64,000 nucleotides of DNA from Rhodanobacter sp. (GTDB lineage Bacteria; Pseudomonadota; Gammaproteobacteria; Xanthomonadales; Rhodanobacteraceae), in assembly GCA_004298045.1 (NCBI GenBank), contig SCRM01000005.1:62001-126000 (forward strand). The letters are read 5' to 3'. A model generated the notes under the pieces. That model did not search any database. It was not told the origin of the DNA and was given only the letters and a program-made list of their open reading frames with translations. A program made the position numbers and the translations under genes. Shown in pieces: positions 1-64,000 of this stretch; position 1 is the stretch's first letter, and every line of letters begins with the position of its first letter.

Positions 1-1
1 C

Positions 2-409
2 GTGCCGGTGGTGCAGCTCTCGATCGACGCGACGCAGCCGCCCGCGTTCCACTACGAGCTTGGCCGCCGCCTGCGGCCGCTGCGCGACGAAGACGTGCTG
101 GTCATCGGCAGCGGCAACGTGGTGCACAACCTGCGTGCCTATGCGTGGAAGAACCCGTCGACCGCGCCCTATGACTGGACGCTGCGCTTCGACGCCAAGG
201 TGCGCGAGCTGATCGCGCAGGGCGATCATGCGGCACTGGTGAACTACGCCGCGCTGGGGCAGGACGCCGCACTCGCGATCCCGACCCCCGACCACTACCT
301 GCCGCTGCTGTACGTGCTGGGTGCCAGCGATGCGGGAGAACCGGCGACGTTCCCGACCGGCGGCATCGACGGCGCCTCGATGTCGATGCTCAGCGTGCAG
401 TTCGGCTGA
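2..409 (+). CDS. ygiD: 4,5-DOPA dioxygenase extradiol-like protein, C-terminal part
   Basis: The 3' part of a gene that begins before the window; about 135 codons are present. The protein resembles the YgiD/LigB family of extradiol ring-cleavage dioxygenases, with the typical VLVIGSGNVVHNLR stretch (family His in GNVVHN) and the C-terminal block HYLPLLYVLGA. Family members are cytosolic non-haem metal enzymes; YgiD opens the DOPA ring, and many homologues have unknown physiological substrates. The N-terminal metal ligands are outside the window, so activity cannot be judged. It converges with the TRIC-family gene, the stops being 3 bp apart. The GTG at position 2 is only the first in-frame codon, not a start. 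Confidence 0.85.
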   Translation: MPVVQLSIDATQPPAFHYELGRRLRPLRDEDVLVIGSGNVVHNLRAYAWKNPSTAPYDWTLRFDAKVRELIAQGDHAALVNYAALGQDAALAIPTPDHYLPLLYVLGASDAGEPATFPTGGIDGASMSMLSVQFG

Positions 410-412
410 TCG

Positions 413-1066
413 TCAGCGCCCGCGGGTGCCGCGGCGTGCGTCGTCTGCTGGCGCGGTGGGCAGATGCCAGCCATGGCGGATCGCGCCGTAGCGCAGCGCG
501 AAACACGCCAGCCCGCCAACGACCGTACCGGCGACCGGCGAGATGCCGAGCAGATGCGCGCCCACCACCACTGCCGCGCCGGCGAGCGCGGCCAACGCGT
601 ACAGGTCGGCGCGCAGCACTACCGGGATCTCGCCCACCAGCACGTCGCGCAGCATGCCACCGCCAATGCCGGTCAGCATGCCGAGCAGCGCCGCCATCAA
701 CGGATTGAGCCCGTGCACCAGCGCTTTTTCCGTACCGGCCACGGCGAAGAAGGCCAGGCCGATCGCGTCGAACCACTGCACCGGGTGGTTGAGGCGGGTG
801 ACGATCGGATCCCAGAAGAACACGATGAAGCCGGCGAGCACGGAGACGCCGACATACGTCCAGCTGGCGATGGCGGCCGGGGGCGCCACGCCAATCAGCA
901 GGTCGCGGGTGATGCCGCCGGCGTTGCCGGCCGCGAACGCCAGCACCATCACGCCGAAAATATCCAGCCGCTTGCGCACGGCCACCACGGCGCCGCTGAT
1001 GGCGAACACGAAGGTGCCACCCAGATCGAGCACGGCCAGCAGCAGGCGGATCAGCTCGTCATGCAT
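413..1066 (-). CDS. TRIC cation channel family (UPF0126) inner-membrane protein
   Basis: A 217-residue integral membrane protein of the UPF0126/TRIC family (YicG/YadS type). Two homologous three-helix halves are visible, each with a glycine-rich kinked helix: GGITRDLLIG around residues 50-59 and GGGMLRDVLVGEIP around 137-150. These GG..RD signatures are diagnostic. Bacterial TRIC proteins form trimeric monovalent-cation pores, but their physiological role is unclear. The C-terminus (ADDARRGTRGR) is charged and cytosolic-looking. The gene starts 42 bp after the M20 amidohydrolase stop and may be co-transcribed with it. The ATG start has no strong Shine-Dalgarno, but the hydrophobic helix begins directly after MHDEL, which supports it. 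Confidence 0.9.
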   Translation of the reverse strand: MHDELIRLLLAVLDLGGTFVFAISGAVVAVRKRLDIFGVMVLAFAAGNAGGITRDLLIGVAPPAAIASWTYVGVSVLAGFIVFFWDPIVTRLNHPVQWFDAIGLAFFAVAGTEKALVHGLNPLMAALLGMLTGIGGGMLRDVLVGEIPVVLRADLYALAALAGAAVVVGAHLLGISPVAGTVVGGLACFALRYGAIRHGWHLPTAPADDARRGTRGR

Positions 1067-1108
1067 GCGCGGTGGTCCGTTCCAGCACCCACCCGCAGGC
1101 GGGCGCGA

Positions 1109-2377
1109 TCACGCCGCCAGCCATGCGCAGGCCGCCACCAGCATTGCTGCCACCCCGGCTTCCAGCGTCGGGTGCAACACCGGCAAGAAGTGTGGACTGT
1201 GGTTGCTCGGAATCTCGTTGATGCGGTTGGCGGCCTTGGCTTTCGCGTAGACCCCAGGATCGGTGCCGCCGACGAACCAGAACACCGATGGCGCGCCCCA
1301 TTCGGTGCCGAACGAGCCGAAATCCTCGCTGGCCGCAGCCGGCCCAACCGTGTGGACGCTTTCGGCAGGAAAGTGCCCACGGAAGGCCGCAGCCACGCGC
1401 TGCGTCGCGGCCTCGTCGTTGCTGACGAGCGGGTAGCGATCCAGCGGCGTGATCTCCGGGGGCTTTGGTGCACCAGAGGCGGCCGCTTCGGCGTTGACGA
1501 TGCGGGTGATCGCGGCCAGCACACGCGCACGCACGCCGGCGTCGAAGGTGCGCACGTTGAGCTTGATGATGGCCTCGTCCGGGATCACGTTTTCCTTGGT
1601 GCCGGCCTGCAGTGCGCCGACGGTAACCACCGCCGCTTCGGTCGGACCGATCTCGCGCGCCACGATGCCCTGCAGGCGCATCACCGTGGCCGCGGCCATC
1701 ACCACCGGATCGATGCTGGTCTGCGGCATCGAGCCGTGCGCGCCACGCCCGAACAGGCGGATCTGGAAGCTGTCCGCCGCCGAGGTGATGGTGCCGGTGC
1801 GTCCGCCGACGGCGCCGGCCGGCCCCACCATCACATGCTGGCCCAGCACCACGTCGGGTTTTGGAAAGCGCTTGAACAACCCGTCGTCGATCATCGCCTG
1901 CGCGCCGGCGGCGGTTTCCTCGGCCGGCTGGAACACCGCCATCAGCGTGCCTTTCCACGAGTCGCGCGTTTGCGCCAGCAGCGCGGTGGCGCCAGCCAGC
2001 CAGGTGACGTGCAGGTCGTGCCCGCAGGCGTGCATCACCGGCACCGTGTGGCCCTCCGCGTCGGTTGCCGTGACCGTGCTGGCGTAAGGCGCGCCGCTGG
2101 CTTCCGCAATCGGCAGTGCATCCATGTCGGCCCGCAGCATCACCGTCGGCCCATCGCCGTTGCGCAGCAGCCCGACCACGCCGGTCTTGCCGATGCCGGT
2201 GGTGACCTCGAAGCCCGCTGCGCGCAACCGCGCCGCGACGATACCCGCGGTACGGGTTTCCTGCATCGACAGTTCCGGATGCGCGTGGATGTCGGTGTAG
2301 AGCTGCTCCAGATCCGGCAACAGGCCTGGAAGCCGCGCCAACGCTGCCATGGCTGTGTTTTCTGGTGTGGCGTTCAT
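1109..2377 (-). CDS. M20 family amidohydrolase (hippurate/N-acyl-amino-acid hydrolase type)
   Basis: A 422-residue metallopeptidase-family protein (M20D; hippurate hydrolase or N-acyl-L-amino-acid amidohydrolase). Visible motifs are LRADMDALPI at 81-90 (metal-ligand region), HACGHD at 116-121, the catalytic glutamate in FQPAEE (149-154), and a C-terminal NHSPHFLPVLH metal-ligand segment. A dimerisation lid (about residues 190-300) separates the halves. There is no signal peptide, so it is probably cytosolic, cleaving N-acylated amino acids. Length is normal for the family. Exact substrate cannot be read from sequence. An internal ATG at codon 10 (MAALARLPG) is an alternative start; neither has a convincing ribosome site. 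Confidence 0.88.
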   Translation of the reverse strand: MNATPENTAMAALARLPGLLPDLEQLYTDIHAHPELSMQETRTAGIVAARLRAAGFEVTTGIGKTGVVGLLRNGDGPTVMLRADMDALPIAEASGAPYASTVTATDAEGHTVPVMHACGHDLHVTWLAGATALLAQTRDSWKGTLMAVFQPAEETAAGAQAMIDDGLFKRFPKPDVVLGQHVMVGPAGAVGGRTGTITSAADSFQIRLFGRGAHGSMPQTSIDPVVMAAATVMRLQGIVAREIGPTEAAVVTVGALQAGTKENVIPDEAIIKLNVRTFDAGVRARVLAAITRIVNAEAAASGAPKPPEITPLDRYPLVSNDEAATQRVAAAFRGHFPAESVHTVGPAAASEDFGSFGTEWGAPSVFWFVGGTDPGVYAKAKAANRINEIPSNHSPHFLPVLHPTLEAGVAAMLVAACAWLAA

Positions 2378-2531
2378 CGCGGATAGGCGCCCGTCAGATC
2401 AATCCGGCGATTTGATCCGCAACCGGATTAGCTCGGCGTGATGGGCGCCCGTCGGTTTGAAGCAGTCGCAACTTCATCCGCACGATGGCAGGTTTTGGCC
2501 AGGGCACCAGCGGCAAATCCAGCGGATCATC

Positions 2532-2558
2532 GGCAGTCCGGTTTTGCCGCGGACTGCC
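2532..2558. repeat. Perfect 9-bp inverted repeat in intergenic region
   Basis: GGCAGTCCG (2532-2540) is repeated inverted as CGGACTGCC (2550-2558) with a 9-base spacer. No T-run follows on either strand, so it does not look like an intrinsic terminator. It lies in the 237-bp gap between the M20 gene start and the end of the exported-protein gene. No other gene is seen in that gap. Confidence 0.6.
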
Positions 2559-2579
2559 AACTCGCCGCATCGCGCTTAG

Positions 2580-2614
2580 CCAAATCCCCAATCCCGCATC
2601 CCCCATCCCGGCTC
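2580..2614. repeat. Xanthomonad-type intergenic repeat (AATCCC/CCCATCCCGG units)
   Basis: A run of imperfect units AATCCCC, AATCCCGCATC and CCCATCCCGGCTCC ends at the stop codon of the next gene. Closely similar text appears near 9939, 10037, 26424, 26536 and 46005 in this window. Such GGGATT/AATCCC strings are common between genes in Xanthomonadaceae and Rhodanobacteraceae; their function is unknown. Confidence 0.7.
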
Positions 2615-3061
2615 CTACCACCGCCGCCCGTGGAAGTTGCCTTGTCCCACGCCGATGGAGAAGTTGACTGAGCCCTTGGGGTCGTCGCAGCTGCCGAGGT
2701 TTTTGCCGACGCTCATGGTGCCGGTCTGATAGTTGCCGCTCATGTGGCTGCCGCCCATCGCGCCCATGCCGACGCTGCCGTGTACCTGCGGCTTGTCGTA
2801 GGTGCTGTCGTCGCAGCGGCGGGCGTCGGCCAATTCGGTATCGCGCGGGCGGCTGATGGCGCCGCTGGTGTCGCCGTAATACACACCGGGCGCGCTGGCT
2901 GGTGCCGGCGCGGTAGACGCGCTGGCCGGCAGGCTGGTCGGCGGCAGGTCGGTTTGCGGGGGCAGCTTGGTGTTGAGCGGTGCGGTCGGCGCGGATTGCG
3001 CCAAGGCCGCGCCAGCAATCAGGTTGGCGGCGACGATCAGGACGATGCGGGTCAGGTGCAT
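2615..3061 (-). CDS. Small exported protein, function unknown
   Basis: A 148-residue protein with a classical signal peptide: MHLTRIVLIV, then a hydrophobic segment, with probable cleavage after GAALA. The mature part has a Pro/Ala/Thr-rich linker (about 25-60). A charged middle has two Cys (RRCDD and LGSCDD) that could form a disulfide. It ends in a Gly-rich segment with FSIGVGQGNF. I do not recognise a family; the last 45 residues suggest a beta-structured periplasmic or outer-membrane-associated protein. The start at 3061 is preferred over the upstream one at 3139 because a signal peptide begins here and GGAG lies about 8 bases upstream. The gene follows parC (same strand) after a 111-bp gap. 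Confidence 0.65.
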   Translation of the reverse strand: MHLTRIVLIVAANLIAGAALAQSAPTAPLNTKLPPQTDLPPTSLPASASTAPAPASAPGVYYGDTSGAISRPRDTELADARRCDDSTYDKPQVHGSVGMGAMGGSHMSGNYQTGTMSVGKNLGSCDDPKGSVNFSIGVGQGNFHGRRW

Positions 3062-3172
3062 GACAAAGGCTCCGGGGATGCCGGGTAAAACGCGCGGCAG
3101 GCCGTGCGCGTGCACAAGCCTGCCGTGCGTAACTGTCATTTGACCGCGACCGGCATGCAGAGGTTCAGGCGC

Positions 3173-5410
3173 TCAGCCCGTGGTGTCGATCCGCTCCACT
3201 CGGCGCAGCCCGCGCGGCAGTACGCCGCCGCGCCCGGCGCGGTTGCCGCCGTATTCCACCAGGTCGGCCCAGCGCAGGGTGAGCTTGCGCGCGCCGGCGT
3301 GCAGGGTGACTTCGCCCTTGCCTTCGGCGACCACGGCGATGCCCACCACGCGCTCGCCTTCGGCCAGCTGTTTCTTGGGAATCTCGATCAGCTTGTTGCC
3401 CTTGCCGCGATCGAGCTCGGGCAGCTCGGCCACCGAGAACATCAGCAGATGCCCCTCGCTGGTGACCACCACGATGCGGTCGCGTGCGGGGTCACTGCTG
3501 GTGCGCGGTGCCAGCACCTTGGCGCCGTCGCCGAGCGTAATGACCTGCTTGCCGGCCTTGTTGCGTCCGGTGAGCGCCTCGAAGCGGGTGACGAAGCCGT
3601 AGCCAAGGTCGGTGGCCAACACCAGTCGGGTGTCGTTGTCGCCGGCCGCCAGCGCATCGAACGTGGCGCCGCCCGGCGGCGTGAAGCGGCCGGTCAGCGG
3701 CTCGCCATTGCCGCGCGCAGAGGGCAGGGTGTGTGCCGACGTGGAGTAGCCGCGGCCGGTGGAGTCGATCACCGCGATCTGTTGCGTGGTGCGCGCGTTG
3801 ACCGCGGTGAGCAGGCCGTCACCCTCGCGGTAGCCGAGCGCTTCGGCGTCCACGTCGTGGCCCTTGGCGGCGCGAATCCAACCCATCTTCGACAGCACCA
3901 CGGTGACGGGTTCGCTCGCCACCAGCGCGCTTTCGTCCAGCGCGTGCGCAGCTTCGCGCGCGACCAGTGGCGAGCGACGCGGATCGCCGTATTTTTCTGC
4001 GTCCGCGCGCAGCTCGTCCTTGATCAGCCCCTTGAGCTTGGCCGGGGATTTCAGCAGCACGTTGATCCGCGCGCGCTCTTCCTCCAACTGTTCGCGCTCG
4101 GCGTCCAGCTTCATCTCTTCCAGCCGTGCGAGTTGGCGCAGCCGGGTTTCGAGGATGTAGTCGGTCTGCTCTTCGGAGAGCTTGAAGCGCGCCATCAGTA
4201 CCGGCTTGGGTTCCTCCTCGGTGCGGATGATGCGGATCACCTCGTCGAGGTTGAGGTAGGCGATGCGCAGGCCTTCCAGCAGGTGCAGCCGGCGCTCCAC
4301 TTTCTCCAGCCGATGGTTCAGCCGGTGGGTGACGGTGTCGGTGCGGAATTTCAACCATTCGATGAGGATCTTCTTGAGATCCTTCACCTGCGGACGGCCA
4401 TCCAGACCGATCATGTTGAGGTTGACGCGGAAGCTCTTTTCCAGGTCCGTGGTGGCGAACAGGTGCGGCATCAGCTCGTCGGCGTCGACGCGCGAGGAGC
4501 GCGGCACCAGCACCAGGCGGATCGGGTTTTCGTGATCGGATTCGTCGCGCAGGTCTTCGATCATCGGCAGCTTTTTCGCACGCATCTGCGCGGCGATCTG
4601 CTCGAGGATCTTCGACGGGCTGACCTGGTGCGGCAACGCGGTGATGACAATGTTGCCCTCTTCGCGGGTGTACACGGCGCGCGCGCGCACCGAGCCGACG
4701 CCGCTCTCGTACATGGCGAGCAGCTCGTTGCGCGGGGTGATGATCTCGGCCGCGGTGGGGTAATCCGGGCCCTGCACGTGTTCGCACAGCTGCGCCACGG
4801 TGGCGTTTGGCTCATCCAGCAGGCGGATGCAGGCGGTGGTGAGTTCGCGCAAGTTGTGCGGCGGGATGTCGGTGGCCATGCCCACGGCGATGCCCATCGA
4901 ACCATTCAGGAGCACGTGTGGCACGCGCGCCGGCAACCACGATGGCTCTTCCAGTGTGCCGTCGAAGTTGGGCACCCAGTCCACCGTGCCCTGGCCGAGC
5001 TCGCCCAGTAGCGCTTCCGCGATCGGGCTCAGCTTGGACTCGGTGTAGCGCATCGCGGCGAAGCTTTTGGGGTCGTCCGGCGAGCCGAAGTTGCCCTGGC
5101 CGTTCACCAGCGGGTAGCGGTAGGAGAACGGCTGCGCCATCAACACCATCGCTTCGTAACATGAGGTGTCGCCGTGCGGGTGGAACTTGCCGATCACGTC
5201 GCCGATGGTGCGCGCGGATTTTTTCGGCTTGGCGCTGGCGGCGAGGCCGAGCTCGCTCATCGCGTAGATGATGCGTCGCTGCACCGGCTTCAGGCCGTCG
5301 CCGACGAACGGCAGGGCGCGGTCGAGCACCACGTACATCGAGTAGTCGAGATAGGCCCGCTCCACGTATTCCTTGAGCGGGATTTGTTCGCAATTGGCCT
5401 GCAGATTCAT
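3173..5410 (-). CDS. parC: DNA topoisomerase IV subunit A
   Basis: 745 residues, full length for ParC. With ParE (not in this window) it decatenates daughter chromosomes. The breakage-reunion domain starts [18 protein letters not shown]. The catalytic tyrosine is Tyr122 in AAMRYTES. The quinolone-resistance region is at 77-88, [12 protein letters not shown], with Thr82 at the position equivalent to E. coli Ser80 and Glu86 at the Glu84 position. The C-terminal domain is a beta-pinwheel with degenerate repeats, and no GyrA-box (QRRGGKG) is seen, which favours ParC over GyrA. The gene is upstream of the exported-protein gene and just downstream of the GumN/TraB gene, on the same strand. Confidence 0.97.
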
Positions 5411-5494
5411 GCTTGGTGTCGCGCCGCGTTGCCCGTAACCGGCCGATGATGCCAGCTTGCGCCGGGGCGCAACAGCTTGACGCGGCGGGCGCGG

Positions 5495-6361
5495 CTACTC
5501 GCGCTGGGCGCGGATACCGCGCTTTTCGAGCTGCGCCTGCACGCTGTCCGGGCCGGCAAGATGCGCCGCGCCGACCGCCACGAACACGGTGCCGGGCGTA
5601 TCCAGCAGATGCGCGATGCGCGCGGCCCAGGTGGCGTTGCGGGTGACCAGCAGACGCTGGTAAAGCGCGGGCTGGCCTTCGCGCAGCTCGGTGTTTTCCA
5701 GCTGCGCAATGGTGTCGGTGTCGCCGGCAAGCCAGGCTGCCAACAGCTTGCGCACGTCCATGCCGGCATGGTCGCGGTCGCGCAGCGTGGCGCGCAGAAA
5801 CGCCAGCTGCTGCGCGGTGGGCATGTCTGCGAGGTAGCGGATCTGCTCCTCCGCCGTTTCCAGCCCACGCACCGGTTTGCCGGCAGCCTGCATCTGCGCG
5901 CGCAGTTGCCGATCCACGCCCAGGGCCGGGTCGAAGCCGGCCTTGAGCAGCGGGGTGACGGTGAGCGTCAACGCCGCCAGCCACGGGCGCATCAGGTTCA
6001 CCGCCGGCATGCCGCCGGGCACCTGCGCGAGGCGCACCGCATGTTCGAGCCGCCCGCGGTCGAACGGCGGCAGCGTGCTGGACAGGGACTGGGTGGTGTC
6101 CAGCCCGTAGCGCAGCACCAGCGCCGCCATGTTCGCCGCGTTGTCGTCGGTGATCTCCACGTACAACGCATCGCTTTTGGCCAGCGCTGCGTCCAGTGCG
6201 GGGAACCGCCATGCGGTGCCTGCCGGCAGCACGTGGATGGTGCCGAACAGGTACACGGTGGTGGCGCCCTGCCGCACTACCCACAACGCCGGGTGCGCGA
6301 GCGCGACCAGCGGGCCGCACAGCAACAGTGCGAGGAGCAGGCGGGCCAGGCGGTGCCGCAT
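5495..6361 (-). CDS. TraB/GumN family exported protein
   Basis: A 288-residue protein with a signal peptide (MRHRLARLLLALLL, cleavage near VALA). It carries TraB/GumN-family hallmarks: LFGTIHVLPAG near the N-terminus (GxxH motif), a central EIT segment, and VFVAVGAAHLAGPDSV near the C-terminus. The family resembles the Tiki/TraB metalloprotease fold; in Xanthomonas, GumN lies at the end of the xanthan cluster, but these stand-alone copies have no settled role. The start at 6361 was chosen because it opens the signal peptide and lies 7 bp after the cfa stop; a start 14 codons upstream would overlap cfa. It is probably the last gene of the crcB-DUF190-cfa transcript. Confidence 0.85.
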   Translation of the reverse strand: MRHRLARLLLALLLCGPLVALAHPALWVVRQGATTVYLFGTIHVLPAGTAWRFPALDAALAKSDALYVEITDDNAANMAALVLRYGLDTTQSLSSTLPPFDRGRLEHAVRLAQVPGGMPAVNLMRPWLAALTLTVTPLLKAGFDPALGVDRQLRAQMQAAGKPVRGLETAEEQIRYLADMPTAQQLAFLRATLRDRDHAGMDVRKLLAAWLAGDTDTIAQLENTELREGQPALYQRLLVTRNATWAARIAHLLDTPGTVFVAVGAAHLAGPDSVQAQLEKRGIRAQRE

Positions 6362-6368
6362 GCGGGGT

Positions 6369-7487
6369 TCAGCGCGGTACGCGGTAGCCGCCCGGCACCC
6401 CATGCGGGCTCAGCACGAGTTGCCAGAGCTGGTCGCGGCGTGAACGGAACACCGCGGCCGAAGCGGCGAGGTAGTAGTGCCACATGCGCCGGAACCGCTC
6501 GTCGTAATGAACGGAAAGCTGCGGCCATGCAGTGTCGAAGTTGGTTTGCCACGCGGTCAGCGTGCGATCGTAGTCGGCGCCGAAATTGTGCCAATCCTCC
6601 ACCACGAACAGGTCCTCAAGCGCGGCCGTGACCTGGCTCGCGGCCGGGATCATCGAGTTGGGGAAAATGTACTTTTCGATCCACGGGTCGGTCTGCGCCG
6701 GCGCGCTGTTCGATCCGATGCAGTGCAGCAGCGAAAGCCCTTCGGGTTTCAGGCAGCGACGCACGGTTTCAAAGTAGTTGCGGTAGTTCTTGCCGCCGAC
6801 GTGCTCGAACATGCCGATCGAATACACCGCATCGAAGGTCTCCGGCACTTCGCGGTAATCCTGCAGGCGGATCTCGATCGGCAGACCCTTGCACAGCCCG
6901 CGCGCGTACGCGGCCTGTGCGTGCGACACCGTCACCCCGACGCCGCCCACGCCGTAATGCTCGGCAGCGTATTTCAGCGCCACGCCCCAGCCGCAGCCGA
7001 TGTCCAGCACGCGCTGGCCGGGAGCGAGCCGCAGCTTGCGAAAGATGAGATCGAGCTTGGCCGCCTGGGCGTCGTCGAGCGTGTTGGCCTGCGCCCAATA
7101 CCCGCACGAATACATCATGTACTTGCCCAGCATTGCCGCGAACAGTTCGTTGCCCAGGTCGTAATGCGCCTTGCCGATGACGAAGGCGCGTTTGCCGCGC
7201 TGGCGGTTCAAGTAGCGCGCACGCAGATGCGCCACCAGCATGTTCAGCGTGTGCAGGTGCTCGTCCAGGTGCGCGCCGAGCAGGCGAGTCAGGAAGCCGG
7301 GCAGGTCGGCGGCGTCCCACCAGCCATCCATGTAACCCTCGCCGAGCCCGAGCGGGCCATGGGCAAACACCCGCGCGTACAGCCGCGAGTTGTGCACCTG
7401 GATGTCGCTGGGCGCGGCGCCGTCGATGCGGATGCCAGCATGCTTCAGCAGGGCTTCGGCACGTTGTTTCATGGAGATGGCAGCCAT
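6369..7487 (-). CDS. cfa: Cyclopropane-fatty-acyl-phospholipid synthase
   Basis: 372 residues from the preferred start. It is a SAM-dependent enzyme that methylenates cis double bonds of membrane phospholipid acyl chains, a stress and stationary-phase modification. SAM-binding motif I is VLDIGCGWG (about 160-168), followed by GVTVSHAQ. The active-site region includes IGMFEHVGGKNY, with the bicarbonate-site Glu/His. The start at 7487 is preferred over a GTG at 7499 because AAGGAG, formed by the last codons of DUF190, lies 11 bases upstream. This makes cfa translationally linked to the fluoride operon, an unusual neighbour for a membrane-lipid gene. Confidence 0.93.
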   Translation of the reverse strand: MAAISMKQRAEALLKHAGIRIDGAAPSDIQVHNSRLYARVFAHGPLGLGEGYMDGWWDAADLPGFLTRLLGAHLDEHLHTLNMLVAHLRARYLNRQRGKRAFVIGKAHYDLGNELFAAMLGKYMMYSCGYWAQANTLDDAQAAKLDLIFRKLRLAPGQRVLDIGCGWGVALKYAAEHYGVGGVGVTVSHAQAAYARGLCKGLPIEIRLQDYREVPETFDAVYSIGMFEHVGGKNYRNYFETVRRCLKPEGLSLLHCIGSNSAPAQTDPWIEKYIFPNSMIPAASQVTAALEDLFVVEDWHNFGADYDRTLTAWQTNFDTAWPQLSVHYDERFRRMWHYYLAASAAVFRSRRDQLWQLVLSPHGVPGGYRVPR

Positions 7488-7495
7488 CGTTCGGT

Positions 7496-7834
7496 TCACT
7501 CCTTGCTGAGGATGCCGATATGCGCCGGGGTGCGCGCATACACCAGCTCCACGCCGGCTTCGCGCACCAGTTGCAACAGCGTGTCGGCTTCGCCGTCGCG
7601 CAGCAGAAACTCCACCTTCACCGGCAAGTCGTCGGCGAGCTCGAAAAACGCCTCATGGTGCAGCACGCCGTGACGGCCGTAGCCGGCGATGGCGCGAAAC
7701 ACCGAGCCACCGCCGAGCTTGTGGCTCTTCGCCAATTCCAGCAGCCATTGCGAAACCAACAGACCCCCTTGGCGCGCGCTCTGGTGCATGAAAAAGCGCA
7801 GGTAGGCGCCGTCCAGCGTGACTTCGGTGGTCAT
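7496..7834 (-). CDS. DUF190 domain protein of the fluoride operon
   Basis: A 112-residue protein of the DUF190 family, a PII/ferredoxin-like alpha-beta fold, which often sits next to crcB. The family pattern is clear: a short strand (VTLDGAYLRFFM), then RQGGLLVSQWLLELAKSHKLGGGSVFRAIAGYG, then LPVKVEFLLRD. No catalytic residues are known, and a regulatory or fluoride-stress role is only inferred from context. The start at 7834 has GGAGG 8 bases upstream. The gene lies 16 bp after crcB, and its last codons form the ribosome site of cfa. Almost certainly part of the fluoride-riboswitch transcript. Confidence 0.88.
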   Translation of the reverse strand: MTTEVTLDGAYLRFFMHQSARQGGLLVSQWLLELAKSHKLGGGSVFRAIAGYGRHGVLHHEAFFELADDLPVKVEFLLRDGEADTLLQLVREAGVELVYARTPAHIGILSKE

Positions 7835-7850
7835 GGTGCGATCCTCCGTA

Positions 7851-8237
7851 TCAGGCGCGCAGCAGACTGCGGGTAAGAGCCAGGCCCACGAGCGTCATGC
7901 TCAGCGTGCCCACCAGATGTACGGCCACGTGGGTGCCGAACCAGAGGTATTGCTGGCGCAGCAGGAGCGTGTCCGCCTCTGCCGAGAATGTCGAAAACGT
8001 CGTGAGGCCGCCGAGAAAACCGGTGATCGCAAAAAGTTGCAACTCGCGCGGCAGTGCCTGGAAGTGCGCAAACACCCCCATCATGCAGCCCATGATGAAG
8101 CCGCCCAGAAGGTTGGCGGCCAGCGTGCCCAGCGGCAGCGTGGGAAACAGCGGGTTGAACAAAGTGCCCAGGATCCAGCGCAACCAGCACCCGATCGCGC
8201 CGCCCAACCCGACGGCAAGAAAACCAGCCATGTTCAC
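7851..8237 (-). CDS. crcB: Fluoride channel CrcB (Fluc)
   Basis: A 128-residue, four-helix inner-membrane fluoride channel that works as an antiparallel dimer. Family signatures are GGAIGCWLRW, GTLAANLLGGFIMG (pore Asn) and GFLGGLTTFSTFSAE, with the phenylalanine box (F.TFSTF) and the central Na+ site region. It exports fluoride that enters as HF. The start is taken as GTG at 8237 because AGGAGAG lies 8 bases upstream; the ATG two codons later would be too far from it. A fluoride riboswitch lies upstream at 8312-8400, giving direct sequence support for fluoride-induced expression. Confidence 0.95.
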   Translation of the reverse strand: MNMAGFLAVGLGGAIGCWLRWILGTLFNPLFPTLPLGTLAANLLGGFIMGCMMGVFAHFQALPRELQLFAITGFLGGLTTFSTFSAEADTLLLRQQYLWFGTHVAVHLVGTLSMTLVGLALTRSLLRA

Positions 8238-8311
8238 GTGTGTATCTCTCCTGTGTGCGAAGTGGCGGGTTCGCGACGACAGGCGCGCCTGCCCCGCCGG
8301 AACCCGGTGGC

Positions 8312-8400
8312 GCAGGCATCATCAGCGCAGGCGGTGACCCGAGGTCAAGCCGTGGCGGTTCGTTCCCGAGGGAACCGGAGGCATGCCATCTCCGTGGAGG
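8312..8400 (-). promoter_or_regulatory. Fluoride riboswitch (crcB motif)
   Basis: On the minus strand the region reads GGAGATGGCATGCCTCC, then GGTTCCCTCGGGAACG and AACCGCC, and ends in CGCTGATGATGCCTGC. These match the conserved crcB-motif blocks: a GGnGAUGG...GCC stem-loop, the AACCGCC element and the GAUGAUGCCU 3' arm. An insertion of one extra hairpin (GGTTCCC/GGGAACG) precedes AACCGCC. The aptamer ends about 75 bases before the crcB start. Its expression platform is not obvious; no T-run follows, so translational control is more likely than termination. Confidence 0.85.
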
Positions 8401-8680
8401 GCCGAGCTTAGAACGGTTGGCGGTCGGACACACGTGGGATGTGGCTGTCCGCAGCGAGTGGGGCTACCGTTTCGGGATGGCCCTGGATGATCCTTGCAAC
8501 ACCGAATTGGCGCCGGCACGACTGGCGATGGATCGACCATCGCTGCGCAGATCGAACGTCCGCCCCAGCTGGTGACGCAAGGTATCGGTGTGGCCCTGGA
8601 TGGGCAATCGCTTGCGCGGCGCCGTGGCTCCAGCTCGCTCGACAAGTTGGTGGCCTGGGGCGGAATCGTAAGGTGGCAAG

Positions 8681-9799
8681 TCACGCGGTTGTCGGCGGCC
8701 ATCGGATACCGGCAGGTGGCGCCACCAGGTCGTCGCCAATGGCATTGGCCAACGTCCCCGACGCATACCCCGCCAACGCCCGCACATGCGCCCATACCGA
8801 CTGGTCGACGGTTTCGTTGACGCCGGTGCCGAAGGTGCGGTTGAAGGGGCGGTGGAAAAGTTGGTAAAGGCCGCCCAGGAATTCGGCATAGGAGTTGCGC
8901 GGGATGGCGGCAACGGCGTCTGCGGGAACCAGCGGAGCGGTGCTGGCGAGGCCAGCGGCTTGGGCTTTGGCTTGCAGCCATGCCAGCGGCAGATCGGGCA
9001 GGAGGTCGGGAGTGTGGCCGGCGCCGTCGTGGGCGTAGCCGCCGCCGATGTCGCTGTGGGAGCCGACGAACCAGCGCTGTTCGACGTCGATCTGTTCGGG
9101 TTTCCTGGCGGTGCGGGATTCGCCCGGCGCCATGGTCGCGGGGTAGCGCATCCACTTGGTCGGTTTGAAATTGGCGCGATGTTCGTCCAGCGCCAACGCC
9201 TGATAGGCGTATTGCACGATGCGGGAGAGGTCGGTGTCATGGAACTGGTAGCGCTTGCGCGAAAACGGTACCCACGCGGCGGTGTCGGGGATGCCGAGAT
9301 CGCCGACCGTGTCCCAGACACCGATGAAGCGGATGCGGGTTTCGACCGATCGTGCCGCGCGCCAGGCCCGCGCGGCATCGTCGCCGGGCTTGACCTGGGT
9401 GTCGCGGTAGAACGCGTAGGCCGCGTCGACGCCCGCCGCATCCGCGCTGCGCAGCAGGCCGCATTTGCGAATCATGCCGCCCAGACTGCGCGCGGTGAAC
9501 GCGCCGCGGCTGAAGCCGATGAGGTAGAGGGCATCGCCGGGGGCGAACGTTTCGCTCAGCCAGCGGTAGCCGTCCTTGATGTTGGCGGACAGGCCATAGC
9601 CGAACGCGCCGCCGATGAGGTGGCCGATCAGGTGGCCGATGCCGTGTCCGGTGCCGACCCCGGGCAGGTAATTGACCACTTGCGGGTTGCCGGCGGCGTC
9701 GCGCGGCGCGATCAACCGGCAGAAGCGCTCGACGTTGGTGCCGGATTCCGGCCGACTCCAGGTGCCGTCAAACAGCGCGACGAGGTTGCGCGTGGCCAT
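8681..9799 (-). CDS. DUF2235 alpha/beta-hydrolase (Tle1-like phospholipase fold)
   Basis: A 372-residue DUF2235 protein. The nucleophile elbow is GFSRGAF with Ser97. Likely triad partners are the Asp in GVWDTVGDLG and the His in FVGSHSDIGGGY. The N-terminal LVALFDGTW is the family start. The same fold is used by type VI secretion phospholipase effectors (Tle1), but here there is no VgrG, PAAR, adaptor or immunity gene nearby and no signal peptide, so a housekeeping or unknown hydrolase is the safer call. The start at 9799 has GGGAGG about 6 bases upstream. Between this gene's end and the riboswitch (8401-8680) I see no gene, only a duplicated TGGCCCTGGATG string. Confidence 0.85.
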   Translation of the reverse strand: MATRNLVALFDGTWSRPESGTNVERFCRLIAPRDAAGNPQVVNYLPGVGTGHGIGHLIGHLIGGAFGYGLSANIKDGYRWLSETFAPGDALYLIGFSRGAFTARSLGGMIRKCGLLRSADAAGVDAAYAFYRDTQVKPGDDAARAWRAARSVETRIRFIGVWDTVGDLGIPDTAAWVPFSRKRYQFHDTDLSRIVQYAYQALALDEHRANFKPTKWMRYPATMAPGESRTARKPEQIDVEQRWFVGSHSDIGGGYAHDGAGHTPDLLPDLPLAWLQAKAQAAGLASTAPLVPADAVAAIPRNSYAEFLGGLYQLFHRPFNRTFGTGVNETVDQSVWAHVRALAGYASGTLANAIGDDLVAPPAGIRWPPTTA

Positions 9800-9938
9800 G
9801 GACCGCCTCCCGGTGGTCGGGCGAAAGCCCGAGCCGCATGGCGGAAGCGTAGCGGGTTTTGCCGGCACGGCGGATTGAACCCGATCTGCATTCGGTCCAT
9901 GAAGGCGTCGCCTGCGTGCACCACGCTTTTGATCTGCC

Positions 9939-9971
9939 GTATCCCCCATCCGGTATCCACCATCCCGGCTC
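9939..9971. repeat. Xanthomonad-type intergenic repeat
   Basis: Imperfect units ATCCCCCATCCGG and ATCCACCATCCCGGC, like those at 2580 and 26536. It sits in the 288-bp gap (9800-10087) upstream of the DUF2235 gene. Confidence 0.65.
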
Positions 9972-9989
9972 GCCGGAATGAATTCCGGC
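9972..9989. repeat. 8-bp perfect inverted repeat GCCGGAAT-GA-ATTCCGGC
   Basis: GCCGGAAT (9972-9979) and ATTCCGGC (9982-9989) are separated by two bases, directly after the ATCCC repeat. It is too tight for a stable RNA hairpin, so a REP-like element or operator is possible; no function is assigned. Confidence 0.5.
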
Positions 9990-10036
9990 CTACGGGCGGG
10001 TCAGGCGGGCAGCAGCAAACTCGCGCGGTCAGTCCT

Positions 10037-10083
10037 TCCCGAATGCCGCATGCCGAATGCCGAATCCCGAATCCCGGCATTCC
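10037..10083. repeat. Xanthomonad-type intergenic repeat (GAATGCC/GAATCCC units)
   Basis: Tandem imperfect units CCGAATGCCGCATG, CCGAATGCCGAATCC and CGAATCCCGGCATTCC end four bases before the stop of the HExxH gene. Related units occur at five other gaps in the window. Confidence 0.65.
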
Positions 10084-10087
10084 AGCA

Positions 10088-10588
10088 TCACGGCACCCGC
10101 GGTGCGCCTTCGACGGTGAGCAGGCGGTGTTCGATCAGCCAATTGCGGGCGTTTTCGGCATCGTGCTCGAACCAGGCGCGCGCGCTGCCGAGGCGAAAGC
10201 TGTAGCCCCAGCGATCCATGTCGGCGAAGGCGCGCGCGCGGCCAAAACCGGGCAGCTCGTCGGCGAGCACGATCTGCAGGTAGCAGGTGGCGTCTTCCTC
10301 GGCGAGGGAGTCGGTGGCGTCGGTGTGCACCTTGGCGCGCACTTCGGGCGGCAGCACGATGAGGTGGCAGGATTCGTGCAACAGCGAATGCAGCGGCGTG
10401 GCAGCGCGCGCGTAGACGTTGCTGGCGATGATGCCAGCCTCGTCGTCGCCCCAGTAGCTGCCGGGGATCGGCGCGTCGGCGGGTACTTCATGCAGCGTGA
10501 GGTGGTAGCGCGCAAGCAGGGCGCGCGGCGCATCGAAGCCGATGTCGGCAAGGCGCAACACGGCGGCGTCGGCGGTGGAGTCGGTCAT
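10088..10588 (-). CDS. Small putative zinc-metalloprotease-like protein (HExxH), unknown
   Basis: A 166-residue soluble protein with HESCH at 71-75 inside LHSLLHESCHLIVLPPE, a textbook HExxH zinc-binding helix, followed by an acidic helix (SLAEEDATCYLQIVLAD) that could supply the third ligand. The arrangement resembles ImmA/IrrE-type minimal gluzincins, but I do not recognise the family, so a proteolytic role is inference. No signal peptide. The start MTDSTADAAV at 10588 was chosen because the longer frame overlaps minE with low-complexity sequence. It lies 34 bp downstream of minE on the same strand and may be co-transcribed with the min operon. Confidence 0.7.
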   Translation of the reverse strand: MTDSTADAAVLRLADIGFDAPRALLARYHLTLHEVPADAPIPGSYWGDDEAGIIASNVYARAATPLHSLLHESCHLIVLPPEVRAKVHTDATDSLAEEDATCYLQIVLADELPGFGRARAFADMDRWGYSFRLGSARAWFEHDAENARNWLIEHRLLTVEGAPRVP

Positions 10589-10622
10589 GGGGCAGGCCGC
10601 GCCGTAGCGGCACGGCGGCAGA

Positions 10623-10901
10623 TCAGGTGGCGGCGGGTGTCGGCGCGGTTTTGCCTTCGGGCAGGGCGACCGAAAGCTCAAGCACCTCGTGGCCGCTGTC
10701 GCGTTCGAGGTTGATGTTGATTGCCTCGATGTCGACGTGCACGTATTTCTTGATGACTTCGAGCAGTTCGTTGCGCATCAGCGGCAGGTAGTCGGGGGCG
10801 CCGCGGTTGGAACGCTCCTGCGCGACGATGATGCGCAGGCGCTCGCGCGCCACGCCGGCGGTGTTTTCGGGTTTGCGCCGCAGAAAGTCCAGGATACCCA
10901 T
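10623..10901 (-). CDS. minE: Cell division topological specificity factor MinE
   Basis: 92 residues, normal length. MinE stimulates the MinD ATPase and drives pole-to-pole oscillation, so the MinCD inhibitor is lowest at midcell. The N-terminal amphipathic membrane and MinD-binding segment ([10 protein letters not shown], then [12 protein letters not shown]) and the C-terminal dimerisation beta-domain ([19 protein letters not shown]) are both present. The tail is extended by a short Ala/Pro-Thr stretch. GGAGG overlaps the end of minD and lies 8 bases before the ATG, indicating operon expression with minC and minD. Confidence 0.97.
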
Positions 10902-10905
10902 GGCC

Positions 10906-11721
10906 TCAGCCTCCGAATACGCGCTGCAGAAAGCCCTTTTTCGGTACTTCGAGGAAACGCATCGCGCGCTCCTCGCCGAGAATGCGGGCCACGGTGTCGC
11001 TATAGGCCTGGCCGGCGTTCGAGGCTTCGTCGAGAATCACCGGCACGCCGGCGTTGGAAGCCGCCAGCACGCGCTCGGACTCGGGAATGACCCCCACCAC
11101 GCTGATGCCGAGGATTTCCTCCACGTCCTTGATGCTCAGCATGTCGCCGTTGGCGACCCGCGCCGGGCTGTAGCGGGTGAGCAGCAGATGCTGCTTGACG
11201 GTGGGGTCGCCGTGCTCGGCGTGGCGGGTCTTGCTGGCCAGCAGGCCGAGGATGCGGTCGGAGTCGCGCACCGAGGACACTTCGGGGTTGACCACCACCA
11301 CCGCCTGGTCGGCGAAGTACATCGCCAGGTGGGCGCCTTTTTCGATGCCGGCCGGCGAGTCGCAGACGACGTAGTCGAACCCATCCTCGGAGAGGCCATC
11401 GAGCACCTTCTGCACGCCCTCTTGCGTCAGGGCGTCCTTGTCGCGGGTCTGGCTGGCGGCCAGTACGTAGAGGTTTTCGTGGCGCTTGTCGCGGATCAAC
11501 GCCTGTCTGAGCGTGGCTTCGCCGTGGATCACGTTGACGAAGTCGTACACCACGCGGCGCTCGCAACCCATGATGAGATCAAGGTTGCGCAGGCCGACAT
11601 CGAAGTCGATCACCGCAACCTTCTTGCCCGCGCGCGCGAGGCCGGTGGCGAGCGAGGCGCTGGTCGTGGTCTTGCCGACGCCGCCCTTGCCCGAGGTGAC
11701 AACAATGATTTCAGCAGTCAA
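10906..11721 (-). CDS. minD: Septum site-determining ATPase MinD
   Basis: 271 residues. MinD is a membrane-binding ATPase that recruits MinC. The deviant Walker A motif [13 protein letters not shown] lies at the N-terminus, switch motifs include [10 protein letters not shown] and CDSPAGIE, and the C-terminal amphipathic membrane-targeting helix is [11 protein letters not shown]. The start is TTG at 11721 (reading [14 protein letters not shown]): GGGAG lies 8 bases upstream and homologues begin at this point, whereas the upstream in-frame codons encode low-quality sequence overlapping the minC-minD spacer. Second gene of GNAT-minC-minD-minE. Confidence 0.97.
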
Positions 11722-11774
11722 GGATCCATCTCCCGGGGTGTTCTTGTCGTTGTGTTTGCTGCACCTGCGGCCAC

Positions 11775-12530
11775 TTACAGTTTGGCCAGCAGAAGTTTCT
11801 CGCCGTCGAGCCAGCATCGCACGGATTGGCCTTCGAGGTCTTTCTGCATCTGCTCGAACACGCGGTAATGGCCGGCAATGGCGACCAGTTCGGCGTGGAA
11901 ATCGTGCACGTGGATCCGTGCGCTGGTGTTGCCCTGGGCGCCGGCCATGGCCCGGCCGCGCAGGCTGCCGTAGATGTGCACGTCGCCATCGGCAATCACC
12001 TCGGCGCCATTGGCGACGGTGCCGGTGATGACCAAGTCACCGCCTTGCGCGTACACCTGCTGGCCCGAGCGCACGGTGCCGTCGTGGTGCAGCGTACTGG
12101 CCAGAGACGCGGCTGGCTCGGTGGGCTCGCGCGGTGGCAGTTCCGGCGCGGTCGCATGCCGTGGCGTGGATTGGGGTGCCGCGGTTGCCGGCTCGTAGGC
12201 GGCGCGGAACTTGGCAATCAGTGGCAGCCCCATGCGACGTGCGAGCGCCTCGGTCTCGCTGGTGCCGTAGGCGAGGCCGACCGGCAGCATGCCGGCACTG
12301 CGTACCGCTTCGAGCAGCGCGTCCACGGCGCCGTCATCCGGCAGTGCCGACAGGTGGCTCAGGTCAAGCACCACGGCGGTGCGGGTGAACAGCTGCGGCG
12401 CACTGTGCACGCGGTGTTCCAGCTCGGCGCACAGTGCCGCGGCGTCGGCGCGAAACACCCGTACGCAGGCCAGCCCCACTTGCCCAAAGCGCAGGTCACA
12501 GGCATCGGCGGTATCCGTGGTGGTGCTCAT
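11775..12530 (-). CDS. minC: Septum site-determining protein MinC
   Basis: 251 residues. MinC inhibits FtsZ assembly away from midcell. The N-terminal FtsZ-interacting domain (about 1-105) is followed by a Pro/Ala-rich linker (120-150). The C-terminal beta-helix, which binds MinD and dimerises, has the conserved GGDLVITGTVANGAEVIADGDVHIYG signature split across rungs and RGRAMAGAQGN. The ATG at 12530 overlaps the GNAT gene stop by four bases (ATGA), so its translation is probably coupled to the acetyltransferase. Confidence 0.95.
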   Translation of the reverse strand: MSTTTDTADACDLRFGQVGLACVRVFRADAAALCAELEHRVHSAPQLFTRTAVVLDLSHLSALPDDGAVDALLEAVRSAGMLPVGLAYGTSETEALARRMGLPLIAKFRAAYEPATAAPQSTPRHATAPELPPREPTEPAASLASTLHHDGTVRSGQQVYAQGGDLVITGTVANGAEVIADGDVHIYGSLRGRAMAGAQGNTSARIHVHDFHAELVAIAGHYRVFEQMQKDLEGQSVRCWLDGEKLLLAKL

Positions 12531-13135
12531 GCGCGAGGGGTTCCGGTAGGCAGCGACGCGGGGGAAGTATGGGAGCGTTCGGCCAGCCACGGCACCTTGG
12601 GCAGGCCGTCGTGGGCCAGCCAACGATCGCGCACATAGGCGAAGCTCGGCAACTCCTTGGCGAGCAGGCTCACCAGCGGACCATCGTCGCCCATGCGTTG
12701 CTGGCCCACTTCCTGAAAGCCGTAGGTGCCGTGGAACAGGATGACGACGTCGTTGCGCGGCTCGAGAAACACCTCGCAGGCCAACAGCGGCACGCGCACC
12801 TCGGCAAAGCTGGTGACGTCGCAATAAAACACCCGGCCCAGCCCGTGGCGACGGTAGGCATTGGCGATGACGATGCGGTCGATGTAGACGAAGGCGTCGT
12901 AGCGCTTGCCGAACCAGCGGTAGTTGGGACTGGTGTAGCCGCCGCCCTCGCGCAACGCGATCAGGAAGCCGGCGAGCCGGCCGTCGATCTCGGCGACGCG
13001 GAAGTAGTCCGCATGGTCGAAGAAATAGCGCAGGCGCACGGCGTCGAGCGCAAGGATGGATTTACCGGCGGCGTTGTTGAGCGCGAGCACCGCGTCCAGA
13101 TCGTGTTCGCCGACGTCGCGGATGGCGAGGGCCAT
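12527..13135 (-). CDS. GNAT family N-acetyltransferase, first gene of the min operon
   Basis: A 202-residue GNAT protein. The acetyl-CoA-binding motif A is visible as VYIDRIVIANAYRRHGLGRVFY (R/Q-x-x-G-x-G/A), with a following FLEPRNDVVILFHGTYGFQEVG motif B region. Substrate unknown; N-terminal or small-molecule acetylation are both possible. It overlaps minC by four bases and is the promoter-proximal gene of the min cluster, so its expression is tied to division-site placement. Not truncated; the C-terminal 15 residues are a low-complexity tail encoded partly in the overlap. Confidence 0.85.
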   Translation of the reverse strand: MALAIRDVGEHDLDAVLALNNAAGKSILALDAVRLRYFFDHADYFRVAEIDGRLAGFLIALREGGGYTSPNYRWFGKRYDAFVYIDRIVIANAYRRHGLGRVFYCDVTSFAEVRVPLLACEVFLEPRNDVVILFHGTYGFQEVGQQRMGDDGPLVSLLAKELPSFAYVRDRWLAHDGLPKVPWLAERSHTSPASLPTGTPRA

Positions 13136-13317
13136 GCGTTGCTCCGCAAGGGTGGGACAGTGCCGATCGCGCTGGCGCGCTTCGGCAACGGCGCATTATG
13201 CCATGTGCACCCGGGCGGCACACCGACCCACGCCGGATTCGCGCCATCGCCCGTCGCGTTCGGCACGGGTGACTTTTTGCGCATATCGCGCCGCGAACGA
13301 GCGCTTATCATGCCGGC

Positions 13318-14541
13318 ATGTCGTGGATGAACTTCAACCACATTCGGCTGTTGCGCTACACCGGGCTGTTCACCTGCGTGTGTGTGTCGCTGCCGCTCTT
13401 GCAGCTCCTGCCGAACAACTGGGGCGTGCGCGTGGGCGTGCGCTCGCCCGAAGTGAGCATTCTTTCCGACGTGGTATTTGCCATCACCTATCTCGCGCTG
13501 ACCAGCCGCGCCGGCATGACCGCGCAAGGGTGGCGCGCGATGAGCGTGCGGCTGGCCGGCCTGCTGGTGCTGACCGGCTCGGCGCTGGTCATGGGTTGGG
13601 CCAGCCGCAGCGGGTTGTCGGCGATGCTGATGGTGGTGATCTCGGTGGTGCTGCCGTGGCAGTTGCCGACGCTGGTGGGCGTGGTGTGGATGCTCGGCCA
13701 GAACTTCCTGCTGATGCCGCTGATCGCCAGCTACATGGGCTGGTCGCTCGGCACCGCGTTTTTGCAGGTGTGCATGTACCTCGGCATCTGCGCGATGGCG
13801 TTCATCGCCTCGCTGGTCGCCAGCCGCCAGGCCGAGGAGCGCGAGGTGCAGCGCCGGCTCAACGCCGAACTGCGGGCCACGCGCGCGCTGCTCGCCGAAT
13901 CCACCCGGATCGCCGAGCGCATGCGCATCGCGCGCGAGCTGCACGACCTCATCGGCCACCACCTGACCGCGCTCAGCCTGAATCTCGAGGTGGCCAGCCA
14001 CGTGTGCAACGAGGAAGCCAACGTGCATGTGCGCAAGGCGCAGGCCACCGCCAAGCATTTGCTGGCCGACGTGCGCGAAGCGGTGAGCGAGCTGCGGCAG
14101 GACGACGCCATCGATCTCACGCAGGCCTTGCGCAGCCTGGTCGAAGGTGTGCCCGGGCTGCAGGTGCACGTGGTGATGCCGCCGCGTTTCAGCGTGGAAG
14201 ACCCGCGCCGCGCGCAGGTCTTGCTGCGCTGCGCGCAGGAGATCATCACCAACACCGCGCGCCACGCCGGTGCGCGCAACCTGTGGCTCACTTTCGCGTT
14301 TGCCGGGCCAAATCTGGTGGGCCTGCACGCGCGCGACGATGGCCGCGGCGCGGAGCAGGCGGAGGCCGGCAACGGGCTTTCCGGCATGCGCGAGCGGTTG
14401 GCCGAGTTTGGCGGCAGCATGGCGCTGGAAACCGCGCCGGGCGAAGGCTTTGCGCTCACCGTGCGCCTGCCCTTGGGCGAGGAGCTGGCGCTGGCGCACG
14501 CGCCGTTGCGGGTGGAGCCGCCGGCATTGGGCGTGCCGTGA
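13318..14541 (+). CDS. Sensor histidine kinase (HisKA_3, DesK/NarL type)
   Basis: A 407-residue membrane kinase. Residues 10-170 contain about five hydrophobic helices with no large extracytoplasmic sensor, so it probably senses the membrane or an intramembrane signal, as DesK does. The dimerisation-phosphoacceptor segment is RMRIARELHDLIGHHLTALS with His209; the ATPase domain has an N-box (EIITNTARHAG), the DDGRGA G1 motif and GLSGMRERL. The response-regulator gene follows after 151 bp. No strong ribosome site is visible; the start is chosen because it opens just before the first helix and 182 bp from the divergent min operon. Confidence 0.93.
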   Translation: MSWMNFNHIRLLRYTGLFTCVCVSLPLLQLLPNNWGVRVGVRSPEVSILSDVVFAITYLALTSRAGMTAQGWRAMSVRLAGLLVLTGSALVMGWASRSGLSAMLMVVISVVLPWQLPTLVGVVWMLGQNFLLMPLIASYMGWSLGTAFLQVCMYLGICAMAFIASLVASRQAEEREVQRRLNAELRATRALLAESTRIAERMRIARELHDLIGHHLTALSLNLEVASHVCNEEANVHVRKAQATAKHLLADVREAVSELRQDDAIDLTQALRSLVEGVPGLQVHVVMPPRFSVEDPRRAQVLLRCAQEIITNTARHAGARNLWLTFAFAGPNLVGLHARDDGRGAEQAEAGNGLSGMRERLAEFGGSMALETAPGEGFALTVRLPLGEELALAHAPLRVEPPALGVP

Positions 14542-14692
14542 CCGCGGGCCACCCATGGCACCGATGCCGCGTGCAAGAATGCGCGGGTTCGACGGCCGTG
14601 CGCGGCGCGAACGTGCATGGCTCGCCCGGCCGATGCACTGCATCCGGCCTGCCGCAGCGCGACCGCGACGACCACCGCAGCGAGGACCCGTG

Positions 14693-15334
14693 ATGATTTC
14701 CGTCTGTCTCGTCGATGACCAAAATCTGGTGCGCCAGGGTATCCGCTCGCTGCTCGATCTGGCGCCGGACATCCGCGTGGTCGCCGAGTGCGCCGATGGC
14801 GCGCAGGCAGTGCTGGATATTCCGCGCATCAAGCCCGACGTGGTGCTGCTCGACCTGCGCATGCCCAACATGAGCGGGCTCGAAGTGCTGCAGACCCTGT
14901 CGGCGCGCAACGAGCTGCGGCCCACCATCATCCTCACCACGTTCGACGACGACCAGCTCGTGCTGCAGGGGCTCAAGGCTGGCGCGCGCGGGTATCTCCT
15001 GAAGGACGTCTCGCTCGAACAGCTGGTGGAAGCGGTGCACGTGGTGGCCGGCGGCGGCTCGCTGGTGGCGCCGATGGTCACCCAGCGCCTGATGGCGGGG
15101 GTCGGCCGCATGCAGAACCAGTTCACCAGCCTGCAGCAGCCGGACCCCTTGACCGAGCGCGAGACCGAGATCCTGCGCCTGCTTTCCGGCGGCTACTCCA
15201 ACAAGGAGATCGCCAATTCGCTCAAGGTGGCCGAGGGCACGGTGAAAAACCACGTGTCCAACATTCTCTCCAAACTCGGCGTGCGCGACCGCACGCGCGC
15301 CGTGCTCAAGGCGCTGGAACTGGGCATCGTGTGA
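14693..15334 (+). CDS. NarL/FixJ family response regulator
   Basis: 213 residues. The receiver domain has phosphoacceptor Asp54 in VVLLDLRMPNMSG, an acidic pair (VDD at 7-9), Thr in ILTTF, and Lys in YLLKDVS. The C-terminal LuxR-type DNA-binding domain starts at LTERETEILRLLSGGYSNKE, with recognition helix VAEGTVKNHVSNILSKL. It is the obvious partner of the upstream HisKA_3 kinase. ATG at 14693 follows GAGGA by about 7 bases; an in-frame GTG directly precedes it. Target genes cannot be read, though the SRPBCC gene downstream (257 bp) is a candidate. Confidence 0.95.
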   Translation: MISVCLVDDQNLVRQGIRSLLDLAPDIRVVAECADGAQAVLDIPRIKPDVVLLDLRMPNMSGLEVLQTLSARNELRPTIILTTFDDDQLVLQGLKAGARGYLLKDVSLEQLVEAVHVVAGGGSLVAPMVTQRLMAGVGRMQNQFTSLQQPDPLTERETEILRLLSGGYSNKEIANSLKVAEGTVKNHVSNILSKLGVRDRTRAVLKALELGIV

Positions 15335-15590
15335 GCCGCGGGCTGCGCGAACCATGCGCCGGCGCATGCTTTGGCGCCGGTCGCAAAGCACGCCGTCACG
15401 CGGGTTTGTGGCCGTCCAAATATCGCCTATGGGCGTGATGGCGTTCCGGCCCTTGAGCGGTTACCATCCGTTCCTTCGGCGTATGCCGACCCCCGGTGCA
15501 CTTCACCGCCATCGAGCCGCGGCACGACTCGCGCGCTGGCTGGGGCACCCCTGAGAGTACCGCGTACAGACGCTCGGAGACCTTGGAATC

Positions 15591-17030
15591 ATGCGTGTTC
15601 GTGTTCTTGAATTTCTCGTGGCGCTGGCGATCGTCGTCGGCATCGGCATCCTCGCCGCGATCATCATGCCGGGCAGTGGACACATCGAGCGCTCGCAGGT
15701 CATCAGCAAGGACATGCGTCAGGTTTACGACGTGCTGGACAATTTCCAGCGCCTGCCGGAGTACTCGGTGCTCGGCACCTACGACCGCGACATCAAATAC
15801 GCGTATGCGGGCAAGGCCTACGGCCCCGGCGCGGAGATCAACTGGACCAGCGCCGACCCGCGCGTGGGCAATGGTTCGTTGACGATCGACAGCGCCACGC
15901 CGAACTTCGACAAGATCGACGGCACGGTGAAGAGCGCCAAGATCGTCTGGGATCTCACCAACAGCTGGAAGGGCTACGACAAGACCTTCACCCTGGACCT
16001 CGAGCGTCAGGGCAACCGCAACCAGTTCACCAACGTCACCTGGTCGTATGACGTGACGTACGGCTGGAACCTCTACAACCGCTTCGCCAACCTGTATATC
16101 CACGGCGATCCGGATTCCTTCATCGAGTTCGGCCTGAACACGATGCAGAACATCCTGGCCTCGGTGCCGAATGTCGATTACAGCCAGCTCATTCCGTATA
16201 TCCGCCGGACCGAGCAGACCCCGGTGCTGCTGGTGCCGGCGTCGATCCAGCGCAAGGACGGCATCGAAGGCCTGGCTGCCACCGTCGGCAAGGCGGTCGC
16301 CCAGATCGAAGCCACGGCGAAGAAGCTCGGCGTCAACGTGACCGGCCCGCGCATCGTCTTCACCACCAACTACGGCGAAGAGACCTACACCTTCGACGTG
16401 GCGATGCCGATCGACTCCAGCACGCTCAACGTCAACGGCCAGACCCAGCAGCTCACGGCACCGATTCCGCCGGCAATCAATGCCGACTCCTCGGAGGATG
16501 ACAATTCGGCGAAGCAGGCCGCGGCCGATGCCGCGCTCAAGGTCGGCGACCACGACAAGTTCGGCCGCCTGATCGTCGATGGCCCGGTGCGCGCCACGCT
16601 GGCGTTCGGTGGTGCCGCGCTCGAGGCCCCGTGGAACGGCACTGCCGCCGGCGTGCCGCAGACCCGGGACATGCTCAAGGCCTACTCGCTGACCCATGGC
16701 TACAAGTTTGACGAAGTGGTGAACCGCCCGTACGACATCGAGGTCAAGCCCGAGGTCAAGGACGCGCAGGGCAACATCACCAGCTACGCCGAGTTCGACG
16801 TCTACCTGCCGCTCAGCCATGCACCGGAGCAGACCCCGGAGCAGAACGCCGGCATCAAGCAGCCGGTGCTGGAAGCGCCGGAGCCCAGCGCCGATGCAGC
16901 ACCGGCCCCGGCGTCCACCACCGCGGCACCGGAAGCCGCCAAACCCGAAGTGGCGAAGAAGCCGGCCGCAAAGGCCGAACGCAAGGCTGTGCACAAACCG
17001 GCCCGCAAGACCGAGCACAAGCGCCGCTGA
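15591..17030 (+). CDS. SRPBCC family membrane-anchored protein
   Basis: A 479-residue protein with an N-terminal signal anchor (about 5-27, LEFLVALAIVVGIGILAA) and an SRPBCC/polyketide-cyclase-like domain (about 30-190) containing QVYDVLDNFQRLPEYS. A second region (about 200-420) resembles a GyrI-like/effector-binding fold in outline. The Ala/Pro/Lys-rich tail (from about 430) is strongly basic (KKPAAKAERKAVHK...), possibly nucleic-acid, cell-wall or LPS binding. Function unknown; similar proteins are frequent in Xanthomonadales. The gene ends 29 bp before a strong terminator and so is probably monocistronic. The start has GGA 5 bases upstream. Confidence 0.75.
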   Translation: MRVRVLEFLVALAIVVGIGILAAIIMPGSGHIERSQVISKDMRQVYDVLDNFQRLPEYSVLGTYDRDIKYAYAGKAYGPGAEINWTSADPRVGNGSLTIDSATPNFDKIDGTVKSAKIVWDLTNSWKGYDKTFTLDLERQGNRNQFTNVTWSYDVTYGWNLYNRFANLYIHGDPDSFIEFGLNTMQNILASVPNVDYSQLIPYIRRTEQTPVLLVPASIQRKDGIEGLAATVGKAVAQIEATAKKLGVNVTGPRIVFTTNYGEETYTFDVAMPIDSSTLNVNGQTQQLTAPIPPAINADSSEDDNSAKQAAADAALKVGDHDKFGRLIVDGPVRATLAFGGAALEAPWNGTAAGVPQTRDMLKAYSLTHGYKFDEVVNRPYDIEVKPEVKDAQGNITSYAEFDVYLPLSHAPEQTPEQNAGIKQPVLEAPEPSADAAPAPASTTAAPEAAKPEVAKKPAAKAERKAVHKPARKTEHKRR

Positions 17031-17059
17031 GCGTTTCCGCCATCGACTTCGATCCAGCC

Positions 17060-17090
17060 ACGGCCCTTCTTCGGAAGGGCCGTTTCGTTT
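17060..17090 (+). terminator. Intrinsic terminator after the SRPBCC gene
   Basis: ACGGCCCTTC-TTCG-GAAGGGCCGT is a 10-bp perfect stem with a stable TTCG tetraloop, followed by TTCGTTT. It separates the SRPBCC gene from the ABC operon. Confidence 0.9.
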
Positions 17091-17135
17091 GCGTCTTTGC
17101 GTTACATTGCGGGCAGTGTTTTCACCAGCGTCTCC

Positions 17136-18077
17136 ATGATCGAAACCGACCAGCTAACCCGCCGTTACGGCCAGCTCACCGCCGTGGATGGCTTGAGCAT
17201 TCGCGCCGAACCGGGGCAGGTGCTGGGCCTGCTGGGCCCGAACGGCGCCGGCAAGTCGACCGCGATGCGCATGATTGCCGGTTTCCTCGCACCCACCAGC
17301 GGCACCGCGCGGGTGTGCGGGCATGACGTGCAGCGCGAGCCGCTGGCGGCACGGCGCGCGCTCGGCTACCTGCCCGAAGGGGCGCCGAGCTACGGCGAGA
17401 TGACGGTGCGCGAGTTTCTGCGCTTCATCATCGGCGTGCGCAGGCTCGACGCCGAGCGCGGGCGGCATCGATTCGACGAAGTGGTCGGCTGGCTGCAACT
17501 CGAAAGCGTGCTCGAAGCCAGCATCGACACCTTGTCCAAGGGCTTGCGCCGGCGCGTGGGGCTGGCGCAGGCGATCCTGCATGACCCGCCGGTGCTGATG
17601 CTCGACGAACCGACCGACGGCCTGGACCCCAACCAGAAACACGCGGTGCGCAAGCTGATCGACGCCATGGCGCGCCAGCGCACCATCCTGGTGTCCACCC
17701 ACCTGCTGGAAGAGGTGCACGCGCTGTGCAACCGGGTGGTCATCATCGCTCACGGCAAACTGCTTGCCGACGCGACGCCGGCCGAACTCGAAGCGCGCTC
17801 GCGTTACCACGGTGCAGTGTCGTTCAGCGCTCCCGGCAGCGCCCTGGCGCAGGAGATGCTCGGACGTCTGCCGAACGTCGCCGCGATCGAAGTGGATGCG
17901 CTCGATGGCCGCGTCACGGTGTTTCCCCGACCAGGCACGCGCATTCTCGAAGACGTGGAGCAGCTGTTGCGCGAGCAGGGGCTGGAGGTGTCCGAGATCC
18001 AGCTCGAGCGCGGGCGTCTGGACGAGGTTTTCCGGCGCATCACGACCACGGGTGAAGCCGCGGAGGCGGGCGCATGA
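17136..18077 (+). CDS. ABC transporter ATP-binding protein (GldA-like)
   Basis: A 313-residue ATPase. Walker A GPNGAGKS (about 34-41), signature LSKGLRRRVGLAQ, Walker B VLMLDEPTDGLDP and the H-loop STHLLEE are all intact. The C-terminal 80 residues form the accessory domain found in GldA-type subunits. Together with the next two genes it forms the three-part GldA/GldF/GldG arrangement, first known from Bacteroidetes gliding motility but widespread in non-gliding bacteria, where its substrate is unknown. The start at 17136 opens the standard MIETDQLTRRYG domain; it overlaps the permease by 4 bp. Confidence 0.92.
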   Translation: MIETDQLTRRYGQLTAVDGLSIRAEPGQVLGLLGPNGAGKSTAMRMIAGFLAPTSGTARVCGHDVQREPLAARRALGYLPEGAPSYGEMTVREFLRFIIGVRRLDAERGRHRFDEVVGWLQLESVLEASIDTLSKGLRRRVGLAQAILHDPPVLMLDEPTDGLDPNQKHAVRKLIDAMARQRTILVSTHLLEEVHALCNRVVIIAHGKLLADATPAELEARSRYHGAVSFSAPGSALAQEMLGRLPNVAAIEVDALDGRVTVFPRPGTRILEDVEQLLREQGLEVSEIQLERGRLDEVFRRITTTGEAAEAGA

Positions 18078-18808
18078 GCGCGGTGCTTGCCGTGCTGCGG
18101 CGCGAGTTGCGCAGCTTTTTCGTGACCCCGCTGGCCTACGTGTTTTTGGTCATCTTTCTCGTGCTGGCCGGCATCCTCACGTTCTACACCGGGGATTTCT
18201 ACGAGCGCGGGCAGGCCGATCTGCAACCGTTTTTCGTGATCCACCCGTGGCTGTACCTGATCCTGGTGCCGGCGGTGACGATGCGCATGTGGGCGGAGGA
18301 AGCCAAGAGCGGCACGCTGGAATTGCTGCTCACCCTGCCGGTGACCCTGTGGCAGGCCATGCTCGGCAAGTTTTTTGCCGCGTGGCTGTTCATCGGGCTG
18401 GCGCTGGCGCTCACGTTTCCGTTGTGGCTTACCGTCAATTATCTCGGCTCACCCGACAACGGCGTGATCGTTGCCGGCTACATCGGCAGCTGGCTGATGG
18501 CCGGCAGCTTCGTCGCGATCGGCGCGTGCCTTTCCGCGCTCACCCGCAGCCAGGTCGTGGCGTTCGTGCTGACCGCCACCGTGTGCGTGCTGCTGATCCT
18601 GGTCGGTCAGCCGCAGGTGGTGGATTTCTTCTCCGGCGCATTGCCGCGACGGCTGGTGAACGCGCTGGCTTACCTCAGCATGCTGCGCCACTTCGAGGCG
18701 ATCGCGCGCGGTGTGCTCGACCTGCGCGACCTCGCGTATTTCCTGCTCAGCGCGGCAGGCTGGCTGACCACCGGCGTACTGCTGCTTGAACTCAAGCGGG
18801 TGCGCTGA
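18074..18808 (+). CDS. ABC-2 type permease (GldF-like)
   Basis: A 244-residue permease with six predicted membrane helices. The N-terminus LAVLRRELRSFFVTPLAYV and the cytosolic coupling segment EEAKSGTLELLLTLPV are typical of ABC-2/GldF permeases. The ATG at 18074 overlaps the ATPase stop by four bases (ATGA), showing translational coupling. Works with the upstream ATPase and downstream GldG-like subunit in the inner membrane. Substrate unknown. Confidence 0.92.
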   Translation: MSAVLAVLRRELRSFFVTPLAYVFLVIFLVLAGILTFYTGDFYERGQADLQPFFVIHPWLYLILVPAVTMRMWAEEAKSGTLELLLTLPVTLWQAMLGKFFAAWLFIGLALALTFPLWLTVNYLGSPDNGVIVAGYIGSWLMAGSFVAIGACLSALTRSQVVAFVLTATVCVLLILVGQPQVVDFFSGALPRRLVNALAYLSMLRHFEAIARGVLDLRDLAYFLLSAAGWLTTGVLLLELKRVR

Positions 18809-18810
18809 CG

Positions 18811-20724
18811 ATGCGCTGGAAACTGCCCGCGCTGTTCACCACGCCGCTGCACCTGACGCGGCATTTGCTGCTGAATGCGGCGCTCATGGCCGTCGCGCTG
18901 GTGTCGGTGTCGCTCATCGTCTCCAGCGGCCACTGGCTGCGCGCGCGGCGGGTGGATCTGACCACTGATCACCTGTACACGCTGAGCCCCGGCACGCGGG
19001 CGATCGTCGAACATCTGCAACGCCCGCTGCGGCTCACGCTGTATTTTTCCGAACACGCCACGCGCGATCTGCCCAAGCTGCACAGCTACGAGCAGCGCGT
19101 GCGCGACATGCTGCAGGAGATGACCGCGCGCGCGCACGGGCGCATCCATTTCAACCTGATCGATCCGGTGCCGTATTCCGACGACGAAGCCAGCGCGGAG
19201 GGTGCCGGACTGATCTCGGCCGGCGGCGGCACCAACGGCGAGCGGGTGTTTTTCGGCCTTGTCGGCAGTGTGCTCGAAGCCGGGCAGGAGGAGGCCGACG
19301 AGACGACGGTACCGGAGCGGTCGCTGTCGATCGCGTTTTTCGACCCCGCGCGCGAGGCGTTTCTCGAATACGACGTCGCCAAGCTGATCTACGAGTTGAA
19401 CCAGGCCACGAAGCCGCCGATCGGCGTCATCAGCTCGCTGCCGGTCGAGGGCAACCCGGCGTTGGGGCAGCCGCCGTGGATGGTGATGCAGCAGCTGGCG
19501 CAGCAATTTGACGTGCGTACGCTCGACCCTGCCGGGCTCAAAGCCATCGGCGCGGATATCCACGTGCTGCTGCTGATCCAGCCGCGAAACCTGCCCGACG
19601 ATGCACTGTACGCGATCGACCAGTACGTGCTGCGCGGCGGCCATCTCGTGGTGTTCGTCGATCCGGACGCCGAAATGGCGGATATCGACGAGGCCCCGGC
19701 CGGCGCCTCGTCCGCGCCGCCGGCGACCACCGCCAGCTCCGATTTGCCGCGCCTGTTCAAGGCATGGGGTGTGCGTTACGACCCGCAACGCGTGGTGCTC
19801 GACCCCTCGCATGCGCTGACCATCGAGCTTGGCGGCGCCAGCGTGAGTCACCCCGCGATGCTGTGGCTGGACAGCTCGTTGCTCAATCGTGCCGACCCGG
19901 TGACGGCCAGCCTGCAGCGCATCGATCTCTCCACTGCCGGTCATTTTGATCTGGCGCCGGATGCCACCCTGCGGCTCATTCCGCTGATGCAGAGCAGCAC
20001 CGATGCCGAGGCGGTGCCGGTGGCGCGGGTGCAGCAGGTGAACGACAACCCCTCGCTGCTGCTGCAGGGTTACCGCGCCGACAACACGCGCTACGTGTTT
20101 GCGGCACGCTTGCGCGGCCGCTTTGCCAGCGCGTTTCCCGAACGTGCCAAGGCTCCGGGTCATCTGGCGCATTCGGCAGGCGGTGGCGAGGTCGTGCTGG
20201 TGGCCGATACCGACCTGCTCAGCGACCGCCTGTGGCTGGAGCCGCAAACCGTGCTGGGGCAAAGCATGATGCGGCCGTTCGCCAACAACGGCGGCCTGGT
20301 CAGCAATCTCGTCGACAACCTCAGCGGCTCCTCCGCGCTGCTCTCGATCCGCGGCCGGATCGGCTCGCAGCGACCGTTCACCCGCGTGCAGGCCTTGCGC
20401 AACGTCGCCGACCAGAAATTCCTGCAGAAGGAGCAGGAGCTGGAAGGCGAGCTGGCGGAAACCCGGCAGCGCTTGGCCGAGCTGCAATCCGCCAAGGACG
20501 GCAGCCACGCGGGCCGCGAGCAGCGGCAGGAGGTGGAGCAATTCCGCCAGCGCCAGCTCGCCATCAACAAGGAACTGCGCGACGTGCAGCACCAGCTCAA
20601 CGCCGAGATCGACGCGCTCGGCCTGCGCCTCAAGGTGATCAACATCGTGGTGATGCCGGCCCTGGTCGCGCTGATCGGCCTGTTGCTCGGCTGGCGTCGC
20701 ACGCGGCGCAATCGGCGGCGCTGA
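18811..20724 (+). CDS. GldG family auxiliary ABC subunit (DUF4350/PF09822-like)
   Basis: 637 residues. One N-terminal helix (about 23-40) is followed by a large periplasmic region beginning RVDLTTDHLYTLSPGTRAI, the hallmark of GldG and related intraflagellar-transport-like domains. A coiled coil rich in Glu/Gln lies near 540-600, and a C-terminal helix (about 607-630) ends in a basic tail (RRTRRNRRR). It starts 2 bp after the permease stop. In many proteobacteria a DUF4340 gene follows; here a CtaG gene follows instead. Probable role: extracytoplasmic part of the GldAF-like transporter. Confidence 0.88.
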   Translation: MRWKLPALFTTPLHLTRHLLLNAALMAVALVSVSLIVSSGHWLRARRVDLTTDHLYTLSPGTRAIVEHLQRPLRLTLYFSEHATRDLPKLHSYEQRVRDMLQEMTARAHGRIHFNLIDPVPYSDDEASAEGAGLISAGGGTNGERVFFGLVGSVLEAGQEEADETTVPERSLSIAFFDPAREAFLEYDVAKLIYELNQATKPPIGVISSLPVEGNPALGQPPWMVMQQLAQQFDVRTLDPAGLKAIGADIHVLLLIQPRNLPDDALYAIDQYVLRGGHLVVFVDPDAEMADIDEAPAGASSAPPATTASSDLPRLFKAWGVRYDPQRVVLDPSHALTIELGGASVSHPAMLWLDSSLLNRADPVTASLQRIDLSTAGHFDLAPDATLRLIPLMQSSTDAEAVPVARVQQVNDNPSLLLQGYRADNTRYVFAARLRGRFASAFPERAKAPGHLAHSAGGGEVVLVADTDLLSDRLWLEPQTVLGQSMMRPFANNGGLVSNLVDNLSGSSALLSIRGRIGSQRPFTRVQALRNVADQKFLQKEQELEGELAETRQRLAELQSAKDGSHAGREQRQEVEQFRQRQLAINKELRDVQHQLNAEIDALGLRLKVINIVVMPALVALIGLLLGWRRTRRNRRR

Positions 20725-20740
20725 AGCATCGGCGGCGGCA

Positions 20741-21658
20741 ATGCGCCGCTGGGGTGCCGGCGGTGTTGCCGTTATGCTGGCCGGGTTTGCTGCGATGTCG
20801 GGTGTGATGGCAATACTGCTGAAATGGCTGGTGCCGTGGGAGTTTTCGTGGGTGTTTCTCGCGAGCTTCTTCGTTGCCTGTGCGTTGTACTGGCGCGGCA
20901 GCCGCCGGCTGCACGTGCCGCGTGCGCGCCGGCTCGCGTTCTGGGCCGGCATGGCGATCATCTGGCTGAGTCTGCAGACGTATCTGGATTTCTACGCCGA
21001 GCACGAGTTTTTCGTGCATCGCCTGCAGCAACTCGTGCTGCACCATCTCGTCCCGCTCATCATCTGCGCCTCGTTTCCGGCCAGTGTGCTGCGCGCCGGC
21101 TTGCCGCGCCGCTGGCGCGTGCGCCGGTTCGCCGGGCTGCGTCGTTCACGGCTGTGGCGCGCAACCAGCGGGGTGCTGTTCCAGCCGCTGTTCGCCTCGG
21201 CGATGTTCGTGTTTTTCGTGCTGATCTGGCTGGTGCCGTCGATGCAGACGCTGGCCATGCTGGATTGGCGCGTGTACCGCTTCATGAACTGGACGATGCT
21301 GCTTTCCGGGTTCGCCTACTGGTCGCTGATCCTCGACCACCGCCCGCATCCGCCGGGGCGCATGGCGGCCGGCCTGCGCGTGCTGTCGCCCGGCATCACC
21401 ATGGCGCCGCAGATCCTTGCCGGCGCAATCGTCGCGTTTTCGCGCACCGACCTGTACCCGATCTTCGAAATCTGCGGCCGTGCGTTCACCTTCAACGTGC
21501 TGACCGGGCAGATGGTCGGCGGGCTGATCACCTGGGTGCCGGCGGCGCTGCTCGAATCGGTGGGCGCGCTGTTCGCGCTGCGCCAGTGGATGCGGCTGTC
21601 GCGCAACGGGCGCATCCCCGGCAAGCGCTGGGGCAAGGCGCTGCCGCGCCGCGCCTGA
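20741..21658 (+). CDS. ctaG: CtaG-type (caa3) cytochrome c oxidase assembly protein
   Basis: A 305-residue polytopic membrane protein of the PF09678 family (CtaG of caa3 oxidases, unrelated to Cox11). It has about seven helices and conserved histidines in HEFFVHRLQQLVLHHLVPL and in LDHRPHPPGR, likely copper or haem-proximal ligands. It is implicated in assembly of the copper centre of cytochrome oxidase. It lies 16 bp after the GldG-like gene and is convergent with PCu(A)C and Sco, giving a coherent copper-delivery cluster. Internal ATGs at codons 12, 19 and 23 are alternative starts; the first helix starts near codon 8. Confidence 0.85.
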   Translation: MRRWGAGGVAVMLAGFAAMSGVMAILLKWLVPWEFSWVFLASFFVACALYWRGSRRLHVPRARRLAFWAGMAIIWLSLQTYLDFYAEHEFFVHRLQQLVLHHLVPLIICASFPASVLRAGLPRRWRVRRFAGLRRSRLWRATSGVLFQPLFASAMFVFFVLIWLVPSMQTLAMLDWRVYRFMNWTMLLSGFAYWSLILDHRPHPPGRMAAGLRVLSPGITMAPQILAGAIVAFSRTDLYPIFEICGRAFTFNVLTGQMVGGLITWVPAALLESVGALFALRQWMRLSRNGRIPGKRWGKALPRRA

Positions 21659-21661
21659 GCG

Positions 21662-22108
21662 TCAGTCGTGGGGGCCGAGCGCGCCCGCCGGACGCGCGGC
21701 GAAGTCCACCGGCAACGCGCTGCCGTCGGCAAAGGTGAGCGTGATGCGTACCGTGGCGCCGGGCGCCACCGGCGTTTTCGCGTGCATCAGCATCAGGTGG
21801 TAGCCGCCCGGCGCCAGCATCTGGCTACCGTGCGCGGGGATGACCAGCTTCTCCACCATGCGCATGCGGTTCATGCCGCCGGCGCGCGAGCTTTCGTGCA
21901 GCATCGCCATGCCGTAGCTGGGTGAGCTGGCACCGACCAGTGTGGCGGGCTGGGTGCTGGGGTTCTGCAAAGTGACGTAGCCGCCGGCGGGCAGGTCGCC
22001 CGGCAGCACGCGAATCCATGCGGCGCTGGCGCGAATGTTGGCGGCCTCGCTGGCGCATGTCGCAGTTGCGGCGAGGCTGAGCAATAACGCGGCGAGCATG
22101 CGGGTCAT
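21662..22108 (-). CDS. Periplasmic copper chaperone PCu(A)C
   Basis: 148 residues with a signal peptide (MTRMLAALLLSLAATATC). The copper-binding pattern H-X10-M-X21-H-X-M is complete: His71, Met82, His104 and Met106. PCu(A)C carries Cu(I) to the CuA site of cytochrome oxidase, often together with Sco. It overlaps the upstream sco gene by 4 bp and converges with ctaG. Length is normal. Confidence 0.93.
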   Translation of the reverse strand: MTRMLAALLLSLAATATCASEAANIRASAAWIRVLPGDLPAGGYVTLQNPSTQPATLVGASSPSYGMAMLHESSRAGGMNRMRMVEKLVIPAHGSQMLAPGGYHLMLMHAKTPVAPGATVRITLTFADGSALPVDFAARPAGALGPHD

Positions 22109-22719
22109 GTGGCCACCTTTTCGTTGAGCAGCAGATCAAGATCGTGCACCAGATCGGCCTGCGGTGTGCCCGGCGTGGAGAGCACGCGCGGATGGCCCTT
22201 GCGATCGAATACGTAGATGCCGGAGCTGTGGCTTACTTCGTAATTGCCGTGGCCATCGCCCGGCTCGCGCGAAAACGCCGAGCGGTAGCGTTTGCTCAGC
22301 GCCTCGATCGCGGCCGGCGTGCCGGTGAGTCCCACGGCGCGCTGGTCGAACGCATTGACATAGGCGTGCAGCACGCTCGGCGTGTCGCGCGTCGGGTCGA
22401 CGGTGACGAACAGGATGCGCGCACCATCGGCTTCCGCCCCCAGCTTGTTCAGCGCGGCGTGGATATGCGCCAGCGTCAGCGGGCACACGTCGGGGCAGTG
22501 GGTGTAGCCGAAATACAGCAACACCACGTTGCCGCGGTAATCGGCGGCGGTCACCGCCTTGCCCTGATCATTGGTCAGCTGGAACTTGAGGTCGGGCATG
22601 TGCCCGGTGATGTTGGTGAGCTTGAACGCCGGGCCGCCGCGCGAGCAGCTTCCCAACAGCAAGCCCGTGCCAACCAGCAGAGCGACCAGCGCGGCACGCA
22701 GCAATCCAGACGGCTTCAT
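22105..22719 (-). CDS. SCO1/SenC family copper chaperone lipoprotein
   Basis: A 204-residue thioredoxin-fold protein. The lipobox LLGSC gives lipid-anchored Cys25; the copper-binding CxxxC is Cys75/Cys79 in THCPDVCP, and the third ligand His is in VSHSSGIYVF. It delivers copper to, and keeps reduced, the CuA cysteines of cytochrome oxidase subunit II. The start MKPSGLLRA at 22719 has GAGG 7 bases upstream and opens the signal peptide; the much longer in-frame extension is low-complexity. It overlaps the PCu(A)C gene, so the two are co-translated. Confidence 0.93.
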   Translation of the reverse strand: MKPSGLLRAALVALLVGTGLLLGSCSRGGPAFKLTNITGHMPDLKFQLTNDQGKAVTAADYRGNVVLLYFGYTHCPDVCPLTLAHIHAALNKLGAEADGARILFVTVDPTRDTPSVLHAYVNAFDQRAVGLTGTPAAIEALSKRYRSAFSREPGDGHGNYEVSHSSGIYVFDRKGHPRVLSTPGTPQADLVHDLDLLLNEKVAT

Positions 22720-22786
22720 CGGCAAACCTCGAGACGACATGCCGCACAGCATACGGCACGCGCCGCGCAACGTTCGGGTGGCCGCG

Positions 22787-22867
22787 TCATGGCTTGCGGC
22801 GGCGTGGCTGGTAGGCGGTGCCGGCGAGCACGGCAATGACGATGAGGACGACGATGATTGCGGACAT
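22787..22867 (-). CDS. 26-residue single-span membrane micropeptide
   Basis: An ATG preceded by AAGGAG at a 6-base spacing opens a 26-codon frame: MSAIIVVLIVIAV, then LAGTAY, ending in the basic cluster RRRKP and TGA. About 17 consecutive hydrophobic residues form one transmembrane helix, and the positive tail would stay in the cytosol. Strong ribosome site, membrane helix and clean stop together support a real gene. It sits 67 bp upstream of the sco start on the same strand. Function unknown; its position between the copper-chaperone genes and the DUF4177-like pair does not decide which unit it belongs to. Confidence 0.6.
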   Translation of the reverse strand: MSAIIVVLIVIAVLAGTAYQPRRRKP

Positions 22868-22914
22868 GGGTTGCTCCTTGCGACCAACAGGTTGAAGCGT
22901 TCGGCGTACGCGGT

Positions 22915-23106
22915 TCAGCGCGGCCGCTTGAGGTACGGCGTGGTCGGCATCGGGTCGTCCGGGGTGATCGCGTTGACCAGCTCCCAGCCCTGCGCGCCTT
23001 CGCGGTTAAGGATGGCGGTGAGCTCGGCGTCCTGCGGCGTGTTGCTCAGCTTGAGCATCCCCCCGCGCCGCACGGTCAGCACCTGGTATTCCCATTGCGG
23101 GCTCAT
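22915..23106 (-). CDS. DUF4177-like small protein
   Basis: A 63-residue protein starting [12 protein letters not shown], with [13 protein letters not shown]; the WEYxVL...LNxxGxxGWELV pattern is the DUF4177 signature (a short alpha-beta fold of unknown function). Its ATG overlaps the stop of the RHH gene by four bases, so the two are coupled. In related genomes this pair follows an SPFH gene; here that gene is broken. The C-terminus (TTPYLKRPR) is basic. Confidence 0.7.
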
Positions 23107-23294
23107 GATTCGGTTTCGTCGTCGATGGGTTTGGACTTGCCGGGCTTCAGCCGCCCGGCCTTGCGCAGGGCGTCGCGCAGCACGTACTCGATCTGTGCGT
23201 TGACGCTGCGCAGGTCGTCGTCGGCCCAGCGCTGCATGGCAGCGAGCACGGCGGCGCTGATGCGCAGCGGGTAGGCTTTTTTCCCGCCTGCCAC
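23103..23294 (-). CDS. Arc-like ribbon-helix-helix protein
   Basis: A 63-residue protein reading [20 protein letters not shown], then [16 protein letters not shown], which fits the Arc/MetJ ribbon-helix-helix pattern (strand PLRIS, helix, and a turn before [12 protein letters not shown]). It could be a DNA-binding autoregulator, or an antitoxin-like protein without a partner toxin. It overlaps the DUF4177-like gene by 4 bp and lies immediately downstream of the SPFH pseudogene. The twin GATATC sites at 24064-24080 upstream of that pseudogene are a possible operator (inference). Confidence 0.7.
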
Positions 23295-23301
23295 GGCGCA
23301 C

Positions 23302-24033
23302 TCAGTACAGCGACCCGGTGCTCAGACCGGCTGGCTGCCACGTTCGCCGCACAGCACGACGCGCCGGCCTGCTGGCGCTGCAGCATAGCTTGGGTGATTT
23401 CCTGCGCGTAGGCGAGATGGCTGATGCGTGCTGCGGTCACTTCCACGCCGGCCTTGCCGAGGCGCTCCTGGATCTGGTCGCGCAGGTGCGCGGTGATCTC
23501 CTCGCCGTGGCTGCGCAGTGCCGGCTGGCCGTCGGCATGCGCGTCGTAGGGGTAGCTTTGCGCCATCTGGCGCAGCGCCGATTTGCTCTGGATGTGCACG
23601 AAGTTCTCGTAGTCGTCCACGCAGAACACGGCTTCCGCGCTGTCCACCACCTGCCAGACGACGATCGCGGCAATCTCGATCGGGTTGCCGTTGAGATCGT
23701 TCACCTTGAGCTTGCCGCTCTCGAAGTTGCGCACGCGCAGCGAGAGCTTCCGCTTCGTGCACAGCGGGTTGGTCCAGCGCAGCCCTTCCTCGCGCACGCT
23801 GCCGGCGTACTTGCCGAAGAGCTGCAGCACGCGCGCTTCGTTCGGCGCGACCTGAAAAAACCGCCGGCAAGGATGGCGACGAGCACGACCAGGCCGATGC
23901 CGACGCCCGCGCCGGTGGTGGTCTCGACCTGTCCGACGGCAGCAAAGAGCTGCCAGCCGGCAAAGACCAGCAACAGCAGGGCGAGCCCGACCATGGGAAT
24001 GCCGGCAAGCGAAAAGCCCTTGTGTTCGTGCCT
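23302..24033 (-). pseudogene. Decayed SPFH/Band-7 domain membrane protein gene
   Basis: Three reading frames together spell an SPFH-family protein. First comes HKGFSLAGIPMVGLALLLLV (helix), then a frame change. Next is QVAPNEARVLQLFGKYAGSV through HLAYAQEITQAMLQRQQAGA, then another frame change. Last are VVLCGERGSQPV and, one base out of frame, LSTGSLY plus stop. Four lesions are visible: the expected ATG reads AGG at 24031-24033 (behind a good GAGGA site); a T-run (A6 at 23865-23870 on the plus strand) is one base short; a block before VVLCGERG is missing compared with my recollection of intact homologues; and there is a 1-bp shift near the end. Several independent lesions argue against a single sequencing error. 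Confidence 0.75.
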
Positions 24034-24063
24034 GGCTGGTCCTCGTTGGATGTGCGACAGGTA

Positions 24064-24080
24064 GATATCAAATGGATATC
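24064..24080. promoter_or_regulatory. Twin GATATC sites one helical turn apart
   Basis: GATATC at 24064-24069 and again at 24075-24080, 11 bp apart, in the divergent gap between the SPFH pseudogene and the FMN-binding protein gene. Two palindromic hexamers on one DNA face is a typical operator design for dimeric regulators such as RHH proteins. No experimental basis. Confidence 0.4.
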
Positions 24081-24184
24081 ACATGCAAGCACCGAAGCCC
24101 CTGTGGGGCGGCGGCCGCAGCGGTTCATTTCCGCGCGCCCAGCGCATACCCTTGGGCGAGTTCCGCATCGAGAGGAGGCGCCCC

Positions 24185-25702
24185 ATGCAGACCACGGGTT
24201 TTTCCCACTGGTTGATCGTGCTGGTGGAAACGTTCACGGCATTGTTCGTGTTGTTGCTGCTGCTTGCCGTGGTGGTGCTGGCAACCGTGTGGGTGGTGGA
24301 CCGCAACCAGACCGGCAACGCGGTGTTGCGCAACTTTCCCTTGATCGGTCACTTCCGTTACTGGTTCCTGCATTTGGGCGAGTTTTTCCGCCAGTACCTG
24401 TATTCGAACGACCGCGAGGAGCTGCCGTTCAACCGTGCGCAGCGGGTGTGGGTTTATCGCGCGGCAAAGGATGCCGACAACACCCGCGCCTTTGGTTCCA
24501 CCCGCGACCTGCGCACCGAGGGCATGCCGTTCTTCGTCAATGCCGCGTTTCCTTCGCTGGGCAACACGCACGTGGAACCCAAACCCGTGCGCCTCGGGCC
24601 GTACGCACGCGAGCCGTACGACCACGCCGCGTTCTTCAACATTTCGGCGATGAGCTTTGGCGCGCTTTCCGCGCCTGCGGTGCGCGCGCTGTCGATCGGC
24701 GCAGCCAAGGCCGGCATCTGGATGGACACCGGCGAGGGCGGGCTGGCGCCGTATCACCTCGAAGGCGGCTGCGACATCATTTTCGAGATCGGCACCGCGA
24801 AATACGGCGTGCGCACGCCGGACGGCAAGCTGGACGACGAGAAGCTCAAGGCAGTGTGTGCGCACCCGCAGGTGAAAATGGTGTCGGTCAAGCTGGGGCA
24901 GGGCGCCAAGCCGGGCATGGGCGGCCTCCTGCCGGGGGCCAAGGTGACGCCGGAAATTGCCGCGATCCGCGGCATTCCGGCGGGGCAGGATTCGCAGAGC
25001 CCGAACCGCCACCTGGATATTGCCAACGAGCGCGAGCTGCTGGATTTCATCCACCACGTGCGCGAGCTGACCGGCAAGCCGACCGGCTTCAAGGCGGTGT
25101 TCGGCAGCATGGGCATGATCGAGACCCTGTGCGACGAAGTGCAGGCGCGCGGCATCGAGAGCGCCCCGGATTTCATCATCGTCGATGGCTCCGAAGGCGG
25201 CACCGGCGCGGCGCCGCAGACGCTGATGGAAGGCGTTGGCCTGCCGCTGCACGAGGCCTTGCCGATGCTGGTCAACACGCTAATCGAGCGCGGCCTGCGT
25301 GAGCGCATCAAGGTGATCTGCTCGGGCAAGTGCATCACTGCCTACGACGTGGCGTGGGCGCTGTCGATGGGCGCGGATTTCGTCAACTCGGCGCGCGGTT
25401 TCATGCTGTCGCTCGGCTGCATCCAGGCCCTGCAATGCAACAAGAACACCTGCCCGACCGGCATCACCACGCAAAACCCGAAGCTGCAGCGCGGGCTGGT
25501 GGTGAGCGACAAATGCGAGAAGGTGGCGCACTACGCCAAGAACGTGATGCACGAGGTGGGCATCATTGCGCACAGCTGTGGCGTGGACGACCCGCGCCAG
25601 CTTGACCGCACGCATTGCCGCGTGATGGGCGACGACGGCATTTCAGTGCCGCTGGGAAAGCTGTTTCCGTACCCGGCCGGCTACCGGCCAACGCATGCCT
25701 GA
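24185..25702 (+). CDS. FMN-binding glutamate synthase family membrane protein
   Basis: 505 residues. One N-terminal helix (about 10-35, LIVLVETFTALFVLLLLL) anchors it; the rest is the GltB-like FMN/TIM-barrel domain with NISAMSFGALS, MDTGEGGLAPYH, the KxGQGAKPGMGG segment, the IIVDGSEGGTGAAP phosphate-binding loop and the cysteine segment CNKNTCPTGITTQ (iron-sulfur ligands). It lacks the glutaminase domain of true glutamate synthase, so its substrate is unknown. ATG at 24185 has AGGAGG 7 bases upstream; the earlier ATG at 24083 overlaps the regulatory gap and is rejected. Confidence 0.9.
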   Translation: MQTTGFSHWLIVLVETFTALFVLLLLLAVVVLATVWVVDRNQTGNAVLRNFPLIGHFRYWFLHLGEFFRQYLYSNDREELPFNRAQRVWVYRAAKDADNTRAFGSTRDLRTEGMPFFVNAAFPSLGNTHVEPKPVRLGPYAREPYDHAAFFNISAMSFGALSAPAVRALSIGAAKAGIWMDTGEGGLAPYHLEGGCDIIFEIGTAKYGVRTPDGKLDDEKLKAVCAHPQVKMVSVKLGQGAKPGMGGLLPGAKVTPEIAAIRGIPAGQDSQSPNRHLDIANERELLDFIHHVRELTGKPTGFKAVFGSMGMIETLCDEVQARGIESAPDFIIVDGSEGGTGAAPQTLMEGVGLPLHEALPMLVNTLIERGLRERIKVICSGKCITAYDVAWALSMGADFVNSARGFMLSLGCIQALQCNKNTCPTGITTQNPKLQRGLVVSDKCEKVAHYAKNVMHEVGIIAHSCGVDDPRQLDRTHCRVMGDDGISVPLGKLFPYPAGYRPTHA

Positions 25703-25708
25703 TGGCCT

Positions 25709-26413
25709 TTACGCAAGCGTCGTCCAACCGGCTGCGGTACGGATTTCCAGCGGCCGGAAGCGCCGCTTGTAATCCATTTTTGGATGGCCGTTGATCCAGA
25801 ACCCGAGATAGACCTGCGGCAGACCGTGGCTCAGGGCGTAGTCGATCTGGGTGAGGATGGCGAAGGTGCCAAGCCCGCGGGCGTGTTCGTCGGGGTCGAA
25901 AAACGTGTACACCGCCGACACGCCCTCCGCGCACAGGTCGGTGACGGCGACGGCGACGAGGCGCTCGTGCTCGCGGAATTCGAGGAATACCGTGGGGCTC
26001 CACGGTGCGGTCAGGAAGCGCTGGAAATCCTCGGCGCTGGCCTCGTCCATGCCGCCGCCGCGATGGCGCGTCTGCAGATAGCGGCGATACAGCGCATGGC
26101 GCTCGGCGGTGTATTCGGCCGTGCATTCGCGCACGGCAAGATCGCGGTTGCGCTTGCGGCAACGTCGCTGCGAACGGTCCGGCACGAAGCGTTCCACCGG
26201 AATGCGGCATGGTGTGCAGGCATGGCAGGCGCCGCAACGCGGCAAGTAGAGCTGTCCGCCAGCGCGGCGGAAACCGTGCGTGAGCGCCGGCCCGTACAAC
26301 TCGCGCAGGTTCGGTGCCGCGGGATCGATCACCAGATTTTGTGCCGTGCGATCCGCGAAGTAACCGCACGCGTGCGGCAGGGTCTGGAACAGGCGGACGG
26401 TTTCGGAACGCAT
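25709..26413 (-). CDS. bpt: Aspartate/glutamate leucyltransferase (N-degron pathway)
   Basis: A 234-residue Bpt/ATE-family enzyme that transfers leucine from tRNA to proteins beginning with Asp or Glu, marking them for ClpAP. The N-terminal domain has the cysteine cluster LPRCGACHACTPCRIP; the GNAT-like C-terminal half has VFLEF, AVYTFFDPDEHARGLGTFAILTQI and YLGFWINGHPKMDYK. Length is normal. It converges with the FMN-binding gene (stops 6 bp apart). Monocistronic by appearance, with 164 bp of repeat-containing DNA upstream. Confidence 0.95.
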   Translation of the reverse strand: MRSETVRLFQTLPHACGYFADRTAQNLVIDPAAPNLRELYGPALTHGFRRAGGQLYLPRCGACHACTPCRIPVERFVPDRSQRRCRKRNRDLAVRECTAEYTAERHALYRRYLQTRHRGGGMDEASAEDFQRFLTAPWSPTVFLEFREHERLVAVAVTDLCAEGVSAVYTFFDPDEHARGLGTFAILTQIDYALSHGLPQVYLGFWINGHPKMDYKRRFRPLEIRTAAGWTTLA

Positions 26414-26423
26414 GCCCTGATTC

Positions 26424-26456
26424 TAGGAGCCGGGATTGGAGATGGGGGATTCGGCA
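26424..26456. repeat. Xanthomonad-type repeat, GGGATT orientation
   Basis: GGAGCCGGGATTGGAGATGG followed by GGGATTCGGC. It is the inverted partner of the AATCCC copy at 26536-26573, about 80 bp away in the same gap. Confidence 0.65.
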
Positions 26457-26535
26457 GGGCGAATTACGGCAAGCGACGAGACTTCCTTGCAGCTACTGTC
26501 GGCCCGATCAAGCGCGACTCACGACAGTCCGCCGC

Positions 26536-26573
26536 TTTTTCGAATCCCGAATCCCGTAGCCCCGATCCCGGCG
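26536..26573. repeat. Xanthomonad-type repeat, AATCCC orientation
   Basis: TTTTTCGAATCCCGAATCCC then GTAGCCCCGATCCCGG. With the inverted copy at 26424 it bounds the short gap between bpt and the DUF2007-like gene. Confidence 0.65.
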
Positions 26574-26577
26574 GTCG

Positions 26578-26970
26578 TCACATCCACCCGAGATTGCGCA
26601 GGGCGACGAAGGTGGCAACGATCAGCACGGCGAGCAGCACGAGGTGGCGCGTCCAGGCCACGGTGCGCTTGCGCTTTTCGGCCGGGGTGCGGTTGCGCCA
26701 GGCGGTGAGGTCGGCCTCGAACTTCACCGAGGGTTCCAGCCCCATGTCGCGCATCACTTCGCGCGCGCGGGTGTAGTCGTCGGGGCGGCTTACCCAGACC
26801 TGCTCCCAGTTGGTGCGCGCGGTGTCGGGCTCCAGGTAGCTGAAGCGGCGGTGGCCGGGGCGGTCATAGTTGGAGCGGTTGTGGATGATGGTTTCGATGC
26901 CGTGCTCGGCCATCAAGGCCACCAGACGGTCGATGTTTTCCGGGCGGGGCGAGCTGTAGATCTGGCGCAT
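26578..26970 (-). CDS. DUF2007-like protein with C-terminal membrane helix
   Basis: 130 residues. The N-terminal part (MRQIYSSPRPENIDRLVALMAEHGI) has the DUF2007/putative-signal-transducing pattern, a small ferredoxin-like fold with unknown ligand. VWVSRPDDYTRAREVMRDMG closes the fold. A long basic linker (RNRTPAEKRKR) precedes a C-terminal helix of about 17 residues (HLVLLAVLIVATFVALR), so it is probably anchored with the domain in the cytosol. It lies 6 bp after tesB on the same strand, likely co-transcribed. Confidence 0.7.
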   Translation of the reverse strand: MRQIYSSPRPENIDRLVALMAEHGIETIIHNRSNYDRPGHRRFSYLEPDTARTNWEQVWVSRPDDYTRAREVMRDMGLEPSVKFEADLTAWRNRTPAEKRKRTVAWTRHLVLLAVLIVATFVALRNLGWM

Positions 26971-26976
26971 GGCGGC

Positions 26977-27849
26977 CTACCGCTGGCTGCCGTGCAGGCG
27001 GATCAAACCTTCCTGCGTGGTGGATGCCGCGAGCACGCCGTCGCGGGTGAAGATTTGCCCGCGTGCAAGGCCGCGGCCGCCCTGGGCGGTCGGGCTGTCG
27101 AACGAATACAGCAGCCACTCGTCCACCCGGAACGGGCGATGGAACCACAGCGCGTGGTCGAGGCTGGCCATTTGGATGCCTGGCGTGAGGTAGGAAATGC
27201 CGTGCGGCAGCGTGGCGGTACCGATCAGGTGGAAATCCGACGCATAGGCCAGCAGGGCACGGTGCAACACCGCGGCGTCGTCGATTTTGGCGGTAAGCCG
27301 AAACCAGATGTGCTGCACCGGCGGGCGCTTGACCGGGTGCAGCTCGTTGCGCGGCCATACCAGGCGGAACTCAAACGGGCCGTCGATGCCCATCCAGCGC
27401 TGCAATTTCGCCGGCAGCTTGGCGATTTCTTCCAGCGGCATCGGGCGCATCGGCTCGACGTCTTCCGGCGCCGGGACCTCCGGCATCGCGGTCTGGTGCT
27501 CGAAGCCTTTTTCCGGAATCTGGAACGACACCGAGCCGTTCAGGATCGGCGCGCCGTGCTGGATCGCCACCACCCGCCGCGAGGAGAACGTGCCGCCGTC
27601 GCGCGTGCGCTCCACGTTGTAGATGATCGGCGCGTTGACGTCGCCGGCGCGCAGGAAATACGCGTGCAGCGAATGCGCCTCGCGCACCGGGTCGACGGTC
27701 TGCTGCGCGGCGGACAGCGCCTGGCCCAGCACCTGCCCGCCGAACACGAACTTGGTGCCGATGTCGCGGCTCTGCCCGCGAAACAGGTTGTCCTCGAGCC
27801 GCTCCAGTTGCAGCAGCGCGATGAGTTCCTTGACGTGTTCCTGGTGCAT
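26977..27849 (-). CDS. tesB: Acyl-CoA thioesterase II
   Basis: A 290-residue double-hotdog thioesterase that cleaves acyl-CoA to free acid and CoA. Conserved TesB segments are LYRG/LFRGQS, VFGGQVLGQALSAA, HSLHAYFLRAGD near the N-terminus, and SLDHALWFHRPFR and DEWLLYSFDSP with the active-site Asp region near the C-terminus. The start MHQEHVKEL at 27849 matches family N-termini; the longer frame begins with a non-standard codon. The gene is cytosolic and heads the tesB-DUF2007 pair. Confidence 0.94.
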   Translation of the reverse strand: MHQEHVKELIALLQLERLEDNLFRGQSRDIGTKFVFGGQVLGQALSAAQQTVDPVREAHSLHAYFLRAGDVNAPIIYNVERTRDGGTFSSRRVVAIQHGAPILNGSVSFQIPEKGFEHQTAMPEVPAPEDVEPMRPMPLEEIAKLPAKLQRWMGIDGPFEFRLVWPRNELHPVKRPPVQHIWFRLTAKIDDAAVLHRALLAYASDFHLIGTATLPHGISYLTPGIQMASLDHALWFHRPFRVDEWLLYSFDSPTAQGGRGLARGQIFTRDGVLAASTTQEGLIRLHGSQR

Positions 27850-27910
27850 GGCTGCCGGTTGGAGGCCCGAAAGCGGCAATTATAGCCGGCGCCGCCTGCT
27901 GGCTCCGGCG

Positions 27911-28468
27911 TCAGGGCGCGCGCGTCAGCCCGCTGCCGGCGAGGACTTCCTGCCACGGAAACCGCGGGCCGGGGTCGCGCTTGCGCGGCACGGTTTGCGC
28001 AGGATCGTTGCTGGCCGGCACACGGGTGGTGTCCAGGTCTTCGTGGCCGGCGATCGCCGTGAGGTTCGGCAGCTCGCTTCGCAGTTGCGCAAGCAGGGCG
28101 CGCAGCGCGGCGATCTGCGCGGCGGTGTAGGGCTCGGTCATCGCCTGATGACGGGTATCGAACCAGTCCGGGTAGCGCCCGCGGTTGACCAGCTCGATGC
28201 CGACCGACACGTCGTTCCAGCCGCGCACGTGGTTGGCGACCCGGGTGGCCGGCACGTAGCGGTAAACCTGCCCGTCGCGGTCGATGTAGTAGTGCCCGCT
28301 GTTGCCGGTGCCGCTGGGGTACAGCACCCTCTCGCCGTACTCGCGCGCGGTGGCGAGGTCGGGCAGCTCGGTGCAGTGGATTACCACCAGCGTCACCGCG
28401 CTCGCCGGGCGTTCCGCGAGTTGCGCGACGTAGGGCAGCGGCTGGTCGTGGATGGTCAGGGCAGGCAT
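27911..28468 (-). CDS. N-acetylmuramoyl-L-alanine amidase, AmpD-like (amidase_2)
   Basis: A 185-residue amidase_2/PGRP-fold zinc enzyme cleaving the MurNAc-L-Ala bond of muropeptides. Zinc-ligand regions are VVIHCTELPD (His), GHEDLD (His) and the RDPGP motif (Asp equivalent). The substrate segment SGHYYIDRDGQVYRYV is typical of the family. No signal peptide is seen from the preferred start MPALTIHDQP at 28468, so a cytosolic recycling role is more likely than cell-wall lysis. Compared with AmpD there is extra sequence between GHED and RDPGP. It is divergent from the small hydrolase gene, 31 bp apart, so promoters overlap. Confidence 0.85.
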   Translation of the reverse strand: MPALTIHDQPLPYVAQLAERPASAVTLVVIHCTELPDLATAREYGERVLYPSGTGNSGHYYIDRDGQVYRYVPATRVANHVRGWNDVSVGIELVNRGRYPDWFDTRHQAMTEPYTAAQIAALRALLAQLRSELPNLTAIAGHEDLDTTRVPASNDPAQTVPRKRDPGPRFPWQEVLAGSGLTRAP

Positions 28469-28499
28469 GCGGTCAGTGTCGCACGCGGCGACCGTTATC

Positions 28500-29051
28500 A
28501 TGGCGGCCTTGGTTCATCCACCGGAGCACGCCGTGCGCGGCCAGATCATCCTTTCGCATGGCTCGGGCTCCGGTCCGGATGCGGTCAAGACCAGCGCGCT
28601 GGCGGCGCGCGCCGAGGCACTCGGCTGGCGCACGCAGCGGCCGGATTTCCGCGTCCACGACGCGCACGGCTACGCGGCTGCCGTCGCGCCGCGCGTGGCG
28701 CAGCTCGTTACGCTGATCGCCGCCTGCGACACCCCGCCGGTGCTGGTGGGGTCCAGCATGGGGGCGTTCGCCTCGGCGCTGGCTTCGGTCGACGCGCCCG
28801 TGGCCGCCCTGTTCCTGATGGCGACGCCGCCGATGATCCCCGGCGCGGAGCGTGCGTTCGACGTACGCGCCGGCGTGCCGGCGGTGCTGGTGCATGGCTG
28901 GCGCGACGAGTTGTGCCCGGTAGCGGCGGTGCAGGCGTTCGCGGCGGCGCGCCATCTGCCGCTGCTGCTGGTCGACGACGACCACCGGCTGGCCGGAAGT
29001 CTGGACATGATCACCGCGCAGTTCGTCGCGTTCCTGGGCCGCCTCGCATGA
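28500..29051 (+). CDS. Small alpha/beta-hydrolase (YqiA/dienelactone-hydrolase-like)
   Basis: A 183-residue minimal alpha/beta-hydrolase. Oxyanion-hole region IILSHGSGSGPD, nucleophile GSSMGAF (Ser), and a C-terminal VDDDHRLAGS with the likely catalytic His; VLVHGWRDELCP supplies the Asp region. No signal peptide. Esterase substrate unknown. It overlaps rlmKL by four bases (ATGA), so the two are co-translated, as is seen in some Xanthomonadales. Confidence 0.82.
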   Translation: MAALVHPPEHAVRGQIILSHGSGSGPDAVKTSALAARAEALGWRTQRPDFRVHDAHGYAAAVAPRVAQLVTLIAACDTPPVLVGSSMGAFASALASVDAPVAALFLMATPPMIPGAERAFDVRAGVPAVLVHGWRDELCPVAAVQAFAAARHLPLLLVDDDHRLAGSLDMITAQFVAFLGRLA

Positions 29052-31234
29052 GCCAGTGGTTCGCCAGTTGCCCCAAGGGGCTGGAATACCTGCTGCGCGA
29101 CGAGCTGGCCGCGCTGGGCGCGCAGGGCGTGCACGAGGCGCTGGCCGGCGTGCATTTCGAGGGGCCGCTGGAAACCGCCTACCGTGCCTGTTTGTGGTCG
29201 CGCCTCGCGAGCCGCGTGCTGCTGCCGCTGGCGGAGTTCGACGCGGCGGACGATGAGGCCCTGTACGCCGGCGTCGGTGCCATCGACTGGTCGGCGCACC
29301 TTGCGGCGCACGCCACGCTGGCGGTGGATGCGCACACCGCGCAAAGCCAGCTCACGCACAGCCAGTTCATCGCGCAGCGGGTGAAGGACGCCGTGGTCGA
29401 CCAGTTCCGCCAGCGCGTCGGCACGCGCCCGGACGTGGACACCGACGAGCCCGACGTGCGCCTGAATCTGTATCTGAAGCGTAATCGCGCCACGCTCTCG
29501 CTTGACCTTGCCGGCACGCCGTTGCACCGCCGCGGCTGGCGCAAGCAGCAGGGCGAGGCGCCGCTCAAGGAGAATCTTGCCGCCGCGATTCTCCTGCGCG
29601 CGCGCTGGCCGGAAATCTACGCCGCCGGCGGTGCCGTGCTCGATCCGATGTGCGGTTCCGGCACGCTGCTGATCGAGGCCGCGCTGATGGCGGCCGATGC
29701 GGCGCCGGGTTTGCACCGCGATTACTACGGCTTTCTCGGTTGGCAGCAGCACGACGTGGCGCTGTGGCAGCACGTGCTGGACGCGGCAAGGCAGCGTGCG
29801 GAAGCCGGCCTGAAAACCTTGCGCGCGTGCTTTTTCGGCAGCGACCTCGACCCGCGCATGGTGCAGGTCGCCAAGCGGAACGCGCAGGACGCCGGCGTCG
29901 CCGGGTTCTTCACGCTGGAAAAGCGCGATGCCGCGCTGATCACGCCGCCGCCGGGCAGCGCCACCGGGCTGGTCGTCACCAACCCGCCGTATGGCGAACG
30001 CCTGGGCGAGCACGCGCAGATGCCGGCGCTGTACCACGCGCTGGGCGACCGCCTGCGCACGCAGTTCCGCGGCTGGCAGTTCGCCGTGCTGGCCGGCGAC
30101 GCCGAGCTGGGCCGCGCCATGCGTCTGCATGCCGAGAAAAAGTACGCGCTCTACAACGGCGCGCTCGAAGTGCAGCTGCTGGTGGGCGCGATCCGCGGCG
30201 AGGACGTTGCGCCGCGCGAACCCAGGCCGCTTTCCGCCGGCGCGCAGATGCTGCGCAACCGGCTGGAGAAAGACCTGAAGCGCCTGCACAAGCGCCTTGT
30301 GCGCGAAGGCATCCACTGCTGGCGTGCCTACGACCAGGATCTTCCCGAATACGCCGCGGCGATCGACGTCTATGGCAGCGAGGGCGGCGAACCGTGGCTG
30401 CACGTGCAGGAATACCGCGCGCCGGCCGAGGTGCCGGTGGCCACCGCGCAGCAGCGCCTGCGCGAGATCGTGCGCGTGGCGGGCGAGCTCTTCGGCGTGC
30501 CGCGCGAACGCATTGCGGTGAAGACCCGCGAGCGCGGCAAGGGTGGCGCCAAATACGGCCGCTTCGACCAGCGCGGCGAATTCATCGAAGTGGATGAGGG
30601 CGGGCTGCGCTTTCTCGTCAACCTCGTCGATTACCTGGATACCGGCCTGTTTCTCGATCACCGGCTGGTGCGCGCGAAGCTGCGCGAGCTGGCGCGCGGT
30701 CAGCGCTTCCTGAACCTCTTTGCGTACACCGCTACGGCCAGCGTGTACGCCGCGGCTGGCGGCGCGCGCGACACGGTGAGCGTGGATCTGTCGGCGACGT
30801 ACCTGGATTGGGCTTCGCGCAATCTTGCGCTGAACGACTTCATCGGCGTGCACCACCGGCTGGTGCAGTCCGACGCACTGGCTTTCCTGCGCAGCGACCA
30901 CGCGCACTACGGCGTGATCTACGTCGACCCACCGACGTTTTCCAACTCCAAGCGCGCCGAGGATTTCGACGTGCAGCGTGATCACGTGGCGCTGCTCACG
31001 GCCTGCGCCGAGCGCCTGAACGACGACGGCGTGATCGTGTTTTCCAACAATTTCCGGCGCTTCAAGCTGGATGCGGAAGCGCTGGCCGAAACCTTCGCCA
31101 TCGAGGACTGGAGCGCGCCCAGCATCCCGTTCGATTTCGCGCGCAACCCCGGCATTCACGGCTGCTGGCTGTTGCGCAAAAAAGCGGCTGAAAGCGCGCC
31201 GAATCCATGGCGTGACGCACGTCCCAAAATCTGA
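29048..31234 (+). CDS. rlmL: Bifunctional 23S rRNA methyltransferase RlmKL (m2G2445 and m7G2069)
   Basis: 728 residues with both methyltransferase halves of the fused RlmKL. The N-terminal THUMP domain (FASCPKGLEYLLRDEL) precedes the RlmL half (m2G2445): LDPMCGSGTLLIEAALMA around 199-208 and TNPPYGERLGE near 312. The RlmK half (m7G2069) follows with FLNLFAYTATASVYAA and YVDPPTFSNSK around 628-636. It modifies domain V of 23S rRNA. The start overlaps the upstream hydrolase stop by four bases. Length matches family (about 700-730). Confidence 0.96.
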   Translation: MSQWFASCPKGLEYLLRDELAALGAQGVHEALAGVHFEGPLETAYRACLWSRLASRVLLPLAEFDAADDEALYAGVGAIDWSAHLAAHATLAVDAHTAQSQLTHSQFIAQRVKDAVVDQFRQRVGTRPDVDTDEPDVRLNLYLKRNRATLSLDLAGTPLHRRGWRKQQGEAPLKENLAAAILLRARWPEIYAAGGAVLDPMCGSGTLLIEAALMAADAAPGLHRDYYGFLGWQQHDVALWQHVLDAARQRAEAGLKTLRACFFGSDLDPRMVQVAKRNAQDAGVAGFFTLEKRDAALITPPPGSATGLVVTNPPYGERLGEHAQMPALYHALGDRLRTQFRGWQFAVLAGDAELGRAMRLHAEKKYALYNGALEVQLLVGAIRGEDVAPREPRPLSAGAQMLRNRLEKDLKRLHKRLVREGIHCWRAYDQDLPEYAAAIDVYGSEGGEPWLHVQEYRAPAEVPVATAQQRLREIVRVAGELFGVPRERIAVKTRERGKGGAKYGRFDQRGEFIEVDEGGLRFLVNLVDYLDTGLFLDHRLVRAKLRELARGQRFLNLFAYTATASVYAAAGGARDTVSVDLSATYLDWASRNLALNDFIGVHHRLVQSDALAFLRSDHAHYGVIYVDPPTFSNSKRAEDFDVQRDHVALLTACAERLNDDGVIVFSNNFRRFKLDAEALAETFAIEDWSAPSIPFDFARNPGIHGCWLLRKKAAESAPNPWRDARPKI

Positions 31235-31298
31235 CGGCTTCAGTGCGGATTAAGTCGCGCAAGCCGAGCATCGGCTTTGTTCAAACGGAGGTGCGATC

Positions 31299-31691
31299 AT
31301 GACCAAACGCAAGATCGGCAAGGTTCTCGCCATCAGCCTGGCCGTGGCTGCTGCGGCGGCGATGCCGCTCGCGGCTTCCGCACACGGCTGGGGCCGGGGT
31401 GGCGGTTGGCACGGCGGCGGCCATTGGGCCGGCGCGCCGTATTACGGTGGTCACGGCTACTATCGCGGTGGTCACTGGAGTGGCGGCCGCTGGATTGCCG
31501 GTGCCATCGTGACCGGCGCGGTTGCTGGCCTGGTCAGCGATGCCCTGGCGCCGCGCACCGTGGTGTACGCGCCGCCGCAGACGGTGGTGTACGAAGACGC
31601 GCCGGTGGTAACGCGTCGCGTGGTGACCCGTACCGTGATCTACGACAACGGCTACCCGACGCGGTACATCGGTGACGACGACGGCGATTGA
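31299..31691 (+). CDS. Gly/His/Tyr-rich small exported protein
   Basis: A 130-residue protein with a clear signal peptide (KIGKVLAISLAVAAAAAMPL, cleavage after ASA). The mature part is rich in Gly, His, Trp and Tyr (GWGRGGGWHGGGHW), followed by a short hydrophobic stretch (IAGAIVTGAVAGLVS) and a Val/Tyr-rich repeat (VVYAPPQTVVYE). It resembles the abundant RcnB/glycine-zipper-like exported proteins of Xanthomonadales; function unknown. GGAGG lies 7-8 bases upstream of the ATG and a strong terminator follows, so it is an independent, well-expressed unit. Confidence 0.7.
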   Translation: MTKRKIGKVLAISLAVAAAAAMPLAASAHGWGRGGGWHGGGHWAGAPYYGGHGYYRGGHWSGGRWIAGAIVTGAVAGLVSDALAPRTVVYAPPQTVVYEDAPVVTRRVVTRTVIYDNGYPTRYIGDDDGD

Positions 31692-31721
31692 TCGTCGCGT
31701 TGAAGGCTGATTGCGGTTGTG

Positions 31722-31755
31722 GAGGAGCCCGGCCATGCCGGGCTCCTCTTTGTTT
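31722..31755 (+). terminator. Intrinsic terminator after the Gly-rich gene
   Basis: GAGGAGCCCGGC-CAT-GCCGGGCTCCTC is a 12-bp perfect stem with a 3-base loop, followed by TTTGTTT. It sits between the convergent exported-protein gene and DUF6491-like gene. Confidence 0.93.
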
Positions 31756-32215
31756 ACGGCTTTTCGAGGTCACGGGGCGGCAACCCTGCCGCGCTGCCGC
31801 TGCGGCGTGCCTTGGCGCTGAGCCGGTCGAACTGCGCTCGGTCGATCTGGCGCACGGACTGGATGGCGCACGGCGGCTGGTTGGGTGAACTCACGGTTTC
31901 GCCCACCTCGCCGCAGATGCTGAACGGCGCAACGGCCTTGCCGGCCGGGCTGGTGTGGAAGCGCAGCGTCGGCGGGCCATAGCTGAGCCGCTGGCATTGA
32001 GCGGCGAGCTTCACCAGGTAACGGTCGGGACCGGTGCGCACCGTAAGCGTGCGCGCATCGACCACGTGCCACTCGTTGATGCGGTCGGTGCGCAGGCATT
32101 GCGATACCGGGCGCAGCGGGTGATAGGCAGCATGCGATGCCTTCGTCTGTGCGTTGGCGCCGGCAGCCAGCGTCAGCGCCAATACACTCAAACCGGCAAC
32201 CATCAACGGCTTCAT
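31754..32215 (-). CDS. DUF6491-like exported protein
   Basis: A 153-residue protein with a signal peptide (MKPLMVAGLSVLALTLAAGANA). The mature domain contains two or three cysteines (SQCLRTDRINEWHVVDART, AAQCQRL, FSICGEVGE) and VRTGPDRYLVKLA, the pattern of the DUF6491 family, which is frequent in Xanthomonadales and of unknown function; a disulfide is plausible. It is divergent from the borosin-type operon (201 bp) and ends at the plus-strand terminator. Confidence 0.72.
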   Translation of the reverse strand: MKPLMVAGLSVLALTLAAGANAQTKASHAAYHPLRPVSQCLRTDRINEWHVVDARTLTVRTGPDRYLVKLAAQCQRLSYGPPTLRFHTSPAGKAVAPFSICGEVGETVSSPNQPPCAIQSVRQIDRAQFDRLSAKARRSGSAAGLPPRDLEKP

Positions 32216-32279
32216 GGCGGCATCTCCGTGCGGGGCGGTACCTGGATGCTGCCGCAGCCGAACCTCACGCGGTGTGAAT

Positions 32280-32301
32280 GCCGCGCGTTATGGCGCGCGG
32301 C
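32280..32301. repeat. 8-bp inverted repeat GCCGCGCG-TTATGG-CGCGCGGC
   Basis: Perfect arms at 32280-32287 and 32294-32301 with a 6-base spacer in the divergent gap between the DUF6491-like gene and the methyltransferase operon. It could be an operator or a REP-like element. A TATGAT hexamer at 32385-32390 is the only promoter-like string I see upstream of the operon, without a clear -35. Confidence 0.5.
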
Positions 32302-32416
32302 AACGCGCTTTCACAGCGCGCAGCTTGGATATTGCGTGAGCATCGCGGCAGCGTTGACGAGGCGACGGCGTGCTTGCGGGTGGCTATGATCCGCCAAAGC
32401 CAATGGGGAGACGGTG

Positions 32417-33235
32417 ATGACGGATGCATCACGGTGCCACGGGCGCCTCGCCTGCGTGGGGTTGGGCATGACGCTCGGTTCGCACCTGACGCCGCTGGCG
32501 CGCAGCCATATCGCGCAGGCCGACGTGGTGTTTGCCGCCCTGTCCGACGCCGTTGTCGAGGAGTGGCTGAAGCGCCTGCGCCCGGATGTGCGCAGCCTGC
32601 AGTCGGGCTATGCCGAAGGCAAACCGCTCATGCGCACCTACCGCGAATGGGGGGACCTGATGCTGGACGAGGTACGTGCCGGCCGGCGCGTGTGCGGCGT
32701 GTTCTACGGCCACCCCGGCGTCTTTGCCTGGTCACCGCACCAGGCGATTGCGCAGGCGCGCGCCGAAGGCTACCCGGCGTACATGGAGCCGGACATTTCC
32801 GCCGAGGATTGTCTCTACGCCGATCTCGGCATCGACCCCGGCAGCCGTGGCTGCCAGCACTTCGAGGCCAGCCAGCTCCTGTATTGCGAGCGGCGCATTG
32901 ACTCCGCCGGTTACCTCGTGCTGTGGCAGGTGGGCGTGGTCGGCAACCGCTCGGTGGGACGCTTCGACCACGGTTCGGCGTACCGCGCACTGCTGGTGGA
33001 ACGGCTGCTGGCCGATTACCCGGCCGAGCACGAGGTGATCGTCTACCGCGGCGCCACCTTGCCGATCGAGGAGCCGCGCATCCGCCGCCTGCCGCTGCGT
33101 GGACTGGCCACCGTGGCCTTGACCGCGGAGGACACCGTGGTAGTGCCGCCGACAACGGACTTGCAGCCCAATCGTGCGATGCTTGAGCGCCTGCAGGCGC
33201 TGGATGCGGCGGTGCGGGCGCCAGCGGCGGCGTGA
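32417..33235 (+). CDS. Borosin-type peptide alpha-N-methyltransferase (tetrapyrrole-methylase fold)
   Basis: A 272-residue SAM-dependent enzyme of the PF00590 tetrapyrrole-methylase fold. Features seen: GLGMTLGSHLTPLARSHI near the N-terminus, FYGHPGVF at 96-103, PDISAEDCLYADLGIDPG at 125-142 and QHFEASQLLY at 148-156. These blocks match backbone N-methyltransferases of borosin RiPPs (fungal OphMA and the bacterial split enzyme SonM) better than cobalamin or sirohaem enzymes. Tyr65 and Tyr75 fall in the GYAEGKPLMRTY segment equivalent to the catalytic loop. No precursor is fused to it, so it should act in trans on the next gene's product. Start: GGGGAG is 6 bases before ATG at 32417. Confidence 0.82.
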   Translation: MTDASRCHGRLACVGLGMTLGSHLTPLARSHIAQADVVFAALSDAVVEEWLKRLRPDVRSLQSGYAEGKPLMRTYREWGDLMLDEVRAGRRVCGVFYGHPGVFAWSPHQAIAQARAEGYPAYMEPDISAEDCLYADLGIDPGSRGCQHFEASQLLYCERRIDSAGYLVLWQVGVVGNRSVGRFDHGSAYRALLVERLLADYPAEHEVIVYRGATLPIEEPRIRRLPLRGLATVALTAEDTVVVPPTTDLQPNRAMLERLQALDAAVRAPAAA

Positions 33236-33267
33236 TTGGGGTGGGCAACAAACGACAGGGGATCGGT

Positions 33268-33579
33268 ATGAGCCACACCATCGACTGGCTGGAAACCATC
33301 GGCAGCGACGCGTCGCTGCGTTGCGCCACCGCTACCGAGCTGCAAGCCGTGCTCGAACGCGCACACGCCAGCGCCGAGCTGATCGCGGCGGTAGCCACCG
33401 GCAACGGCGCGCCGCTGCGGGTGAAGCTGGGCATACGGCGTGCGGTGCATGCGCCGCAGACCCAATCTCCGGGCTTGGGCGACGGCGACAAGAAACGTGC
33501 CCCCGCGCCGTCGCCCGCGCCACCTGTACCGCCCGCGCCGCCAAGGCCGCTGCCGCCGGATCGCCCCGACCACGCGTGA
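33268..33579 (+). CDS. Probable split-borosin precursor with helical leader and Pro-rich tail
   Basis: A 103-residue protein with no signal peptide. Residues 1-55 (MSHTIDWLETIGSDASLR, then ATELQAVLERAHASAELIAAV) are predicted helical and look like the borosin-binding domain of split borosin precursors. A middle segment (RRAVHAPQTQSPG) and an acidic-basic linker lead into a tail with about 16 prolines (SPAPPVPPAPPRPLPPD). Proline nitrogens cannot be methylated further, so the methylated core may be the middle segment rather than the end. GGGGAT lies 6 bases before the ATG. It follows the methyltransferase by 32 bp and overlaps the GGDEF gene (GTGA), so all three form an operon. The precursor role is inferred. 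Confidence 0.65.
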   Translation: MSHTIDWLETIGSDASLRCATATELQAVLERAHASAELIAAVATGNGAPLRVKLGIRRAVHAPQTQSPGLGDGDKKRAPAPSPAPPVPPAPPRPLPPDRPDHA

Positions 33580-35375
33580 CGGGTCGTGACGGCGTGGAGC
33601 TGACCCGCAAATCGCGATGCCTGATAGCGTGGCTGCTGCTGATTGCTGGCGCCGCGTGGCAGGGGGGCGCAGCGGTCGAATCGCCATCGCCATCGACCGA
33701 TGCCAGCGCGATGCTGGAGCGTGTCCGCGCCTTGCAAACGACGGATCACGCCGAGTCGCTGCGGGTGCTGGCCCAGTTGAACGCGGAAGAGGCGCGGTTG
33801 ACGCCGGCCGAGCGCTGGTCTCTGCGTTATGCGAATGGCTGGGAGGCCATGTACCAGAGTCGCTATGCCACCTCCGAAGCGCTGTTCAAGGACGTGATTG
33901 CGCATTCCGGTGACACGCTGCTGGTTGATCGCGCCTCGGCGTTGTTGATGTCCCAGTTCGGACTCACCCGACGCTACGTCGAAGCCTTCCAGTTGGCCAA
34001 CGAACTCACCACCCGTTTGCCGCGGATCGTCGATGCCGACGTGCGTTCCGTGGTGTTGATGAACCTGTCGCAGACATCGGGGCTGGCGGGCCAAACCAGC
34101 ATTAGCCTCGGTTACGCGCACATGGCGCTGGAGGAGGTGCCGCGCGGTGGCAGCGCGTGTCACCCCGCGGCGTTTCTCGTCGAGGCACTCTACAACGGTA
34201 AACAGCTCAAGCCGGACAGTCCCGAGTTGCGGCAGGCATTCGATGCCTGCCCGGCGGCGGAGCAGCCGGTGTACTACGTCAATCTGCAGCTCACGCTGGC
34301 CGATCTTCTGTTGCACGGGGGGCAGCCGCGCGAGGCGCTCGCGATCATGGATCGCATCGAGCCCATGCTGCACGCTACCGGCTATGCGCCGTACCGGCTC
34401 ACGGTGCAGGCGAATCGGGCGCTGGCCCTGGCCGCGCTCGACCAGGATGCGGCGGCACACAAGCTTGCGTTGGACCTCATTGCGGCACACCCGGAAGAGA
34501 TGTTCGGCACCTGGCTCAAGGATGTGTACCAGCTGCTTTATCGCATCGAAAAAAAGCAGGGTGATGCCGCGGGCGCGCTGGGCTATTACGAGAAGTTTGC
34601 CGCGCTCGACAAGGCTTATCTGGACGACGTGAACGCGCGCGCGGTGGCGTACGAAACCGTGCAGCAGCAGGTGCTATCGCAAAGGTTGGAAACTGCGCAG
34701 CTTGCCCAGCAAAACACCACGTTGCGCATGCAGCGCGCGCTGGATGCGAAAAAGGCCGAGACCGACCGCCTGTACGTATTGCTGCTGCTTGCCGTGCTGG
34801 CGTTCGGCACGGTGGCGATGGTTCGCCTGAAGCGCTCGCAATTGCAGTTCAAGCGGTTGTCGCGGCTGGATGGCCTGACCAACCTGCTCAACCGTCAGCA
34901 TTTCGTGGCCGAGGCCGAGCAGGCCCTGCGCGAACTTGAACGTCAGCAGGTGATGGGGTGCCTGGTGTTCATCGACCTCGACTACTTCAAGCGCATCAAC
35001 GACACCTATGGCCACGCGGCCGGCGACGAAGTGCTGCGCTATGCGGTGGAAGCCGGGCGCACGCAACTGCGGGCGGAGGACTTGTTCGGTCGCCTTGGCG
35101 GCGAGGAATTCGGCATCCTGCTGGTGGGTTGCACGCGCGAACAGGGCAGCACCATCGCCGACCGCATCCGCGGCGCGATCGAAGTGACCGGCGTCGATTT
35201 CGACGGCGTCACCATCCCGGTGTCGGCCAGTGCCGGCCTCGCGTTTACCGACACCAGCGGCTACGACCTGCAGCAGCTGTTTCGCGCCGCGGACCATGCG
35301 CTGTACAAGGCCAAGCGCGGCGGCCGCAACCGGGTGTTCGTCGAGGCGGTGGATCCGGGCTTGTCGGGCCTCTGA
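33576..35375 (+). CDS. TPR-containing membrane diguanylate cyclase (GGDEF)
   Basis: 599 residues. A signal sequence (IAWLLLIAGAAWQGGAAV) precedes a long alpha-helical, TPR-like periplasmic region (about 40-370), a membrane helix (about 399-417, LYVLLLLAVLAFGTVAMV) and a C-terminal GGDEF domain with active-site GGEEF at 508-512 and substrate residues in FIDLDYFKRINDTYGH. It should make c-di-GMP. No RxxD inhibitory site was evident. The GTG at 33576 overlaps the precursor stop (GTGA), implying translational coupling; a second GTG lies 6 codons later. The operon context suggests the cyclase is linked to the modified peptide. Confidence 0.88.
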   Translation: MTGRDGVELTRKSRCLIAWLLLIAGAAWQGGAAVESPSPSTDASAMLERVRALQTTDHAESLRVLAQLNAEEARLTPAERWSLRYANGWEAMYQSRYATSEALFKDVIAHSGDTLLVDRASALLMSQFGLTRRYVEAFQLANELTTRLPRIVDADVRSVVLMNLSQTSGLAGQTSISLGYAHMALEEVPRGGSACHPAAFLVEALYNGKQLKPDSPELRQAFDACPAAEQPVYYVNLQLTLADLLLHGGQPREALAIMDRIEPMLHATGYAPYRLTVQANRALALAALDQDAAAHKLALDLIAAHPEEMFGTWLKDVYQLLYRIEKKQGDAAGALGYYEKFAALDKAYLDDVNARAVAYETVQQQVLSQRLETAQLAQQNTTLRMQRALDAKKAETDRLYVLLLLAVLAFGTVAMVRLKRSQLQFKRLSRLDGLTNLLNRQHFVAEAEQALRELERQQVMGCLVFIDLDYFKRINDTYGHAAGDEVLRYAVEAGRTQLRAEDLFGRLGGEEFGILLVGCTREQGSTIADRIRGAIEVTGVDFDGVTIPVSASAGLAFTDTSGYDLQQLFRAADHALYKAKRGGRNRVFVEAVDPGLSGL

Positions 35376-35408
35376 TGGGTCCCGCACGGCTTGGCCGGCG
35401 AAAGCGTC

Positions 35409-35520
35409 GTGGGGCTGAACCGACCCACGGGTACGCTGCGCCCTGGCTGGCTTCAGTCCGATCACCGAGTTTGTCGCGGGTGGGTCGGGCTCCAGCCTGA
35501 CGGCCACCCAGTCCCGGTAA
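35409..35520. repeat. REP-like inverted pair (TGGGTCGG units)
   Basis: CCGACCCACGGG at 35420-35431 and CGGGTGGGTCGGG at 35477-35489 are inverted relative to each other. Each has partial local dyad symmetry with its neighbours (CGTGGGGCTGAA and CTCCAGCCTGACGGCCACCC). It fills most of the 171-bp gap before the RND efflux operon; no gene or clear promoter is seen in that gap. Confidence 0.5.
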
Positions 35521-35546
35521 GCAAGCCGTAAGCCGCTGCAGGCACA

Positions 35547-36971
35547 GTGCAGACGATGGTTTCATTTGTCTGCTTGCCCATTGTGCGTGTGCCGCCGGCT
35601 GCGGCGGTTTGCCATGCGTGTCGCGCGGTGCTGGTTGCCGGGCTGATGGCGTTGTTGGCCGCATGCGCCAATTACCGCCCGCTGCCGCTCGGCGATGGCC
35701 ACTACGCGACGCGCGCCGCGCAACTGCAGGCGCCGGCGAGTGCGATGCCGGTGCCGGAGCTGGCGGCGCGTCGCTTCGACCCGGCCGATGGCCTGGACGT
35801 CACCGAAGTCGCGATGCTGGCGGTGGTGAACAGCCCGGCGCTCAAGCTGCAACGCGACGCGCTGGGCATTGCCCAGGCGCAGGCGTTTGCCGCTGGTCTG
35901 CTGCCCGACCCGCAACTCGGCTTCGGCGCAGACTTTCCGCAGAACTCGGGCGGCGGCCTCATCAAGGCCTACAACCTCGGCCTCAGCGAGGACGTCAGCG
36001 CGTTGCTGCTGCGTTCCTCGCGCAAGCGCGTGGCGAACGCGCAGACCGAGCAGGTGAACCTGGATTTGTTGTGGGCCGAGTGGCAGACCATCGCGCAGGC
36101 ACGGCTGCTGTTCGACCAGGTGCAGAGCCTGCGCGCGCAGCAGATCGAACTCGACGCCGAGCAGCGCGCGCTGGCGCCGGTGGACCAGTCGGTGCAGGCG
36201 GCGCTTGCCGCCGGCAACCTCAACTACGACAGCGCCAGCGCAGGACTCAACGCCATGGCCGACGTGCGCAAGCGCGTGGCCGACAATGCCGTGGCCGTGC
36301 ACCAGGCCGAAAGCGACCTGCGCCAGTTGCTGGGCCTTGCGCCCACGGCGCCGCTGGATCTGGTGGGCGCGCCGTACGAGGTCGATCCCGATGCCGCGCA
36401 ACTTGCGGCCGCGCTGGCCGACCTGCCACGGCGGCGTCCGGACCTGCTGGCGCTGCAGGCGGGCTACCGGGCGCAGGAAGCACAGCTGCGCGGCGCGATC
36501 CTCGCCCAGTTCCCCGCGATCACGCTGGGCGTCACCCACGCGCGCGACACCAGCAATATCACCACCAACGGCTTCAGCGTCGGCATCACCCTGCCGCTGT
36601 TCAACCGCAACCGCGGCAACATCGCGATCGAGACGGCCACCCGTCAGCAGCTGAAGGACGACTACGCCGCGCGCCTGCTGGCCACCCGCAGCGACATGCA
36701 GCGCCTCGCCGCCGATCTGCGGACGCTGGGCGCCCAGCAGACGGCGCAGGTCGCGCATGCAAAGCAGCTCGATGCGGCGCGTGCGGCCGCGGAGCAGGCT
36801 TGGCGGAATGGCCTGCTGGACTGGCCGACCTATCTCGTGATCCGCGCCAACGCGCTGACCGCCGATTCCGACCTGATCGCGCTGAGGCAGGCGCGCTCCA
36901 CTGCCGCGATCGCGCTGGAAGCTTTGCTCGGTCGCACCGACTTCGTCCACCCACGGATGTCCAAACGATGA
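35547..36971 (+). CDS. Outer-membrane efflux lipoprotein (CusC/TolC family)
   Basis: A TolC-family outer-membrane channel with a lipobox (LLAAC in the first 40 residues). Two OEP domain repeats are visible as the alpha-helical barrel segments (for example QRDALGIAQAQAFAAGLLPDP and VANAQTEQVNLDLLWAEW). It makes the exit duct of the tripartite pump with the next two genes. Start choice is weak: the first ATG at 35547 gives 25 unusual residues before the hydrophobic segment, and GTG codons at 35584 or 35628 would give a more standard lipoprotein signal. It overlaps the adaptor gene by 4 bp. Confidence 0.9.
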   Translation: MQTMVSFVCLPIVRVPPAAAVCHACRAVLVAGLMALLAACANYRPLPLGDGHYATRAAQLQAPASAMPVPELAARRFDPADGLDVTEVAMLAVVNSPALKLQRDALGIAQAQAFAAGLLPDPQLGFGADFPQNSGGGLIKAYNLGLSEDVSALLLRSSRKRVANAQTEQVNLDLLWAEWQTIAQARLLFDQVQSLRAQQIELDAEQRALAPVDQSVQAALAAGNLNYDSASAGLNAMADVRKRVADNAVAVHQAESDLRQLLGLAPTAPLDLVGAPYEVDPDAAQLAAALADLPRRRPDLLALQAGYRAQEAQLRGAILAQFPAITLGVTHARDTSNITTNGFSVGITLPLFNRNRGNIAIETATRQQLKDDYAARLLATRSDMQRLAADLRTLGAQQTAQVAHAKQLDAARAAAEQAWRNGLLDWPTYLVIRANALTADSDLIALRQARSTAAIALEALLGRTDFVHPRMSKR

Positions 36972-38059
36972 AACCAGGCTTGTTCGCGCGCGGGGCCGCG
37001 CTGGCCATGGCGACCCTGCTGCTGGCCGCCTGCGGCAGCGGCGGCGAGGACGACGGCAGCACCGCCGACGCCAATGGCGTGGCGCTGGTCACCACGGCGA
37101 TGCCGGTGCAGCGCAGCTTCCATGACGACGTGGCGGCCTGGGGCAGCGCGGCGGCCGATCCGCACCACGCGCGGGCAATCAGCCTCGCGCACGGCGGACA
37201 GGTGATCGCGCTGCAGGTCAGCGCGGGGCAGACCGTGAAGCGTGGCCAGCCACTGCTTCGCGTCGCACCCGATCCGGCGGCGCGCAGCGCGTACCAGCAG
37301 GCGCAGAGCGCCGCCACGCTCGCCACCGGCGAGCTGCAGCGGGTCGAGCAAATGGCGGCGCAACATTTGGCCACGCAATCGCAGCTCGCCACCGCGCGCA
37401 AGGCGCTGGCCGATGCGCAGGCGACGCTGGCGGCGCAGCAGGCGCTCGGCGGTGGCACGACTGAAGAGAGCGTCACCGCGCCGGACGACGGCGTGGTCAC
37501 CGTGGTGTCGGTGCAGCTCGGCGACCGCTTTGCCGCGAACGCGCCACTGCTCGCCTTCATGCCTGCGCATGCACTGATCGCCGCGCTCGGCGTGCAACCC
37601 GATGCCGGCGCGCAGCTGCGCACCGGCATGCCGGTGTCTGTGCACGGCGTGTACGGCGACGCCAAGGTCTACGCCGGCAAGCTGGTCATGGCGGGGCGTG
37701 CGATCGATCCGCAAACCCGCCTGCTGCCGGTACAGGCCGATCTGCCGGCCGCGGCCGGTGCGGCACTGGTCGCCGGCAGTCCGCTGGAGGCAAGCATCCA
37801 GAGTGACGCCTACACTGCGTGGGCGGTGCCGCGCGCCGCCGTATTGCACGACGGGCAAGGTGATTACCTGTACCAGGTCAACCATGGCAAGGCGCATCGC
37901 GTGAACGTCGAGTTGCGCCATCCCGCCGGCGACACCGTGGGGGTGGAAGGCAAGCTCGACGCGCAGCTTCCGGTGATCGTGCAGGGCGCCTATGAGGTGG
38001 ATGAGGGCGCGGCCGTGCGCCAAGGGAAGACCGGTGCCGCCAGCGAGCCCAAGCCGTGA
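36968..38059 (+). CDS. RND efflux periplasmic adaptor (membrane fusion protein)
   Basis: A 363-residue HlyD/MFP lipoprotein (lipobox LLAAC). Lipoyl-like segment HGGQVIALQVSAGQTVKRGQP, a helical hairpin (QQAQSAATLATGELQRVEQM...), the second lipoyl half (APDDGVVTVVSVQLGDRF) and a beta-barrel domain are in order. It links the RND pump to the outer-membrane channel. Overlaps both neighbours (ATGA at 36968, GTGA at 38056). The short hairpin suggests it belongs to the CusB/CzcB-like or small MFP subfamily; substrate not predictable. Confidence 0.92.
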   Translation: MKPGLFARGAALAMATLLLAACGSGGEDDGSTADANGVALVTTAMPVQRSFHDDVAAWGSAAADPHHARAISLAHGGQVIALQVSAGQTVKRGQPLLRVAPDPAARSAYQQAQSAATLATGELQRVEQMAAQHLATQSQLATARKALADAQATLAAQQALGGGTTEESVTAPDDGVVTVVSVQLGDRFAANAPLLAFMPAHALIAALGVQPDAGAQLRTGMPVSVHGVYGDAKVYAGKLVMAGRAIDPQTRLLPVQADLPAAAGAALVAGSPLEASIQSDAYTAWAVPRAAVLHDGQGDYLYQVNHGKAHRVNVELRHPAGDTVGVEGKLDAQLPVIVQGAYEVDEGAAVRQGKTGAASEPKP

Positions 38060-41000
38060 GTGCAATACCGCTGACGATCACCCAGTGGATGCACGGCCAC
38101 CGGCGTTCACTGCTGTTTCTCGCCCTCATCCTTGCCATCGGCGGCATCGTCAGCGCGTTCAGCCTGCCGGTGTCGCTGTTCCCCAACGTCTCCTTTCCGC
38201 GCGTGCGGGTGTCGCTGGACGCCGGGGACCAGCCCGCCGACCAGATGGTGGTGAGCGTCACCCGGCCGGTGGAGGAGGCGATTCGCCGTGTGCGCGGCGT
38301 GCGCGAGGTGCGCTCCACCACCAGCCGCGGCAGCGCCGAGATCAACGTCGGCTTCGACTGGGGCGCAGACATGGGGCGCGCGCTGCTCGACGTGAATGCC
38401 GAGATCGGCGAGGTGCTGCCGCGCCTGCCGCCCGGCGTCGACGTGGGAGCGATCCGGCTCGATCCCACGGTGTTTCCGATCCTCGCCTACAGCCTGAGCT
38501 CCGACCGGCTCACGCCTGCGCAGCTGCATGACATTGCCGAGTTCCAGCTACGCCCACTGTTGTCCGGTGTCACCGGCGTGGCCCAGGTGGACGTGCAGGG
38601 CGGCGACGTGGCCGAGTTCCACGTGGACGTGGACGCGGCGAAGCTGCGCGCGCAGGGCCTCACGCTCGCCGACATCAGCCGTGCGGTGACCAGTGCCGCC
38701 ACCATCCAGGCCATGGGCCGCCTGCAGGACCACTACAAGCTCTACCTGCTGCTGGCGAACAACCAGCCGGCCACCGCGGCGGCGCTGGGCGACATCGTGC
38801 TGCGCGCTGGCGCGCATGGCGTGCTGCATCTCAGGGACGTGGCCACGGTGGGCATGAGCCACGTACCGCAATGGGTGCGCACCACTGCCGACGGCCATGA
38901 CGCGGTGCTGGTGCAGGTGTACCAGCAGCCCAGCGGCAACAGCGTGCAGATCGCGCGCGACGTGAAGCAGCGCCTCGCCAGTTACAAAAAGCAGGCACCA
39001 AAGGGCCTGCACATCGCCAACTGGTACGACCAGACCCAGCTGGTGCTGGGCGCCGCGGGCAGCGTGCGCGACGCGATCCTGATCGGCATCGTGCTGGCGG
39101 GACTGGTGCTGTTCGCGTTCCTGCGCAACGCGCGGGTGATCCTGGTGTCGATGATCGTGGTGCCGGCCACGCTGGCGATCACGGTGCTGCTGCTCACCGC
39201 CTTGCACATGAGTTTCAACATGATGACGCTCGGCGGCATGGCGGCCGCAGTCGGACTCCTGATCGACGACGTGATCGTGATGCTTGAGCACATCATGCGG
39301 CGCCTGCGCGATGGTTCCGGCCCGGTGCGCGAGCGCATTGCCGGCGCGGCCTGGGAATTCACCCGCCCGCTGACCGGCTCCAGCGCGGCCACAGTGGTGA
39401 TCTTCCTGCCCCTGGCGTTCCTGACCGGCGTCACCGGCGCCTTCTTCAAGGCGCTGTCGCTCACCATGGCCAGCGCGCTGGTGATCTCCTACCTGTTGAC
39501 CTGGGTGGTGGTGCCGCTGCTCGCCGAGCGGCTGCTTGACGAGCGCCAGGCTGAAGAGCGTCCACCCGGGCGCTTTTCGCAAGGGTTGCTGGCCGCCTAC
39601 GAGAGCACGCTGGGGCGCGTGCTCGAACGCCCGGCGCTGGTGCTCATCGGCGTGCTGCCGTTGCTGCTGGTAGGCGTGCTGGCCTATCGCCAGGTGGGCA
39701 GCGGCTTCATGCCGAAGATGGACGAGGGCGGCTTCACGCTGGACTACCGCTCGCTGCCGGGCACGTCGCTGAACGAGACCGATCGCCTGCTGCAGCAGCT
39801 CGAACGGGTCATCCGCGCCAATCCTTACGTGGACACCTATTCGCGGCGCACCGGACTGCAGCTGGGCGGCGGCCTCACCGAGGCGAACACCGGCGACATC
39901 TTCGTGCGCCTGAAGAACGGCTCGCGGCCGCCCACCAGCACGGTGATGGAGCAGATCCGCCAGCAGATCGTGGCCACGGTGCCGGGGCTGGACGTGGATG
40001 TCTCGCAGCTGATGGAGGACCTGATCGGCGACCTCACCGAGGTGCCACAGCCGATCGAGATCAAGCTGTACAGCGACAACGAGGCGCAACTGACGGCGAC
40101 TGCGAAGAAGGTGGCTGCGGCGATTGCCAAGGTCAACGGCGTGGCCGAGGTGCGCGACGGCATCAACCCCGCCGGCGATGCGCTGGACGTGCGCGTCGAC
40201 CCGGTGAAGGCCGGCCTCTACGGGCTCGACCCGGTAGCGGTCGCGCAGCAGGTTTCCGACGCGGTGGCCGGCAGCGTGGCGGCGCAGCTGCCGCAGGGGC
40301 CGAAGATGATCGGTGTGCGCGTGTGGCTGCCGCCGCACGCGCGGGCGCAGTTGGAGCAGCTGCAGGCGCTGCCGATCCGCGCCGCCGACGGCCGCGTGGT
40401 GCCGCTGTCCGAACTGGCCACGATCCAGGCGGTGCAGGGCCAGCCGCAGATCAGCCGCGTTAACCTCAAGCGCATGGTGGCGGTGACCGCGCGCATCGTT
40501 GGCCGCGACCTCGGCTCCACCGTGGCCGACGTGAAGCAGGTGCTGGCCCAGCCCGGCCTGTTGCCGCCGGGCATGTACCACGAGCTGGGTGGCCTGTACG
40601 CGCAACAGCAGATCGCCTTCCACGACCTTTCCATCGTGATGCTGGCGGCGATCGCGCTGGTGTTCACCCTGCTGCTGTTTCTCTACGAGAGCTTCCGTGT
40701 GGCGCTGGCGATCATGGCGGCACCGCTGCTCGCGATGGCGGCCGTGTTCATCGGCCTGTGGGTGACCGGCATCGAGCTCAACATCTCGGCGATGATGGGC
40801 ATGACGATGATCGTGGGCATCGTCACCGAACTGGCGATCTTCTATTTCACCGAAGCGCAGGATGCGGTGGCGCGCATGCCGCTGGATGAGGCGCTGCGCT
40901 ACGCCGGTCATCACCGCATGCGACCGATCCTGATGTCCACCATCGCGGCGATCCTCACCCTGCTGCCACTGGCGCTGGCGATCGGCCAGGGTTCGCAGAT

Positions 41001-41118
41001 GCAGCAGCCGCTGGCGGTGGCGATCATTGCCGGCATGCTGGCCGCGGTGCCGCTGGTGCTGCTGGTGATGCCGGCGCTGTACGCATGGATGCAGCGCGCA
41101 TACCCGGCGCGGCCTTGA
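38056..41118 (+). CDS. RND family efflux pump inner-membrane permease
   Basis: A 1020-residue RND permease with 12 membrane helices and two large periplasmic loops. The start QWMHGHRRSLLFLALILAIGG is the first helix; the proton-relay segment in helix 4 is GLLIDDVIVMLEH (about 401-413), with paired aspartates; MPKMDEGGFTLDYRSLPG lies in the second porter region, as in CzcA/HME-like pumps. Start is GTG at 38056, overlapping the adaptor stop. A heavy-metal or small-molecule substrate is possible; no metal-binding loops or regulator accompany it. Confidence 0.93.
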   Translation: MSAIPLTITQWMHGHRRSLLFLALILAIGGIVSAFSLPVSLFPNVSFPRVRVSLDAGDQPADQMVVSVTRPVEEAIRRVRGVREVRSTTSRGSAEINVGFDWGADMGRALLDVNAEIGEVLPRLPPGVDVGAIRLDPTVFPILAYSLSSDRLTPAQLHDIAEFQLRPLLSGVTGVAQVDVQGGDVAEFHVDVDAAKLRAQGLTLADISRAVTSAATIQAMGRLQDHYKLYLLLANNQPATAAALGDIVLRAGAHGVLHLRDVATVGMSHVPQWVRTTADGHDAVLVQVYQQPSGNSVQIARDVKQRLASYKKQAPKGLHIANWYDQTQLVLGAAGSVRDAILIGIVLAGLVLFAFLRNARVILVSMIVVPATLAITVLLLTALHMSFNMMTLGGMAAAVGLLIDDVIVMLEHIMRRLRDGSGPVRERIAGAAWEFTRPLTGSSAATVVIFLPLAFLTGVTGAFFKALSLTMASALVISYLLTWVVVPLLAERLLDERQAEERPPGRFSQGLLAAYESTLGRVLERPALVLIGVLPLLLVGVLAYRQVGSGFMPKMDEGGFTLDYRSLPGTSLNETDRLLQQLERVIRANPYVDTYSRRTGLQLGGGLTEANTGDIFVRLKNGSRPPTSTVMEQIRQQIVATVPGLDVDVSQLMEDLIGDLTEVPQPIEIKLYSDNEAQLTATAKKVAAAIAKVNGVAEVRDGINPAGDALDVRVDPVKAGLYGLDPVAVAQQVSDAVAGSVAAQLPQGPKMIGVRVWLPPHARAQLEQLQALPIRAADGRVVPLSELATIQAVQGQPQISRVNLKRMVAVTARIVGRDLGSTVADVKQVLAQPGLLPPGMYHELGGLYAQQQIAFHDLSIVMLAAIALVFTLLLFLYESFRVALAIMAAPLLAMAAVFIGLWVTGIELNISAMMGMTMIVGIVTELAIFYFTEAQDAVARMPLDEALRYAGHHRMRPILMSTIAAILTLLPLALAIGQGSQMQQPLAVAIIAGMLAAVPLVLLVMPALYAWMQRAYPARP

Positions 41119-41124
41119 GCTGGC

Positions 41125-41544
41125 TCAGTCGACGCCGACCAGTTCCACCGTGAACACCAGCGCGGCGCCGGGCGGAATGTCGGCGCCGGCGCCGCGTTCG
41201 CCGTAGGCGAGCCGTGCCGGGATCACCAGCGTGCGTTTGCCGCCGACGTGCATGCCGGCGATGCCCTGATCCCAGCCGTCGATCACTTGGCCCGCGCCAA
41301 GCACGAAGCGGATCGGTTCGCCGCCATCGGCCGAACTGTCGAACTTGGCGCCGCGATGGTTGGCGGCCGTGGCGGCGTACAGCCAGCCGGTGTATTTCAC
41401 CGCCACGGTGTCGCCGCTGCGCGCGAGGGCGCCGTGGCCAACGACGGTGTCGGTCTTCTGCAGGTTTGACACGTCGTCCGCCGACCACGCCGGCGGCGCA
41501 AGCAAGGCAAGGGCGAGGGCGGCGGCAAACAGCAGGTGGCGCAT
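41125..41544 (-). CDS. FKBP-type peptidyl-prolyl cis-trans isomerase, exported
   Basis: 139 residues with a signal peptide ([15 protein letters not shown], cleavage after WSA). The FKBP domain has [45 protein letters not shown] and AYGERG...[13 protein letters not shown], so the active-site core is complete. A periplasmic protein-folding role is expected. It converges with the RND operon (stops 7 bp apart, no terminator seen). Confidence 0.93.
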
Positions 41545-41633
41545 GGCGGGGGTCCGAGGCGGAAAGCGCGCAGTCTAAGGGCTCGCACGGCAGGAAACAT
41601 CCGGGACGCCTGCTGCGGGGTTTCCTTCGCAGG

Positions 41634-43499
41634 TCACGCCGACGCCAGTTGCGCCTGCACCTCGTTGATCGACTCGCGGATGCGCCGTGAAAATACCGAA
41701 TCCAGATGGTGGATCAACACCAACCGCTCGGTGGCGCGCGTCATCGCCACGTACAGCAGGCGTGCCTCGTCCGCCTCGGTCTGTCCGTCGCGCGGCAACG
41801 AGCCGAGGCCGGGGATGATGACGAATGGGAACTCGAGCCCCTTGCATGAGTGCATCGTCAGCAGTTTCACGCTGTCCTTCACCACGAACAGCGCCTGCTT
41901 GCCGCGCTCGTCGGCCAGGCTCGACGGGATGTCCAGCCGGCCAAGCGCCTCGTGCAGTTTTTCGCCCTCCCAGTTGGCGCGGTAGATCACCGCCATCGCG
42001 CCCCAGTCGCGGCCGTGCGCATGTTCGTCGCGCAGTTGCGCCACCAGTGCGTCGAGCTGTGCCGGGGCGCTGTCGGTGCGAATCAACTCGGGCAGGGCCC
42101 CACGGCGGCCGGCGCTTTCCGGCGCGATCAGCGGCACGCCGTCATCGTCGTCCGCGCGCGGCGCCAGGAGCTCGCTGGCGAAGGCACGCGCCACCGCGAG
42201 CGTTTCCAGCGTATTGCGATAGTTGAGCTTGAGGATCGTGGTACGCCCTTGCGCCTGTACGCCGAGGCTTTTCCAGCTGATCTTGCGCCGATTCGGCTTG
42301 CCATAGATGTTTTGCGCGTCGTCGTACAACACCAGCAGGGAGTTCGTCGCCGGGTCGATCATCTGCACGATCAGCTTGTACCACTCGGGGTCGAAATCAT
42401 GGCCTTCGTCAATCAGCACCGCACCGTACTGGAAGCGCGGAATCTGCCCCTGGTCCACGCCGGCGATCACGCGTTCGACCATGCCGGCGAAGAAATGCTC
42501 GCCCTTGGGCGGCAACTCGACGTGGTAGCTGGCAAGCATGCGCCGGCACCAGCGATGGAAGTTGTACACCTGCACCTTGTCCGCCAGCCCGCGCTCGCCA
42601 AGCAGTTGTTCCAGCCGCGCGGCGAGCGTCTTGTTGTAGCAGAGCACCAGGATCGGCCGGTTCATCGCGCGCGCCAGCTGCATCGCGCGAAAGCCGAGGA
42701 TCATCGTCTTGCCCGAGCCGGCGACACCGTGGATGACGCGGTGTTCGTCGCCGAGCGAGCGCGCCAGCTGCTCCTGCTGGGCGTCCATCACCTGCACCAG
42801 GTCGGGGACTTCCAACGTGTGCACGTCGTGGCTGCTTTCCGCGAACAGGCCGAACTGGCCGCTGCCCGGTTCCAGCCGGATTTCGGGAAACAGGTGCCAG
42901 CGCACGCGGTCGAGCTGCGGCAGTGTCAGTGCCACCGGATACACCTGCGGAAACATCGCCCACAGCCGCTCCTGGAAGGCTTCGGCATCGACCGTCTCGA
43001 ACATTTCGTCGCGGCAGATCACGAGGTGGGCGGGAAGCACCGCGGCCAGCCCGCCGTCGCTGAACTGCTTGCGGGTGAGGTTGGCGAGCACCACGCCGTA
43101 GGCCCATGGCATCAGGAGTTTCCCGGCGTAGCGATGGCCGGGCGGGTGGCGCAGCGCCGGGTCGCGTTCCAGCACCACGCCGATTTCCAGCGCATACGTG
43201 CGTGCCTGCAGCAGCGGGTTCACCTCCTTCACCGCCCCGCGGTCGGTGACCAGGGTGAACTGGGTCTTGTCTGCCTGGCGGATGGTCTCCGCTTTCCAGT
43301 CCTTCACTTCCAGCACCAGCAGGCCACGGCGCGGATGCACCACGACAAAGTCGGGCCGCCGCTGCCTGAGCCCGATCGGCACGTCGTACCACAGGAGGTA
43401 ATCGTTCTCGAGCTTTTGTTCGAGCCGCTCGGAGACCCGCTTTTCGCCGCTGGTCATGCGCGACAGACAACTGTTGCGGGTCGGGATCAGGGTCGCCAT
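41634..43499 (-). CDS. NERD nuclease-UvrD/Rep-like helicase fusion
   Basis: 621 residues. The N-terminal NERD domain (about 15-110) has nuclease-like residues Asp50 (RRPDFVVVHP) and Glu64-x-Lys66 in VLEVKDW. It is followed by a superfamily 1 helicase core: Q-motif near 241-244, Walker A GVAGSGKT at 258-265, IDEGHDFDP (Walker B), and motif VI LLYVAMTRATERL. It may process damaged or foreign DNA; similar NERD-helicases occur on mobile and chromosomal loci. Here there is no phage or defence gene beside it. The start at 43499 has GGAAT about 6 bases upstream; an upstream in-frame codon would add 44 low-quality residues. Confidence 0.85.
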   Translation of the reverse strand: MATLIPTRNSCLSRMTSGEKRVSERLEQKLENDYLLWYDVPIGLRQRRPDFVVVHPRRGLLVLEVKDWKAETIRQADKTQFTLVTDRGAVKEVNPLLQARTYALEIGVVLERDPALRHPPGHRYAGKLLMPWAYGVVLANLTRKQFSDGGLAAVLPAHLVICRDEMFETVDAEAFQERLWAMFPQVYPVALTLPQLDRVRWHLFPEIRLEPGSGQFGLFAESSHDVHTLEVPDLVQVMDAQQEQLARSLGDEHRVIHGVAGSGKTMILGFRAMQLARAMNRPILVLCYNKTLAARLEQLLGERGLADKVQVYNFHRWCRRMLASYHVELPPKGEHFFAGMVERVIAGVDQGQIPRFQYGAVLIDEGHDFDPEWYKLIVQMIDPATNSLLVLYDDAQNIYGKPNRRKISWKSLGVQAQGRTTILKLNYRNTLETLAVARAFASELLAPRADDDDGVPLIAPESAGRRGALPELIRTDSAPAQLDALVAQLRDEHAHGRDWGAMAVIYRANWEGEKLHEALGRLDIPSSLADERGKQALFVVKDSVKLLTMHSCKGLEFPFVIIPGLGSLPRDGQTEADEARLLYVAMTRATERLVLIHHLDSVFSRRIRESINEVQAQLASA

Positions 43500-43687
43500 C
43501 GCGTCATTCCGTGGATGCCATCCGGAAATTAGCCGATCGGCCCCGGCTGTCAACGGTGCCATGCGGCTGGACAGCCACCAGCCGGGGTCACCGCGAGGGT
43601 GCGGGAACCCCGCTGGGAGGAGCTTGCGCAACGGTGTGCTCGCCGCAGCTCGTGATTCCGGTTCCCCGCTTCATCAAAACGAATCAT

Positions 43688-43716
43688 TTGCACTGCACAA
43701 AACTTGGTGTTATTCC
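43688..43716 (+). promoter_or_regulatory. Possible promoter for the aroG leader
   Basis: TTGCAC (43688-43693) and TATTCC (43711-43716) are 17 bp apart. The -10 is poor and the predicted start would fall almost on the leader ATG, so this is only a candidate. The sequence from 43500 to 43687 holds nothing else I can support. Confidence 0.3.
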
Positions 43717-43724
43717 TAGCGGCG

Positions 43725-43796
43725 ATGAATCACTCCGCCCGCCAGTACTTTTGGTTTTATGGCTACTCGCTACCGCTGGCGGAGGCGTGGGTGTGA
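43725..43796 (+). CDS. aroG leader peptide (aromatic-rich attenuator peptide)
   Basis: A 23-residue ORF whose codons 8-14 read Tyr-Phe-Trp-Phe-Tyr-Gly-Tyr (within QYFWFYGY), with a further Trp at codon 22 before Val and stop. Seven of its 23 residues are aromatic and all three aromatic amino acids are present. It lies just before RNA segments that can pair as a classical attenuator and a terminator, upstream of the DAHP synthase gene. The ORF is too short to be found by length. Ribosome stalling at these codons would be the sensor of charged tRNA-Tyr, tRNA-Phe and tRNA-Trp levels. Confidence 0.85.
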   Translation: MNHSARQYFWFYGYSLPLAEAWV

Positions 43797-43856
43797 TCTT
43801 GCTGCAAGTTTGAAACCCCATCCTGAAAAGCCGCCAGCAACCAAGGCGGCTTTTTT
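43739..43856 (+). promoter_or_regulatory. Transcription attenuator controlling aroG
   Basis: Segment 1 CCGCCAG (43739-43745) pairs with segment 2 CTGGCGG (43776-43782). Segment 2, as GCTGGCGG (43775-43782), pairs perfectly with segment 3 CCGCCAGC (43831-43838), forming an antiterminator. Segment 3 otherwise pairs with segment 4 (GGCGGCTTTT, 43845-43854) as the terminator. The aromatic codons start at 43746, immediately after segment 1, so a stalled ribosome would mask segment 1 and release segment 2. This is the complete four-segment logic of trp-type attenuation. Confidence 0.85.
43826..43856 (+). terminator. Attenuator terminator hairpin before aroG
   Basis: AAAAGCCGCC (43826-43835), loop AGCAACCAA, GGCGGCTTTT (43845-43854), with a run of six T in all (43851-43856). 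It lies 40 bp upstream of the aroG start, so it must be read through for aroG expression. Confidence 0.93.
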
Positions 43857-43896
43857 CATGGCCGCCGCTGGCAAATCCACCGAGGAAGCCGCTGCC

Positions 43897-44976
43897 ATGT
43901 CCCAACCCGTTACCGATGATCTACGCATCCGCGAGCTCACGCCGCTCGCCACCCCGCTCGAGGTGCTGGCCGAATGCCCGGCGTCGCCCGCCGCGCTGGC
44001 CACCGTCGGCACCGCGCGCAGCGCCTTGCATCGCATCATCAACGGCAGCGACGACCGCCTCGCGGTGGTGATCGGTCCGTGTTCGATCCACGACCCGCGC
44101 GCCGCGCTCGAATACGCCACGCGGCTCGCCGCGCAGCGCGAGCGGTTGGCCGATGAGCTGGAGATCGTCATGCGCGTGTATTTCGAGAAGCCGCGCACCA
44201 CGATTGGCTGGAAGGGGCTCATCAACGATCCCGACCTGGACGACAGTTTCCGCATCAACAAGGGGCTGCGCATCGCGCGCCAGCTGCTGGTCGACATCAA
44301 CGCGCTCGGCGTGCCGGCCGGCAGCGAATTTCTCGACATGATCTCGCCGCAGTACCTCGCCGACCTGGTTTCCTGGGGCGCGATCGGCGCGCGCACGACC
44401 GAGAGCCAGGTGCATCGCGAGCTGGCGTCCGGGCTGTCGTGTCCGGTCGGCTTCAAGAACGGCACCGACGGCAACGTGAAAGTGGCAGTGGATGCGGTGC
44501 AGGCGGCGTCGCACGCGCATCATTTCCTTGCCGTGACCAAGCACGGCCAGGCCGCGATTGCGGCAACCAGCGGCAACCACGATTGCCACGTGATCCTGCG
44601 CGGCGGCAAGGCGCCGAACTACGACGCCGCCAGCGTCGACGCGGCCTGCACCGCGATCGGCAAGGCCGGGCTGCCGCCGCACGTGATGATCGACGCCAGC
44701 CACGCCAACAGCGGCAAGCGCCCGGAAAACCAGCCGCGCGTCGTGGGCGAGATTGCGGCGCAACTGGAAGCCGGGGAGTCGCGCATCGTCGGCGTGATGA
44801 TCGAAAGCCACCTGGTCGGCGGGCGGCAGGAGCTTGCCGCGGGGCGCCCGTTGACCTACGGCCAGAGCATCACCGATGGCTGCCTGGGCTGGGAGGATTC
44901 GGTGCCGGTGCTGGAGCGCCTGGCCGCGGCCGTGCGTCGGCGGCGTGCCGTGGCGCGCGACGAGATCGCGGCCTGA
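43897..44976 (+). CDS. aroG: 3-deoxy-D-arabino-heptulosonate 7-phosphate synthase (class I)
   Basis: A 359-residue class I DAHP synthase, the first enzyme of the shikimate pathway, condensing phosphoenolpyruvate and erythrose 4-phosphate. Hallmarks are VVIGPCSIHDP (PEP and metal site), FEKPRTTIGWKGL, SPQYLADLVSWGAIGART, SGLSCPVGFKNGTDG, HVMIDASHANSGK and a C-terminal SITDGCLGWED. The start at 43897 has GAGGAA 9 bases upstream; an in-frame ATG at 43858, at the end of the terminator T-run, has no ribosome site. Expression is predicted to respond to Tyr, Phe and Trp through the leader-peptide attenuator. Confidence 0.97.
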   Translation: MSQPVTDDLRIRELTPLATPLEVLAECPASPAALATVGTARSALHRIINGSDDRLAVVIGPCSIHDPRAALEYATRLAAQRERLADELEIVMRVYFEKPRTTIGWKGLINDPDLDDSFRINKGLRIARQLLVDINALGVPAGSEFLDMISPQYLADLVSWGAIGARTTESQVHRELASGLSCPVGFKNGTDGNVKVAVDAVQAASHAHHFLAVTKHGQAAIAATSGNHDCHVILRGGKAPNYDAASVDAACTAIGKAGLPPHVMIDASHANSGKRPENQPRVVGEIAAQLEAGESRIVGVMIESHLVGGRQELAAGRPLTYGQSITDGCLGWEDSVPVLERLAAAVRRRRAVARDEIAA

Positions 44977-45021
44977 CCGTTTGGCCGCGTATCCTTCACC
45001 GCATTCAAGACGGAGCCGGAC

Positions 45022-45297
45022 ATGGCGCTCGACATTCAACACGCACGCGGGACCCAGCAGTTCAAGGTAGTGGTCGATGGCGTGACCTGTGTGCTTGATT
45101 ACCTCTTGTTCGAAACGACCATGCGCATCACGCACACCGGGGTACCGGCTGCCGTCGGCGGGCGCGGCATTGCCGGCGAGCTGGTGCGCACCGCGCTGGA
45201 CTACGCGCGCTCGCGCGGCTGGCGCGTCGAGCTGGCGTGCTCGTATGCGGAAGTGTGGGTGGAACGGCACCCGGCGTATCAGGATCTGGTGGCATGA
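45022..45297 (+). CDS. Small GNAT acetyltransferase (YjdJ-like, COG2388)
   Basis: A 91-residue minimal GNAT domain (YjdJ/NATD1 type): VCLDYLLFETTMRITHTGVPAAVGGRGIAGELV contains the short CoA-binding R/GxGxA/G loop, and ELACSYAEVWVERHPAYQDL is the family C-terminus (Cys and HPAYQDL conserved). Substrate unknown. GGAG lies about 8 bases before the ATG. It overlaps the following DUF1345 gene by 4 bp, so both are co-translated. Confidence 0.85.
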   Translation: MALDIQHARGTQQFKVVVDGVTCVLDYLLFETTMRITHTGVPAAVGGRGIAGELVRTALDYARSRGWRVELACSYAEVWVERHPAYQDLVA

Positions 45298-45953
45298 GCC
45301 ACGGCAGGCACATACGGCCGCTGCACTTTGTGCGTTCGCGGCCGTGGCTCAGTACCTGCACGATGGTGTTCGTGGCGGCAGTCGTGCTGCTGGCGCTCGC
45401 CGGCGCGCCGCCGGCTTCTGCCTTGCTGCTGGGTTTTGATCTTGGTGCACTGATCTATCTGGTCGCGCTGTCGCAACTGTTCCGCCGCGCGTCGGGGGCG
45501 GCAGTGGCGCAACAGGCACGGGTGCAGGACACCGGCCGGCGCACGACGCTGGCGGTGGCGGTCATTGTTTCGCTGGTGGTGTTGCTGGCGCTGGTGACCG
45601 AGCTGCACGGGGCAAAGCAGGGCGGCGTGCTGCCGGTGGTGGTAGCAGCGCTCAGCGTGGTGCTCACGTGGTTGTTCGTGAACACCAGTTTCGCGCTGCA
45701 CTACGCGCATGGTTACTACGGCGACGACGGGCGCCTGCACGGCGGCTTGCAGTTTCCGGATGCGCCGCAGCCGGACTACTGGGATTTCCTCTATTTTTCG
45801 TTCGTGATCGGCATGTGCTTCCAGACTTCCGACATCACCATCAACGGTCGGCACATGCGCCACCTCGCGCTGCTGCACAGCGTGGTCGCGTTTTTCTTCA
45901 ACGTGTTCATCCTCGCCATCAGCGTGAGCGTGGTGGGCGGACTCGCGGGTTGA
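45294..45953 (+). CDS. DUF1345 inner-membrane protein
   Basis: A 219-residue polytopic protein with about five helices and family landmarks LLGFDLGALIYLVAL, TWLFVNTSFALHYAHGYY, PDYWDFLYFSFVIGMCFQTSDI and LLHSVVAFFFNVFILAISV. DUF1345 proteins have no known function. The ATG overlaps the GNAT gene stop (ATGA). No clear terminator follows. Confidence 0.87.
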   Translation: MSHGRHIRPLHFVRSRPWLSTCTMVFVAAVVLLALAGAPPASALLLGFDLGALIYLVALSQLFRRASGAAVAQQARVQDTGRRTTLAVAVIVSLVVLLALVTELHGAKQGGVLPVVVAALSVVLTWLFVNTSFALHYAHGYYGDDGRLHGGLQFPDAPQPDYWDFLYFSFVIGMCFQTSDITINGRHMRHLALLHSVVAFFFNVFILAISVSVVGGLAG

Positions 45954-46004
45954 ATGCGGGTCGAGTTTCTCTACGGCGACCTACCGGGCGCTCGCGGCGC
46001 GCTT

Positions 46005-46030
46005 TTCCGAATCTCCAATCCCGACCCCGT
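46005..46030. repeat. Xanthomonad-type intergenic repeat
   Basis: CCGAATCTCCAATCCCGACC, a single short copy of the AATCCC unit family, lying between the DUF1345 gene and yajQ and reaching the yajQ stop codon. Confidence 0.55.
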
Positions 46031-46512
46031 CAATCGCGCAGATTGTCGAACTGCAGCGGCAATTCGACGTCGGCCTTGCGCAGCACGGCCATCGCCGCTT
46101 GCAGGTCGTCGCGCTTTTTGCCGGTGACGCGCAGCTTCTCGCCGTTGATCTGCGCCTCGACCTTGAGCTTGGCCGTCTTGAGGTCGGCCACGAGTTTTTT
46201 GGCGATGACCTGGCTGATGCCCTGCTTCACGGTGACCGTCTGGCGCGCGCGGGCGAGGCTGGTTTCCGGTGTGCCGATGTCGAGCGCACGCAGATCGATC
46301 TTGCGCGCGCTGAGCCGGCCACGCAGGATGTCCAGCATCTGCTGCAACTGGAATTCGCTCGGGGCGGATAGCGCAATCTCGGCGTCGTCGAGCGCAAAGC
46401 TGGCGTCGATGCCCTTGAAGTCGAAGCGGTTCGCCAGTTCGCGGTTGGCCTGGTCGACGGCATTGGTCAGTTCGTGCTGGTCGACTTCGGAAATCACATC
46501 GAAAGAAGGCAT
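46030..46512 (-). CDS. yajQ: YajQ family nucleotide-binding protein
   Basis: A 160-residue YajQ protein: PSFDVISEVDQHELTNAVDQANRELANRFDFKG at the N-terminus and a two-domain RNP-like fold, with KQGISQVIAKKLVADLKTAKLKVEAQI near the middle. In Xanthomonas and Pseudomonas a YajQ-family member binds c-di-GMP and acts on transcription; in E. coli the role is unclear. Start MPSFDVI at 46512 is the family start. It lies 67 bp after the yaiI stop on the same strand. Confidence 0.93.
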   Translation of the reverse strand: MPSFDVISEVDQHELTNAVDQANRELANRFDFKGIDASFALDDAEIALSAPSEFQLQQMLDILRGRLSARKIDLRALDIGTPETSLARARQTVTVKQGISQVIAKKLVADLKTAKLKVEAQINGEKLRVTGKKRDDLQAAMAVLRKADVELPLQFDNLRD

Positions 46513-46579
46513 GGCGGTACCCGGCGGTGGACAGGCCGCCAGTGTGGGCGATGCGCGGCGGGCGACGCAATGCGGCGGG

Positions 46580-47050
46580 TCAGTCGGCGCGCGGGCGGCG
46601 ACGCTGCAGCCATTGGTCGAGCTGGTTGGCGAACGCCTGCTTGTCGCGCGCATGAAACGGCGTGTGGCCACCGGTGTCGACGCCGCTGCTGCGCAACTCG
46701 TCCATGAAGTTGCGCAGGGTGAGCCGTTGCGCGATGGTCTCGCGTGTATGCAGCTCGCCGTGCGGGTCGAGCGCGAGCGCGCCTTTTTCGATCACCGCTG
46801 CGGCGAGCGGGATGTCCTGGGTGACCACCAGGTCGCTGGCGCACACCCGGCGCACGATCTCGTGATCGGCCACATCGAAGCCGTGTGCCACTTGCACGGC
46901 ATGCACGAAACGCGACGGCGGCGTGCGCAGGTAGGCATTGGCCACCAGGGTCACCGCGATGCGTTCGCGTTCGGCGGCGCGAAACAGGATCTCCTTGATC
47001 GCCACCGGGCAGGCGTCGGCATCCACCAGGATTTGCGGGTCGGCGATCAT
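46580..47050 (-). CDS. YaiI/YqxD family (DUF188) PIN-like protein
   Basis: A 156-residue DUF188 protein: [22 protein letters not shown], then [26 protein letters not shown] and [12 protein letters not shown]. The acidic residues (DADAC, TQDIPL) suggest a PIN-like metal site, but no nuclease activity is established. The ATG at 47050 overlaps the phzF stop by 4 bp. Length is normal. Confidence 0.9.
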
Positions 47051-47928
47051 GCGCCGGGCCAGTCGAGCGTGCCGTCGATGATGGTGTGGGTGCGCCCGCC
47101 GATCCACACCGCGCCCGCCTCGATGCGGGCGACCAGCGCGGCGTCGAAGCCGATCTCGCGCCCCTGGCTCACGCGGTAGCCGCGCGCCAGCGGGCCGGCG
47201 GGTTCGGCGTGCGCGATCCAGGCGGCGAGCAGGCCGTTGGCGGCGCCGGAAGCCGGGTCTTCGGCAATGCCGGCGCCATCGGCAAACGCGCGCACCGTGA
47301 GCTGGTACGCGCCCGAATGGCTGCGGGCGAACGCGCAGATGCCCATGCTTGCGGTGGCTTGCGCCAGCGCGGCAATCGCGACGTGGTCGGGCTGCCACGC
47401 GCGCAGCGCGGCTTCGTCGTCGATTTCGACCAGCCACCAGCGGCGCCCGCCGTCGACCAGCGCCGGCGGCAGGGCGCCCAGGCGGATGCCGTGCGTGGCC
47501 GGGGTCAGCAGCGGATGTGCTTCGATGCCGCGCCCGAGCACCTTCGCCGCGGGGGCGCGCAGCAGCAGGCGTTGCGTCTCGCCAGTGCCTTCAACGCGGA
47601 TCGGCAACACGCCGGCGCCGCATTGCTGATGGAGCAGGTGGGCGCTTGCGGTGGCAAACCCGGTGGCGAGCGCCGCGTGCGCGCTGCCGATGCTTGGGTG
47701 GCCGGCGAAAGGGATCTCCTTGTGCGGCGTGAAGATGCGCACGCGGTAATCGGCGGTGGGGACATCCGGCGCGAGCAGGAACGTGGTCTCGACCAGTGCT
47801 GTCCAGTGCGCAAAGCGTTGCATCGCCTCGGCGCTCCAGTCGTCGGCGCCCAGCACCACGCCCAGATGGTTGCCGCCGCCGCGGCGTGCGGCAAACACAT
47901 CGAGATGGAGAAAGCGCAGTGCGGACAT
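47047..47928 (-). CDS. PhzF family isomerase
   Basis: A 293-residue PhzF-like protein with the two-domain diaminopimelate-epimerase fold. Conserved parts are [21 protein letters not shown] (family N-terminus with the GN-p loop), VETTFL (catalytic Glu region), [19 protein letters not shown] and the second loop [18 protein letters not shown]. PhzF itself acts in phenazine synthesis, but most members, including this isolated one without phz genes nearby, have unknown substrates. Overlaps yaiI by 4 bp. Confidence 0.9.
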
Positions 47929-48003
47929 GGCGGGGCCGACGGTGGAAAGCGGATCATCCTAGCGGAGTCGCGCCGGTCGACATCACCGCAGCGCGTTGCC
48001 AAG

Positions 48004-48642
48004 ATGGCGCGTCTCGTTCTGCGCAAGCCGGGTTTCATGCCGATCACTCTCAGCATTCTCGCGATCACCTGCGTGGTGTCGTATCTCGCGTTCAAGAACG
48101 GCCGCCTGCTGGACGACCTGACCCTGTGGCCGCCGGCCATCAGCCGCAAGCACGAGTACTACCGGCTGGTGACCTACGGGCTGGTGCATGCCGATTTCAC
48201 CCACCTGCTGTTCAACATGATCACGTTGTACTTTTTTGGCCGGGTGATGGAGGGCTTCTACGCGGGTCAGCTCGGCACCTATGGTTTTGCGTTGTTCTAT
48301 CTGGGCGCGCTGGTGGTGTCGATCCTGCCGACCTACCTCAAGAACCGCGGCAACCCCGATTACCGCAGCTTGGGCGCCTCGGGTGCGGTGTCGGCGGTGC
48401 TGTTCGGGTTCGTGCTGCTGGCGCCGTGGTCGCTCATCATCGTGTTTGTGATCCCGGTGCCGGCGATCGTGTATGCCGTGCTCTACACCGGCTACTCGAT
48501 CTACATGGATCGCCACGGGCAGGGCAACATCAACCACAGCGCGCATTTGTGGGGCGCGGCGTATGGCGTGGTATTCACGCTGCTGGTGAACCCGCGGGTA
48601 CTGCCGCACTTCCTCGGGGCGCTGATGCAACCCTCGTTCTGA
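48004..48642 (+). CDS. Rhomboid family intramembrane serine protease
   Basis: A 212-residue rhomboid-like membrane protein with six helices. The GASGAVSAVLFG segment holds the catalytic Ser (GxSG), and HSAHLWGAAYG holds the catalytic His; YGLVHADFTHLLFNMITLYFFG carries the conserved HxxxN region of helix 2. Function: cleavage of membrane protein substrates within the bilayer. The start at 48004 (MARLVLRKPG) has no good ribosome site; ATG at 48037 is an alternative but would cut the basic N-terminus. Divergent from phzF. Confidence 0.88.
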   Translation: MARLVLRKPGFMPITLSILAITCVVSYLAFKNGRLLDDLTLWPPAISRKHEYYRLVTYGLVHADFTHLLFNMITLYFFGRVMEGFYAGQLGTYGFALFYLGALVVSILPTYLKNRGNPDYRSLGASGAVSAVLFGFVLLAPWSLIIVFVIPVPAIVYAVLYTGYSIYMDRHGQGNINHSAHLWGAAYGVVFTLLVNPRVLPHFLGALMQPSF

Positions 48643-48700
48643 GGGGGTTCAAACGTGGCATTGCAAGCTGAGCATGTCTTCCCTCCCGGGGGCTTGCGCC

Positions 48701-49093
48701 ATGCGTCATTTTATTGGTGGTTTGGCGGTGATCGCATTCGCCGGACTCGTGTCCGGGTGCTATGTCGCGCCGCCCTACAGCTATGTGCGCGGCACCACCT
48801 ATGCCGGCTCGGCCTATTACGGCGAAGGCCCGACGGTGATCTATCGCGGCAGTTACGACGCCTATCCCTATACGCCGTACTACGGCGGTTACTACGGCTG
48901 TTGCTGGTCCTCCGGGGGGGTGGTGCGCGGTGGATGGCAGCGCGGCTACGGCGGCCATCGCTACGACCGCGACGACTACCGTGGCCGTGCGCGCGGCAAC
49001 GGGTGGCGTGGCAACGGGCACGGCCATGGACATGGGGACGACGGTGGCCGCTGGCACGGACGTCGCGACGACAGGCAGGACCAGGACCACTGA
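48701..49093 (+). CDS. Tyr/Gly-rich small lipoprotein
   Basis: A 130-residue protein with a lipoprotein signal (MRHFIGGLAVIAFAGLVSGC; lipidated Cys20). The mature part is rich in Tyr, Gly and Pro (AYYGEG, YTPYYGGYYG, with a CC pair), then strongly basic and His/Gly-rich (NGHGHGHGDDGG). Low-complexity, probably an envelope lipoprotein; function unknown. It starts 58 bp after the rhomboid gene. Its stop may overlap the start of the following aminopeptidase gene. Confidence 0.65.
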   Translation: MRHFIGGLAVIAFAGLVSGCYVAPPYSYVRGTTYAGSAYYGEGPTVIYRGSYDAYPYTPYYGGYYGCCWSSGGVVRGGWQRGYGGHRYDRDDYRGRARGNGWRGNGHGHGHGDDGGRWHGRRDDRQDQDH

Positions 49094-49116
49094 GCGGCGC
49101 GTGGCTCGCCATTGCG

Positions 49117-50184
49117 TTGCGCGGCGCGCTCGTGTTGTGCGGCGTGTTTGCACTTGGCGGCTGCACCAGCGTGCGCTACTACACCCAGGCTGTGCGCGGA
49201 CAGGCGTCGCTGGTCGTTCATCGCCAGCCGGTGGCCAGGCTGCTGCGCGAGCCGACGACCGACCCCACGCTTGCCGTGCGGTTGTCGCTGGCATTGCAGG
49301 CGCGGCAATTCGCCAGTGATGCCCTCGATCTGCCAAACAACCGCAGCTATACCCGCTACGTCGATCTGCACCGCCCGTATGTGGTGTGGAACGTGTTCGC
49401 GACGCCGCGCTTTTCGGTGGCGCCCGTCCGGCATTGCTTCCCGGTGGCCGGTTGCGTCGCGTACCGCGGGTGGTTTCACGAGGCGTCCGCCGAGGCCGAC
49501 GCCGCGCGGTTGCGTCGGCGCGGCGATGACGTGTGGGTTGGCGGCGTCCCGGCGTATTCCACGCTGGGCTGGTTTGCCGATCCGATCCTGTCCAGCATGC
49601 TGCGGTGGGACGACGACGAGCTCGCCGGCACGATTTTCCACGAACTCGCGCACCAACTGCTCTACGTGAAAGGCGATACCGCGTTCAATGAATCCTTTGC
49701 CACCTTCGTGCAGCGCGAGGGGTTGCGCCAGTGGCGTGCACACCGCGGCCTGTCGCCGTCCCCCGCGGACACGCAAGCCATGACGGCGGGCTTTACGCGG
49801 CTCGTGCTGGATCTGCGCGCACGGCTCAAGGTGCTGTACGCCAGCGGCGTGGATGAGGAAGCGATGGAAACCGGCAAGCAGGGTGAGATCGCCGCGTTCC
49901 GCGTACGCTACGCACACTGGCGCGACAGCCACTGGCACGGCGACACCCGCTACGACGCCTGGGTGGCCAAACCGATCAACAACGCCCGGTTGCTGCCGTT
50001 CGGCCTGTATGACCAGTGGGAGCCGGCGTTTGCCGCACTGTTTGCCCAGGCTGGCCAGCGGTGGCCGGCGTTCTACCAGCGCGTGCGCAGACTGGCGCGT
50101 GAGCCGCAAGAGCAACGCGATGCACGCTTGCAGGCGTTGCTGGCGGCTACACGCCAAGTGGCTGACCGAAAACTGAACCAATGA
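49117..50184 (+). CDS. Putative zinc aminopeptidase lipoprotein (PF10023-like)
   Basis: A roughly 355-residue protein with a lipobox (ALGGC about residue 16 from the TTG start) and the family N-terminus YYTQAVRGQASLVVHRQPV. The zinc site is HELAH in GTIFHELAHQLLYVKGDTAFNESFATFVQREG, with the downstream NESFA Glu as third ligand. It belongs to the DUF/PF10023 putative aminopeptidase family; activity not proved. The start is uncertain: TTG at 49117, GTG at 49132 and a CTG overlapping the upstream stop at 49090 are all possible; a lipoprotein signal is clear in each case. Confidence 0.8.
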   Translation: MRGALVLCGVFALGGCTSVRYYTQAVRGQASLVVHRQPVARLLREPTTDPTLAVRLSLALQARQFASDALDLPNNRSYTRYVDLHRPYVVWNVFATPRFSVAPVRHCFPVAGCVAYRGWFHEASAEADAARLRRRGDDVWVGGVPAYSTLGWFADPILSSMLRWDDDELAGTIFHELAHQLLYVKGDTAFNESFATFVQREGLRQWRAHRGLSPSPADTQAMTAGFTRLVLDLRARLKVLYASGVDEEAMETGKQGEIAAFRVRYAHWRDSHWHGDTRYDAWVAKPINNARLLPFGLYDQWEPAFAALFAQAGQRWPAFYQRVRRLAREPQEQRDARLQALLAATRQVADRKLNQ

Positions 50185-50195
50185 GTATGGTTTTC

Positions 50196-50222
50196 TTGAA
50201 CTTCAGCCGCACCGCCTACACT
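50196..50222 (+). promoter_or_regulatory. Promoter-like sequence for the small transcript
   Basis: TTGAAC (50196-50201) and TACACT (50217-50222) are 15 bp apart, each matching the sigma-70 consensus at 4 of 6 bases. It lies 11 bp after the aminopeptidase stop and directly before the structured small transcript. Confidence 0.45.
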
Positions 50223-50261
50223 AAGCATCCGTATCGCCGTGAGGCGAAAAGAGACGGAGCA

Positions 50262-50318
50262 ATGCAACGCACCGTCGAGGGGTCGGTCCCACTCTCCCCT
50301 TATGACGCACCGACCTGA
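50262..50318 (+). CDS. 18-codon ORF inside the small transcript
   Basis: ATG preceded by ACGGAGCA (GGAG about 5 bases away) opens [18 protein letters not shown] and ends in TGA three bases before the terminator stem. The ribosome site is as good as any in the window and the ORF spans the GGTCGGT hairpin. There is no run of codons for one amino acid that would mark classical attenuation. It may be a leader peptide or a small protein; alternatively the ORF is incidental within an sRNA. Confidence 0.45.
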
Positions 50319-50320
50319 CG

Positions 50321-50359
50321 AACCCCGGCCGCTACTCCCCTGGCAGCCGGGGTTTTTTT
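50321..50359 (+). terminator. Intrinsic terminator of the small transcript
   Basis: AACCCCGGC (50321-50329), 16-base loop, GCCGGGGTT (50346-50354), with seven consecutive T from 50353 to 50359. It lies 72 bp upstream of the pncB start. Confidence 0.92.
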
Positions 50360-50431
50360 GTTGCCGACGATCAGTGCTGGTCGACGCGCGATGTGGATAA
50401 TCATTGGTTTGTGCAGGCAAGCAGGCGCGGC

Positions 50432-51610
50432 ATGATCATCGAATCGCTGCTGGATACCGATCTCTACAAGTTCTCGATGATGCAGGTGGTGCTGCATCAC
50501 TACCCGGCGGCGCAGGTGGAGTATCGCTTCAAGTGCCGCACGCCGGGCATCGATCTCGTGCCGTGCATCGACGAGATCCGCACCGAGCTGGATGCCCTGT
50601 GCAGTCTGCGTTTTCGCACGGAAGAGCTCGACTACCTGCGCTCGATGCGCTTCATCAAGAGCGATTTCGTGGACTTTCTGGGCTTGTTTCAGCTCAACGC
50701 GAAGTACGTGACGTTGGTGCCGGCAGCCTCCGGCAACGGCGAAATCGAGGTGCGCATCAAGGGGCCGTGGCTGCACACGATTTTGTTCGAGGTACCGCTG
50801 CTGGCGATCATCAACGAGGTGTATTTCCGTCGGGCGTGCCCGCGACCCGACCTTGCCGAGGGGCGGCGCCGGTTGCAGGCGAAGATCGCGCTGCTGCGCG
50901 ATACCGCGGGCTACGCCGATTGCCGGATCGCCGATTACGGCTCGCGCCGGCGGTTTTCGCGCATCTGGCATGGGGAAGTGCTGGCGACGCTGCACGCCGG
51001 GCTGGGCGCGCAGCTGGCCGGCACCAGCAACGTGTATTACGCATGGAAACTCGGGCTGACGCCGCTGGGCACGCTGGCGCACGAATACCTGCAGGCGCAT
51101 CAGGCGCTCGGCCCGCGCCTGCGCGATTCGCAGGTGGCGGCGCTGGAGACGTGGGCCAGGGAGTATCGCGGTGACCTCGGCATTGCGCTTTCCGATGTCT
51201 ACGGCCTGGACGCGTTCCTGCGCGATTTCGACCTGTATTTCTGCAAGCTGTTCGACGGTGCGCGGCATGATTCGGGCGATCCGTTCGACTGGGGCGAGCG
51301 CCTGCTGGCACATTACCGCGCCAATCGTGTCGACCCGCGCAGCAAGGTGCTGGTGTTCAGCGATGGACTCGACATTCCGCGGGTGATGCAGCTTTACGAA
51401 CATTTTCGTGGGCGCTGCCAGCTCGCGTTTGGCGTCGGCACCAACCTCACCAACGACACCGGGCCCGAGCCGCTCAACATCGTCATCAAGATGGTTCGCT
51501 GCAACGGCCAGCCGGTGGCCAAGCTCAGCGACTCGCCGGGCAAGGACATGTGCGACGACCCGGCCTACCTCGCCTATTTGCGCCAGGTCTTCGAGATTCC
51601 GCCGCGCTGA
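50432..51610 (+). CDS. pncB: Nicotinate phosphoribosyltransferase
   Basis: A 392-residue enzyme of the Preiss-Handler NAD salvage route, making nicotinate mononucleotide from nicotinate and PRPP. Family features: [20 protein letters not shown] at the N-terminus, the GSRRRFS loop, [11 protein letters not shown], the phosphohistidine region in [16 protein letters not shown], and [10 protein letters not shown] near the end. Start [10 protein letters not shown] at 50432 matches the family; the GTG further upstream is rejected. It lies downstream of the terminator-ended small transcript, so it either has its own promoter (GATAAT at 50396-50401 is a candidate -10) or depends on readthrough. Confidence 0.96.
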
Positions 51611-51635
51611 ACCCACGCCGGTGCGCGCCTATAAT
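51607..51635 (+). promoter_or_regulatory. Promoter with perfect -10, predicted leaderless start for nnrD
   Basis: CTGAAC (51607-51612) and a perfect TATAAT (51630-51635) are 17 bp apart. Transcription should begin about 51642, one base before the nnrD ATG at 51643, so the mRNA would have almost no 5' untranslated region. The -35 box overlaps the end of pncB. Confidence 0.6.
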
Positions 51636-51642
51636 CCGGCGC

Positions 51643-53130
51643 ATGCCCGCGTTGCCGCATCGCCATGAGCTCTACACCGTTGCGCAGGTGCGTGCATTCG
51701 ACCGGCGCGCGATCGACGGGCTCGGCATACCCGGCATCGAGCTGATGCAGCGCGCCGCGGCGGCAGCGTTTGCCAGTTTGCGCCGGCATTGGCCGCAAGC
51801 GCGGCGGCTCGCTGTGTACTGCGGTCCCGGCAACAACGGCGGCGACGGTTTCTTGCTCGCGGCGCTGGCGCGCAAACAGGGCTTGCAGGCGGAGGTGATT
51901 GCACTGACCGCGGTGTCCACTGGCGATGCCGCGCTGGCGCGGCAGGCGTGGCGCGATGCCGGCGGCGCGGTACGCCTCTGGCAATCCGGCACCGCGCTTC
52001 CCGCTGCCGACGTGCAGGTCGATGCGCTCTATGGCACCGGCTTGCATCGGCCGCCCGCACCCGAGGTGGCGGCGTTGATCGCGGCGATTGCCGCCAGCGG
52101 CCAGCCGGTGCTGGCGCTCGATGTGCCCTCCGGGCTGGCTGCTGACACGGGCGACGTGCCGGGCGCCGTGTTGCCCGCGGACGTCACCATCAGCTTCATT
52201 GCCGCGAAACGTGGCCTGTATACCGGTCGTGCCGCGGAGGTGGTCGGCAGGCTCGAACTGGCGCCGCTCGATCTGCCCGAATCGCTGTGGCAAGGCGTGC
52301 CACCGGACGCCGTACTGCTCTCGCCGGAGTGCCTGCCGCGACGACCGCGCGCCGCACACAAGGGCGCGAACGGCCATGTGCTGGCGATCGGCGGCGACCA
52401 TGGCCTGGCCGGAGCGATTCGCCTGTGCGGGGAAGCCGCGTTGCGCGCCGGCGCCGGGCTGGTCAGCGTGGCGACCCGCGCCGACCACCTGTTGGCGTTG
52501 AACGCCGCGCGGCCGGAACTGATGGCGCATGGCGTGGCCGATGGCGACGCACTCGCGCCACTCCTGGCGCGGGCGAGCGTGCTGGCGCTTGGACCGGGGC
52601 TGGGGCAGGGCGATTGGAGCCGCGCGCTGTGGCGGGCGGCGCTGGCCAGCGGCAAGCCGCTGGTGCTCGACGCCGATGGCTTGAACCTCTTGGCGCGCGC
52701 CCCGGCGCCGCTTGCCCAGCCCGGCGTGCTGACACCGCATCCCGGGGAAGCCGCACGGCTGCTCGCCACCACGGCGGCCGCGGTGGAAGCCGACCGTTTT
52801 GCAACGGTGCGCGCGCTGGCGCGCCGTTATCGCGCCGTGGTGGTGCTGAAAGGGGCTGGCAGCCTGATTGCCGCGCCGGACGGCAAGGTAGCTGTTTGCC
52901 CGTGGGGCAATCCGGGCATGGCCACGGGCGGCATGGGCGACCTCCTGACCGGCGTGATCGCTGCACTGATGGCGCAAGGTTGCGATGCGTGGCGCGCCGC
53001 GTGCCTCGGCGTGGGCCTGCATGCGCGGGCCGGTGATTGCGCCGCACGCCACGGCGAGCGTGGCCTGCTGGCCTCTGATCTGCTGGCGCCGCTGCGCGCC
53101 CTGGGCAATGGACTCGACGATGATGAATGA
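51643..53130 (+). CDS. nnrD: Bifunctional NAD(P)H-hydrate epimerase/dehydratase
   Basis: A 495-residue fusion that repairs damaged NADHX/NADPHX. The N-terminal YjeF_N epimerase domain (to about 210) has VYCGPGNNGGDGFLLAA; the C-terminal ribokinase-like ADP-dependent dehydratase has KGANGHVLAIGGD, LALGPGLGQ, LVLDADGLNLLA, TPHPGEAARLL and GNPGMATGGMGDLLTGVIAAL. Both halves look intact. No ribosome site precedes the ATG, consistent with a leaderless transcript from TATAAT at 51630. It overlaps tsaE by 11 bp. Confidence 0.95.
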   Translation: MPALPHRHELYTVAQVRAFDRRAIDGLGIPGIELMQRAAAAAFASLRRHWPQARRLAVYCGPGNNGGDGFLLAALARKQGLQAEVIALTAVSTGDAALARQAWRDAGGAVRLWQSGTALPAADVQVDALYGTGLHRPPAPEVAALIAAIAASGQPVLALDVPSGLAADTGDVPGAVLPADVTISFIAAKRGLYTGRAAEVVGRLELAPLDLPESLWQGVPPDAVLLSPECLPRRPRAAHKGANGHVLAIGGDHGLAGAIRLCGEAALRAGAGLVSVATRADHLLALNAARPELMAHGVADGDALAPLLARASVLALGPGLGQGDWSRALWRAALASGKPLVLDADGLNLLARAPAPLAQPGVLTPHPGEAARLLATTAAAVEADRFATVRALARRYRAVVVLKGAGSLIAAPDGKVAVCPWGNPGMATGGMGDLLTGVIAALMAQGCDAWRAACLGVGLHARAGDCAARHGERGLLASDLLAPLRALGNGLDDDE

Positions 53131-53584
53131 GCGTTCCTGGCAACTGGCCGATGAGGCCGCCACCCTGGCATTTGGCGCCCGTTTTGCCCGCGCGCTGGGT
53201 CACAACGGCCTGGTGATCTACCTGCACGGCGAGCTGGGTGCCGGCAAGACCACGTTTGCGCGCGCGCTGCTTGGCGCCATGGAGGTACGCGAGCGGGTCA
53301 AGAGCCCGACCTACACCTTGATCGAGGGCTACGACGCGCAGGGGCGTCCGGCGTGGCACCTCGACCTGTACCGCATTGCGGACCCCGGCGAGCTGGAATG
53401 GCTGGGACTGGATGCGCTGTCCGATCCTGCGGCCGTGGTGCTGGTGGAATGGCCCGAGCGCGGCCGCGGTGCGTTGCCGGCGGCCGATGTCACTTTGCAC
53501 CTCGCTTATGCTGGCGATGGCCGCAGCGCGCGGCTCGAAGCACATACCCCGCGCGGTGGCGAACTCGTGGCGGAATTGCGCTGA
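53120..53584 (+). CDS. tsaE: tRNA threonylcarbamoyladenosine biosynthesis ATPase TsaE
   Basis: 154 residues from the first of two adjacent ATGs (MMNERS). TsaE is the P-loop ATPase of the TsaB-TsaD-TsaE complex making t6A37 in tRNA. Walker A is GELGAGKT (37-44); VKSPTYTLIEGY and WHLDLYRI, and VLVEWPER, are family blocks. It overlaps nnrD by 11 bp and precedes amiC, the common nnrD-tsaE-amiC-mutL arrangement. Confidence 0.95.
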   Translation: MMNERSWQLADEAATLAFGARFARALGHNGLVIYLHGELGAGKTTFARALLGAMEVRERVKSPTYTLIEGYDAQGRPAWHLDLYRIADPGELEWLGLDALSDPAAVVLVEWPERGRGALPAADVTLHLAYAGDGRSARLEAHTPRGGELVAELR

Positions 53585-53714
53585 AAACGGGCACGCGCGC
53601 GACAAATCAACAGCTTGCGATGGCAAGGAAAACATAACCTGCTGCAACGCTACAGCTAGACACGAGCTGACGAACCACGTGCAGGTTGCGGATATTCAAA
53701 GGAAAACATCTTGC

Positions 53715-53735
53715 AATCGCAGGATGCCTGCGATT
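53715..53735 (+). promoter_or_regulatory. 21-nt perfect hairpin just before the amiC start
   Basis: AATCGCAGG-ATG-CCTGCGATT: 9-bp perfect arms with a 3-base loop, ending two bases before the ATG at 53738. As RNA it could block that start; as DNA it could be an operator. AAAGGAAAAC lies just upstream, next to an in-frame TTG at 53711. Confidence 0.55.
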
Positions 53736-53737
53736 CA

Positions 53738-55294
53738 ATGCGCCCCATGCACGCCCGCCTGCACAACTTGGCCAAAGAATTCGTCGCCGCGTTGGTGGTG
53801 AGTGGCTGTGCGTGGGGTGCGCATGCCGCCGATGTGACCGGTGTGCGCGTGTGGGCCGATGCCACGCATACCCGTCTGGTGCTCGACCTGGATGGCAAGC
53901 CCGATTACCGGCTCGATCGTGGCACCGACCAGGTGGTCATCGACCTGGCGCGCGGCCAGACCGCCAAGGGTTTTGCCGACCCGGCGGCGCAAGGCCTGTT
54001 TCGCGGCATGCAGCAAGACCGCGACGGCGAGCGCCTGCAGCTCACCGCCCGCATGACGCCCGGCAGCAGCGTGCGCAGCTTCGTGCTGGCACCGGATGGT
54101 GGCGGCGATCATTACCGGCTTGTGGTCGACCTGTTGCCGGGGCATGGGGCCGATGCGAAGCCGTCGTCGGCCGCCGGCGACGACCATGCCAACCCTGCCG
54201 TGGCGGTGGCCAGCACCACGCCGGACGCGCCGGCGGCAGCGCCCAGCCAGCCGACGGAGGTGGCCAGCGCTGCGCCACGCCGCGCCGCTGCCGTCGGCAA
54301 CAGCCGGCGCATGAACCAGCAGGCTGCGGCGCTGCTCAACGGCTCCCGCAAAGTGGTGATTGCGATCGACGCCGGGCATGGCGGCAAGGACTCGGGCGCG
54401 ATCGGGCCGGGGGGCACGATGGAGAAAAACGTCACCCTGGCGGTGGCGCATGACCTGGCTGCAGAAATCAACCAGCAGCCAGGCATGAAGGCGGTCCTCA
54501 CGCGCACGGGCGACACTTTCATTCCGCTTGCGCAGCGCTACCAGATCGCGCGCCAGCATGATGCCGACCTGTTCATTTCAATCCATGCCGATTCCTACGC
54601 CTCGGGTGACGCGCGCGGCTCCTCGGTGTGGGTGTTGTCCTCGCGCGGCAAGAGTTCGGTAGCGGCGCGCATGCTCGCCGACCGCGAAAACAGCGCCGAC
54701 CTGATCGGCGGCGTATCGCTCAGCGACCAGAGCAACGGCCTGGCCAAGGTGCTGCTCGATATGCAGCAGGGCTGGGCGGTGCAGGCCAGCGACATGGTGG
54801 CCACCAACGTGCTGCGCGCGCTGGCGCAAATCGGCCCGACCCACCGCGGTTACGTCGAACGGGCGAACTTCGTGGTGCTGCGTTCGCCCGACGTGCCGTC
54901 GATCCTGGTCGAGACGGCGTTCATCAGCAATCCGGCGGAGGAGCGCAAGCTGCGGGACCCCGGGCACCAGAAGACGCTGGCCAACGCGGTGATGACCGGC
55001 GTGCAACGCTACTTCGAGTCCGCGCCGCCGCCGGGCACCTGGTTTGCGGCGCAAGCGGCGCGGCACGGCACTGGTCCTGTTGCCACGACAGGCGAAGGCG
55101 CTGCCGCGCGCCGCGCAGCCGCACGTGGGACATGGGTCAGCAGCGCCCATGACCGGCATCGCGTCGGCAGTGGGGAAAACTTGCGCAGCATCGCGCACCG
55201 CTACGGCATCAGTGTCGGTGCGCTCAAAAACGCCAACCGGCTGAGCAGCAACACGGTGCACGCCGGCACCGTGCTCACCATCCCCGCGAGCTGA
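53738..55294 (+). CDS. amiC: N-acetylmuramoyl-L-alanine amidase with AMIN and LysM domains
   Basis: A 518-residue cell-separation amidase. After a signal peptide (cleavage near GAHA) come an AMIN domain (about 30-130, septal targeting), an Ala/Pro-rich linker, the amidase_3 catalytic domain (from about 204, KVVIAIDAGHGGKDSGAIG; zinc His and Glu regions and FISIHADS) and a C-terminal LysM (HRVGSGENLRSIAHRYGISVGALKNAN). It cuts septal peptidoglycan. Start is uncertain: TTG at 53711 has AAAGGAAA upstream, while ATG at 53738 and 53747 sit after a hairpin. Confidence 0.93.
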   Translation: MRPMHARLHNLAKEFVAALVVSGCAWGAHAADVTGVRVWADATHTRLVLDLDGKPDYRLDRGTDQVVIDLARGQTAKGFADPAAQGLFRGMQQDRDGERLQLTARMTPGSSVRSFVLAPDGGGDHYRLVVDLLPGHGADAKPSSAAGDDHANPAVAVASTTPDAPAAAPSQPTEVASAAPRRAAAVGNSRRMNQQAAALLNGSRKVVIAIDAGHGGKDSGAIGPGGTMEKNVTLAVAHDLAAEINQQPGMKAVLTRTGDTFIPLAQRYQIARQHDADLFISIHADSYASGDARGSSVWVLSSRGKSSVAARMLADRENSADLIGGVSLSDQSNGLAKVLLDMQQGWAVQASDMVATNVLRALAQIGPTHRGYVERANFVVLRSPDVPSILVETAFISNPAEERKLRDPGHQKTLANAVMTGVQRYFESAPPPGTWFAAQAARHGTGPVATTGEGAAARRAAARGTWVSSAHDRHRVGSGENLRSIAHRYGISVGALKNANRLSSNTVHAGTVLTIPAS

Positions 55295-55320
55295 TCGCGA
55301 CGTGCTGTTAAAGTGCGCGA

Positions 55321-57150
55321 ATGTCCGTCATTCGTGCCTTGCCGCTGGATCTCATCAACCAGATTGCCGCCGGGGAAGTCATTGACCGCCCGTCGTCGGT
55401 GGTCAAGGAGCTGGTTGAAAACAGTCTCGACGCCGGTGCCGGCCGGATCGAGGTCGAGATCGAGCAGGGCGGCAGCCGGTTGATCCGCGTGCGCGACGAT
55501 GGCGGTGGCATCGCTGCCGATGAACTGCCGCTTGCGGTGGCCGCACACGCCACCAGCAAGATCGCCAGCTTCGACGATCTCGAACACGTCGCCAGCATGG
55601 GTTTTCGCGGCGAGGCGCTGGCGTCGATGGCGTCGGTGTCGCGCTTTGCGCTGACCTCGCGGCTGCGCGACAGCGAGCGCGCGTTTCGGATCGAGGTCGA
55701 CGGCGGCGCGATGCGTGCGGCGCGCCCGGCACAGCATCCGCCCGGCACCAGCGTTGAAGTACGGGACCTGTTCTACAACGTGCCGGCACGCAAGAAGTTC
55801 CTGCGCGCCGAACGCACCGAATTCGCGCACATCGACGACCTGCTGAAGTCGCTGGCCCTGGCGCGCGGCAGCGTCGAATTCCGGCTCAGCCACAACGGCA
55901 AGCCGGTACGGGTGTGGAAGCCGGCGCGCGACGAGCAGACCCGCCTGACCCGGGTGGCCGAGGTGCTCGGCGCCGAATTTCCCGCGCAGTGCCTGCACGT
56001 GGATCACACCGCCGCCGGCCTGCATCTCGCCGGCTGGGTCGGGCTGCCCACGGCGTCGCGGGCGCAGGCCGACCAGCAGTTTTTCTACGTGAATGGCCGC
56101 CTCGTGCGCGACCGCATCGTGGCGCACGCGGTGCGTCAGGCCTATGCCGACGTGCTGTTCCACGGCCGCCAGCCCACCTTTGTGCTGTACCTCGAACTGG
56201 ACCCCGCAGGGGTCGACGTCAACGTGCACCCGGCCAAGCACGAAGTGCGCTTCCGCGAGCAGCGGCTGGTGCACGATTTCCTGTTTCGCACGCTGAGCGA
56301 AGCGCTGGCGCACACCAGTGCCGGCGAGGTGTCGTCGCAGGCGCAGGTCGCCGACGATCGGTTGCGCATGGGCGCCGGCAACGTGGCCACGCCGCCGGGG
56401 TTGCCGGCCGCCGCCCATGGCGCGTCATGGCCAAGCCATGTCAGCCAGAGCCGCCTCGCACTCGGTGTGCGTGACGCGCCGTTGGCCGAATACGCCGCGC
56501 TACTGGGGGCGGCACTGCCGCCGCGCGCGACGCCGCAGCCGTTGCCGGCGGACGAGCCGGGTGCAGCGCCGCCGCTCGGCTATGCCATCGCCCAGCTCAA
56601 GAGCATCTACATCCTGGCGGAAAATGCGCAGGGACTGGTGCTGGTCGACATGCACGCCGCGCACGAGCGCATCACCTACGAACGCTTCAAGGCCGGGCGC
56701 GCCGCCAGCAACCTGCGCTCACAACTGCTGCTGGTGCCACTCGCGCTGGCCGTCAGCGCGCAGGAAGCCGCGGCTGCCGAAGAACACGCCGAAGCCCTCG
56801 CGACGTGGGGCTTGGAGCTGTCGCGCAGCGGCCCGTCGAACGTGGTGGTGCGGCGCATCCCGGCCCTGCTCGAAGGTGCCGATGCCGCGCAGCTCACCCG
56901 CGACGTGCTTGCCGAGCTGGCCCAGCACGGCAGCTCGCGCCGCCTGCAGGAGCTGGAAAACGAGCTGCTCTCGACCATGGCCTGCCATGGTTCGGTGCGT
57001 GCGGGACGCCGGTTGACGCTGCCGGAAATGAACGCCTTGCTGCGCGACATGGAAGCCACCGAGCGCTCCGGCCAGTGCAACCACGGCCGCCCGACCTGGA
57101 CCCAGTTGTCGATGGGCGAACTCGACCGGCTGTTCATGCGCGGGCGCTGA
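55321..57150 (+). CDS. mutL: DNA mismatch repair protein MutL (endonuclease type)
   Basis: 609 residues. The GHKL ATPase domain has [16 protein letters not shown] and [14 protein letters not shown]. The C-terminal domain has [12 protein letters not shown], matching DQHA(X)2E(X)4E with Q replaced by M, plus ACHGSVRAG and CNHGRP. These residues make the metal-dependent nicking site of MutLs from organisms lacking MutH. The ATG at 55321 lies 26 bp after amiC. It is the last gene of the nnrD-tsaE-amiC-mutL group. Confidence 0.96.
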
Positions 57151-57208
57151 GCCGGCTTGTCGCCTCGGTGTTTGGACGTCCATACTGCCATGTGCCCTGC
57201 GATCGGTG

Positions 57209-58135
57209 ATGCCCATGCTGCGCCTCGTTCCCCGTCTGTTTGCCTTGCTTGCCGGAGTCGCTACCGTGTCTGCTGCTGAAACACCCACCGCCTACACCCA
57301 TGAGATCGAGGCGTGGCGCGCCGCGCGGGTTGCGCGGCTGACGGCACCGGATGGCTGGATCAGCCTGGTTGGCCTGGATTGGCTGCGTGCCGGCGAGAAC
57401 CGCGTCGGCAGCGCGGCCGGCAACGACATCGTGCTCACCACCGGTCCGGCGCATCTCGGCACGGTCACGCTTGACGCCGGTGGTGCGACGCGCATTGTGC
57501 TGGCGCTGGACAGCGCTGCGACGGTCGATGGCAAGTCGGTGCGCGAAGCGGCGCTGGTCGACGACACGCACGCTGCTCCGGGCGCCACGCCAACCACCGT
57601 GCGGTTTGGCGACGCCAGCTTTTTCGTGATCGACCGTGACGGCCGCAAGGCGTTGCGGGTCAAGGATGCGAACGCGCAGGCACGCAAACACTTCGCCGGC
57701 ATCGACTATTTCCCGATCGACCCAACCTGGCGCATTGAGGCCGACTGGGTGCCGTTTACGCCGGCGCACGCGCTCGAAATGGGTACCGCCATCGGCACCA
57801 TCGACAAGGTGACGGTGCCGGGCAAGGCGGTGTTTACGCGCGACGGGCGCCGCTTCGAGCTGTTGCCGTATCAGGAAGAGCCCGGTGGCGAGCTGTTCTT
57901 CGTGCTGGCCGATCGCACCTCGGGCAAGGAGACCTACGGCGCGGCGCGATTCCTGTACGCGGCGCTGCCGGCGGGCGGACTCGACCACCCCGGCAAAGTG
58001 GTGCTCGACTTCAACCGCGCATACAACCCGCCGTGTGCGTTCACGCCCTTCGCCACCTGCCCGCTGGCGCCGCCGGAGAACCGCCTCGATCTCGCGGTGA
58101 CCGCGGGCGAAAAGAAATACCGCGGCGGGCATTGA
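57209..58135 (+). CDS. DUF1684 exported protein
   Basis: A 308-residue DUF1684 protein with a signal peptide (MLRLVPRLFALLAGVATVSA). Family features are WRAARVARLTAPDGWISLVGLDWL at the start, RKHFAGIDYFPIDPTWRIEADW in the middle and FNRAYNPPCAFTPFATCPLAPPENRL at the end with two conserved Cys. Function unknown; some relatives are linked to carbohydrate use. Three start codons are clustered (GTG 57206, ATG 57209, ATG 57215). It converges with an enoyl-CoA hydratase gene. Confidence 0.88.
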   Translation: MPMLRLVPRLFALLAGVATVSAAETPTAYTHEIEAWRAARVARLTAPDGWISLVGLDWLRAGENRVGSAAGNDIVLTTGPAHLGTVTLDAGGATRIVLALDSAATVDGKSVREAALVDDTHAAPGATPTTVRFGDASFFVIDRDGRKALRVKDANAQARKHFAGIDYFPIDPTWRIEADWVPFTPAHALEMGTAIGTIDKVTVPGKAVFTRDGRRFELLPYQEEPGGELFFVLADRTSGKETYGAARFLYAALPAGGLDHPGKVVLDFNRAYNPPCAFTPFATCPLAPPENRLDLAVTAGEKKYRGGH

Positions 58136-58189
58136 CGGCCGTTGCGTCCCGCGGCGATCCAAATCAGGCGCGGGCGTTGGCCTTTCGGC

Positions 58190-58972
58190 TCATTGCCCCT
58201 TGAACGCCGCCTTGCGCTTCTCCAGAAACGCGCTGGTGCCCTCGCGCATGTCCTGCGTGGCAAACATCAGCGCAAAGCCCTGAGTCTCGAATTCTAGGCC
58301 TTGATCGAGCCCGGCCTCGCCGCCTTGCAGCACGGCATCAAGGATGCCGGCGGCGGCCAGCGGGGCGGCGGCCGCAAGCTGGTCGGCCAGCGCATTCACG
58401 GTGGCATCCAGTGCATCGGGCGCGACCACCTGGTTCACCAGCCCCAGCGCGTGTGCGCGGGCGGCGTTGATCGGGGTGCCGGTGAGGCACAGCTCCAGTG
58501 TGGCGCTGCGGCCGACGAGGCGCAGCAGCCGTTGGGTGCCGCCGAAGCCGGGAATCAACCCCAGGTTGATTTCCGGCTGGCCGAACTTGGCCTTGTCGCT
58601 GGCTACGCGCAGGTGGCAGGCCATGGCCAGCTCCAGCCCACCGCCCAGCGCATAGCCCTGGATGCGCGCAACGACTGGCTTGTCGAGCCGTTCGATCGTG
58701 GTCATCAGATGCTGGCCGGCACGTGAGAAGCCCTGTGCCTGGATCGAGGTGTAACCATGCATTTCGGCAATGTCGGCACCGGCCACGAACGCTTTTTCGC
58801 CGGCGCCGGCCAGTACCACGGCACGCACGGCGTCATCCTGCGCGGCTTGCGTGAAGGCAATCGTCAGCTCGTTCAAGGTGTCGCGGTTCAGTGCGTTGAG
58901 CTTGTCCGGGCGATTGACCGTGATCGTGCGCACGCCGCCGCGATTGCCGATTTCAAGATTGCGATAAGCCAT
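58190..58972 (-). CDS. Enoyl-CoA hydratase (crotonase type)
   Basis: A 260-residue crotonase-fold enzyme that hydrates trans-2-enoyl-CoA. Oxyanion-hole segments are AFVAGADIAEMHG and GYALGGGLELAMACHLRVAS; the two catalytic glutamates are in GGGLELAMAC and GQPEINLGLIPGFGGTQRL. Length and motifs are those of short-chain enoyl-CoA hydratases (FadB1/PaaF/EchA-like). No fatty-acid-oxidation genes flank it. Divergent from the Mip-like FKBP gene. Confidence 0.93.
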   Translation of the reverse strand: MAYRNLEIGNRGGVRTITVNRPDKLNALNRDTLNELTIAFTQAAQDDAVRAVVLAGAGEKAFVAGADIAEMHGYTSIQAQGFSRAGQHLMTTIERLDKPVVARIQGYALGGGLELAMACHLRVASDKAKFGQPEINLGLIPGFGGTQRLLRLVGRSATLELCLTGTPINAARAHALGLVNQVVAPDALDATVNALADQLAAAAPLAAAGILDAVLQGGEAGLDQGLEFETQGFALMFATQDMREGTSAFLEKRKAAFKGQ

Positions 58973-59065
58973 GGGAAGCCTCGTGCGAAGTCATGTACGG
59001 CATGGTACCAGCGGGAACCTTTGCGGCCGGATATGCTCTCAACCCGGTAGCGTGGACAGCACGAG

Positions 59066-59833
59066 ATGCGGGTTGCGATGACGAATGGCTTGACACGATG
59101 GTGCGCAGTGCTGGTTTGCGGCCTGCTTGCGGGGCCGCTGGCTGCGCAGGAGGCGCCCAAGACGGCCGCGCCGGCAAAGCTCGACAAGGCCAAGCTTTCC
59201 TACGCCATCGGTTACCAGATCGGCAGCCAGTTCGTCGATCGCCAGGGGCAGGCAGGCATCCCGGATATCGACATCGCCACCCTGCAGCGGGCCATGCTGG
59301 ATGCCTACAACAAACGGGCGCCTAGCGTATCCATGCGGGCCATGCAGCAACAATTGCAGGCTTTCAACCAGCAATTGCGCAGCGATGCGCAAAACCAGTT
59401 CGACCAGCTTGCCGCAACCAATGCGCGCAAGAGCGCAGCGTTCATGGCGCGCAATGCGAAGCAGCCGGGGGTGATCCAGCTGCCGTCCGGCATCCAGTAT
59501 TCGGTGCTCAAGCGCGGCGATGGCAAGGCCAGCCCGCTCGTGACCAGCACGGTGGTGGTCAACTACCGCGGCATGTTGATCGACGGTACCGAGTTCGACA
59601 GCACCTGGGCGCACGGTGCGCCGGTGAGTTTCACCATCGACCGGGTAATCCCCGGTTGGCGCGATGTGATCCCGCACATGCACGTGGGGGATCGCTGGAA
59701 AGTGGTGATTCCGCCGCAGCTCGCCTACGGCAAGGAGGGCGCGTTGCCGCGCATCGGGCCGAACGAGGCCCTGGTGTTCGAGATCGAACTGCTCGCGATC
59801 AAGCCGCCAACGACGGAAGCGGCGACGCCGTGA
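59066..59833 (+). CDS. Mip/FkpA-like FKBP-type peptidyl-prolyl isomerase
   Basis: A 255-residue exported FKBP. A signal peptide (cleavage near AQ) is followed by an FKBP_N dimerisation region (KAKLSYAIGYQIGSQFVDRQ), a long alpha-helical linker (MQQQLQAFNQQLRSDAQNQF) and a C-terminal FKBP domain (VVNYRGMLIDGTEFDSTW, VSFTIDRVIPGWRDVIPHM, GDRWKVVIPPQLAYG). This architecture is that of Mip and FkpA, which fold outer-membrane proteins. ATG codons at 59066 and 59078 are both plausible. Confidence 0.93.
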   Translation: MRVAMTNGLTRWCAVLVCGLLAGPLAAQEAPKTAAPAKLDKAKLSYAIGYQIGSQFVDRQGQAGIPDIDIATLQRAMLDAYNKRAPSVSMRAMQQQLQAFNQQLRSDAQNQFDQLAATNARKSAAFMARNAKQPGVIQLPSGIQYSVLKRGDGKASPLVTSTVVVNYRGMLIDGTEFDSTWAHGAPVSFTIDRVIPGWRDVIPHMHVGDRWKVVIPPQLAYGKEGALPRIGPNEALVFEIELLAIKPPTTEAATP

Positions 59834-59873
59834 GCCGGCTCAGCGCGCGCTGCTAGAGCTAGACTTGTCGGAC

Positions 59874-60062
59874 ATGTATTTCGCAACGATTTCCCCACCC
59901 GTGGTACCCAGCACGCCATGCATCGGCGTGTGCTGGTTGGATGCCGACGGCTGGTGCATGGGTTGTCGCCGCAGCGGCGATGAAATTGCCCGCTGGCGCG
60001 ATCTCGACGAGTCCAAACGCCTGCGCATCATGCGCCATGTGTTGCCGCAGCGGCCGCGGTGA
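59874..60062 (+). CDS. DUF1289 family cysteine-rich small protein
   Basis: A 62-residue protein with PSTPCIGVCWLDADGWCMGCRRSGDEIARW: the CxxxC...CxGC pattern and DEIARW fit DUF1289, a likely metal-binding or Fe-S-site family of unknown role. The stop overlaps the ATG of the NUDIX gene, so they are co-translated. A TTG three codons upstream is an alternative start. Confidence 0.87.
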   Translation: MYFATISPPVVPSTPCIGVCWLDADGWCMGCRRSGDEIARWRDLDESKRLRIMRHVLPQRPR

Positions 60063-60652
60063 TGGACGGCTTTGCCAAGGCCTTGCTGCCGCTCTCGCAA
60101 CCGCCGGCGGCACCGGCCTGGAACCATGCGGAGATCACCGGCGTACTGGGCACCGTCAAGCGGCGCCCGGCAGCGGTACTGCTCGGCATTCGCGATGAGG
60201 GCGATCCGCGGTTGATTCTCACGGTACGCAACGGGCACCTGCATGCGCACGCTGGCCAGGTGGCGTTTCCCGGTGGGCGCAGTGAGCCGGACGACGGCGG
60301 CGCGCTGGTCACGGCATTGCGCGAAAGCCACGAGGAAGTCGGCCTTGATCCGGCGCTGGTGACGCCGCTGGGGTATCTCGATTGCCTGGAAACCGTGAGC
60401 GGCTACTGCGTGACGCCGGTGGTGGCCACGGTGGCTGCCAGCGCACGGTTGCAGGCGGCGCCGGCCGAAGTGGCCGAGGTGTTCGAGGTGCCCATGGCAT
60501 TTTTCCTCGACCCGGCCAACCAGCATCGCTACACCATGGATTACCACGGCTATCAGCGCGAGATGCTTGAATTCGTGCACGGTGGACACCGCATCTGGGG
60601 CGCCACCGCGGCGATCCTGCTCAATTTCTTGAAGCGCACGGGGCACGCATGA
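60062..60652 (+). CDS. NUDIX CoA pyrophosphatase (NudL-like)
   Basis: A 196-residue NUDIX hydrolase of the CoA pyrophosphatase subgroup (UPF0035): LTVRNGHLHAHAGQVAFPGGRSE with the NUDIX box completing as GGRSEPDDGGALVTALRESHEEVGL. Members split CoA or oxidised CoA to 4'-phosphopantetheine and 3',5'-ADP. It overlaps DUF1289 (upstream) and the sulfurtransferase (ATGA, downstream), forming a three-gene unit. Confidence 0.9.
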   Translation: MDGFAKALLPLSQPPAAPAWNHAEITGVLGTVKRRPAAVLLGIRDEGDPRLILTVRNGHLHAHAGQVAFPGGRSEPDDGGALVTALRESHEEVGLDPALVTPLGYLDCLETVSGYCVTPVVATVAASARLQAAPAEVAEVFEVPMAFFLDPANQHRYTMDYHGYQREMLEFVHGGHRIWGATAAILLNFLKRTGHA

Positions 60653-61497
60653 AAACCACGCTCGTCAGCGTTGCCGAACTCGCGTCCATGTCGGCCGCTG
60701 CGGTACTCATCGTCGATTGCCGCAAGGAACTCGCCGACCCCGCCAAGGGGCGCCACGACTACACGCTTGGCCACATCCCCGGTGCCGTGTATGCCGATCT
60801 CGACAGCGAGCTGTCCGACCTGTCGAAAACGGGGCTCGGCCTGGGCCGCCATCCGCTGCCGTCGGCGGCCGCCTTTTCGCAGACGCTTGCGCGTTGGGGC
60901 TGGCAACCCGGCTTGCAGGTGGTCGCCTATGACGCCGGCAATGGCGCGATGGCGGCCGCGCGCCTGTGGTGGCTATTGCGCTACGCCGGCCAGCCGGCGG
61001 TGGCCGTGCTCGATGGCGGCTACGCCGCCTGGCTTGCGGCAGGGCAAGGGCGGGAAACCGCCGCGCTGCGGCGTACACCTAACCCCGTGAGCGTCCAGTT
61101 CGACGCTGCGCAAGTCGTGCTTGACCACGCCGCGGTGCTGGCCACACCCGCGCCATTGCTGGTCGATGCCCGCGCGGCACCGCGCTACCGCGGCGACAGC
61201 GAGCCGCTCGACCCGGTGGGCGGGCATGTGCCCGGCGCGTTGAACCGCCCGTTTGCGGACAACCTCGCGGCCGACGGCCGCTTCAAGCCGGCTGCCGAGT
61301 TGCGGCGCGATTTCCTCGCGCTGATCGGCAACCGGCCCGTCAACGAGGTGGTGCACATGTGTGGCTCCGGCGTCACCGCCTGCCACAACCTGTTGGCGAT
61401 GGAATACGCCGGGCTCGCGGGCTCGCGCCTGTACGCGCCCTCGTGGAGCGGTTGGTGCAGCGACCGCACGCGCCCGGTGGCAACCGGCGCGGCGTGA
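60649..61497 (+). CDS. Two-domain rhodanese sulfurtransferase (SseA-like)
   Basis: 282 residues with two rhodanese domains. The active-site Cys is Cys238 in HMCGSGVTACHN; the CGSGVTA loop is the signature of 3-mercaptopyruvate sulfurtransferases rather than thiosulfate-specific rhodaneses (CRKG-type). The N-terminal half has an inactive loop (YDAGNGAMAAARLWWL). Likely role: transfers sulfur from mercaptopyruvate to acceptors, cytosolic. Start overlaps the NUDIX stop (ATGA). Confidence 0.92.
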   Translation: MKTTLVSVAELASMSAAAVLIVDCRKELADPAKGRHDYTLGHIPGAVYADLDSELSDLSKTGLGLGRHPLPSAAAFSQTLARWGWQPGLQVVAYDAGNGAMAAARLWWLLRYAGQPAVAVLDGGYAAWLAAGQGRETAALRRTPNPVSVQFDAAQVVLDHAAVLATPAPLLVDARAAPRYRGDSEPLDPVGGHVPGALNRPFADNLAADGRFKPAAELRRDFLALIGNRPVNEVVHMCGSGVTACHNLLAMEYAGLAGSRLYAPSWSGWCSDRTRPVATGAA

Positions 61498-61503
61498 TCG
61501 GGG

Positions 61504-62265
61504 TCAGTGGGTGGACTTGCTCTTGAGCCGGGCCACCAGTGCCTGCAACGTGGCTTGGGTTTCCGCTGCGAAGTAGTCGGCGAGGAAGTCGTCCAGCGGC
61601 AGGGCGTCGACGTCGGCAAAGGTGGCTGTGAGGTCGGCGCGGGCGAGGCGACGGGTGGCGAGCATCGCGCGCGGCGGCAGGGCGAGCAGGTCGGTCATCC
61701 ATTGCAGTGCCTGCGGCACGACGGCTTCCGGCGCGGCCAGCGCGTCGACGTAGCCGCACGCCAAGGCTTGCTGGGCGTCGAGCATGGTGCCGGCAATCAG
61801 CAGGCGTTCGGCGCGGCGGGCACCGATCACGCGGCGCAGCGCGAGCTGGATGCAACCGGGCACCGTGAGGCCGACCTGCACCTCGTTCAGGCCGATTTTC
61901 CAGGCTCCGTCGGCCATCACGCGGTGGTCGCACATCAGTGCCAGCACCGCGCCGCCCGCCGGGCTGTGGCCGGTAACGGCGGCGGCCAGCGGCACTGGTG
62001 AGCAGGCCAGCGCTGCAGTGGTGGCGAAGAATTCGTGCCAGTAGGCGCGCGCGCCGGCGTGGTCGAGCGTGAGCAGGGTCGGCACGTCGACGCCGGCCGA
62101 GAACATGCCAGGCTGGCCCGACAGCACGATGCCGCGCGTGCCGCCGGCAACGGCATGGTCGAACGCGGCGTGCAGCGTCTGCAGCAGTTCGAGGTTCAGC
62201 GCGTTGACCGGCGCGCGCGCAAGGCGCAGTTCGGTGATGTCGCCCTGCGGAAGGATGTCGAGCAT
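61504..62265 (-). CDS. Enoyl-CoA hydratase/isomerase family protein
   Basis: A 253-residue crotonase-fold protein. Oxyanion-hole segments are MFSAGVDVPTLL and GHSPAGGAVLALMCDHRVMADG, but the first catalytic Glu region (normally GGxxE) reads GGAVLAL, so hydratase chemistry is doubtful; GLNEVQVGLTVPG provides one acidic residue. An isomerase or decarboxylase-like role is possible. Start MLDILPQGDI at 62265 follows a GGAGA; converges with the sulfurtransferase (6 bp). Confidence 0.85.
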   Translation of the reverse strand: MLDILPQGDITELRLARAPVNALNLELLQTLHAAFDHAVAGGTRGIVLSGQPGMFSAGVDVPTLLTLDHAGARAYWHEFFATTAALACSPVPLAAAVTGHSPAGGAVLALMCDHRVMADGAWKIGLNEVQVGLTVPGCIQLALRRVIGARRAERLLIAGTMLDAQQALACGYVDALAAPEAVVPQALQWMTDLLALPPRAMLATRRLARADLTATFADVDALPLDDFLADYFAAETQATLQALVARLKSKSTH

Positions 62266-62358
62266 GGAGATTTCCCCAAATGATGGCAATGCGCAGGCAC
62301 ACAGCCTTGCGCGGTGTCGGTCGCCGTGCAACTGCCGACTGCAGGTTGCGCGGCGGGT

Positions 62359-62844
62359 TCAGCCGATGGCGTCGCGAATGGCCTGCGGCAAGGGTACGGG
62401 TTTGCCGGTGGCCGGGTTCATCCACACCAGCACGACGCGGCCGTCGCTGTACAGGCAATCCGGATCGCCGGCGTCGGCGATGCGGTGCGCGAGCGTGAGC
62501 GAGCTGTTGCCCAGCCGTTCGCACGCCAGTTCGATGGCGAGTTGCGCCGGCCACGCGATCGGCCGGCGGTAGTTCACCTCGCTGCTGGCCAGCACCGGCA
62601 TCGAACCCTCGCCGAACCACTCGCCGCGAACCTGCTGCAACCACTGCAGGCGCGCTTCCTCAAGAAAGGTGAGGTAGTTGGCATTGTTGACGTGGTTGAA
62701 CGCGTCAAGGTCGCGCCAGCGCACCGTGAGGCTGGCGGTAAACAGGCTGGTGGGCGCGACCGGAGGCGGTTCGGGCATGGGTTTGGCGCGTTTGCCGCGG
62801 CGGGCTGACGGCTTCGCGTCGGGGGTAGTGGTGTCGGTGGTCAT
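62359..62844 (-). CDS. 4HBT/acyl-CoA thioesterase (hotdog fold)
   Basis: 161 residues. An N-terminal basic, low-complexity stretch (about 1-30, [12 protein letters not shown]) precedes a single hotdog domain with [26 protein letters not shown]: the Asp in WRDLD is the usual catalytic residue of the 4-hydroxybenzoyl-CoA/YbgC type. It hydrolyses acyl-CoA thioesters. The ATG overlaps the uvrA stop by four bases, so its translation is coupled to the excision-repair gene, an odd pairing. Confidence 0.88.
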
Positions 62845-64000
62845 GGGATCTTGTTGCGCGCGCGCAGTGGCTTGTACTTGTCGAGCGAAGCGATGTGCTT
62901 CAGCGTGGTACGGGTCTTTTTCGGCTTGCGTGCCGGGTGCGCCTTGGCGAGCAGTGGGGCGAGGAACTGGCCGGTGTAGGAGCCAGGGGTGGCGGCGACG
63001 GTTTCCGGCGTGCCCTGCGCGATGATGCGACCGCCGCCGTCGCCGCCTTCCGGGCCGAGGTCGACAATCCAGTCAGCGGTCTTTATGACGTCGAGGTTGT
63101 GTTCGATCACCACCACCGTGTTGCCCTGTTCAACCAGCTGGTGCAGCACGTCGAGCAACTGGTCGATGTCGTGGAAATGCAGCCCGGTGGTGGGCTCGTC
63201 GAGGATGTACAGGGTGTGCCCGGTGTCGCGCCGCGACAGCTCCTTGGACAGCTTCACGCGCTGCGCCTCGCCGCCGGAGAGTGTGGTCGCGCTCTGGCCG
63301 AGCTTGATGTAGTCGAGCCCGACCGCGTGCAGGGTGTCGAGCTTGCGCGCGATCGTCGGCACGTTCTCGAACAGCGTCAGGGCTTCCTCCACCGTCATCG
63401 CGAGCACGTCGGCGATGGTGTGGCCCTTGTACAGCACCTCCAGCGTTTCGCGGTTGTAGCGCTTGCCGTGGCAGGAATCGCACGGCACGTAGACGTCCGG
63501 CAGAAAGTGCATCTCCACCTTGATCAGGCCGTCGCCCTCGCACGCCTCGCAGCGGCCGCCGCGCACGTTGAAACTGAAGCGGCCGGCCTCGTAGCCGCGC
63601 GCGCGCGCCTCCGGCACCTGCGCAAACAGCTCGCGCAGCGGCGTGAACAGCCCGGTATACGTAGCCGGGTTCGAACGCGGCGTGCGCCCGATCGGCGACT
63701 GGTCGATCGCCACCACCTTGTCGAACAGGCCCATGCCTTCGGCCGCTTCGAACGGCGCCGGCTGCCCACTCGCACCGTTGAGTTCCTGCGCCGCGAGCTG
63801 GTAGAGCGTGTCGTTGATCAGGGTGGATTTGCCCGAGCCGGAGACGCCGGTGATGCAGGTGAAGAGCCCGGCGGGGATCGCCAGGTCCACGTGCTTGAGA
63901 TTGTTGCCGTGCGCGCCCTTGATCCGCAGCCAGCCATCGGCGACCGGTGCGCGCCGCTGTTTCGGCACCTCGATCACGCGCTCGCCGGAGAGGAACTGGC
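62841..64000 (-). CDS. uvrA: UvrABC excinuclease subunit A, C-terminal part
   Basis: The window ends inside the gene; about 386 codons of the C-terminal half are present. UvrA is the damage-recognition ATPase of nucleotide excision repair. Visible are the second Walker A (VSGSGKSTL), the zinc-binding module (CEACEGDG followed by CDSCHG), the signature [15 protein letters not shown], Walker [10 protein letters not shown] and the H-loop IEHNLDV. The tail [19 protein letters not shown] is basic. Stop overlaps the thioesterase start. Confidence 0.97.

Follow-up and report, generated by a model that had tools for sequence, protein, structure and literature searches.

A split-borosin gene module with a membrane diguanylate cyclase as its possible output in Rhodanobacter, and a putative peptide ligand for the predicted periplasmic TPR domain

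The locus and its three genes

The window, a stretch of 64,000 nucleotides of Rhodanobacter sp. DNA that was analysed as a whole, carries three consecutive genes on the forward strand. The earlier note had described a methyltransferase gene, a precursor gene 32 bp downstream and a TPR-GGDEF gene, and the reading of the open reading frames confirmed all three and their order. The features are given below.

32417..33235, + strand: SonM-type borosin alpha-N-methyltransferase homologue, 272 aa (ATG 32417, TGA 33235)
32627..32629, + strand: codon of residue 71, a Leu that aligns with SonM Arg67 (methyltransferase alignment)
33268..33579, + strand: precursor peptide gene, 103 aa, ATG to TGA, 32 nt past the methyltransferase stop
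33268..33435, + strand: precursor leader, borosin-binding-domain-like, residues 1-56 (helices in the model)
33436..33576, + strand: putative core and Pro-rich tail, net charge +3
33576..35375, + strand: TPR-GGDEF diguanylate cyclase, 599 aa, GTG start
33609..33662, + strand: N-terminal signal or membrane helix, residues 12-29 (model helix and hydropathy)
33699..34565, + strand: TPR-like alpha-solenoid sensor, residues about 42-330, predicted periplasmic (model)
34770..34823, + strand: second membrane helix, residues about 399-416 (hydrophobic stretch)
34866..35333, + strand: GGDEF domain, residues 431-586 (Pfam GGDEF, 4.5e-42)
35070..35081, + strand: RAED (RxxD) motif (sequence)
35097..35111, + strand: GGEEF active-site motif (sequence)

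A GTG at 32414 is a possible alternative start of the methyltransferase. The cyclase may instead start at the in-frame GTG 33594, which would leave a gap of 14 nt after the precursor. The GTGA overlap of precursor and cyclase that had been pointed out is a possible reading in the window, but it is not conserved. With start codons set by a script rule, an overlap of 4 was found in 4 of 130 pairs and a gap of zero or less in 11 of 130, the commonest gap being 11 nt.

The methyltransferase matched Pfam TP_methylase at 6e-21, and with phmmer it matched SonM entries at E about 7e-67 and dbOphM/OphMA at E about 4e-44. It is 45% identical to SonM over the aligned positions. All 25 PDB sequences that matched at E <= 0.1 were borosin methyltransferases and none was a cobalamin or porphyrin enzyme, the grouping that the earlier note had named as speaking against its borosin assignment. 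Judged by its sequence, the window methyltransferase is a member of the OphMA/SonM family, and the family enzyme is predicted to N-methylate the backbone of the precursor core.

The window precursor belongs to an aligned precursor family of its relatives. The helical leader that had been expected for it was found in the structural model, which has five helices (residues 2-13, 15-18, 22-31, 36-44 and 48-53). When the model was searched with Foldseek, 7 of 7 PDB matches were SonA chains, but the matches were weak (best E 0.84); the sequence search against the PDB gave chance-level matches only. The model supports a SonA-type precursor with a putative borosin-binding domain as its leader. The core and tail have lost the acidic character of the 130 relatives, with a net charge of +3 vs a median of −7. 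As a rule, no signal peptide-like stretch was present in the precursors, and 5 of 130 exceeded the hydropathy cut-off. The type IV split borosin SonM/SonA of Shewanella oneidensis, as far as the available text of PMC8429565 describes it, likewise consists of a separate methyltransferase and a precursor with a five-helix leader. Unlike SonM/SonA, the window has a TPR-GGDEF cyclase as the next gene, another core region and a Leu at the R67 position.

The cyclase model (mean pLDDT 88.9) shows the order signal or membrane helix, TPR-like solenoid, second membrane helix and GGEEF cyclase. In the sensor, Cys195 and Cys225 are invariant. The hydrophobic stretch ahead of the GGDEF domain was found in 129 of 131 pairs and the GGEEF motif in 129 of 130 cyclases. 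A Foldseek search with the cyclase gave 1466 matches at E <= 10; the best 50 of them were all GGDEF-containing structures and held no information on the TPR part. The presence of the GG[DE]EF and RxxD motifs, the latter of which we take to be the inhibitory site, supports the assignment as an active-type diguanylate cyclase. The periplasmic location of the TPR region, suggested before from the DNA, holds as a prediction from the model helices and the hydropathy.

Linkage of the genes across genomes

Of the 158 open reading frames that matched the methyltransferase, 137 loci were left once identical methyltransferases had been merged. The precursor-cyclase pairs were reduced from 131 to 130, since the second pair of L134 has a cyclase fragment only, and 80 of 111 named loci were retained. 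A GGDEF gene was found within 3 kb downstream in 120 of 130 unique methyltransferase loci, and in 119 of these 120 a precursor lies in between. In 5 further loci a GGDEF gene abuts the methyltransferase upstream, in one of them as a fusion, the TPR-GGDEF-methyltransferase protein of L066. With 22 GGDEF-type matches in the 3.26 Mb of the window genome, a same-strand GGDEF gene within 2-3 kb downstream would be expected for about 1% of genes. The linkage of methyltransferase, precursor and cyclase is not accidental and is far stronger than the earlier note could know. The domain order of the cyclase, with RxxD and GGEEF, is shared with other membrane diguanylate cyclases that carry their sensor in the periplasm. 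Unlike those cyclases generally, the sensor subfamily here tracks the borosin genes: the co-occurrence counts of methyltransferase and TPR sensor were 56/2/1/39 in 98 genomes.

A TPR sensor was encoded less than 700 nt downstream of 74 of 76 precursors, 63 of 64 near a methyltransferase and 11 of 12 that are not near one. Precursor-cyclase pairs persist without an adjacent methyltransferase, and the DNA was read for six of these. In loci such as L039, L073, L124, L159, L164 and L171, precursor and cyclase were duplicated together. These observations support that precursor and cyclase are the constant pair and that the methyltransferase may sit elsewhere in the genome.

No further gene family was conserved beside the module, the next commonest being found in 19 of 137 loci. 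No conserved transporter or exporter and no conserved peptidase or protease was seen in the 137 loci by a simple GC-frame gene calling that can miss genes. An RND pump lies downstream of the module in the window and is not among the conserved families. Of 111 sensors, 39 have no recognised precursor directly upstream, and extra TPR-GGDEF genes of this kind occur beside methyltransferase loci. Outside the order of Rhodanobacter, a GGDEF gene was found at only 1 of 7 methyltransferase loci. In soil bacteria related to Rhodanobacter, the genes for backbone-methylated peptides and the c-di-GMP membrane enzyme are nearly always together.

The association is partly known, since the 2024 legend to Figure 1 on borosin architectures already lists GGDEF (PMC11395268). 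The figure draws it within a borosin cluster or protein, and the legend would fit a fused domain as well as a neighbouring gene. The earlier note had called the coupling uncharacterised, which does not wholly hold in view of this legend; the legend is silent on function, on TPR sensors and on a pairing away from the methyltransferase. The portions of the literature searched did not state what physiological role the split borosins of bacteria have.

Sensor divergence and the state of the window methyltransferase

In 10 Rhodanobacter-like genomes the difference at fourfold sites was 0.475 for the sensor, about twice that of the methyltransferase (0.258) and clearly above the GGDEF domain (0.303). 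For a control, a TPR-GGDEF protein without a precursor gave 0.276 vs 0.235; this was the one usable control cyclase, since for the second, L216, just 4 of 15 genomes had a relative and it was left out. The contrast was small in the 26 loci of the Dyella group. The low GC3 of the congeners' sensors is absent from the window, where GC3 was 0.81 for the TPR part and 0.86 for the GGDEF domain.

The distances of core and TPR sensor, given GGDEF, leader and methyltransferase, had a partial correlation of 0.41 (permutation p 0.001) in 127 of 131 pairs, leaving out L055, L060, L061 and the second pair of L134. The controls gave 0.47 for leader vs sensor and 0.45 for sensor vs GGDEF, and the correlation was rejected as specific evidence. 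With its correlations to leader and GGDEF as well, the sensor simply measures relatedness better than the other parts do.

At the position of SonM Arg67, 135 of the 137 aligned methyltransferases have Arg, one has Ser and the window copy alone has Leu. The SonM mutant R67A was nearly inactive, with trace activity only, according to the available text of PMC8429565. The equivalents of Tyr58, Tyr71 and Tyr93 are kept in the window enzyme, and the Glu173 position is Asn, as in 20 of 137. On the basis of the Leu, the window methyltransferase may be poorly active or inactive, and the local peptide may consequently be unmethylated. The raised dN/dS of the window methyltransferase compared to its congeners was considered as a sign of decay and rejected, since the control gene RlmL, usable in 7 of 9 genomes, was likewise raised. 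This rejection leaves the observation of a Leu in place of Arg67 untouched.

Possible readings of the module

Since the peptide genes are nearly always accompanied by one kind of c-di-GMP enzyme, the peptide probably acts as a signal specific to this enzyme. We infer that it is a private ligand of the predicted periplasmic TPR domain. That the locus is a split-borosin module with a membrane diguanylate cyclase as its output and a putative peptide ligand of this domain is a reading that we hold at just short of evenly balanced. The family methyltransferase would N-methylate the segment after the leader, and the peptide would then be trimmed and reach the periplasm via machinery encoded elsewhere. 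There it would bind to the TPR solenoid of the adjacently encoded cyclase, and the binding would alter c-di-GMP synthesis through the long membrane-crossing helix. We count in favour the homology of methyltransferase and precursor, the linkage at 120 of 130 loci, the precursor-cyclase pairs both near and away from a methyltransferase, the co-occurrence in the 98 genomes, the L066 fusion and the lack of another conserved family, as well as the sensor topology, the two invariant cysteines, the GGEEF motif and the sensor divergence in the 10 genomes. Against the ligand reading we count that no exporter or protease is conserved and that the precursors mostly have no signal peptide-like stretch. 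The 39 of 111 precursor-less sensors, the 1 of 7 loci outside the order, the small Dyella-group contrast, the window GC3, the failed control of the core-sensor correlation and the missing Arg67 equivalent also stand against it.

An alternative is an action inside the cell, where the precursor, alone or in a complex with the methyltransferase, would bind to the cytoplasmic GGDEF domain or the juxtamembrane helix and set how active the cyclase is, with methylation as the switch and the TPR domain reading something else. Such an action needs no export. It would agree with the absence of a conserved exporter or protease, with most precursors having no hydrophobic export-like stretch and with the L066 fusion, where GGDEF and methyltransferase are expected on the cytoplasmic side. 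However, the most divergent part in the 10 Rhodanobacter-like genomes is the sensor, predicted to be periplasmic, and not the GGDEF domain or the linker, and once corrected the distances of core and GGDEF are unrelated (partial r 0.03, in a confounded test); we consider an intracellular action unlikely. The direction could also be reversed, such that the TPR domain senses an envelope or environmental cue and c-di-GMP controls the production, modification or release of a borosin with its target elsewhere. Gene order and fusion fit both directions, and a signal-dependent production would also explain the co-inheritance. But the pairs without an adjacent methyltransferase and the joint duplications of precursor and cyclase are as expected for a ligand and its receptor, which makes a reversed direction quite improbable. 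That the genes are merely co-inherited without any functional link, as the additional TPR-GGDEF genes that lack a recognised precursor might suggest, is hardly credible given the pairs kept away from the methyltransferase, the L066 fusion and the co-occurrence over the 98 genomes.

For the window copy it is possible, yet rather doubtful, that it is a crippled or re-purposed remnant that methylates inefficiently, leaving the cyclase under the control of the unmethylated precursor or of nothing at all. The Leu, unique among the 137 enzymes, and the precursor tail, the most basic of 130, would be in line with this. On the other side, the methyltransferase of the window lineage has changed in amino acids at the same rate as RlmL (0.25 vs 0.26), and the remaining checked residues are kept, except Glu173. 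An adjacent Arg two residues further might compensate for the Leu, and the Leu itself may be a single-base assembly error. A remnant in the window is compatible with the ligand reading for the family.

Polymorphic peptide signalling is known from agr and comQXPA, where a modifying enzyme, a peptide and a membrane receptor are encoded in one operon and the sensor is variable. The module described here likewise combines an enzyme, a peptide and a putative membrane receptor, with a sensor that is clearly the more variable part in the 10 Rhodanobacter-like genomes and weakly so in the 26 Dyella-group loci, and it has the gene pairing of a pherotype-like module. What sets it apart from agr and comQXPA is that a diguanylate cyclase would be the receptor, that the peptide would be N-methylated on its backbone and that an exporter is not encoded. 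RRNPP receptors are cytoplasmic TPR proteins with a DNA-binding or phosphatase output; in contrast, the window sensor is predicted to be periplasmic and its output is GGDEF.

We tentatively suggest, as a possibility somewhat short of even, that the peptide is a putative pheromone that feeds into c-di-GMP, with private precursor-cyclase pairs, one methyltransferase acting in trans on several of them and a sensor that diversifies from species to species as in polymorphic quorum sensing. If true, split borosins of bacteria would gain a biological role, and RiPP biosynthesis would be joined to biofilm-type signalling. It would also offer many natural peptide-sensor pairs for the measurement of specificity. 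That the precursor is rarely parted from the cyclase leads to the testable hypothesis that a c-di-GMP enzyme receives a signal made stable by backbone N-methylation.

Genes of the module and state of the window copy

The earlier note placed three open reading frames here, and their positions were borne out by the ORF reading of the window:

32417 (ATG) to 33235 (stop), + strand, borosin methyltransferase (MT) gene
33268-33579, + strand, precursor gene
end at 35375, + strand, TPR-GGDEF cyclase gene

The genome containing the window has 3.26 Mb. An RlmL-type rRNA methyltransferase gene (29048-31234, +) lies upstream of the module, followed by a gene for a small DUF6491 protein (31754-32215, -). 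In several congeners the RlmL gene and the MT share a contig and lie no more than about 9 kb apart, and the module therefore occupies one inherited site in the genus. Directly downstream of the window cyclase, an RND-type efflux operon (35628-41118, +) encodes an outer-membrane efflux protein, an HlyD-like adaptor and an AcrB-family pump; clustering of the genes at 137 loci did not show it to be conserved beside other MTs.

The window MT matched Pfam TP_methylase. With phmmer, it matched entries of SonM, the type IV split borosin MT of Shewanella oneidensis, at E about 7e-67 and dbOphM/OphMA at 4e-44. All 25 PDB sequences matched at E <= 0.1 were borosin MTs, as the earlier note had proposed for this enzyme. 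Nine SonM residues were compared, and Tyr58, Tyr71, Tyr93, Phe99, Glu146, Trp166 and Gln167 were kept. The position of Glu173 is Asn, as in 20 of 137 MTs, and that of Arg67 is Leu, where 135 of 137 MTs have Arg. According to PMC8429565, the efficiency of SonM R67K was about 100-fold lower and R67A showed only trace activity. The precursor tail has a net charge of +3 against a median of -7, the most basic among 130 precursors, and dN/dS gave no sign of a faster decay of the MT than of RlmL. Because of these features, the window copy is taken from its sequence to be a member of the borosin module by descent and architecture only, and no activity is claimed for it. That it produces a methylated peptide is doubtful. 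At another locus, L187, an MT homologue (ORF about 4020-4944, +) lacked residues matching SonM Tyr58, Arg67, Tyr71 and Tyr93, and neither a precursor nor a GGDEF was found nearby; it is possibly a family member with another function.

Models of the precursor and the cyclase

The window precursor had no Pfam match at E <= 1. An AlphaFold2 model built with 40 aligned precursors showed five helices in residues 2-53 followed by an unstructured tail (mean pLDDT 74.8, pTM 0.40), like the five-helix bundle described for the leader of SonA, the Shewanella precursor, in PMC8429565. The fold search against the PDB returned 7 matches at E <= 10, all of them SonA chains (E 0.84-5.4, 26-31% identity), and none was significant by E-value alone. 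The helical leader suggested earlier thus agrees with the model. Locus L039 encodes two precursors (5092-5358 and 7356-7586, +) with proline runs in the tail, which resemble the Pro-rich tail encoded in the window. By eye, a GNAT-like acetyltransferase ORF was seen between MT and precursor at L046, L047, L048, L060, L061, L168, L169, L171 and L176, perhaps a second modifying enzyme.

The cyclase model (mean pLDDT 88.9) has a helix at 12-29, then a TPR-like solenoid that begins at residue 42, a single long helix (331-429) and the GGDEF domain from about 431, in line with the TPR-GGDEF assignment. By hydropathy, 129 of 131 pairs have a hydrophobic stretch before the GGDEF, and 72 have one at the N-terminus by the same threshold; none of the 131 has another between the two. 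Two solenoid cysteines were invariant in 45 aligned sequences, which would fit a periplasmic disulphide. GGEEF was present in 129 of 130 cyclases and RxxD in 108 of 129.

Pairing of methyltransferase, precursor and cyclase

MT loci were gathered by MT similarity alone. An MT locus was found in 58 of 99 genomes searched, and 80 of 111 named loci were added, one listed under another phylum and several as MAGs only; the best-matching named loci were mostly from Rhodanobacter, then Dyella, Frateuria, Fulvimonas and Luteibacter. The search across the Gammaproteobacteria matched 9 of 369 genomes, 7 of them outside the Xanthomonadales. Merging of identical MTs left 137 loci, of which 7 lie outside the order and 130 come from the genomes searched first and the named loci.

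The neighbourhood survey called for in the earlier note showed that at 120 of 130 loci a GGDEF domain begins no more than 3 kb past the MT, with a precursor between them in 119. The GGDEF abutted the MT upstream at five loci (L062, L063, L064, L066, L067) and lay further upstream at one (L069). At L066 (2351-4864, +), TPR, GGDEF and borosin MT (TP_methylase) form a natural fusion of 838 residues with a precursor just upstream. No GGDEF was present in the fetched stretch at four loci: L076 and L135 end downstream at a contig end, at L065 a contig end stands 85 nt before the MT, and L154 (Dyella acidiphila) has an MT and two precursors with no cyclase gene found within 5.4 kb downstream. L154 alone departs clearly from the pairing. 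Outside the order, one of 7 MT loci (L189) had a GGDEF gene.

The order MT-precursor-cyclase was seen in 80 of 137 loci, and variants had additional precursors or cyclases. Clustering of called genes at the 137 loci placed the cyclase family in 124, the MT in 120 and the precursor in 73, a count that the gene-calling rule makes too low; a profile search found the precursor at 128 of 130 loci. No other conserved family was seen, the next commonest occurring in 19 loci on both strands.

The pairing was also followed away from the MT in 98 genomes, for which the precursor alignment (E <= 0.001) and the TPR sensor alone, the predicted periplasmic solenoid (E <= 1e-20), served as separate queries. 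A sensor lay under 700 nt downstream of 63 of 64 precursors no more than 5 kb from an MT and of 11 of 12 precursors elsewhere; both precursors lacking one are near contig ends. Six of the 11 distant pairs were inspected as DNA (L194-L199) and showed a precursor followed by a TPR-GGDEF gene and no MT in the stretch. L200, with a fragment resembling an MT, is perhaps a disrupted MT locus. MT and sensor occurred together in 56 genomes, MT only in 2, sensor only in 1 and neither in 39 (Fisher p 1e-23, kinship ignored). A recognised precursor directly upstream was missing for 39 of 111 sensors, many being tandem copies at the MT locus or members of divergent clades. In genome G093, where neither MT nor precursor was matched, a TPR sensor match (contig C209, 4605-5612, +) marks an orphan cyclase.

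Sensor divergence and interpretation

In conserved context, fourfold-site differences among 10 Rhodanobacter-like genomes were 0.258 for the MT, 0.274 for the precursor, 0.475 for the TPR part, 0.279 for the linker to the GGDEF and 0.303 for the GGDEF; RlmL gave 0.235 (7 genomes). Corrected for saturation by our own arithmetic, the values were about 0.79 (TPR), 0.34 (MT) and 0.44 (GGDEF). GC3 was 0.70 in precursor and TPR versus 0.87-0.89 in the rest. A control TPR-GGDEF without precursor from the same genus (10 genomes, 9 shared with the module set) gave 0.276 for the sensor and 0.235 for the GGDEF, with GC3 of 0.89 and 0.90. Since the control sensor differs by 0.276 and the module TPR by 0.475, the high divergence is not common to this one precursor-less control. 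In 26 Dyella-group loci the contrast was small (sensor about 0.50 vs 0.42 for MT and 0.41 for GGDEF). TPR GC3 was below GGDEF GC3 in 98 of 130 pairs; the window, with 0.81 and 0.86, is without a strong low-GC3 effect. A second test, the correlation of core and sensor distances, did not pass its control and is not used as support.

The earlier note regarded the coupling as uncharacterised. This holds in part: the legend to the figure of borosin architectures in PMC11395268 has GGDEF among its abbreviations, and the association has thus been published at least in part. In the open literature searched, no paper joined borosin with diguanylate cyclase, c-di-GMP, tetratricopeptide, Rhodanobacter or shewasin, or alpha-N-methyltransferase with diguanylate cyclase, and those searches turned up nothing on precursor-cyclase pairs lying apart from an MT, on the TPR sensor or on the hypothesis of signalling.

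Taken together, the module is real, conserved and specific, a split borosin with its own diguanylate cyclase. The main rival readings are an intracellular control of the cyclase and a reversed regulation. The most economical reading, to which we give roughly even chances, is that the peptide would act as a ligand and the cyclase as its receptor.
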